In this document: positions 1-28,821 of the stretch, piece after piece
How positions within the stretch are numbered: position 1 is the stretch's first letter
Layout: each line of letters opens with the position of its first letter
Assembly (NCBI GenBank): GCA_021797525.1
Contig: JAJZZQ010000069.1
Location: 1 to 28,821 of the forward strand
Length of the DNA stretch: 28,821 nt
Origin: Thermoplasmata archaeon
Lineage (GTDB): Archaea; Thermoplasmatota; Thermoplasmata; Thermoplasmatales; Thermoplasmataceae
Direction of reading: 5' to 3'
The notes under the pieces: model-generated
Database searches by the model: none
Told to the model about the DNA's origin: nothing
What the model saw: only the letters and a program-made list of their open reading frames with translations
Translations under genes and position numbers: made by a program

Positions 1-15
1 ACAGGGAATTATGAT

Positions 16-900
16 TCAATTTTTCTGGTTTTTTACATTAAGGTAGGATTCCTGGAAAGTGTTGTTTATAATGTCAATGATACCGTTCAGCTGGCGGATA
101 TCCGTAAAATAAAATATTGCAGTAATAACATTATTGGCCTGATTTAGAGTTTTAAAAAATGTCTCTAAGCGCTTCAAGCCATATTTTTCAGCATTCTCCA
201 AAAGAGATTGCTCAGCGAGCTTCCTAACAGATTCAACCCTCACATCATTCGGAAGAGTAATGTCAATGGAAAACTTCAGATATTCTCCATCTTCTATGTT
301 TCTGAAAATGGTTGATCCAAGAAGGGCCGAATTTGGCATCTTAGTCACCTGTCCATTCTGATCCCTGATATCAGTAAAGAGGATATTCACATCGGTTATT
401 TCTCCTACTAAATAACTGGGAAAGAGCCAGGAATAGACATATACCTTATCCTTTGGCCTCAGCGCACCCGCTGCGGACACCATCACTCCAGATAGCAGAT
501 ATGAAGTCACATTCTGAATAGCGAAACCAAGAACAACACCACCTATTGCACCACCAACAAGGGCCCCCTCTATGTTAACTCCACTGAGTGCAAGAGCAGC
601 GAATATGGCTATTGAATATATTATTATCCGGAGCAGAATAAGTATTCCCCTTAGATTTTTTCTGCTGCCTGATTTAGAAGAATAATACTCAATTGAGTGG
701 GATATGATCCTTATTATAAGGTGAGCAACAAGAATCGAGATAATTATAGCAAAAGCATCGTATATGTATCCTGTATAGCCTGAAACCTGAGGAAAGTACT
801 GTGATATTTTTGGCAAGAACTCGTGAAGGAGAGATAGTATGATTCCCGATAGAACTATTGTGAGAATACCCTTTCCTAACTCTCCTCTTACTGAAGCCAT
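16..900 (-). CDS. MscS-family small-conductance mechanosensitive channel
   Basis: A 294-aa membrane protein with hydrophobic segments at about residues 8-30, 45-70 and 85-105, followed by the Gly/Ala-rich pore-lining helix typical of MscS (GGAIGGVVLGFAIQN, about 115-130). The hydrophilic beta domain after it contains the region around VGEITDVNILFTDIRDQNG and a KMPNSAL element, which match the MscS middle domain. The family releases solutes under hypo-osmotic shock from the cytoplasmic membrane. The start is ATG at 898-900. The gene lies 38 bp downstream of the TehA-like gene on the same strand, so the two may be co-transcribed. The length is normal for a simple archaeal MscS. Family assignment is firm; the solute and physiological trigger are unknown. 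Confidence 0.88.
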   Translation of the reverse strand: MASVRGELGKGILTIVLSGIILSLLHEFLPKISQYFPQVSGYTGYIYDAFAIIISILVAHLIIRIISHSIEYYSSKSGSRKNLRGILILLRIIIYSIAIFAALALSGVNIEGALVGGAIGGVVLGFAIQNVTSYLLSGVMVSAAGALRPKDKVYVYSWLFPSYLVGEITDVNILFTDIRDQNGQVTKMPNSALLGSTIFRNIEDGEYLKFSIDITLPNDVRVESVRKLAEQSLLENAEKYGLKRLETFFKTLNQANNVITAIFYFTDIRQLNGIIDIINNTFQESYLNVKNQKN

Positions 901-938
901 GTATGCCTGTAATATTCATAGCAATTAAAAAAATTGCC

Positions 939-1952
939 CTAATTTTTTGATTTTACGATCAGTAATATGATAAAAAGGAAAAACAGGGAGGAACTCAGAA
1001 TGTCAACAATGACTGAATAGGTGTAAAGATAATTCGAGGAAAAGTAGCCGGATATCAGAGTAGTGTCAAAACTGTATACACCAGCAGGGAAGACTACAGC
1101 CCAGAGACTGGGATGATACCTTATTCTTCTCACATTATATATTTTCAGAAATGAGATTGCTGTTACAGGAATGAGCATCACGGTGGCCAGGAGCCAAAGC
1201 CATAGAAAAAAATCAGTCAATAACGTAACTTGAAAAGCAATAGATTCCGGAATAATTTTACTCAGAGAGTAGAACGCAAGAGAGATTAAAGCTGGAAGAC
1301 CCATTGATATCCATAATGTTCCATCTATGTTCCCGATATTGTATTTTCCGTTAAACAGCTTCGAGATATTTAATGCTACAAATACAAAGTAAAAGAGAAG
1401 AGATAAGGCAACTCCAAAAGATGCAATATATACTTGATATAATCCCGTTAAAGCTGGGAAGTACGTAATTCCAGAAATAAAAGCTACAGCACTTGAAGCT
1501 ACTGCGACACCAACATTTAACTGCGAAAAGTGCGCACTGTTAATTGCAAGGTTCTTATGAACAACTTCATGGAAAGTGAAAGAAAGTGAAGATGCAACTG
1601 CAATCAAAAAAATAAGTATGGATGCATATGAGATAAGGATGTTTGCTGACAGGATCAGAGTCCTTGTTATGACAACCGCTACTCCAGAGATCAAGGTATA
1701 TCTATTGAACTTCCAGTGATAATCGTTATTTTTCCAAACGATATCCTTCGTGATCCAGAAAGATGGTATTCCAATGATTATAAGAAGAAAAATTGAAACA
1801 ATGTATAGCACCAGAGAAAGGTCATAAAAATGATGGTGAAAGGCGGATATTGAGAGTATTCCAGAAGCCATTATAGAGGAAAAACCTCCCAGTGAAATAT
1901 TCCTGAGAAGACTGTTCAAATATCTATGCAATTTATCAGGATATCTCTTCAA
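939..1952 (-). CDS. TDT/TehA/SLAC1-like transporter (voltage-dependent anion channel family)
   Basis: A 337-aa integral membrane protein with about ten hydrophobic helices and short loops. Family hints are the N-terminal FSSIMASGILSI segment, resembling the first TehA/SLAC1 helix with its M-x-x-G pattern, and the late HPSLWAVVFPAGVYS segment, resembling the W-x-x-x-F-P-x-G signature of the same family. Members move anions, C4-dicarboxylates or sulfite, or give tellurite resistance; the substrate here cannot be read from sequence. The longest start is TTG at 1950-1952, and further TTG codons follow, so the start is uncertain. An AT-rich TATA-like stretch lies at about 1961-1975. It is probably co-transcribed with the MscS gene. 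The assignment rests on motif resemblance only. Confidence 0.6.
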   Translation of the reverse strand: MKRYPDKLHRYLNSLLRNISLGGFSSIMASGILSISAFHHHFYDLSLVLYIVSIFLLIIIGIPSFWITKDIVWKNNDYHWKFNRYTLISGVAVVITRTLILSANILISYASILIFLIAVASSLSFTFHEVVHKNLAINSAHFSQLNVGVAVASSAVAFISGITYFPALTGLYQVYIASFGVALSLLFYFVFVALNISKLFNGKYNIGNIDGTLWISMGLPALISLAFYSLSKIIPESIAFQVTLLTDFFLWLWLLATVMLIPVTAISFLKIYNVRRIRYHPSLWAVVFPAGVYSFDTTLISGYFSSNYLYTYSVIVDILSSSLFFLFIILLIVKSKN

Positions 1953-2088
1953 TTCAATTATATTTTATTTAATCCGCTTGTCCCCTTCATGAACATGAAA
2001 CGGCTCACAGGCTCTAATTTCATTGCAATATTGCTTCATCTATTATCGCTATATACACATTAATATGAAAAGAGACATTTATCTTATT

Positions 2089-2439
2089 ATGCAAGGGTCA
2101 ATAGAAACAATAACCGGGAAGGAATTGCTGGAACTGCTAGATAACCCTGAGTTTGTGATTGTGGATGTTCTTGGGAATCTATCTTATACTCAGTACCATA
2201 TCAAGAATTCAATTTCCATTCCATTTGATATACTTGAAAGAGGGGGCTGGGAGAAGATTCCTAGAAGCAAAACAGTAATTACATATTGTCATAGCTCAAC
2301 CTGCAACGCCTCGAAACGGGCTGCAGAAATATTCCAGAGAAATGGGTTCAAAGTGAAAGCCTATGAGGGGGGAATATCAGAATGGAAGGTTCTGGGGCTA
2401 CCTGCTGAAGGTACAACTATTTCAAGCGAAGCCATATGA
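2089..2439 (+). CDS. Single-domain rhodanese-like sulfurtransferase
   Basis: A 116-aa cytoplasmic protein that is one rhodanese domain: ITGKELLELLD at the start, VIVDV with the conserved Asp, an H-x-K-N-S-I-S-I-P segment, and the active-site loop CHSSTCNAS with the persulfide-forming Cys at about residue 67. Family members carry sulfane sulfur from thiosulfate or persulfides to acceptors. I chose ATG 2089 because the domain begins right after it and a TATA-like CTATATAC lies about 36 bp upstream. An in-frame ATG at 2065 would add eight residues. It is transcribed away from the TehA-like gene. The substrate is unknown. Confidence 0.85.
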   Translation: MQGSIETITGKELLELLDNPEFVIVDVLGNLSYTQYHIKNSISIPFDILERGGWEKIPRSKTVITYCHSSTCNASKRAAEIFQRNGFKVKAYEGGISEWKVLGLPAEGTTISSEAI

Positions 2440-2505
2440 ATGTCCTTTCAATTGCATCCAGTTTTCGCAAGTATTTTTAGATTCATAGGGCTACCTAGAT
2501 TAACA

Positions 2506-2579
2506 GCCCGAGTGGGGTAATCTGGATATCCTGCAGGCCTGCGGAGCCTTAGATTCGGGTTCGAATCCCGGCTCGGGCG
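2506..2579 (+). tRNA. tRNA-Arg (anticodon GCG)
   Basis: It folds as a cloverleaf. The acceptor stem GCCCGAG (2506-2512) pairs with CTCGGGC (2572-2578). A D-arm with G18-G19-A20 is present. The anticodon loop is CTGCGGA, giving anticodon GCG after U33. The T-arm has the TTCGAAT loop, the discriminator is G73, and no CCA is encoded. A20 and G73 agree with arginine identity. The anticodon stem has four good pairs plus a C-U mismatch at its top, and there is one extra base between D-arm and anticodon stem, so exact stem borders are approximate. There is no intron. Confidence 0.85.
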
Positions 2580-2585
2580 CTTTAA

Positions 2586-2597
2586 TTTTTTTTTTTT
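2586..2597 (+). terminator. T-tract terminator after tRNA-Arg
   Basis: Twelve consecutive T residues begin seven bases after the tRNA 3' end, preceded by TTTAA. Archaeal RNA polymerase terminates at such non-template T-runs without needing a hairpin. The site would end tRNA transcription before it enters the 3' side of the convergent GNAT gene. Confidence 0.75.
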
Positions 2598-2794
2598 GAT
2601 ATCATGCGCATATTTAATTTAAAGTGGATTCCCATGAAATAGTATCATCTTTTTTTCCGTTATGTTTCCAGGCCATTCCTCTAGGTCCAGAATATTCAAC
2701 GAAGCCAGATTATCTGCTGGAAGGCAGTTTCTTGCAATACAATATTAAGTTTGCTGAAAATAAGTCAACTTCCAATGAGGGTGCCATGTGGCTT

Positions 2795-3502
2795 TTATTC
2801 GATAGGTTTTTCAAATATCTGTCCAATATCAAAGTCATCAAGCATATATTTATGCGCACTTTCTGGGAATTTTGAATCCATCTCCATGCAGGAAAAGCCT
2901 TCTTCTGTAAATTCAAGGTCTTTACCCCATTGAGTTATCTGAAATGAATTTCCAATCTCAAGAACTTCCGCACCCATCTCACTTTTATAGATTGTAGCTC
3001 TGTCATTCAGGGAATCAAGAGGTTCTGAGAATTTCCATCCAAGATTGATCAATTTAGGCAGTTTGCTTACTGAATGCACAATTTTCATTCTTTCAACTGA
3101 AACCCCTCTGAGGAATGCCATTTCACATACTTTTGAGAAGCCGGATTTCTCAACCATCAATATTGAATTACGATTATTTCTGTGTATCAGAAGCCTTGCC
3201 ATTTTGAAATTCTTTCTCTTTGCAACGTCAAGGGCACCTGTGGTGAGGTCACTCCCTATGTGCATCCTCCTGAACTTCGGCAGCACCCTAATGCCACTTA
3301 GCCATACAGAATGGTCCTCCATTTCCTCGATCTTCAGGAACCCGGCCGCGTTGTGATCTACATATCCAATCAGTACAGTACCCCCTTCAAGGTACGAAGG
3401 CCCAATCCTGTTAATATAATCCATATACCCAGATTCCAACGATATGTTGCTTATTTCTTTCCAGTTTTCAGGCCCTGCAACAATTATCCTCAATGTAATC
3501 AA
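2795..3502 (-). CDS. GNAT-family N-acetyltransferase with C-terminal extension
   Basis: A 235-aa soluble protein. Residues about 1-140 form a GNAT fold: the acetyl-CoA binding element is VLPKFRRMHIGSDL (R/Q-x-x-G-x-G/A-like), followed by the helix TTGALDVAKRKN and the late strand-helix RLLIHRNNRNSILMVEKSGF, where N-x-x-S is typical. The C-terminal ~95 residues are not a recognised domain and may bind or position the acceptor. The acceptor is unknown (protein N-terminus, lysine or small molecule). The start is TTG at 3500-3502. An AAAATATATG element on the minus strand, centred near 3526, sits about 25 bp upstream, which fits a leaderless transcript. The start is moderately sure and the family is sure. 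Confidence 0.82.
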   Translation of the reverse strand: MITLRIIVAGPENWKEISNISLESGYMDYINRIGPSYLEGGTVLIGYVDHNAAGFLKIEEMEDHSVWLSGIRVLPKFRRMHIGSDLTTGALDVAKRKNFKMARLLIHRNNRNSILMVEKSGFSKVCEMAFLRGVSVERMKIVHSVSKLPKLINLGWKFSEPLDSLNDRATIYKSEMGAEVLEIGNSFQITQWGKDLEFTEEGFSCMEMDSKFPESAHKYMLDDFDIGQIFEKPIE

Positions 3503-3538
3503 AAGTTTATGAAACAGTTCAGCATATATTTTATTGTG
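3503..3538. promoter_or_regulatory. Compact divergent promoter region with two TATA-like elements
   Basis: The gap between the TTG start of the GNAT gene and the ATG of the zinc-finger gene is only 36 bp. A minus-strand AAAATATATG (about 3522-3531) lies about 25 bp from the GNAT start. A plus-strand AAAAGTTTATGAA (about 3499-3511) lies about 28 bp from the ATG at 3539. Each element therefore falls inside the other gene's transcript or start region, so the two promoters probably exclude each other. Confidence 0.5.
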
Positions 3539-3703
3539 ATGTTATCACTTTGCCAGGTATGCGGAAACCCTGCGGAATATTCATGTGACTCTTGCCACGG
3601 CTTCGTTTGCAGGGAGCATATGGGTCAAAACCACATATGCGTTTCTTGCCGTGAAAAATTCAAAGGGAGAAATATTGATAAAAATGTAAAGAAGGTATTC
3701 TAG
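3539..3703 (+). CDS. 54-aa zinc-binding (B-box/HIT-type-like) protein
   Basis: A very small protein, nearly all of it one zinc-finger region: C-x2-C, then C-x2-C, then C-x2-E-H, then H-x-C-x2-C (CQVCGNP, CDSCHGFVC, REHMGQNHICVSC). This arrangement resembles the cross-brace B-box or zf-HIT fold that binds two zinc ions, followed by a basic tail (KFKGRNIDKNVKK). Such miniproteins usually bind protein or nucleic acid; the partner is unknown. I chose ATG 3539 because a TATA-like element lies about 28 bp before it and the upstream frame overlaps the divergent gene. The stop TAG at 3701-3703 shares the palindrome CTAG with the stop of the convergent pheS. Confidence 0.68.
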   Translation: MLSLCQVCGNPAEYSCDSCHGFVCREHMGQNHICVSCREKFKGRNIDKNVKKVF

Positions 3704-5193
3704 ATTCGAAGCTTGAAGCTCTTAAGCCAGTTAATATCGCTCTGGTAAATCCCTCTTATGTCGTTCAGATCGTAGTATATCATGGCCAGTCTCTCCAAGC
3801 CCATTCCCCACGCAATTGCCGGTTTATCAAGTCCCAGAGGTTTTAGGACCTCAGGCCTGAAAATGCCAGATCCTCCAAGCTCCACTTCCTTTCCATTAAT
3901 TTCAACAACAACGTCCATGCTGGGCTCTGTGTATGGGTAGTAGGACGGAATCAGTCTGATCTTTGAAAATCCCAGTCTGCTGTAAAACTCCTCCATCAGC
4001 CACTTAAGTGTTGAAAGGTTCGCATCTTCAGCATAATATGCGCCTTCAATCTGGTGAAGCTCTGCCAGGTGCTTCCAGTCCACGCTCTCATGCCTGAAGA
4101 CCCTGTCGATGGAGAATATTGCAGCAGGAGCTTTGCCTATATGATAGAGGTTCCTAATGGTGCTCACAGTAGTATGTGTCCTTAAAAGCAGTTTTTTTGC
4201 TTCACTCTCGGACCATCTGTAACCCCATCCGGTATATCCTCTGATTCCCTTTTCATGTACTTTCTTTAGAATAGGAAGTATCTCCTGATCCTCGAATTCA
4301 GGTGGTGAATCAGATTCTATGTAAAATGTATCTTGCATATCCCTTGCCGGATGATCCTGTGGAATGAAAAGGGCATCCATGTTCCATCCGGAATACTCAA
4401 TAAAGTGTCCTCTCATTTCTGAAAAACCCATATCAAGGAATATCCTTGCTACTTCTTCCCTAAGATAGCTTAGAGGATGCAGAAAGCTACCAGTTACACT
4501 TTCTGTAGCTAGATTGAGATCGTACTTTCGGAATCTTGCACTTTTCCAGGCTCCGCTTGATATCATTTCAGGGGTAAGCTGCCCTACTGCACCCTGAGTA
4601 CTTTTCTCGAGAATTAAAACTCCTCTATTGTTTATTCTCAATTTTCTCTTTAGTGTCTTCCGCTCAACAATCATATCCCCTCTCTTTTTGAATACCTCAA
4701 GGCAATAACGATTAGGGGGTTTTCCGTCCATTATGGATTGAAGACATTGCAATCTTCTCCGCATTTCATCTTCTAAATCTGTCTTATTGTCAATCTTCAA
4801 AACTCCTTCAGAGGGTCTCAATCCAAGTTTTGCCAGCTGAGTTATTCCTATTTTTACAAGATCAGAAGGAATTGCAGTATTGAGTTCGCTGAGTGAAACC
4901 TGCCCCTTTTTTTTAGCATAATCGTATACCAGAGCTTCAGGCAAACCATCCTTCAAGCTACGTATCCCTTCTTCTCCAAGATTGTATATTAAAACTTCTG
5001 ACGATTCCTGATCGACAAATCCCTTTTTAATGACCCATGAAACCGCACTTCTAGTAATCTGGGGGCTATAACCTGATAAAGCAATCTCGTCTTCAGGGAT
5101 CATTTTTCCATTTCCATTATCAGCAAGGTATCTTAGAACTGCAAGTTCCTGAGGACTCAAGTCTTCGTCATTTCCTGGGTCATTCTGATTCAT
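3700..5193 (-). CDS. pheS: Phenylalanine--tRNA ligase alpha subunit
   Basis: A 497-aa class II aminoacyl-tRNA synthetase subunit. It attaches phenylalanine to tRNA-Phe in the cytoplasm as a heterotetramer with PheT. An N-terminal winged-helix part (residues about 10-85, starting ELAVLRYLADNG) is the archaeal/eukaryotic type. The catalytic core has class II motif 2 with FRHE at 366-369 followed by HQIEGAYY, and motif 3 with GMGLERLAM at about 463-471. The length is usual for archaeal PheS. The start is ATG at 5191-5193. No pheT is in the window, so the subunits are encoded apart or beyond it. Confidence is very high. Confidence 0.96.
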   Translation of the reverse strand: MNQNDPGNDEDLSPQELAVLRYLADNGNGKMIPEDEIALSGYSPQITRSAVSWVIKKGFVDQESSEVLIYNLGEEGIRSLKDGLPEALVYDYAKKKGQVSLSELNTAIPSDLVKIGITQLAKLGLRPSEGVLKIDNKTDLEDEMRRRLQCLQSIMDGKPPNRYCLEVFKKRGDMIVERKTLKRKLRINNRGVLILEKSTQGAVGQLTPEMISSGAWKSARFRKYDLNLATESVTGSFLHPLSYLREEVARIFLDMGFSEMRGHFIEYSGWNMDALFIPQDHPARDMQDTFYIESDSPPEFEDQEILPILKKVHEKGIRGYTGWGYRWSESEAKKLLLRTHTTVSTIRNLYHIGKAPAAIFSIDRVFRHESVDWKHLAELHQIEGAYYAEDANLSTLKWLMEEFYSRLGFSKIRLIPSYYPYTEPSMDVVVEINGKEVELGGSGIFRPEVLKPLGLDKPAIAWGMGLERLAMIYYDLNDIRGIYQSDINWLKSFKLRI

Positions 5194-5426
5194 TGGCAGT
5201 TAAGTATCTTTAGGCATATATAAATTGATTTTCAAATTCATTAAATTTCAGTGGATTTAATGCAAAAATTGGGCATATATTAGAATAGTATCATTCACCT
5301 TAATGGGCAAGTTTGGCCGATCTTTAATTCGGGCCGGCATAACGGGAAACAAAGTGACTTTACTCACGCTAGAAATGCATATTAGCCTAAATTGCGAAAT
5401 TATATGGTTCATAAATTAAATGGGAT

Positions 5427-5436
5427 AATTTATATT
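5427..5436 (+). promoter_or_regulatory. TATA-like element for the large surface protein gene
   Basis: AATTTATATT is centred about 25 bp before the GTG at 5457. No Shine-Dalgarno sequence precedes the GTG, so the mRNA is probably leaderless. This spacing supports the GTG as the true start. Confidence 0.5.
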
Positions 5437-5456
5437 AATATTAACGATTCCGTTAA

Positions 5457-8342
5457 GTGAAGCATGCCTCATTGACAGTTGTTATTATTTCATCCATCTT
5501 GATAATCTCATCTGTAGGGGCTCTTTTACCGTATGGTATTAACCATGATATTAAATCAGTAAATGACACGAAGGGAAGTGCAAATCCTGAATATGATTCG
5601 CTGGGAAATGTTTCTCAGATGGGTTCAGTCTCATTTAGTTTTAATGGGCTTCCCTCCAATTCTACTATATCTTTAAATGTAGATGGACTTTCAGCAGTCA
5701 CAAATACAGGAAAACTGAAAATGACACTTCCCTATGGCAATTATTCTTATGCTGCCATGAACACTAATGGGTATGTTTCTCCTAACTGGACTGGAACCTT
5801 CAATCTCCACTCCACAGATTTGATAATCCCGGTTAACTACACAGGAATTCCTTTTCAGAGTGCAGGATTGGCTCTTAATAATGGCTCCCAATTCTCCATC
5901 TATTCATCAGCTGATTCTAACAACGCTACCCCTCTCGATTCTGTTTATGATAGTTTAAATGGTTTGACATATACTATTTCCTCTTTCCCGCAGGGATTCT
6001 ATATCACAGGAAATTCCTCTGTTACTTTTATAAAGACGTTGGGTGAACCTGAAGATATTACACTTATGAAGACAACAGGAAATCTTGCTATTGCAGAGAA
6101 TTCCTCGGTTTTTGTTTATAGCCCTAAAGGCACAGAAATTAATTCCATAAATGTGCCCTATCAGACCAACGCCATTATTTATGACAATTTCTCCAACACT
6201 CTCTGGCTTGGTACAGATTCTGGGATATATGTGCTAAATGCAACAACTCTTTCCACTCTCCACGAAATAGCAGGGATTAACATTCAGATTCCGGGACAAT
6301 TGGCTCTTGACAGGGACAACGGTTCAGTATTTGCACTTAATGTATCGTCAAATTTTTCTCAGAATCGTCTTATTATAATATCCGGTAATTATAAAATTAT
6401 AGCCGAGTACAGCCTTGGTTCTTTTGCAGGAGAGATTGCATTTTACCCTGAATTCAACCGTGTCTATGTTTCAACTGTTTCCCAGGAGCAAAATACTCTT
6501 TACTACCTTGAAAATGGAACTTTGAAACCTGTCTATGGTACAGGAGAGTCTTACTCTATAGGTTATCTGGGAGACTTGAATTCTGTCTATTATATCAATC
6601 AAGCAGGCAATATCTATCTTGTCAACCCTCTGAACAGTACTCTTGTAAAGGTAATGAACAGCAGTTCTATTCCTAATATATTAATAAACGGAGTTAACGG
6701 AACTTTCTCCATGATCTCAACACTTAATGGTGTTGTTACATACACAGGGCTCGGTGGAAAAGTTTACAATCTGACTTTCATTGAAAAAGGGCTATCTGGG
6801 GGGACAGCATGGTCTGTTACGCTTAATAATTTTACAGAAAAATCCAGTAATAGATATGTTACATTTTATGAAACCATAGGGTCATACACTGTCAATTTAA
6901 ACACCACATCTCTCTATTCCTATAACAAAAGCTTAAGCGTGAAGTTAAGCGGGCCAGAAAATGTAAGTCTAACATTCAAGAAGCTCTATTCTGTGGTGTT
7001 GAACTCTGTTGGAATGCCATCTGGCTCATATCTGAAAATATCCATTGGCAACACTCAGGTGAATACCTCTCTTAACCGCTATACGATTTATCTTGTAAAT
7101 GGAACTTATAACTATTCAGCCAGTACATCAGATGGCTTTTTTATAACCCCAAATAACGGCACAATAGTAATAAATGGTTATAACAGGACTGTCAACCTTA
7201 CCTGGTCAAAGGTAACATATTCAGTCTCAATCAATGAAGTTGGGCTTCCTGCTGGTACTCCGTGGTCAATATACATATCTGGAATAAAGTACAGTACGGA
7301 TAGGTCCCAAATAAGTCTCAACCTTTCAAATGGTACCTATACATTTTCATTGGGTTTAGTTCCCGGATATTTCAGCGAACATTATTCTCCCGAATTCAAT
7401 ATCTCAGGAGGTAATGTTTATATTCCTTTGAAATTCCAGGAAACAAAATTCAATCTTAGCTTCGAAATATTAAATTACAGCGGAAAATTTCCTTTAGTCT
7501 TTCAAATAGGTTCAGCAGTCATTTACGAAAATACTACTAATTTCTCAGAAATGGTACCAAATGGTTCTTACATGTACAGTATAATTTTCCCGGGAAATGT
7601 ATGGAAAAATATCAGTGGCATTGCACATATTTCTGATTCCAATTTGAAAATTATTCTGAATGCGAAAGAGCAGTTCTACTATCTTTCAGTACAGGAGATA
7701 GGTTTGCCTCCTGGAAGCGAATGGGGATTCAATCTTTCCGGTATTTCAGTATCAGGTAACTCGTCAACCCTAAGTGAAAGGGTTACCAATGGGACTTATA
7801 CCTTATATCCAGTGATGATTGGCGGTTATGAACCAATAATTCCCTTAGCAATTACAATTGATGGTTCTAATGAAACTGCAATTGTTGAATATGATCCTTT
7901 ACCTGTTCTCTATAATGTCACGTTCATCCAAATAGGGTTACCGCCTGGACTATCTCTTCAACTCACAGTGGGTAAAGTCACTCTTTCTTCCTCCGGCATC
8001 TCTCCGGCTGAATTTTACCTTGCAAACGGAACATATAATGTAACTGTAAATTATACATTTCCGCCAGGTCCGCCCTTACCACCATTACAGTTCCATCATG
8101 TTCCCTCAGTTCCAATTCCTGTTGGGGTTCAGAAAACATATTCCCAAACATTGCAGTTCTCTGTAAACGGAACAAATGAGTTTGTCTTCCTCCTGTTTGT
8201 CCAGGGTCAGATAGTTCTCTCATTTACAGTCCCTGTTCTCCCTCCGCCACTCCCCCCAGGGCCTGGACCATTCCCAGGGCCAACTGGGCCTAACCAATTT
8301 CCTGGAAATGGGCCTGTTGTATGGACAGTAGGAAGGCACTAG
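5457..8342 (+). CDS. Large secreted surface protein with propeller-like region and six beta modules
   Basis: A 961-aa protein with an N-terminal signal peptide (about 1-24, hydrophobic VVIISSILIISSVGALL). Residues about 130-430 look like a beta-propeller or YVTN/NHL-type region with repeated AIAENSSVFVYS- and VYVST-like strands. Next come six modules of about 75 aa starting near residues 437, 511, 588, 662 (degenerate), 742 and 819, with consensus Y-x-V-x-F-x-E-x-G-L-P-x-G-x-x-W and a later NGTY motif. The tail (about 925-961) is rich in Pro and Gly, with no C-terminal membrane helix. NxS/T sequons are very frequent, as expected for an archaeal S-layer-exposed glycoprotein. Similar G-L-P-x-G modules occur in thermopsin-type and other Thermoplasmata surface proteins. 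No protease motif is seen. A role in adhesion or surface binding is inferred. Confidence 0.8.
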   Translation: MKHASLTVVIISSILIISSVGALLPYGINHDIKSVNDTKGSANPEYDSLGNVSQMGSVSFSFNGLPSNSTISLNVDGLSAVTNTGKLKMTLPYGNYSYAAMNTNGYVSPNWTGTFNLHSTDLIIPVNYTGIPFQSAGLALNNGSQFSIYSSADSNNATPLDSVYDSLNGLTYTISSFPQGFYITGNSSVTFIKTLGEPEDITLMKTTGNLAIAENSSVFVYSPKGTEINSINVPYQTNAIIYDNFSNTLWLGTDSGIYVLNATTLSTLHEIAGINIQIPGQLALDRDNGSVFALNVSSNFSQNRLIIISGNYKIIAEYSLGSFAGEIAFYPEFNRVYVSTVSQEQNTLYYLENGTLKPVYGTGESYSIGYLGDLNSVYYINQAGNIYLVNPLNSTLVKVMNSSSIPNILINGVNGTFSMISTLNGVVTYTGLGGKVYNLTFIEKGLSGGTAWSVTLNNFTEKSSNRYVTFYETIGSYTVNLNTTSLYSYNKSLSVKLSGPENVSLTFKKLYSVVLNSVGMPSGSYLKISIGNTQVNTSLNRYTIYLVNGTYNYSASTSDGFFITPNNGTIVINGYNRTVNLTWSKVTYSVSINEVGLPAGTPWSIYISGIKYSTDRSQISLNLSNGTYTFSLGLVPGYFSEHYSPEFNISGGNVYIPLKFQETKFNLSFEILNYSGKFPLVFQIGSAVIYENTTNFSEMVPNGSYMYSIIFPGNVWKNISGIAHISDSNLKIILNAKEQFYYLSVQEIGLPPGSEWGFNLSGISVSGNSSTLSERVTNGTYTLYPVMIGGYEPIIPLAITIDGSNETAIVEYDPLPVLYNVTFIQIGLPPGLSLQLTVGKVTLSSSGISPAEFYLANGTYNVTVNYTFPPGPPLPPLQFHHVPSVPIPVGVQKTYSQTLQFSVNGTNEFVFLLFVQGQIVLSFTVPVLPPPLPPGPGPFPGPTGPNQFPGNGPVVWTVGRH

Positions 8343-8804
8343 GTAGATTTGACTCAATGGCTCATTATATTGCGGAACCACCAATTTATTTCTTTGACGG
8401 TTGATCATCATTAACTTCTTACTGGAATTCAAGCCAGCGGACATTATATGGGGCATTTAGGCAGAATATTCCAGATTGTCTCTATACATTATACAACTAT
8501 TTTGTTTCCCAAACATCTGTGAGACAGCAAAACTACAGCTACCCGTAGGTGAAAGTATCGGTTGAAAGGAAATGTACTCGTGCTCCTGAGGGGAATTCTC
8601 ACAATGGGGCTATCCTTAGCCTTTAATCATGAAAATAAGTTGTCCTTTACAACTAAATTCTTGAGGATATATCAATATGTGCAAAAGTCCATTTCAGAAT
8701 TTCATACAATCTTTATTCTATAGAAAATGAGGAGCTCAACTTGAAAGTTGGCTATTAATCGCCCAATTTATAAGTGGAATAGGATTAAGAAATTTAATGG
8801 CTCA
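8343..8804. other. Intergenic gap with no convincing gene
   Basis: These 462 bp lie between the convergent ends of the surface protein and the polytopic membrane protein. No ORF with a start signal and family resemblance is present. A patch at about 8526-8633 is richer in G and C than its surroundings and holds a short open frame (8549-8626, 25 codons), which might be the tail of a decayed gene. The remainder is AT-rich and shows no hairpin or repeat that I can support. Confidence 0.5.
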
Positions 8805-9632
8805 TTAGATCTTGACCAAATTGAATATAATTATCAGTACGAAGAAAACATATGACAATATTGAAAAAGAAAAAGCGCTGTTGAAAAGGTTTTTCTTTGT
8901 TCTGAGTTGCGATATTAAAAATGTTATAACCAATACAAGAAATAATAAAATAAGAAACACTATAACTTTCCCAGTGAATGTATAGGCAGAAAACCAGGAC
9001 ATTGCAGGTGTCAGGAAAGATGCAGAAAAAACTACTGCAACAATGAGTTCAACATAGAGAAGGTTTTTAAGGTTTACTCCAAGGAAGAAAAAGACCGTTG
9101 AGACACTGCTTTCAAAAATAGATATACCCATTATGAGCGCAACTACTATATTGAGGTCTGTGGAAAAATGAGGAATAAAAGCTCCAAGAAACTTGTAGGG
9201 TGTGAAAATGAAAAGTAATCCCTCCCAGGCTGATACAGTAAGGAAAATCTTGAAAAATGCTTTCAGTATGTCATTTTCGTAAACCTGGAAACCGGTCCTT
9301 TGAGTCGTCAGGGACCAATATATTTCTGCAGGAAAACCTGATTCAACAAAATGAAAGAGAAGCGAAAAGAAAAGATTACCCGATCCTGTTCTGGATAGAG
9401 TTGTTGAATAATCTGTAGAATTATTAATAATTCTCGGTTCAATGAATATCTGCCTCCACTTAAGTGGAGTAGATGGCCCAGTTTTAAAAAAAGCCTTATG
9501 CCATAAGAATTTTGGTCTCTCACTTCGGTTGAAAAGGTGAGTCAGTAAGAGATAGATTAGTATTGCAAGAATAGTTGCTGCAAGATATTGCTTAACAAAT
9601 AGCTCAAGGTTCTGGATGTGGAATACAATCAT
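8805..9632 (-). CDS. Polytopic membrane protein of unknown family, in secreted-protein cluster
   Basis: A 275-aa protein. A hydrophobic helix lies near the N-terminus (about 17-34), then about 85 residues of mixed character, then five hydrophobic segments (about 127-155, 160-190, 195-217, 222-244 and 250-275). The pattern loosely recalls Yip1-domain membrane proteins, but I see no diagnostic motif and do not assign a family. It is the last gene of a minus-strand trio, 21 bp after the second secreted protein, so it may help export, anchor or assemble those proteins. The start is ATG at 9630-9632. The gene is likely real; its function is unknown. Confidence 0.65.
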   Translation of the reverse strand: MIVFHIQNLELFVKQYLAATILAILIYLLLTHLFNRSERPKFLWHKAFFKTGPSTPLKWRQIFIEPRIINNSTDYSTTLSRTGSGNLFFSLLFHFVESGFPAEIYWSLTTQRTGFQVYENDILKAFFKIFLTVSAWEGLLFIFTPYKFLGAFIPHFSTDLNIVVALIMGISIFESSVSTVFFFLGVNLKNLLYVELIVAVVFSASFLTPAMSWFSAYTFTGKVIVFLILLFLVLVITFLISQLRTKKNLFNSAFSFSILSYVFFVLIIIFNLVKI

Positions 9633-9653
9633 TAGAAACCTCGCATCTCAATA

Positions 9654-10277
9654 TCATACTGCTTCAATCGTGAAAGAAAAGTTAGCATAGTAGCTCATAA
9701 CAGCATAGACTTTACCCTGATGTTGCATTTGAATATCAAAAAGGAGAACTATATCGGAGTGGTATACATTGGAACCGCTGAGACTTCCAGTTACAGCAGA
9801 GATATCAAGTTTCAATGGACTGGTAGAATTTGTCCTGAATTGAAGGTCACTTCCAGTCATCTGACTATTTGCATAATAATACAACCGGGAGAAGTTTCCA
9901 TTCTGGTTTGAATAAATTGACAGTGTTTTGAAATTATTGAGGTTTTTCTCAGATATTTCACTCACTTCAATAATGAACTCATTAACACCGGCGCTCGCAA
10001 CCTGACCAGCACTGGTAAAGTTTGCTGTGCTACCAGACTTGTAATATGGAACAGTTCCAGTAAAATTGAGTATGGAGCCGTACTTGTTAACACCTACATT
10101 CGAGACAGATGTTTCGGATGTATTGTTGAAATAAACGGGCCCCTTTGTATCAGAAAAATTAAGGTGAATTCCGTTGTTAATGTATACCTGCCCAAAGGAA
10201 GCCGGGATGAGGAAAATTGCCAGAATTATGAGGGATATGGAGATTATTTTTCCGTATTTCCTCACTCTTTCAGCCAT
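9654..10277 (-). CDS. Secreted beta-rich protein B, paralogous to the upstream gene product
   Basis: A 207-aa protein with a basic N-terminus and signal helix (IISISLIILAIFLIPASFG), probably cleaved before QVYINNGI. The mature part is rich in Ser, Thr, Asn and Gly, has no Cys, and carries several N-glycosylation sequons. The mature N-terminus (VYINNGIHLNF, then PVYFNN) matches the upstream neighbour (VIVNNGISVEL, then AVYLAKG), and both end in an aromatic beta strand. The two are probably paralogs. The overall pattern resembles camelysin/TasA-type or DUF1102-like archaeal surface proteins that build filaments; this is inference. The start is ATG at 10275-10277, 21 bp after the upstream stop. 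Confidence 0.7.
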   Translation of the reverse strand: MAERVRKYGKIISISLIILAIFLIPASFGQVYINNGIHLNFSDTKGPVYFNNTSETSVSNVGVNKYGSILNFTGTVPYYKSGSTANFTSAGQVASAGVNEFIIEVSEISEKNLNNFKTLSIYSNQNGNFSRLYYYANSQMTGSDLQFRTNSTSPLKLDISAVTGSLSGSNVYHSDIVLLFDIQMQHQGKVYAVMSYYANFSFTIEAV

Positions 10278-10298
10278 CTTAACCTCATTCTAACTGGA

Positions 10299-10853
10299 TT
10301 AACCTATCACATTATACTGGAAATGGAGGCTAGCCTGCCCTGCTGACATCTGCCCCGACATAACAAAGGCAAAGTAGCCTGCAACACCAGAGCTTGTCAG
10401 ATGTATAGATGAAGTGGTTATCTGTGTGCTTCCCGAGTTTTGAAGAATGACCGTTCCGCTTGGTTGATAATTGCTATAACTAATCGGAGATGTTGAGAAA
10501 TAAAGAGTAACACCTGAGGGCAGCGTTCCATTAATGTAAATCATAACTGGCGCGTTGGATGAGGTATTGTTAACTACTTCCAGCACATTAGTAACAGTAA
10601 CATTTCCAGAGCCTGGTATGGTGTTAAGATAGATGGACATGTTTGTGTACCTTGAATTGTTGCCAGTAATTCCGAAGAAATTGGATGTATTTGCTGATGC
10701 ATATCCGGGGCCTTTCGCAAGGTAAACCGCATTGGAATTTGTGGTATGAAGCTCAACACTGATTCCATTGTTAACTATAACTGCAGCTGTTGTAACCACA
10801 GGAAGCATAAGAGCCAGAGCCAGAACTCCAACTATGACAAATTGTTTTTTCAC
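10299..10853 (-). CDS. Secreted beta-rich protein A (filament-subunit-like)
   Basis: A 184-aa protein with a classical signal peptide (MKKQFVIVGVLALALMLPVV, likely cut after TTA-A). The mature domain has about 160 residues, dominated by Ser, Thr, Asn, Val and Gly, with many sequons (NTS, NNS, NMS, NNT, NGT) and no Cys. It shares the start of its mature domain with the next gene product. It is the first gene of the trio. A TATA-like TTAAATAAAT on the minus strand lies about 23-27 bp upstream, consistent with leaderless expression from ATG 10851-10853. It could be a pilin-like or TasA-like subunit, or simply a cell-surface protein. It lacks the class III (archaellin/type IV pilin) signal sequence. 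Confidence 0.72.
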   Translation of the reverse strand: MKKQFVIVGVLALALMLPVVTTAAVIVNNGISVELHTTNSNAVYLAKGPGYASANTSNFFGITGNNSRYTNMSIYLNTIPGSGNVTVTNVLEVVNNTSSNAPVMIYINGTLPSGVTLYFSTSPISYSNYQPSGTVILQNSGSTQITTSSIHLTSSGVAGYFAFVMSGQMSAGQASLHFQYNVIG

Positions 10854-10922
10854 AATCCGATATAATAATTATTTATTTAATAGTTGTTAGATATAAAATA
10901 CATAAATTGTTTTACATTGTCT

Positions 10923-10938
10923 GACAGATAGTTCTGTC
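10923..10938. repeat. Perfect inverted repeat GACAGA-N4-TCTGTC
   Basis: Six-base arms GACAGA and TCTGTC flank TAGT. The palindrome lies 9 bp upstream of a plus-strand TATA-like element (TTTATATAGTATAAA, from 10947) and about 70 bp upstream of the minus-strand trio. Its size fits an operator for a dimeric winged-helix regulator. A further CTGTC occurs just after the TATA box. No regulator gene is adjacent. Confidence 0.4.
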
Positions 10939-11290
10939 CGTTTCATTTATATAGTATAAACTGTCTTCTATAATAACAGGGCATCTCATGTTTTAGCAAA
11001 CGACGGTTTTCACTGTCCTCCTTTACCTATTTTCCAATTATTTGATGAATAAGGGCATGGATTGTATGTAATGATATTCACGCCTATTGCCATATTTATT
11101 CAATTGTTCTGTACCTGTAAGCGATTGCCTGGTATAGTCCACTAATGTGAAATAGTTGGTAAGATTTGGCAAACCGATGATTCAATGAAAGTTGAAACAC
11201 CCCATATAATAAGTAAAATTTCAATTGAATTAGCAATTAATGATTCCTGTTGCTGGACGTAATTGAATCTCAATACTATCCATGAAAAGG

Positions 11291-11300
11291 TAATATTAAT
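11291..11300 (+). promoter_or_regulatory. TATA-like element of the mevalonate-type operon
   Basis: TAATATTAAT preceded by purine-rich GAAAAGG (BRE-like) is centred about 25 bp before ATG 11320. This predicts a leaderless mRNA for the first gene and a four-gene transcript onward to 14354. Confidence 0.5.
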
Positions 11301-11319
11301 CTTCTAAGATACTGATATT

Positions 11320-11931
11320 ATGGATGAACTTGAAAGATCAAGGTTAGATCCAATTCCTGATCCTGATGAGGTATCTGTAATTTTTATCAACTACACAATT
11401 GAGAATTTCGCAGACAGTTTCAGTAAAATGGAGAACGTTACTGCAATGGACTACCTAATACCAAAGATTGAGGAATCAGGAATTGAATCGCAATACGTTT
11501 TTACCAGGGCCGGTGGAATGGGCGGCAATAAATCTATAGTAAATTATCTGGAGCGCAAGAATGAGCGAAGGAGAAGAAATATGGCTCCACAGTCTAAGAT
11601 GGACGCCAGATTCATAAGTGAGTTTTCTAATTATCTTCCCGAACAGAACTCTCCAATATTTGTTAGCGAAATTTCAGATATTTTTGGATCGGAAGAACTT
11701 GCAGAAAAACTTAGGAAATCTGGACGAGATTATATATTCCTATGCGGTTATTTTGTTGAGAGAGAAATATATCACAACGTGATTACATGTCTGGACAATG
11801 GGTTTTTTCCATTTGTGATATCTGACGCTGTTTCCACTTACTCAGAGAGAGTATTTTATGGCTCTCTTGATTTACTTTCTCAGATAGCGGAGGTTATCGA
11901 CACCAGGGATTTGATGAAAAAATGGGGATAG
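11320..11931 (+). CDS. Isochorismatase-fold protein lacking catalytic residues
   Basis: A 203-aa protein with the order of elements of the isochorismatase/cysteine hydrolase superfamily. These are the first strand VSVIFINY, the helix and strand leading to YVFTR, then SPIFVSEISDIFGSEELAEKLRKSG, IFLCGY and GFFPFVISDAVSTYSERV. The usual Asp of the first strand appears as Asn (FINY), the position of the catalytic Lys reads SEISD, and the nucleophile region after the Gly (GYFVEREIY) has no Cys. It is therefore probably a pseudoenzyme or binds a ligand differently. Its gene overlaps the following kinase gene by 10 bp, so it is translated with the isoprenoid enzymes and may regulate or scaffold them. 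The fold call is moderate and the function unknown. Confidence 0.6.
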   Translation: MDELERSRLDPIPDPDEVSVIFINYTIENFADSFSKMENVTAMDYLIPKIEESGIESQYVFTRAGGMGGNKSIVNYLERKNERRRRNMAPQSKMDARFISEFSNYLPEQNSPIFVSEISDIFGSEELAEKLRKSGRDYIFLCGYFVEREIYHNVITCLDNGFFPFVISDAVSTYSERVFYGSLDLLSQIAEVIDTRDLMKKWG

Positions 11932-12536
11932 ATAGAAAGGCCAGAATAATACTCATTGGAGGTATTCCAGGGGTAGGAAAGTCAAGCATTTCAGGGTACA
12001 TTGCTTTTAAGTTGGGAGTTAATATTGTATTGTCTGGCGATTATCTAAGGGAGTTTGCCAGACCTCTGTTGCATGGAGAGGAGGGGAGGATACTCAATTA
12101 CAGCGTTTACGAGACCTGGAAACAATTTGGGGAGTTTAGCAGGGAGAATGTGCTGAAAGGTTTCCAGGAACAGGGACGAATAATAAACAGAGGTATAGAG
12201 GCGGTACTTCGGAGGGCTATAAATAATGGGGAACCTCTGATACTTGAAACTCTCTATTTCTTACCAGAGTATATCAATAGTGATATTCTAAAGAAAATAA
12301 TTCCACTATACATTCAGATTTCAGACCAGTCGGTGAATGCCAAAAGGTTACTTCAGAGAACTCAATATACTCATTTCCATTCATCTGGAGACCGGCTTGC
12401 CGAACAGCTTCCAGTATACGGAATTATAAGAGATTATTCAGTGGATCAGTGCAGAAAACATTCTATAAAGGTGTTTGACAATCTTGATTTCACTCAGACC
12501 AGAGATGAAATACTGAATTACTGCAGTGGTGAATGA
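11922..12536 (+). CDS. Probable mevalonate-3-phosphate 5-kinase (2-phosphoglycerate-kinase-like P-loop kinase)
   Basis: A 204-aa P-loop kinase. Walker A is GIPGVGKS (residues 14-21). A LSGDYLREFARPLL segment after it resembles the substrate region of 2-phosphoglycerate kinases. PLILETLYFLPEY looks like the Walker B region with its following strand, and a basic lid-like region (RLLQRTQYTHFHSSGDRL) lies near residues 143-160. Thermoplasmatales lack the classical phosphomevalonate route and use a kinase of this family to convert mevalonate 3-phosphate to mevalonate 3,5-bisphosphate. The next gene is a decarboxylase of that route, which supports the assignment over 2-phosphoglycerate kinase. ATG 11922 overlaps the preceding gene by 10 bp. 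Confidence 0.65.
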   Translation: MGIDRKARIILIGGIPGVGKSSISGYIAFKLGVNIVLSGDYLREFARPLLHGEEGRILNYSVYETWKQFGEFSRENVLKGFQEQGRIINRGIEAVLRRAINNGEPLILETLYFLPEYINSDILKKIIPLYIQISDQSVNAKRLLQRTQYTHFHSSGDRLAEQLPVYGIIRDYSVDQCRKHSIKVFDNLDFTQTRDEILNYCSGE

Positions 12537-12537
12537 G

Positions 12538-13635
12538 ATGGCTGATCTAAGGGAAAGAGGAATAAAACTCCAGGAAAGGTTATTTTCAATGGGCCTTATG
12601 GATGAGATCATTACAGACTTCATTGCGGAACCAGTTGATACTATATCCTATGGAGCAGGTTACCCGATAACAGGTCTTGAGAAATTCCTTGGATATTTTG
12701 ATGATGTTCTCAATATTGCCAACTTTCCATCTATTTCAGTAACAACTGATTTTTCTTTAGCAATGGCTGCCTGCAGGTACGAGGAACAACCAGGAAAAGA
12801 TAAAGTTATCTTTGATGGCAAGAATGAAGGGACGTTCCTGAGGAAGGCATCAAAAGCCCTTGAGATATTCAAAGCCCGTTATGGAATAACTGGTTCGTAT
12901 ACTTTTTACATCAAAAGGTACCGAAGGTATAAGGAGGCCAAAGGGCTTGGAGAGTCAGCAGCAGTTGCCTCGGCAGTGTCAAGGTCTCTGGTTGCATCAA
13001 CTTTTGGCAAAGGAGCGCTTCAAAATATTTCGCTTGTGTCAAGGCTTGCCAGACTTGTTTCCGGGTCAGGAACAAGATCGGTCGCTGGGGGCCTTTCGAT
13101 GTGGCTTTCATATCCGTACATGAGAGAGGAATACTGCTACGGATTTCCAATACGTCAAGACCTGTCTTCACTATGGTTTTCAGCCATCCCCATTAAATCA
13201 GTATGGGTAACGGATAGCGCACATAAACTGGCAAGATCATCTATATTTTATGATGAGTGGGCTTCGGATAAATTCAACCATATCTTTTCAGAACTTGAGA
13301 ATGGGTTCAATCTGCAGGAAATCCTCAGAAGGTCCACTGAGGATATGTACATGCTCAATTCCATAATACTTTCAAGCGGTAATTTTATACATACTCCTTC
13401 GAGCCTTTCAATAATATCCATGCTCAAGAAATTCACTGCAAAGAATGAGGGTCTTTACTACACCTCAGATACAGGTCCAACCCTGGTGCTAATGTCAAAG
13501 TCCTCATCGCTTATAAGGCAGTTTCTTGAGGAAAATTCTATTGAGAATCATATTGATGGGAAATCATACGCAAGCGTACCTGAATGTTCAGAAGAATTCA
13601 AAAAAGAGAGCTCAGGTGCAATCCTTTCCGGGTGA
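12538..13635 (+). CDS. Probable mevalonate-3,5-bisphosphate decarboxylase (GHMP family)
   Basis: A 365-aa homolog of mevalonate diphosphate decarboxylase. Conserved elements are LEKFLGYF with K49 aligned to the invariant Lys of the KYWGK motif, NFPSISVTTDFS (N/P-x-S-I-S-V-T), GLGESAAVASA in place of the GHMP phosphate loop, SGSGTRSVAGG with the catalytic Arg at 180, and SDTGPT with Asp 311 in the DAGPN position. Mevalonate 3-kinase, the other Thermoplasma homolog, has lost the Asp/Lys pair. Its retention here argues for a decarboxylase that makes isopentenyl phosphate for archaeal lipids. ATG 12538 follows the upstream TGA directly, with GGTGA five bases before it; GTG at 12526 or 12529 is also possible. 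Confidence 0.72.
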   Translation: MADLRERGIKLQERLFSMGLMDEIITDFIAEPVDTISYGAGYPITGLEKFLGYFDDVLNIANFPSISVTTDFSLAMAACRYEEQPGKDKVIFDGKNEGTFLRKASKALEIFKARYGITGSYTFYIKRYRRYKEAKGLGESAAVASAVSRSLVASTFGKGALQNISLVSRLARLVSGSGTRSVAGGLSMWLSYPYMREEYCYGFPIRQDLSSLWFSAIPIKSVWVTDSAHKLARSSIFYDEWASDKFNHIFSELENGFNLQEILRRSTEDMYMLNSIILSSGNFIHTPSSLSIISMLKKFTAKNEGLYYTSDTGPTLVLMSKSSSLIRQFLEENSIENHIDGKSYASVPECSEEFKKESSGAILSG

Positions 13636-14354
13636 TTCTTCTGTCTGATATTCCTGCACTGAAAGAAAGTCTGTTCAAGGACATCCCTGCCCTTGATCCC
13701 GTTGTAATAAGAAAAGTAAGGGAGACATTTGGAATTCAGGGTGTCGCCGACTTTGATCCGGAAGGGGACAGCAAGTCCAGAAGCATTCCGTGGAAAACAA
13801 TCTCAGCCTCTGTCCTTACAAGGGACGGATATTCATGCAGAGTTTGCGGCAAAAGCAGCATTGAACCTGTAAATAGTTCAACAGGATACCACAAGGTACA
13901 TTTCGGGCTGGAAGTTCACCACATAATACCGAGAAAAGACGGAGGAAGTGACAGTTTCCAGAATCTGATAACGCTCTGCGAGGACTGCCACCATCGAACA
14001 TTTTCTAATGGCTATTCCGGTGTTCCTATTATACCGGATGACGCCAGCCTCTATAGATATGAGAGAATCATAAATCTGGCCGTGCCTTCAGACCTGATTG
14101 ACAGCGATATGAGAATTATGAAAGCCATTCTCCCAAATCACCAGAGGTCTGAAAGGGGAGAAATAATTCCATTTGAAGGTACCGGAATACAGATTTTATT
14201 TTCGGAATTCTCGCTTGAAGATTACCGGCAGTTTGTCCGGTATGCCGATCCAATTGTGCATATCGGAGATTATGTCACATATATTGTAAATTCACAGGCC
14301 GGAAAGATGAAAATTCGCTTCCTTAAGGATAAGTCTGGAAATCTGCTGGCTTAA
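13632..14354 (+). CDS. HNH-endonuclease-domain protein
   Basis: A 240-aa protein. An HNH domain occupies about residues 60-125: RDGYSCRVCG (zinc Cys 69 and 72), LEVHHIIPRKDGGSDSFQNL (His 96-97, Asn 111) and LCEDCHH (Cys 116 and 119, His 120). All expected catalytic and zinc residues are present. The flanks (about 1-58 and 130-240) are not recognised. I chose GTG 13632 because it overlaps the TGA of the decarboxylase (GTGA), suggesting coupled translation; an in-frame start at 13584 would overlap that gene by 52 bp. It is the fourth gene of the operon, which is odd for a nuclease. A role in DNA repair or defence is possible but unproven. The stop shares TTAA with the convergent oxidoreductase gene. 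Confidence 0.78.
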   Translation: MILLSDIPALKESLFKDIPALDPVVIRKVRETFGIQGVADFDPEGDSKSRSIPWKTISASVLTRDGYSCRVCGKSSIEPVNSSTGYHKVHFGLEVHHIIPRKDGGSDSFQNLITLCEDCHHRTFSNGYSGVPIIPDDASLYRYERIINLAVPSDLIDSDMRIMKAILPNHQRSERGEIIPFEGTGIQILFSEFSLEDYRQFVRYADPIVHIGDYVTYIVNSQAGKMKIRFLKDKSGNLLA

Positions 14355-15622
14355 AGCACTATTTCCTCATTAAGCGTAGTTCTTTTGTAAAGTCCCGTCT
14401 GTTCTGTTATATAGGAGGTACCATCAAAAAGTTTAACCTCATTTTTTCCTGAAAGTATTGCTTCCACATTTCTTCCAATTCCATCCCCTTTCAGTATACC
14501 GCTCCCGCTTGTCCCGGTTGCAACAATTAGATTCAGATCCCTGAAAATATATGGGGATTTGTCTATTGTATTATATGAATAATAACCCGCCCAGCTGCCC
14601 GTTAGTTTAGCATCAGAAAGGTCAGGATAATATGCGGAAATGATCTGCATAAGGCTTTTTTCGAAAAAATCCCTTTCAGGTTGAGGGTCTTCCTCGAGAT
14701 CGAAATTTCGGTTGAAGTCATCTGCAACCCCTACCCAGATTGATTTGAACTTTGGCGCTGGCCTGAGATATGCCGCCCTGAATGGAAGAATCGTGAAGGG
14801 AATAACATGCTGTTCATTGTATTTCCAACCGTATAATATCTTTTCCACAGCAGGGCCAGAGAGCTGGAAAATCTGTCTCTTCTTTGGCCTTATGTGGCTG
14901 TCAATTCCTGTGTTGTCCAGAAGTTTTGTAGCCCATACATCTGTTGCGCAGACATAAGTATCTGCATGCAAGGTGCCTCTATTTGTCTGCAGGTCCCCTA
15001 TTATCTTATCCTGCCAGAGGAAAGGCTCTCCGGGGAAATCAATTTTTTTGACAGGCGCCAGAGTGAACTCACTCAGTTCAGTGCGGAACATAAATTCTAC
15101 TCCTAGTTTCTTTGACTCCTCAAAGTAATACTGGGATATGAGCTCAGGTTCAACAGTTCCGCAGTTTTCTCCAAGAACCGCTTCATCAACATTGCTGAGG
15201 CCCATCAGATTTACAAGTTCGCTATCAGGATGTGCCCTCAGTCCAGGAAATGTAGCGATCTCATCATCCTCGAAGAACCTTATTTTTGTCTTAGAGGCAA
15301 GTTTTCTCAGTATATGGGTTCTTCTATCGCCAGACCTCAGAAGGAAGAGGTAGCCGACCATGCTCAATCCAATGTCATTACCATGGCTGTTAAGGTATTT
15401 GTAGAATTCAATGGTGGAATGTGAAAGCTTAAAATTTACTTCTTCCGAGAACAGGTCTCTTATTGAAGCTGCACTTTTGGCAGTATTTCCCTGCGCATAT
15501 GTGTTGGCCCGGTCTATTACCAGAACTTCCATATCCGGGTTGTTCTTCTTAATGTGATACGCTGAACTGAGCCCAACTATTCCAGCTCCAACTATGATAA
15601 CGTCAAATCTGTTCCCTGCCAT
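14351..15622 (-). CDS. FAD-dependent oxidoreductase, DAO (glycine/D-amino acid oxidase) family
   Basis: A 423-aa flavoenzyme. The N-terminal Rossmann motif VIIVGAGIVGLSSAYH has the G-x-G-x-x-G fingerprint at residues 12-17, and the strand MEVLVIDRA has the ribose-binding acidic residue (Asp 37). The mid region with FEDDEIATFPGL and GTVEPELISQYYFEESKKLGV is typical for DAO proteins. The C-terminal ATGTSGSGILKGDGIGRNVEAIL is the second flavin-contact motif. Substrates of the family include sarcosine, proline, glycine, D-amino acids and glycerol 3-phosphate; the one here is not predictable. The start is ATG at 15620-15622. The gene follows the cysteine synthase by 29 bp on the same strand, so the two are probably one transcript. 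Confidence 0.85.
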   Translation of the reverse strand: MAGNRFDVIIVGAGIVGLSSAYHIKKNNPDMEVLVIDRANTYAQGNTAKSAASIRDLFSEEVNFKLSHSTIEFYKYLNSHGNDIGLSMVGYLFLLRSGDRRTHILRKLASKTKIRFFEDDEIATFPGLRAHPDSELVNLMGLSNVDEAVLGENCGTVEPELISQYYFEESKKLGVEFMFRTELSEFTLAPVKKIDFPGEPFLWQDKIIGDLQTNRGTLHADTYVCATDVWATKLLDNTGIDSHIRPKKRQIFQLSGPAVEKILYGWKYNEQHVIPFTILPFRAAYLRPAPKFKSIWVGVADDFNRNFDLEEDPQPERDFFEKSLMQIISAYYPDLSDAKLTGSWAGYYSYNTIDKSPYIFRDLNLIVATGTSGSGILKGDGIGRNVEAILSGKNEVKLFDGTSYITEQTGLYKRTTLNEEIVL

Positions 15623-15651
15623 TATGGTAAAGTAAATATCCGGATATAAAT

Positions 15652-16611
15652 TTAGGCGATTTTTCTTGATTTTTCGGTAAAATAGTTACCAGAAAGATAC
15701 TTCATCCCGTTATCTGGAAGTATAACCACAATTCTTTTTCCAGAACCCATTTTTATTGATTTCTTTATTGCCACATTTAGTGCGCAGGAAGAACTCATTC
15801 CAAGAAGCAAACCTTCCCTTCTTGCAGCTTCCATCCCTGTCCTGAATGCTTCATCTCTATCGCTTTCGCTGAGCTCTATGAACTCATCAAACAGCGACAT
15901 GTCTACCCACTGAGAAGGATTCGGCTCCTTGGGGTTTCTTATTCCCTGAATTGCAACACCAAGTGCAGGAGTGACCCCAACCAGTTTTATTCCTGGAACA
16001 GACTCCTTAAGCTTTTTCCCAATGCCGTTAGATGTGCCCCCTGTGCCGACAGTACAGACCACCATATCGATTTTCCCCCCAGTCTGCCTGAGTATTTCCG
16101 AGGCTGTTCCATGGTAATGGGCAAACACATTGGCAGGGTTCCTGAATTGATCCATTGAAACATACTTTTCAGGGTTTTCATCTATAAGCCTGTTTTTAAG
16201 TTCTATTGCTCCTGCAGTACCTTTGTTTGCTGGGGTAAGTATAAGGTCTGCCCCATAAGCGCTGATTATCTTTTTTCTCTCCTGGCTGGCCGATTCCGAC
16301 ATAACTATGGTTACATGATAACCTTTATGGGCCCCAATCATGGCCAGGGCAATACCAGTATTTCCTGATGTGGCCTCTATAATGGTCTTCTCTCTAGTCA
16401 GTGTTCCGGAAGCCTCGGCAAACTCAATCATATAAAGGGCTACCCGGTCCTTAACTGAACCCCCTATATTGTACCATTCAAGTTTGGCAAGAATCTCCGC
16501 TCCTCCAGCAGGCGCCATTCTGTTAATTTTAAGGAGGGGAGTTGAACCTATGAGTTCAGTGATATCAGAGTAGTAGTTCTCCGTATTCATATAAGGGAAT
16601 ATAGCCGTCAT
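15652..16611 (-). CDS. Cysteine synthase-family PLP enzyme (O-acetyl/O-phosphoserine sulfhydrylase)
   Basis: A 319-aa fold-type II PLP enzyme. The Schiff-base Lys 54 is in GGSVKDR. The substrate loop TSGNTGIALA is at 81-90, and the phosphate-binding GTGGT is at 189-193. The length matches CysK/CysM. It makes cysteine from an activated serine and sulfide or another sulfur donor; acetylserine versus phosphoserine preference cannot be decided from sequence alone. There is no C-terminal CBS domain. The start is ATG 16609-16611 with a TATA-like TTTTTAA about 26 bp upstream; ATG 16588-16590 is an alternative. It is divergent from a sulfurtransferase gene, which points to a sulfur-metabolism locus. 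Confidence 0.88.
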   Translation of the reverse strand: MTAIFPYMNTENYYSDITELIGSTPLLKINRMAPAGGAEILAKLEWYNIGGSVKDRVALYMIEFAEASGTLTREKTIIEATSGNTGIALAMIGAHKGYHVTIVMSESASQERKKIISAYGADLILTPANKGTAGAIELKNRLIDENPEKYVSMDQFRNPANVFAHYHGTASEILRQTGGKIDMVVCTVGTGGTSNGIGKKLKESVPGIKLVGVTPALGVAIQGIRNPKEPNPSQWVDMSLFDEFIELSESDRDEAFRTGMEAARREGLLLGMSSSCALNVAIKKSIKMGSGKRIVVILPDNGMKYLSGNYFTEKSRKIA

Positions 16612-16660
16612 TTTTTAATATGGCGGATAAGGCTTAAAAACCAAGGTAAAATACTAGAAT
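16612..16660. promoter_or_regulatory. Bidirectional promoter, one central TATA element for two sulfur genes
   Basis: The 49-bp gap has one AT-rich core, GCTTAAAAACC on the plus strand (about 16632-16642). Its centre, near 16636, is about 25 bp from both the GTG at 16661 and the ATG at 16611. No other good TATA sequence is present, so one element may serve both directions with leaderless transcripts. Confidence 0.5.
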
Positions 16661-17479
16661 GTGAATTCAAGTAGCGGACCACTGAAGGAACTGGTGTGGC
16701 TCAAGGATCACCTGAAAGACCCTCAACTGATAATAGTTGACTGCAGATACAATCTTTTTGATGCGCATTATGGGCAGCGTGCATACTCCAATGGACACAT
16801 CCCAGGGGCGTATTTTGTTGATCTTCTTAGGGATATGACAGGTCAGATATCAAAGAACGGCGGGAGGCACCCCTTGCCTGATATTCACCTTTTTGCAAAA
16901 AAGCTTGAAAGCTTCGGTATAAACGAAACTTCAACCGTTGTGGCTTATGATGATAACTGGTCTGGGGCTGCAAGATTCTATTTCCTGATGCAGTGCATAG
17001 GTTTTGAAAATTCATATGTTCTGAATGGACTCTATCAGAACTGGGAAAATTTAGGCTATCCAACCGATAAGACTGAGCCGAAAAAACGAAAAGGGGAACT
17101 TCGGATAAGGCCTGACAAACATATAAGAATAGAAGTCGATCATATAAAGAAGGATATAGATTCTGTAAAACTTGTTGATTGCAGGTCCAGTGACAGATAT
17201 GCAGGAGAAAACGAAACCATAGATCCTGTCGCCGGCCATATTCCTGGGGCGGTAAACCATCCATTCATGGAATCTATAGGGGATAGAGGTTATCTTGATA
17301 AAAGCCTCCTTGAAAAGAAATTCAGTGATCTGCCAGAAGATCCGATACTTTACTGCGGATCCGGCGTTACTGCATGCGTTAATTTTGTAGCAATGAGGGT
17401 GGCTGGGAAGGACCCCCGGGTTTATTGTGGAAGCTGGAGTGACTGGATTTCTTACCCGGAAAATCCCGTTGAGAAATAA
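16661..17479 (+). CDS. Thiosulfate/3-mercaptopyruvate sulfurtransferase (two rhodanese domains)
   Basis: A 272-aa tandem rhodanese. The first domain (about 10-135) keeps the fold (IIVDCRY, SNGHIPGA, VVAYDDNW) but has no catalytic Cys. The second domain (about 155-270) has VDCRSSDRY, AGHIPGAVNHP and the active loop CGSGVTA with Cys 232. CGSGVTA is the 3-mercaptopyruvate-type loop, while thiosulfate enzymes usually have CRKGVTA. The enzyme would form a persulfide and pass sulfur to acceptors or cyanide in the cytoplasm. The start is GTG 16661, supported by the TATA spacing. It is divergent from the cysteine synthase gene and probably co-regulated with it. Confidence 0.9.
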   Translation: MNSSSGPLKELVWLKDHLKDPQLIIVDCRYNLFDAHYGQRAYSNGHIPGAYFVDLLRDMTGQISKNGGRHPLPDIHLFAKKLESFGINETSTVVAYDDNWSGAARFYFLMQCIGFENSYVLNGLYQNWENLGYPTDKTEPKKRKGELRIRPDKHIRIEVDHIKKDIDSVKLVDCRSSDRYAGENETIDPVAGHIPGAVNHPFMESIGDRGYLDKSLLEKKFSDLPEDPILYCGSGVTACVNFVAMRVAGKDPRVYCGSWSDWISYPENPVEK

Positions 17480-17565
17480 GCCTGGATTTCAACAAAGCTT
17501 GAATTTTACCATTTTTCATGATAAATCCGATGCTTCGCTGTTTATCCAACATCGTGATTAAATTA

Positions 17566-17574
17566 ATTTAAAAT
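17566..17574 (+). promoter_or_regulatory. TATA-like element of vat
   Basis: TTTAAAATA is centred about 26 bp before ATG 17597. The spacing favours this ATG over the one at 17579 and suggests a leaderless transcript. Confidence 0.45.
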
Positions 17575-17596
17575 ACTGATGAAGAAATACGGTAAT

Positions 17597-19834
17597 ATGG
17601 CTTACAGTGACGGCATCTTACTGAGAGTTGCGGAGGCTAACTCCACAGATCCCGGTATGTCAAGAGTCAGGCTTGATGAAGAATCCAGAATAGCTCTGAA
17701 TTGCGAAATCGGAGATGTCGTGGAGATAGAGAAGGAGAGAAAGACAGTCGGGCGAGTCTACAGGGCAAGACCTGAAGATGAAAACAAAGGTATTGTGAGA
17801 ATCGACAGTGTCATGCGTAACAACTGCAGTGCGTCTATCGGTGACAAGGTAAGGGTAAGAAAAGTAAGAACAGAGGAGGCCAAGAGGGTAACCCTGGCTC
17901 CTATAATAAGAAAAGACCAGAGACTCAAATTCGGTGACGGTATTAATGAGTTCGTCCAGAAAGCACTGATAAGGAGGCCTATGCTTGAGGGTGACAATAT
18001 CAGCGTTCCTGGCCTTACCCTGGCTGGACATTCTGGACTGCTTTTCAAGGTTGTGAAGTCACAACCCCCAAAAGTTCCAATTGAAGTGGGAGAGGAGACA
18101 AAAATAGAGATCAGGGAGGAACCTGCATCAGAGGTTCTGGAAGATGTGTCACGCATCAGTTATGAAGATATAGGGGGTCTTTCTGACCAGCTTGGCAGGG
18201 TAAGGGAAATTATTGAACTTCCTCTGAAGCATCCAGAACTATTCGAAAGGCTTGGTATTCATCCACCCAAGGGTGTCCTCCTTCATGGCCCTCCAGGAAC
18301 GGGGAAAACACTAATAGCAAGGGCTGTTGCAAATGAATCCGGTGCCAATTTCTTCTCCATAAACGGACCGGAAATAATGAGCAAGTACTACGGACAGAGC
18401 GAACAGAAACTAAGAGAGATATTCCTGAAGGCTGAGGAATCCGAACCTTCGATCATATTCATTGATGAAATAGACTCTATAGCTCCAAAGAGAGAAGATG
18501 TACAGGGGGAGGTTGAGAGAAGAGTTGTTGCTCAGCTTCTAACACTCATGGATGGCCTGAAAGAGAGAGGGCATGTCATAGTTATTGGTGCAACAAATCG
18601 TATTGATGCTGTGGACCCTGCGCTGAGGAGACCAGGAAGATTCGACAGGGAGATAAATATAGGTGTCCCCGACAAGAAGGGCAGGAAGGAGATCCTTGCA
18701 ATACACACCAGAGGAATGCCATTCGGTATGGACGAGGATAAAAAGATAGAATTTCTGGATGAAATAGCCAGCCTCACATATGGATTTGTAGGAGCCGATC
18801 TGGCTGCCCTGGCCAGGGAATCGGCAATGAATGCACTGAGAAGGTACCTTCCTGAAATCGATCTGGATAAACCTATACCTACCGAAGTACTTGAAAAAAT
18901 GCAGGTCACGGACGAGGACTTCAGGGAAGCATTGAAGGCCATAGAACCTAGCAGCCTCAGAGAGGTGACCGTTGAAGTCCCAACAATCACGTGGGAAGAT
19001 ATAGGTGGCCTGGAATCAGTTAAAGGCGAACTTAGGGAGACTGTTGAGCTGCCGCTCCTTAAGCCTGATGTATTCAAGAGGCTTGGAATAAGGGCTGCAA
19101 AAGGATTCCTTCTCTACGGGCCTCCAGGTGTTGGTAAGACACTTCTCGCAAAAGCAGTTGCCAATGAGAGCAATGCCAATTTCATTTCTGTAAAAGGACC
19201 AGAAGTCCTGAGCAAGTGGGTTGGAGAAAGCGAGAAGGCTGTGAGGGAGATATTCAAAAAGGCAAAACAGGTTGCACCGACCATTGTCTTCTTTGATGAG
19301 ATTGATTCCATAGCTCCAAGAAGAGGCCAGTATGGGGACACAGGTGTAACGGAAAGAATAGTCAATCAGCTTCTGACATCGCTTGATGGTGTGGAGGTAC
19401 TGCAGGGAGTGGTGGTCCTTGCTGCCACAAACAGGCCAGATATTATTGACCCCGGCCTCTTAAGGGCTGGGAGATTTGATAAGATGATCTATATACCTCC
19501 GCCTGATGAGGCCAATAGGCTCAAGATACTGCAGGTCCATACAAAGAATATGCCCCTTAAAAAGGATGTTAATCTTAATGATATATCCAAGAAAACAGAG
19601 GGCTATGTTGGTGCCGATCTGGAGAACCTATGCAGAGAGGCAGGAATGATGGCATACAGGGATGACCCGGAGGCAACAGAAATCAGCCAGAAGAATTTCC
19701 TTGATGCCATGAAATCCATAAGGCCGTCAGTAGATGAGGAGGTTCTGAAGTTCTACAGGGGCCTTTCTGAGTCTCTGAGCAAATCTGTATCAGAAAAGAG
19801 AAAAGTAGTGGAGGAACTGGGCCTTTACCAGTGA
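17597..19834 (+). CDS. vat: VCP-like AAA+ ATPase VAT (CDC48/p97 homolog)
   Basis: A 745-aa hexameric AAA+ unfoldase that feeds proteins to the archaeal proteasome. The N-domain (about 1-185: double-psi barrel plus four-stranded barrel) begins [16 protein letters not shown]1 has Walker A GPPGTGKT at 231-238 and Walker [10 protein letters not shown]2 has Walker A GPPGVGKT at 508-515 and Walker B IVFFDEID. Second-region-of-homology arginines lie in the RRPGRFDRE and RAGRFDK segments. I chose ATG 17597 because its spacing to the GI(L/I)LRV motif equals that of Thermoplasma VAT and gives the same total length, and TTTAAAATA lies about 26 bp upstream. The upstream in-frame ATG 17579 would add six residues. 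The C-terminal tail ends LGLYQ. Confidence 0.96.
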
Positions 19835-19889
19835 ATATCCACACTTTCCATTTCTATTTTTTATATGAGGACTGAAGGCGTTGATTCCT

Positions 19890-21263
19890 GTGGATTCAGG
19901 ATCTAACAAGTATTCTGTCCTTTCAGTTACCACACTCGGGTCTCTGATGGCGGCAGTAGACTCAACAATTGTGTTCCTGGCAGTTCCTGCCATGGCAAAA
20001 TACTTCAAAACAGGAGTATCTCTCCTTACCCTTGTAATTGTGATGTATATTGTAACCCAGACTGCTATGATGATTCCAAGTGGCACCATCGGGAACCGCC
20101 TTGGAATGAAGAAGATATATCTCAGTGGTTTTGGCATATTTGCTGTATCCTCTCTCATAATAGCTCTCTCGCCGGAAATATCATTTGCCATATTCTTCAG
20201 GGGAGTAGAGGGTATTGGTGCTGGAATACTAGGTACACTGGGTTTTCCAATTCTTTTAAAATCATTTCCATTTGAGGAGAGGGGAAAGGCAATAGGAATA
20301 AATTCAGTTTCCTGGTCGGTAGGAGCACTGATTGGGCCACTACTTGGAGGTTTCCTTGTAACATATGACTGGCGATACATTTTCCTGATCAATGTGCCAA
20401 TCGGGATTATAGGGCTTATACTTGGAATCAGCCGGATCCCCGCAGACAAAGGGGACAGAAGCGTAAAGTTCAGGCCTGCAAATTTTCTCACATTCTTAGT
20501 ATTCATAATACTGGTTGTGATGGGCATTTCACTTCTCAATTACTACTTCCTCATAGCCGGGGCTTTTATGTTCCTGCCCTTCTATCTTGCGGAGAGAAGA
20601 GACCCGCTAATTCCACCAAAACTGCTCAGGAACCGTTCATATTATCCTATAGTAATGGCATCCGGGCTACAGGGCATAGGGTTTTTTGGAACAATATATG
20701 TTCTAAGTGTCTATTTTCAATCCGACCTGGGGGTATCACCGATCGTTGCCGGGATCCTTGTTGCTGGATATCCTGTGGCTTCAATTATAGCAAATCCACT
20801 TGGTGGATCACTACTTGACCGCAGCGGAAGGGGTTCATCACTGCTCGTAATAGGGCTGGTGCTTCAGGGAATAGGCATAATGGTTGCAGCCTTTATACTC
20901 CCTCACAGGTACATATTGACGGTCCCTCTTTTTATTGCCGGGTTTGGTGGGTCCATATACTGGGCAGTCTCAACCACACTGGGTGTGGATGCAACAGGCA
21001 GGGAATTCAGGGCTATGGCAAGTGGAACTCTTTACACCATACGCAATCTATCCCTAGCTCTGGGAATATCACTGCTCCCGGTTTTCATGGACTTTTTCTC
21101 CTCCTCATCTTCAGCGTCTGTTATTATTCTATCATCGCATGTTAACATGATTACTGCGGCCGAATACTACATGCTGTTCATAGCTGTTGCTTCATTCGCT
21201 TCCCTTCCTCTCTTCCTTGCGAGATTCAGGACATGGGAGGGGATATCAAATCCCCACTCCTGA
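19890..21263 (+). CDS. MFS transporter, DHA2/EmrB-QacA-like drug exporter
   Basis: A protein of about 457 aa with 12-14 membrane helices. The first helix has the D-S-T-I-V motif (LMAAVDSTIVFLAVPA), typical of the 14-TM DHA2 drug:H+ antiporters. Motif A reads SGTIGNRLGMKKIYLSG and motif C resembles GPLLGGFLVTYDWRYIFLINVP. This family exports toxic organic compounds using the proton gradient, which is steep in an acidophile; the substrate is unknown. I chose GTG 19890 because TTTTTTATAT (19857-19866) lies about 28 bp upstream; TTG 19881 would add three residues. It lies 55 bp after vat, probably with its own promoter. Confidence 0.88.
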   Translation: MDSGSNKYSVLSVTTLGSLMAAVDSTIVFLAVPAMAKYFKTGVSLLTLVIVMYIVTQTAMMIPSGTIGNRLGMKKIYLSGFGIFAVSSLIIALSPEISFAIFFRGVEGIGAGILGTLGFPILLKSFPFEERGKAIGINSVSWSVGALIGPLLGGFLVTYDWRYIFLINVPIGIIGLILGISRIPADKGDRSVKFRPANFLTFLVFIILVVMGISLLNYYFLIAGAFMFLPFYLAERRDPLIPPKLLRNRSYYPIVMASGLQGIGFFGTIYVLSVYFQSDLGVSPIVAGILVAGYPVASIIANPLGGSLLDRSGRGSSLLVIGLVLQGIGIMVAAFILPHRYILTVPLFIAGFGGSIYWAVSTTLGVDATGREFRAMASGTLYTIRNLSLALGISLLPVFMDFFSSSSSASVIILSSHVNMITAAEYYMLFIAVASFASLPLFLARFRTWEGISNPHS

Positions 21264-21332
21264 CCCATTGCATAAAGCAAATGATAAAGATGGGGAAAAT
21301 TTAACTATAATATATGTATTAATCAAATCGTA

Positions 21333-21602
21333 ATGACCCGAAAGAAGTTTGCCTCTGACATGATCAAGAAGGCCCTTGTCAACAATGATGGTGAGACCAT
21401 TGGAATGATAGTAAATTTTGTTGTTGACACTGTTACCGGGTCCATTAAAAGTGTTCTTGTAAAACCTTCCGGCCCAGAAAGGTATTCTGATTTTCCACTG
21501 GACAAGGAGGGTCGATACATGATACCTTTACCCAGAATAAAGCCGTTCAGGGACGTCTATGTTACTGATGTAAAGAAAAGGGGAGAGGTACCGAAAATCT
21601 GA
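21333..21602 (+). CDS. PRC-barrel domain protein
   Basis: An 89-aa protein that is one PRC-barrel: ALVNNDGETIGMIVNFVVD, then GSIKSVLVKPS, and the late VYVTDVKKRGEVPKI strand. Stand-alone archaeal PRC-barrel proteins are small scaffold or RNA-metabolism-associated proteins, and some act in cell division (CdpB family). Which of these applies here is open. ATG 21333 is preceded by AT-rich TATAATATAT (about 21306-21315). It converges with the UbiA-family gene, with only 6 bp between the two stop codons. Confidence 0.8.
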   Translation: MTRKKFASDMIKKALVNNDGETIGMIVNFVVDTVTGSIKSVLVKPSGPERYSDFPLDKEGRYMIPLPRIKPFRDVYVTDVKKRGEVPKI

Positions 21603-21608
21603 TATATA

Positions 21609-22433
21609 TTAGTGAAACAGCGGAAAATAAGCAGAAAGGAGAACTGCTGTCAGAACCTGAATCAGGACTATCTGATTAGTCATCCTGCTTATTCCGATTG
21701 TATCCTTTTTTAGAGTAAGGAAATGAAATACTGATACCGCAAGGGGAATAAGAAGCAGAAGGAACTCCCTGGGGAAAAGTGCCTGGATAATGAATCCTGG
21801 AAAAAGTACAGCAGCATATATGGGCCTGAATTTTCTTACACGTACTCCGTCCTGTCTGTCTTCAGGAAGATGATGCAGATAACGAATTGCTGAAGCAAGA
21901 AGGCCAAGTAGTATAGATATCAGGATCATCTGCAGTGTAACAGTGGCATCAAAAGCTATTGCCGATCCGATCACTGAAAATATTCCAAAGGACATAAACG
22001 TTGAAACCTCACCAAATCCCCTGGAATTGAATCGGAATGGAGGCAAAACGTACATGAGTGATACTGCAACTGCAAGAAATCCTATGATGAGTAAGGTATA
22101 CTTATGGTAATAAAAAACGATGAAAAGCCCAACTGTGATGGAAAGAAGTGCACAGACAACAAAATATATTCTTACTGTCTCCGGTTTAACTCCTGAACGC
22201 TCAATAAGATAAGATCCAATTGGAAATGTGGTATCATCATTTCTGAGGATTCTCCCTGACTTGTGATCAAAAAAATCCATGGAAAGGTTGAGAGCAGCCT
22301 GCATCAGCATAACGACTGCCACCAGAAGTACGAACATAACCGGGTCTCGAAATCTGTTATAAGACCATACGACCAGAACCGGAGAAAAGGAGGTGAAGTA
22401 AAGTGGAAGTTTGAGGCCCTTTGCTATATTCAT
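21609..22433 (-). CDS. UbiA-superfamily prenyltransferase (MenA-like)
   Basis: A 274-aa protein with about eight or nine membrane helices. The first Asp-rich motif is NLSMDFFDHKSG (N49, D53, D56), and the second is YLHHLPEDRQDGVRVRKF (E191, D192, D195). These are in the positions where UbiA enzymes bind prenyl diphosphate through Mg2+. In MenA the pattern is N-D-x-x-D-x-x-x-D; here the first Asp of that pattern is Ser, so the site is slightly divergent. Likely roles are prenylation of a quinone head group or of a lipid precursor. The start is ATG at 22431-22433. It is divergent from a second UbiA-family gene. Confidence 0.8.
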   Translation of the reverse strand: MNIAKGLKLPLYFTSFSPVLVVWSYNRFRDPVMFVLLVAVVMLMQAALNLSMDFFDHKSGRILRNDDTTFPIGSYLIERSGVKPETVRIYFVVCALLSITVGLFIVFYYHKYTLLIIGFLAVAVSLMYVLPPFRFNSRGFGEVSTFMSFGIFSVIGSAIAFDATVTLQMILISILLGLLASAIRYLHHLPEDRQDGVRVRKFRPIYAAVLFPGFIIQALFPREFLLLLIPLAVSVFHFLTLKKDTIGISRMTNQIVLIQVLTAVLLSAYFPLFH

Positions 22434-22525
22434 GCATTCGTGATTGTGAAAAGCTAATTAATTTCTCGTCAATTTAATTTTCCTTCACTCTTATATATCA
22501 TTTTCCAATACAGTATAGATAACAT

Positions 22526-23842
22526 ATGGACAGAGCCGTAATCAAGCTGCTCAGGAAAGCCAGAACCATGACCTTATCCACTACTGGAGTCAAAACATGG
22601 ACAACCAAGACTTTCTATGCTATGGATCACGGTTTTCTATTCTATATTGAAAAAGGCGGTCTCACTTTAAAGAACATTACAGAGAATCCGAACATAAGTT
22701 TTGCAATAGACGAGAATAAACTGAATCTTTTTGTTCAGGGCTCCGGGAGAGTTGAAATTTTGGGCGAACCGGATGATCTGCAGAGAGAGAGGGGGATATT
22801 ACTTCACAAGGTTCCTGCAGATGCTGCATTCTCTCATAGCGGGCACGTATTTCTTGCCAGGCTTGTCCCTGATGAAATACGGGTAATGGATATGCGTGTT
22901 GAAATGAAGAGATACAGTGCCGACGTAAATCTCGATGAAATGACAGAGCATTTCCAACCGATCTTTAGCCTTTTCAGGGTATGGTCATTTCAGCAGAGCA
23001 TAATTGCATTGATTATTGGTTCCATACTTGCTGTCAGGCTGAATTTAGTATTTCTGGTTCTTTCAGTTCTCGGTATTATGGCCGCCCATGGCGCTTTCAA
23101 TGCCATAAGCGGATACTTTGATTTCAGGACAGGGAACGATACGCCCAGATCCCTGACCAGTTCAAGAGTTTTTGTTGACAACCTTGTACATCCGAGGAAG
23201 GCCCTTGGAGTATCCTATCTACTGCTGGCGCTTGCTCTCGTAGATGGGGTATACCTGGCTATTTCCAGGCCACAGATTTGGCCATTTATCCTGATAGGCG
23301 TTGTAGCAGGTGCTCTATATAGTGCCCCAAAAATAGGGTTTAAAAAATATGCTCTGGGAGATGTTGCTGTCTTTGTTGCATGGTCACCCGGAATATTCCT
23401 TGGCGCTTATGTACTTCAGGGAGGAATAATAAACCTTCCAATACTTCTGATATCATTTTCAGTTGCCCTTCTAACGGTGAATATCCTGCATGGAAATAAC
23501 TGGAGAGACATGGACGACGACAGGAAAGTCGGGGTCAGAACAGTTGCAAATGTTCTTGGAGAAGAGGGATCAAAGATCTATTATTATGCACTCATTTGGT
23601 CTCCATATGCCCTTGTTGTCCTGGCATATTTCCTTGAGAGGCACCTATACCCGTTGTTTGCCGTAATGCTTACAGTTCCTCTGGCAATACAGCTTTCAAG
23701 AATTGCTGCAAACAGGAAGAACATAAAAAGGTCAATGCTGGATATGCTTACTGCAAGAGCAACTTTCTACTTCGGTCTTTTCGGGGTTATATCCTATCTT
23801 CTTGTTACCTATGCCTCAGGGGCACTTCATCTTGTAGTGTAG
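22526..23842 (+). CDS. Fusion of FMN-binding split-barrel (PNPOx-like) domain and UbiA prenyltransferase
   Basis: A 438-aa two-domain protein. Residues about 1-130 form a pyridoxamine-phosphate-oxidase-like split barrel (MTLSTTGVKTWTTKTFYAM, then GFLFYIEKGG, and VQGSGRVEILGEPDD). This fold usually binds FMN, F420 or heme. Residues about 150-438 form a UbiA domain of about nine helices, with NAISGYFDFRTGND (D199, D205) and NNWRDMDDDRKVGVRT (D328, D330-332), both strong Mg2+/diphosphate motifs. The fusion suggests that a redox step and prenylation act on the same quinone or lipid intermediate. TATATATC-like sequence (about 22493-22500) precedes ATG 22526. It starts a plus-strand group with the GtrA-like gene 12 bp downstream. 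Confidence 0.85.
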   Translation: MDRAVIKLLRKARTMTLSTTGVKTWTTKTFYAMDHGFLFYIEKGGLTLKNITENPNISFAIDENKLNLFVQGSGRVEILGEPDDLQRERGILLHKVPADAAFSHSGHVFLARLVPDEIRVMDMRVEMKRYSADVNLDEMTEHFQPIFSLFRVWSFQQSIIALIIGSILAVRLNLVFLVLSVLGIMAAHGAFNAISGYFDFRTGNDTPRSLTSSRVFVDNLVHPRKALGVSYLLLALALVDGVYLAISRPQIWPFILIGVVAGALYSAPKIGFKKYALGDVAVFVAWSPGIFLGAYVLQGGIINLPILLISFSVALLTVNILHGNNWRDMDDDRKVGVRTVANVLGEEGSKIYYYALIWSPYALVVLAYFLERHLYPLFAVMLTVPLAIQLSRIAANRKNIKRSMLDMLTARATFYFGLFGVISYLLVTYASGALHLVV

Positions 23843-23854
23843 GACAGGAAATAA

Positions 23855-24334
23855 ATGTCCGTAAAGGGGGATTATTCTCTAAGTGACTTCATAAGGAACC
23901 TGATAAGGAACAATTTATTCCGCTCTTTCAAATATTCAATTTCAGGATTCGCAGGATTTATCATGCTTGAAATTCTAACATTTATTGGAATTGAGTTTAT
24001 CGGAGTTTCATTGATATTCCTCATAGACGCATATTCTTTTTTCACTGCAGTGCTTGTAGAGTATATTATTAATGAACACTGGACAACAAGAAACGAGGGA
24101 AATCATGGAGGTGCGTTGAAGGGGTTCCTCATAAGGCTATTTACATTTGAGCTCCTGAATCTGCTGGGCAATATTGTTACTCTTTCTGTTCAGTATGCAT
24201 TACTGTTTTTCTTCAATATCTCCCCTCTTATCGGGAATTTAATTGGATCAGGGATAGCTTTCCCTGTTAATTATTATCTTCAGATGAAGAATGTTTGGGG
24301 AATAAATCCTGTCCAGTTTTCAGAGGGGAAATAA
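23855..24334 (+). CDS. GtrA-like family membrane protein
   Basis: A 159-aa protein with four membrane helices typical of the GtrA/DPMS family: FKYSISGFAGFIMLEILTF, then a second helix, VEYIINEHWTTRN between helices 2 and 3 (the usual N-x-x-W-T/V-F region), and NLIGSGIAFPVNYYLQMKNVW at the end. Family members help transfer polyprenyl-phosphate-linked sugars or flip them across the membrane. A prenyltransferase ending 12 bp upstream fits a role in polyprenol or glycolipid metabolism. The start is ATG at 23855. No glycosyltransferase partner is in the window. Confidence 0.82.
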   Translation: MSVKGDYSLSDFIRNLIRNNLFRSFKYSISGFAGFIMLEILTFIGIEFIGVSLIFLIDAYSFFTAVLVEYIINEHWTTRNEGNHGGALKGFLIRLFTFELLNLLGNIVTLSVQYALLFFFNISPLIGNLIGSGIAFPVNYYLQMKNVWGINPVQFSEGK

Positions 24335-24395
24335 TATCCCTTGCACCACCGGTTTCCGATAATCTGAAATACAGGAAAGTTATGATCCGGAGTTA

Positions 24396-24653
24396 ATGAC
24401 TGTCAGCAGTGAAAGTCTGGAGAATGCCTACGGGTTCAGAAAATACTTCTGGGGCAGAGTTATGGGGCTAGGTCTCCTCATCGTGGGCGTTGGGTTCTAT
24501 TTCGTCTGGTCGGTTCTTTATGGAACATGGGCAGATGTGGGGCTTTACTCATTCGTTGTGGTTGTAGTTATTTTTGGCCTTCTCGAACTTGCATTGGTTC
24601 AATCCAAAATTAAAGATGAGATCAGGGAAATTGAGAGATCTAAGAGGGCGTAA
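24396..24653 (+). CDS. Small two-helix membrane protein, unknown
   Basis: An 85-aa protein with two hydrophobic helices (about 23-42 and 48-67) and a charged C-terminal tail (SKIKDEIREIERSKRA) likely to be cytoplasmic. No family is recognised. It begins 61 bp after the GtrA-like gene on the same strand, with ATG 24396, and ends 4 bp before the stop of the convergent VirB4-like gene. Its composition and position support a real gene. Confidence 0.6.
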   Translation: MTVSSESLENAYGFRKYFWGRVMGLGLLIVGVGFYFVWSVLYGTWADVGLYSFVVVVVIFGLLELALVQSKIKDEIREIERSKRA

Positions 24654-24657
24654 GCCT

Positions 24658-26568
24658 TTATTCTTTAAATATCCTGAGCCTTCTGCAATATTTTCCATCG
24701 GAATAATAACACTCTGAGTATGGGTAACCTTTGCCTCCCAGGAGATTCTGAGGCTCCACCGCAGTGAATCCATCTATCTTGAGAGCGATATAGTCTCTTG
24801 TGGATATTTTTCTGGTTCTGAATATGAATATATGTGTGCTGTTCAATGCCAGGGAAGCATTCTCATACTTTGTCATGTCATCAGCATTCTGCGTAATGTT
24901 GAAAAGTATAGTATTGTAGTGGCGGCTATGCCTCACCATGCTCTCCAGGTATTTCCTGGATTCGTCATCGAAGATCGCGGTGTGCCCCTCTTCAATTATA
25001 ATGGCCTTTCTCCTGAGATCAGATGTCATGAGGCTGTAGAGTTTCATCATGCTCTCTCTTGCAAAAGCTCTGGCTGACATACCTCTATTACGCAATATTA
25101 AAATGTCAGCCGGGGAGATTGAATTAATGTTGCTGAAATCATACTCTTCCAGAGGATCATATACATAGAGGCAGTCAATTAGACTATTCTTTATCATTCT
25201 TCTTATAATGATTCCAGTGAAGAATGATTTGCCTGACCCGGTTTCCCCGATAACCATGAAATTATTCGCTGCTCCGTAAACAATAGGGAGGAAAACAGTT
25301 CTGCCATTGAGATCATCTATTCCGATCTCAATGTCCCCATATGTTTGAGAGCTGAAAGAAAGTGGCATAATGGTGGAGGCTGATGATGCACTCATCATGT
25401 ATTTTGGCTTTAAATGTTCAGAGAATGGAAAGATATTTCCAAGAGATGCGGCTGTTGGCTTTACAATTGAGAAGTCCAGGCCAAGATAGTTCAGGGATCT
25501 CCGATATGTTCTCTCATAATCAGTAAGATGAACGGGATGGGAGCCTATAAGGGTAAGATTAAGGGATGTTCTGAGAATTGAATCCCTATCCTTCTTGAGG
25601 CCCTCCTCCATTGAGTTGATGGTTTCTATTTGCTGGCTGATGCCTGTCCCATGCTCTTTTATGGAATCTCCCGAAATGCGTATCTGAGCCTTTCTGTCTG
25701 CTCTGGCAGATTTTAACAATCTCAAAGCTGATTCATCCTGTATTCTGTGGACTGAAAACCTTGTGATAGTGCCTATACCGGAACCTTCTAGAAATGCATA
25801 TAAAAGTGGTCCCCCGTCATAATCAGAGTCTCTTAGTTCAAGCATTATGAAATTTCTGTCTCCGCTGATGAAATTCCTTCTCAGATGCATTACAGGATCG
25901 ATTTTTGAATTTTTGGATGAGCTGGAATAGAAAACACTATTATACAGATTCTCCAAATCTGATATTTGCGGAATGGTAAAATTAAAATTCAGAGATGAAA
26001 GGCCTTCAAGGAATTTTACTGAACCTTCTGCCAGATTTGCTGCTGTTTTCTGTTGAGATCCAGTTGCTGATGAAAATACAGCAAGAATATGGGTTTCTCC
26101 ATACCCCTCTTCTTCGATTCCGGTGTAAGCAAAAAAATCAAAGTTAACTGAAATGTCCGAGAGAAGCCTCCTGAGGCCGTTAAGGATGTTTCTCTGTTCA
26201 CTTTCCCTTGCCTCAGGGAGCATTCTCGGCTCCAGGAATGCGATGAATCTTAATTTCCCAGATACTCTGAATATGCCTTCAGGGTCTGATTCCTCGCGGG
26301 TTAAACTGAACTCTGGAACAAATTTCCGCCCTCCAGCAGGAGGCATCAGCTTTGTGAACAACTTGACTATTCTGGTCTTTCCAGTAATCTCTATAAATAT
26401 TCCCGCAACACTGATTGCTGCGATGAATACTGAGAACAGTGTGTTAATCTCCAGTGTAAAGACTGTTATCAAAGATAAGGAGATTATGAGAAGCAACGTC
26501 CTGTACCTGAGGCCGAACATTGTGGGGGTGAAGATATCTATATTAGGTGGGACCTTTCTATATCGCAT
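24658..26568 (-). CDS. VirB4/CedB-like ATPase with VirB3/PrgI-like N-terminal membrane part
   Basis: A 636-aa protein. Residues about 1-70 begin RYRKVPPNIDIFTP and contain two membrane helices (about 22-40 and 44-62), as in PrgI/VirB3 subunits. A middle domain of about 350 residues follows, as in VirB4. The C-terminal HerA/FtsK-like ATPase has Walker A GETGSGKS at 441-448, Walker B AIIIEEGH at 522-529 (Glu-Glu at 526-527) and a sensor-like NITQNADDM segment. VirB4 enzymes power type IV secretion; CedB is the archaeal relative used to import DNA. ATG 26568 lies one base after the stop of the VirB6-like gene (TGA-A-ATG), so translation is coupled. No relaxase or VirD4 gene is nearby. Confidence 0.8.
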   Translation of the reverse strand: MRYRKVPPNIDIFTPTMFGLRYRTLLLIISLSLITVFTLEINTLFSVFIAAISVAGIFIEITGKTRIVKLFTKLMPPAGGRKFVPEFSLTREESDPEGIFRVSGKLRFIAFLEPRMLPEARESEQRNILNGLRRLLSDISVNFDFFAYTGIEEEGYGETHILAVFSSATGSQQKTAANLAEGSVKFLEGLSSLNFNFTIPQISDLENLYNSVFYSSSSKNSKIDPVMHLRRNFISGDRNFIMLELRDSDYDGGPLLYAFLEGSGIGTITRFSVHRIQDESALRLLKSARADRKAQIRISGDSIKEHGTGISQQIETINSMEEGLKKDRDSILRTSLNLTLIGSHPVHLTDYERTYRRSLNYLGLDFSIVKPTAASLGNIFPFSEHLKPKYMMSASSASTIMPLSFSSQTYGDIEIGIDDLNGRTVFLPIVYGAANNFMVIGETGSGKSFFTGIIIRRMIKNSLIDCLYVYDPLEEYDFSNINSISPADILILRNRGMSARAFARESMMKLYSLMTSDLRRKAIIIEEGHTAIFDDESRKYLESMVRHSRHYNTILFNITQNADDMTKYENASLALNSTHIFIFRTRKISTRDYIALKIDGFTAVEPQNLLGGKGYPYSECYYSDGKYCRRLRIFKE

Positions 26569-26569
26569 T

Positions 26570-27544
26570 TCAATCAGGATATCTTCTCCATTTCAACTCA
26601 TCCTGGATTGCTTCACTGTAAGGGTCTTTCCTGGATGGGACCTGACTTGCTTGCCTGTATCCTGAATTGCCCGATGGGACCTGAATCATTCTAAGGAGGC
26701 CATCCTGCAGATTCCCGGATCCAAGTTCAACTGCTGATCTGGCATATCCGGTAATGCTTCCTGCAATTGCACCTGCAGAAAATCCTCCAAGCATATTGAG
26801 AAGAGGAGTTGTGCCCGGTCCTCTCCCACTGAAAAATAGGTAGCCTGGAAGCAGGGATGGAATGAGTATCAGTGCTATCTGCAAAGGCGCTACATAGCTG
26901 AATAACTCAGAAAGGTATATAGAAAGAAGTGCTAGGAATGGAAAGATGGAAAATTCAATGAATATTTCCCAGAGCACTTTTGCGTATCTCCTCAGATAAC
27001 CTATGCCTGAGAGTACCGTGAATACCGGGAGCAGCGGGATTATGAGCAGAATCATCCCTTCCCTTACCATAAGTGTGGCAAGGAGAACTGCGCATGAACC
27101 GAAATAAGCACTTAACATGATGAATTGAAAAATGCTGTTTACACCTGAATCAATTCCTGTGATCCCTGTTCCTGGAAGGGGAATAAGGCGCTGCTTATCC
27201 ACATTGAGATGGTTCCACATTATGGCATAAAGATGCTGCATTCCATTCAGGAATGAGAGGGAGATGTATACTGATGTGAGAGATACCAGAATGAGTATTG
27301 CGCACTTGATAAACCAAGCTACCGGTCGCAGATCCGGCTCAAGGCTGTTTTTGAATAGAAATGCAAGAGCAGAGACAGCTATGGAAAGGCTGATCAGGTA
27401 AGGAGAAATCGTGTTGGCAGCAACTATTATTGCATTATAGCTGCCGGAAGAGGTAAATGAAGTGACATAAGCATAATCAGGAGCAAGACCGATCCTCAGG
27501 GTGTAAGTCCAAAGAAACTGAACAAGTTCAGAGTATGGGAGCAA
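26570..27544 (-). CDS. VirB6/TrbL/CedA-like polytopic membrane protein
   Basis: A 324-aa protein with about six or seven membrane helices (near 45-63, 75-97, 138-160, 165-187, 198-218, 222-240) and a Gly/Ala-rich segment (GGFSAGAIAGSITG, about 253-267). The C-terminal tail is polar and probably cytoplasmic. Topology, size and position between a VirB2-like and a VirB4-like gene match VirB6/CedA, the inner-membrane channel of type IV machines; sequence motifs alone would not prove it. The only canonical start is TTG 27542-27544, and the frame stays open and hydrophobic upstream (27545-27603), so the true start may differ. Confidence 0.68.
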   Translation of the reverse strand: MLPYSELVQFLWTYTLRIGLAPDYAYVTSFTSSGSYNAIIVAANTISPYLISLSIAVSALAFLFKNSLEPDLRPVAWFIKCAILILVSLTSVYISLSFLNGMQHLYAIMWNHLNVDKQRLIPLPGTGITGIDSGVNSIFQFIMLSAYFGSCAVLLATLMVREGMILLIIPLLPVFTVLSGIGYLRRYAKVLWEIFIEFSIFPFLALLSIYLSELFSYVAPLQIALILIPSLLPGYLFFSGRGPGTTPLLNMLGGFSAGAIAGSITGYARSAVELGSGNLQDGLLRMIQVPSGNSGYRQASQVPSRKDPYSEAIQDELKWRRYPD

Positions 27545-27603
27545 AACAGCTTTCAGAATCTCCGAAAGCGAACCAAGCAGATATCCAGAAACAGACAGAA
27601 TTA

Positions 27604-27885
27604 TCAGCTTCCAAAGGCAATGTATTTGAATATTGTGTAAACAACACCGCTAAGTGCAAGGGCATAGATGAAAGTGCCTATAATTGCATTCCTCAATCTC
27701 ACATGGGCCTCCACCCTTCTGCTCTCATCGTTCCCAAAAAAACTGAGGGCCACAGGAATCCAAAGGACAAGCATCAAAACAGCCGACACCGAGATAAGGA
27801 TATCATCTATCCTTCCTGTGATCTGTTGGATTTGAGTTGATATTGACAATATGCCCGTATGCGTCATTAATACATGTTTTAGCAT
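27604..27885 (-). CDS. VirB2/CedA1-like two-helix protein, possible DNA-transfer pilin
   Basis: A 93-aa protein with two hydrophobic helices (about 32-50 and 68-88) joined by a short charged loop (NDESRRVEAHVRLRN). This is the hairpin form of VirB2 and of CedA1, which build conjugation-type or DNA-import pili. It lacks the long signal peptide of bacterial VirB2, as do archaeal CedA1 proteins. It is the first gene of the operon. ATG 27883-27885 has ATATAATTTATA about 25-28 bp upstream, fitting leaderless expression; Met 7 is an alternative start. The assignment rests on topology and neighbours. Confidence 0.65.
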   Translation of the reverse strand: MLKHVLMTHTGILSISTQIQQITGRIDDILISVSAVLMLVLWIPVALSFFGNDESRRVEAHVRLRNAIIGTFIYALALSGVVYTIFKYIAFGS

Positions 27886-27907
27886 TCATGCATAAAATAG
27901 CATAGTT

Positions 27908-27920
27908 GTATAAATTATAT
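27908..27920 (-). promoter_or_regulatory. TATA-like promoter element of the T4SS-like operon
   Basis: The minus strand reads ATATAATTTATAC here, centred about 28 bp before the ATG at 27885. The element overlaps the last codons of the upstream thioesterase gene (ends 27915), so the operon has its own promoter despite tight packing. Confidence 0.5.
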
Positions 27921-28409
27921 TTGTGGGTGAACCCTGCTTTTAACTTCCTCAAGTGCTTTCAGTCTCTGCTGACTTCTTTGCTCGCCCTGTTTGAAGCGCT
28001 CTCGTTCTTCGTCAGTCTCGAGTTTAAGTTGAGGCACTTCAATTGCTTTTCCATCCTGGTTTATTGCCACGTAGGTCAGAAAACAGGTTGTGGTAAAGCT
28101 CCTGTCTCCTGTAATGGCATTTTCTGAATAAACATCAACTTCGATCTCCATTGTCTTATTGGTTACATAATTTATTCTGCCGTAAAGAGAAACTATGTCT
28201 CCCAGATGTATCGGTGAAAGGAAAAACAGCCTGTCGATGCTGCCAGTGACAGTTCTTCTTCTACAATGCTTTGCTGCCACTATGGCTGCCACATTATCAA
28301 TCCATTCAACCAGCCTCCCTCCATAGAGATCATTGTAAATGTTGGTGTCTGGTGGCAGCACCAGGCGCTGCAGTTCTGTCTGGGATTCCTTCCAGTGTTT
28401 TGCATCCAT
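27915..28409 (-). CDS. Acyl-CoA thioesterase, hotdog fold (YciA/BACH family)
   Basis: A 164-aa soluble hotdog-fold enzyme. Signature parts are NDLYGGRLVEWIDNVAAIVAAKHC, with the G-G-x-L and W-x-D pattern around the catalytic region, and GSIDRLFFLSPIHLGDIVSLYGRI. VYSENAITGDRSFTTTCFLTYVAI also fits the acyl-CoA thioester hydrolase family. It releases CoA from fatty or branched acyl-CoA. The C-terminal 30 residues form a charged helix (ERERFKQGEQRSQQRLKALE). The start is ATG 28407-28409. It is divergent from rpiA. Confidence 0.88.
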   Translation of the reverse strand: MDAKHWKESQTELQRLVLPPDTNIYNDLYGGRLVEWIDNVAAIVAAKHCRRRTVTGSIDRLFFLSPIHLGDIVSLYGRINYVTNKTMEIEVDVYSENAITGDRSFTTTCFLTYVAINQDGKAIEVPQLKLETDEERERFKQGEQRSQQRLKALEEVKSRVHPQI

Positions 28410-28485
28410 ATATGGATATTGGAAGTATCATCAAATAAACTTCTCTTTGGAAATATGCTTTATAGTCTTATGCATAAGGAAAGTG

Positions 28486-28821
28486 ATGAATTTGGAAACG
28501 CTGGAGTCTGAGAAAAAAAGTGCGGCCCTTGCTTCTATCAAATTTGTAAGAGATGGAATGCTCCTCGGATTGGGTACAGGCTCCACTGTTAAATTTCTAA
28601 TAGAGGAACTTGGAAATATTATCAAGGAAAAGGGTTGGCACATTTCCTGTGTTCCTACCTCCAGGTCATCAGAAAAGCTTGCTAGAGAGAAGGGGATTGA
28701 AATAGTTGAAAATCCGGGCAGAAAACTGGATCTTGATATAGACGGAGCTGATGAGGCTGATTCATATGGCAATCTGATAAAGGGTGGCGGTGGTGCCTTA
28801 ACCAGGGAAAAGATTGTCGCA
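28486..28821 (+). CDS. rpiA: Ribose-5-phosphate isomerase A (partial, cut by window end)
   Basis: 112 codons of the N-terminal part are visible. Diagnostic elements are GLGTGSTVKFLIEELG (the phosphate-binding loop), the segment VPTSRSSEKLA, and LDIDGADEADSYGNLIKGGGGALTREKIVA with the catalytic acidic residues and Lys. The enzyme interconverts ribose 5-phosphate and ribulose 5-phosphate for nucleotide and pentose metabolism. I chose ATG 28486 because TTTATAG (about 28460-28466) lies about 24 bp upstream; GTG 28483 is directly before it in frame. Confidence 0.93.
   Translation, partial: MNLETLESEKKSAALASIKFVRDGMLLGLGTGSTVKFLIEELGNIIKEKGWHISCVPTSRSSEKLAREKGIEIVENPGRKLDLDIDGADEADSYGNLIKGGGGALTREKIVA

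Follow-up and report, generated by a model that had tools for sequence, protein, structure and literature searches.

The window, the 28,821-nucleotide stretch of Thermoplasmata archaeon DNA analyzed here, contains three consecutive genes that run in one direction on the minus strand and encode a VirB2-like pilin of 93 aa (27604-27885), a VirB6-like polytopic membrane protein (26570-27544, 324 aa when read from the TTG start called earlier) and a VirB4-like ATPase of 636 aa (24658-26568). These coordinates were verified in the sequence and agree with the original prediction, as does the gap of 1 nt (base 26569) between the VirB6-like and ATPase genes. The true start of the VirB6-like gene probably lies 21 codons farther upstream, at a CTG at 27607 (26570-27607, 345 aa), because the CTGA of this proposed start overlaps the stop of the pilin gene, the same CTGA is present in two related loci (L001 and L002), 27 of 33 relatives place the VirB6-like start within the interval from 4 nt before the pilin stop to 12 nt after it, and the structure model shows the additional residues as a confidently predicted helix. 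Upstream of the pilin gene, a TATA-like box, TTTATA (27909-27914, minus strand, 24-29 nt before the pilin ATG), is the candidate promoter of the operon. Of 34 sequences (the window and 33 loci, some of which are closely related), 24 have the motif TTTAWW between -38 and -22 and 2 have it in a control interval, and therefore the single shared promoter proposed originally is a plausible reading. The position of the box is that expected of a leaderless archaeal promoter.

The helix patterns on which the three proteins had been assigned were recovered by hydropathy analysis, with two hydrophobic stretches in the pilin and five to six in the VirB6-like protein. In the structure model, the pilin consists of two long helices (residues 2-49 and 54-91), and inspection by eye found no signal peptide in the window protein, for which 13 homologues were detected. 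The match of the window pilin to the Pfam family T4SS_pilin (PF18895) scored 23.2 bits, below the cut-off of 26.6, whereas 31 of 32 aligned family members matched this family at E<=0.01 (best, 3.4e-7), so that the family qualifies as a VirB2-type pilin while the window copy itself stays below the curated cut-off. The fold was not used as proof of pilin identity because two helices do not discriminate, and potassium channels, the top matches in a comparison of the pilin profile with PDB (E 0.39), were dismissed as chance. A profile-profile comparison of the pilin and VirB6-like families yielded no match (probability 0.8 out of 100); these two families have been reported to be homologous in Ced. 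In a second lineage that includes Aciduliprofundum boonei, the pilins are longer and carry additional N-terminal sequence. A 237-aa protein of locus L025 that clustered with the pilins was taken as a false link because it matches folE2 and because, in locus L022, the pilin shares one frame with a longer upstream ORF.

For the VirB6-like protein, a comparison of its profile with PDB sequences gave no match; VirB6 of R388 occupied the top three entries in the comparison of this protein, which identifies it as a polytopic channel protein of the VirB6 type. In the ATPase, the families P-loop_TraG, AAA_10 and DUF87 all scored above cut-off, and the predicted Walker motif was found as GETGSGKS at residues 441-448 (25225-25248, minus strand), invariant across an alignment of 19 sequences. 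The best match of the ATPase profile in PDB was the VirB4-like structure 4ag5 (1.2e-10; the second match had 2.9e-5), the window protein matched the TraC-F-type model at 7.1e-11, under the curated cut-off, and five related ATPases had their best matches in VirB4 families (5.2e-16 to 6.7e-62). We thus assign the protein to the VirB4 type, with scores that stay under the equivalog cut-off of each individual NCBIfam model. Identification as a repair helicase of the HerA/DUF87 kind was rejected: the VirB4 models and structures score better, the Pfam scan of the window ATPase matched DUF87 and found neither HAS-barrel nor HerA_C, and Ferroplasma has a separate resident HerA which, used as an internal control, was recognized as HerA at 1.2e-69. 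The HerA-NurA-Mre11-Rad50 genes of Ferroplasma sit elsewhere than the operon.

Hydropathy also indicates an N-terminal membrane hairpin in the ATPase (residues about 25-59; 26392-26496, minus strand), in the place occupied by the VirB3 fusion in some conjugative VirB4 proteins; the Pfam scan of this region yielded no match to the VirB3 family. Two genes encode the ATPase in 13 of 34 loci, the first of them carrying the membrane hairpin and the second the motor. The break corresponds to window residue 213-215 in 10 of these loci and to 244-289 in the other three. The split ATPase recalls CedB and CedD, for which matches to separate regions of the VirB4 N-terminal domain have been reported (PMC11868833). 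Overall, the assignment of the three proteins to the VirB2, VirB6 and VirB4 types is upheld by the T4SS_pilin matches, the R388 VirB6 entries and the 4ag5 match. The outcome considered damaging to the original prediction was a HerA-type ATPase, no kinship to VirB2 or VirB6 and occurrence only beside relaxases; what we found is the opposite.

A search of genome contigs with the single sequence gave no relative, whereas the alignment-based search with the ATPase profile gave 46 loci. The names of their records point to Thermoplasmatota or one of its members, with the exception of L020 ("Uncultured archaeon clone ASS_A1"), and the loci include those of Ferroplasma acidarmanus Fer1 (L041), a Cuniculiplasma and a Thermoplasma. 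In 39 of 42 loci (L001-L042, recomputed with profiles, the distant relatives L043-L046 left out), the ATPase gene is immediately preceded by the pilin and VirB6-like genes, and the contig breaks off at this point in the other three. The same adjacency, checked in loci only, was seen in 31 of 31 loci of a further collection (L047-L077) that partly overlaps the first. Gene sets were compared in 34 of the 46 loci; those dropped were L013 (the same as L012), L043-L046, and a group truncated at contig ends or duplicated in some way (L017, L028, L029, L031, L034, L036 and L042). Among 400 genomes of the class to which the Ferroplasma genome belongs, the pilin profile matched 151 (69 at E<=1.4e-30) and the VirB6 profile 163, with both genes in 150 genomes, the pilin only in 1, the VirB6-like gene only in 13 and neither in 236. 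Each of the 16 locus genomes examined has one copy of the pilin gene; elsewhere in the class, extra copies are present in G029 (A. boonei, 5), G364 (3) and G213 (2), and the VirB6-like gene has 3 copies each in G216, G255 and G278.

The genes around the operon are mostly of the housekeeping kind. Upstream of the pilin gene in the window are a hotdog thioesterase gene (27915-28409, minus strand; Pfam 4HBT, 2.8e-17) and the divergent rpiA (28459-28821, plus strand, cut by the window end; Pfam Rib_5-P_isom_A, 5.5e-18). With the window included, the thioesterase is found somewhere in 31 of 47 loci and rpiA in 29; the former lies within 300 nt directly before the pilin gene in 21 of 39 loci, and the latter is transcribed divergently no more than 2.5 kb upstream in 22 of 39. 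On the other side, a gene for an 85-aa two-helix membrane protein (24396-24653, plus strand, no Pfam family above cut-off) is convergent with the ATPase gene; it is present in 27 of 47 loci and is the only small uncharacterized gene that holds its place in the main lineage. TRM1 and PurL genes were found in 23 and 18 of the 47 loci, respectively. In locus L010, Pfam identifies an AsnC regulator, UPF0147, a MarR-like protein and rpiA before the operon, and dihydroneopterin aldolase, an NTPase, TRM1, UbiA, PcrB and PurL after it. The window, L001 and L002 keep the upstream side and have a downstream set of their own (the 85-aa protein, a GtrA-like protein, two UbiA-type proteins, an MFS protein and a Cdc48-type ATPase). 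In the Ferroplasma group (5 loci), the operon is found at a different constant position, following genes for a D12 DNA methylase and a DUF72 protein, and in Cuniculiplasma-like loci the thioesterase and rpiA genes are downstream instead.

Distances in the three proteins run parallel to those in five housekeeping proteins encoded in the flanks (15 Mantel tests, r 0.64-0.86, n 14-26), a pattern that agrees with vertical descent and may also arise from a block transfer. Comparison of the window with L001 gave dN/dS values of 0.03-0.12 for the three genes (pilin, 0.028; VirB6-like protein, 0.124; ATPase, 0.110). The locus is a chromosomal resident under purifying selection, as originally suggested from the neighboring genes and now seen in the flanks, the distances and the dN/dS values, and its parts travel as one gene set. 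Given that both order and sequence are conserved, this set is beyond chance.

The profiles of three relaxase families (PF03432, PF08751 and PF03389) each matched 0 of 20 related genomes and each found its control in 1 of 14 genomes, and the predicted absence of a relaxase thus holds for these families in the 20 genomes. The VirD4 model PF02534 touches 16 of the 20 genomes; 15 of these matches are short and confined to profile positions 26-126 of 468, and the two short matches checked by Pfam (L105 and L108) are HerA, one of them inside a nurA-herA-mre11-rad50 operon. The remaining match, which is long, comes from a true VirD4 of A. boonei (G029), so that, so far as checked, a genuine VirD4 is present in only 1 of the 20 genomes. 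Searches for mobile relatives returned no match in plasmids (tblastn with the ATPase and the pilin), no match in phages (tblastn with the pilin) and no contig in IMG/VR (ATPase profile).

The original prediction placed the operon with the Ced system, and this assignment failed: the CedB model NF041017 gave 9.6 bits with the window ATPase against a cut-off of 700, the model's matches in genomes were weak, with 0 of 4 genomes over the cut-off, and the best fit is to the VirB4 families of conjugative systems. Because the CedB test fails, we do not consider the operon a member of Ced; in the control, the model matched 5 of 14 genomes, including Sulfolobus acidocaldarius, and exceeded its cut-off in 1. 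The likeness to Ced, a system of Sulfolobales and their relatives that consists of CedA, CedA1, CedA2, CedB and CedD, extends to the VirB6-like channel, the two-helix pilin, the motor ATPase and the resident locus with no dedicated relaxosome (PMC9905601, PMC11868833). The differences are the ATPase, which here is of the VirB4 type and not CedB, and a separate CedA2-like gene, none of which was seen here. The Ced pilin is described as unprocessed in Aeropyrum (PMC9905601, PMC11868833).

The Ted system of Thermoproteales (TedA, TedB and TedC) is described as having the same three part types, a chromosomal location, a VirB4-type ATPase and no dedicated relaxosome (PMC9905601), a likeness drawn from published descriptions. 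Ted belongs to another phylum, however, and TedC is cleaved by signal peptidase (PMC9905601), in contrast to the main-lineage pilins, in which no signal peptide is seen by eye. Ted loci commonly hold ParA/MinD, HerA and Rad50 genes (PMC9905601); none of these was recognized beside the operon, the flanks in L010 and the window being housekeeping genes. Machineries of VirB4-class conjugation (TraC of the F type and the monoderm CD1110 and Mbov_0397 families) provide the best NCBIfam matches of the ATPases, all far below the curated cut-offs, and share the pilin family PF18895 and the VirB6 fold, but the operon described here is chromosome-fixed and comes with no relaxase of the three families. 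No further type IV secretion genes were recognized among the flanking genes scanned.

A copy of this locus has most probably been listed before. Golyshina et al. (2016) list Cuniculiplasma genes CSP5_1185-1189 and CPM_1190-93 as type IV secretion components, among them VirB4 (arCOG04034), a multipass protein (arCOG05369) and membrane proteins, one of which is described as conserved in Thermoplasmatales only (PMC5155288). Most likely, this is the same locus in one genus; the listing itself includes no recognition as a pilin and VirB6 or as a Ced/Ted-like exchange system and no description of wide conservation (PMC5155288). In the literature searched, this is the only paper with those arCOG numbers. 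Among the matches listed in that literature, which comprised neither subscription papers nor preprints, the locus is not recognized as a Ced/Ted-like system outside Crenarchaeota. The suggestion of a euryarchaeal version that is new or little described can therefore be kept as far as "euryarchaeal" and "little described" are concerned, and "new" needs qualifying (PMC5155288, PMC3158045).

The reading that we favor, and consider somewhat probable, is that Thermoplasmata have domesticated a type IV secretion system of minimal composition, which the operon encodes and which moves DNA between neighboring cells for homologous recombination. The pilin would assemble into a thin pilus of the conjugative type, with the VirB6 pore as its anchor, and a VirB4 ring would dock to the pore through its own N-terminal membrane hairpin, which would do the job of VirB3. 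The machine would thereby resemble Ced and Ted, which are held to transfer DNA between cells without a dedicated relaxosome (PMC9905601, PMC11868833); the DNA moved would probably be single-stranded. With no relaxase and no recognized VirD4 in most genomes examined, the substrate would be chromosomal DNA prepared by cellular enzymes such as HerA-NurA-Mre11-Rad50. Import appears likelier than export, by analogy with Ced only.

The main rival is a domesticated system that moves no DNA and serves as an adhesive or contact pilus, or delivers proteins into neighbors such as partner or episymbiotic cells. The dearth of relaxase and VirD4 genes noted above suits this possibility, the five pilin-domain ORFs of A. 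boonei adjoin the gene of an Ig-domain surface protein, which suggests adhesion, and epibiotic growth of Patescibacteria depends on parts of their type IV secretion system, which was searched there with this Pfam pilin model (PMC12102498). Nevertheless, the nearest functional precedents in archaea that are built from these three types of part transport DNA (PMC9905601, PMC11868833), no effector came to notice, and the only small uncharacterized gene keeping its place in the main lineage is that of the 85-aa membrane protein; we regard this alternative as rather unlikely.

A reading in which the operon belongs to an integrative conjugative element, as its transfer module or as what is left after its decay, is already weakened by the housekeeping neighbors, the single pilin copy in the 16 locus genomes, the purifying selection, and the lack of the three relaxase families and of any plasmid, phage or IMG/VR match. 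The VirB4 type is that of conjugative elements, a survey of 2011 that noted VirB4 homologues to be numerous in archaea and often accompanied by a coupling ATPase called one archaeal element of this kind, in A. boonei (PMC3158045), where the true VirD4 lies ~40 kb from the secretion system copy, and some genomes of the class carry the extra pilin or VirB6-like copies listed above; even so, we hold this reading to be very improbable. An uptake machine for free DNA derived from a type IV secretion system would follow the same minimal logic of ATPase, pore and pilin, and no donor-side DNA-processing parts were seen in the flanks. ComB of Helicobacter is such a machine for natural transformation. 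Free DNA, however, depurinates at the pH of these acid habitats, and no competence gene was recognized among the flanking genes scanned (L010 and the window), which makes free-DNA uptake improbable as well.

Domesticated transfer of DNA between cells thus remains the preferred reading. In its fullest form, which we regard as evenly balanced, the operon would represent a third archaeal machine for DNA exchange, shaped independently and domesticated in ancient times: a mating apparatus of three genes, inherited vertically, in which VirB4 is often naturally split into a membrane-anchored subunit and a motor. It would also be the agent of the high recombination seen in Ferroplasma populations. To the knowledge of the authors of a 2023 study, the domestication of conjugation machines for DNA transfer was unreported outside the hyperthermophilic archaea studied (PMC9905601). 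A compact, chromosome-fixed version in many Thermoplasmata would imply either repeated domestication of this kind or an earlier origin than has been assumed. Strong recombination is seen in Ferroplasma populations (PMC2704941), and the Ferroplasma Fer1 and Fer2 genomes have been reported to be without pili genes (PMC3750248); the operon in F. acidarmanus Fer1 is a candidate, testable cause of this recombination. The operon probably lets cells of the acid-loving Thermoplasma lineage swap DNA, and this could explain the recombination seen in their populations.

The VirB4-like ATPase is naturally divided into two pieces in 13 of the 34 loci used for the gene sets, namely, a membrane-anchored N-terminal protein of ~230-280 amino acids and a soluble motor (for example, L012:9244-11347). 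The end of the first part corresponds to residues 213-215 of the window ATPase in 10 of these 13 loci. The VirB6-like gene of the window probably initiates at a CTG codon, with a CTGA overlapping the upstream stop (27604-27607). The same probable start is present in two related loci (L001, position 1235, and L002), and visual inspection shows an in-frame CTG close to the pilin stop in L012, L030 and L032 as well.

In Ferroplasma acidarmanus Fer1 (L041:6507-8136), the pilin gene is preceded by two genes that Pfam assigns to the D12 adenine DNA methyltransferase and DUF72 families; the other Ferroplasma-group loci (L035, L037, L038, L040) carry the same gene clusters, for which the Pfam identity comes from L041 only. 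Elsewhere in the window, a pyridoxamine-phosphate-oxidase-like domain is fused with a UbiA prenyltransferase (22526-23842), and the 961-aa ORF at 5457-8342 matched no Pfam family at E<=1e-4.

Aciduliprofundum boonei encodes a genuine VirD4/TrwB-type coupling protein (L106:6669-8477) ~40 kb from its T4SS locus; this protein is possibly part of the ICE that a 2011 survey described in this archaeon (PMC3158045). In locus L088 of this organism (5557-13927), the pilin domain is present in five ORFs of 160-405 aa, with a single VirB6-like gene next to them, along with an Ig-domain protein of 744 aa; four further loci (L043, L045, L091, L094) contain an upstream ORF of 1,770-1,850 aa. Possibly, these are pilin-adhesin variants.
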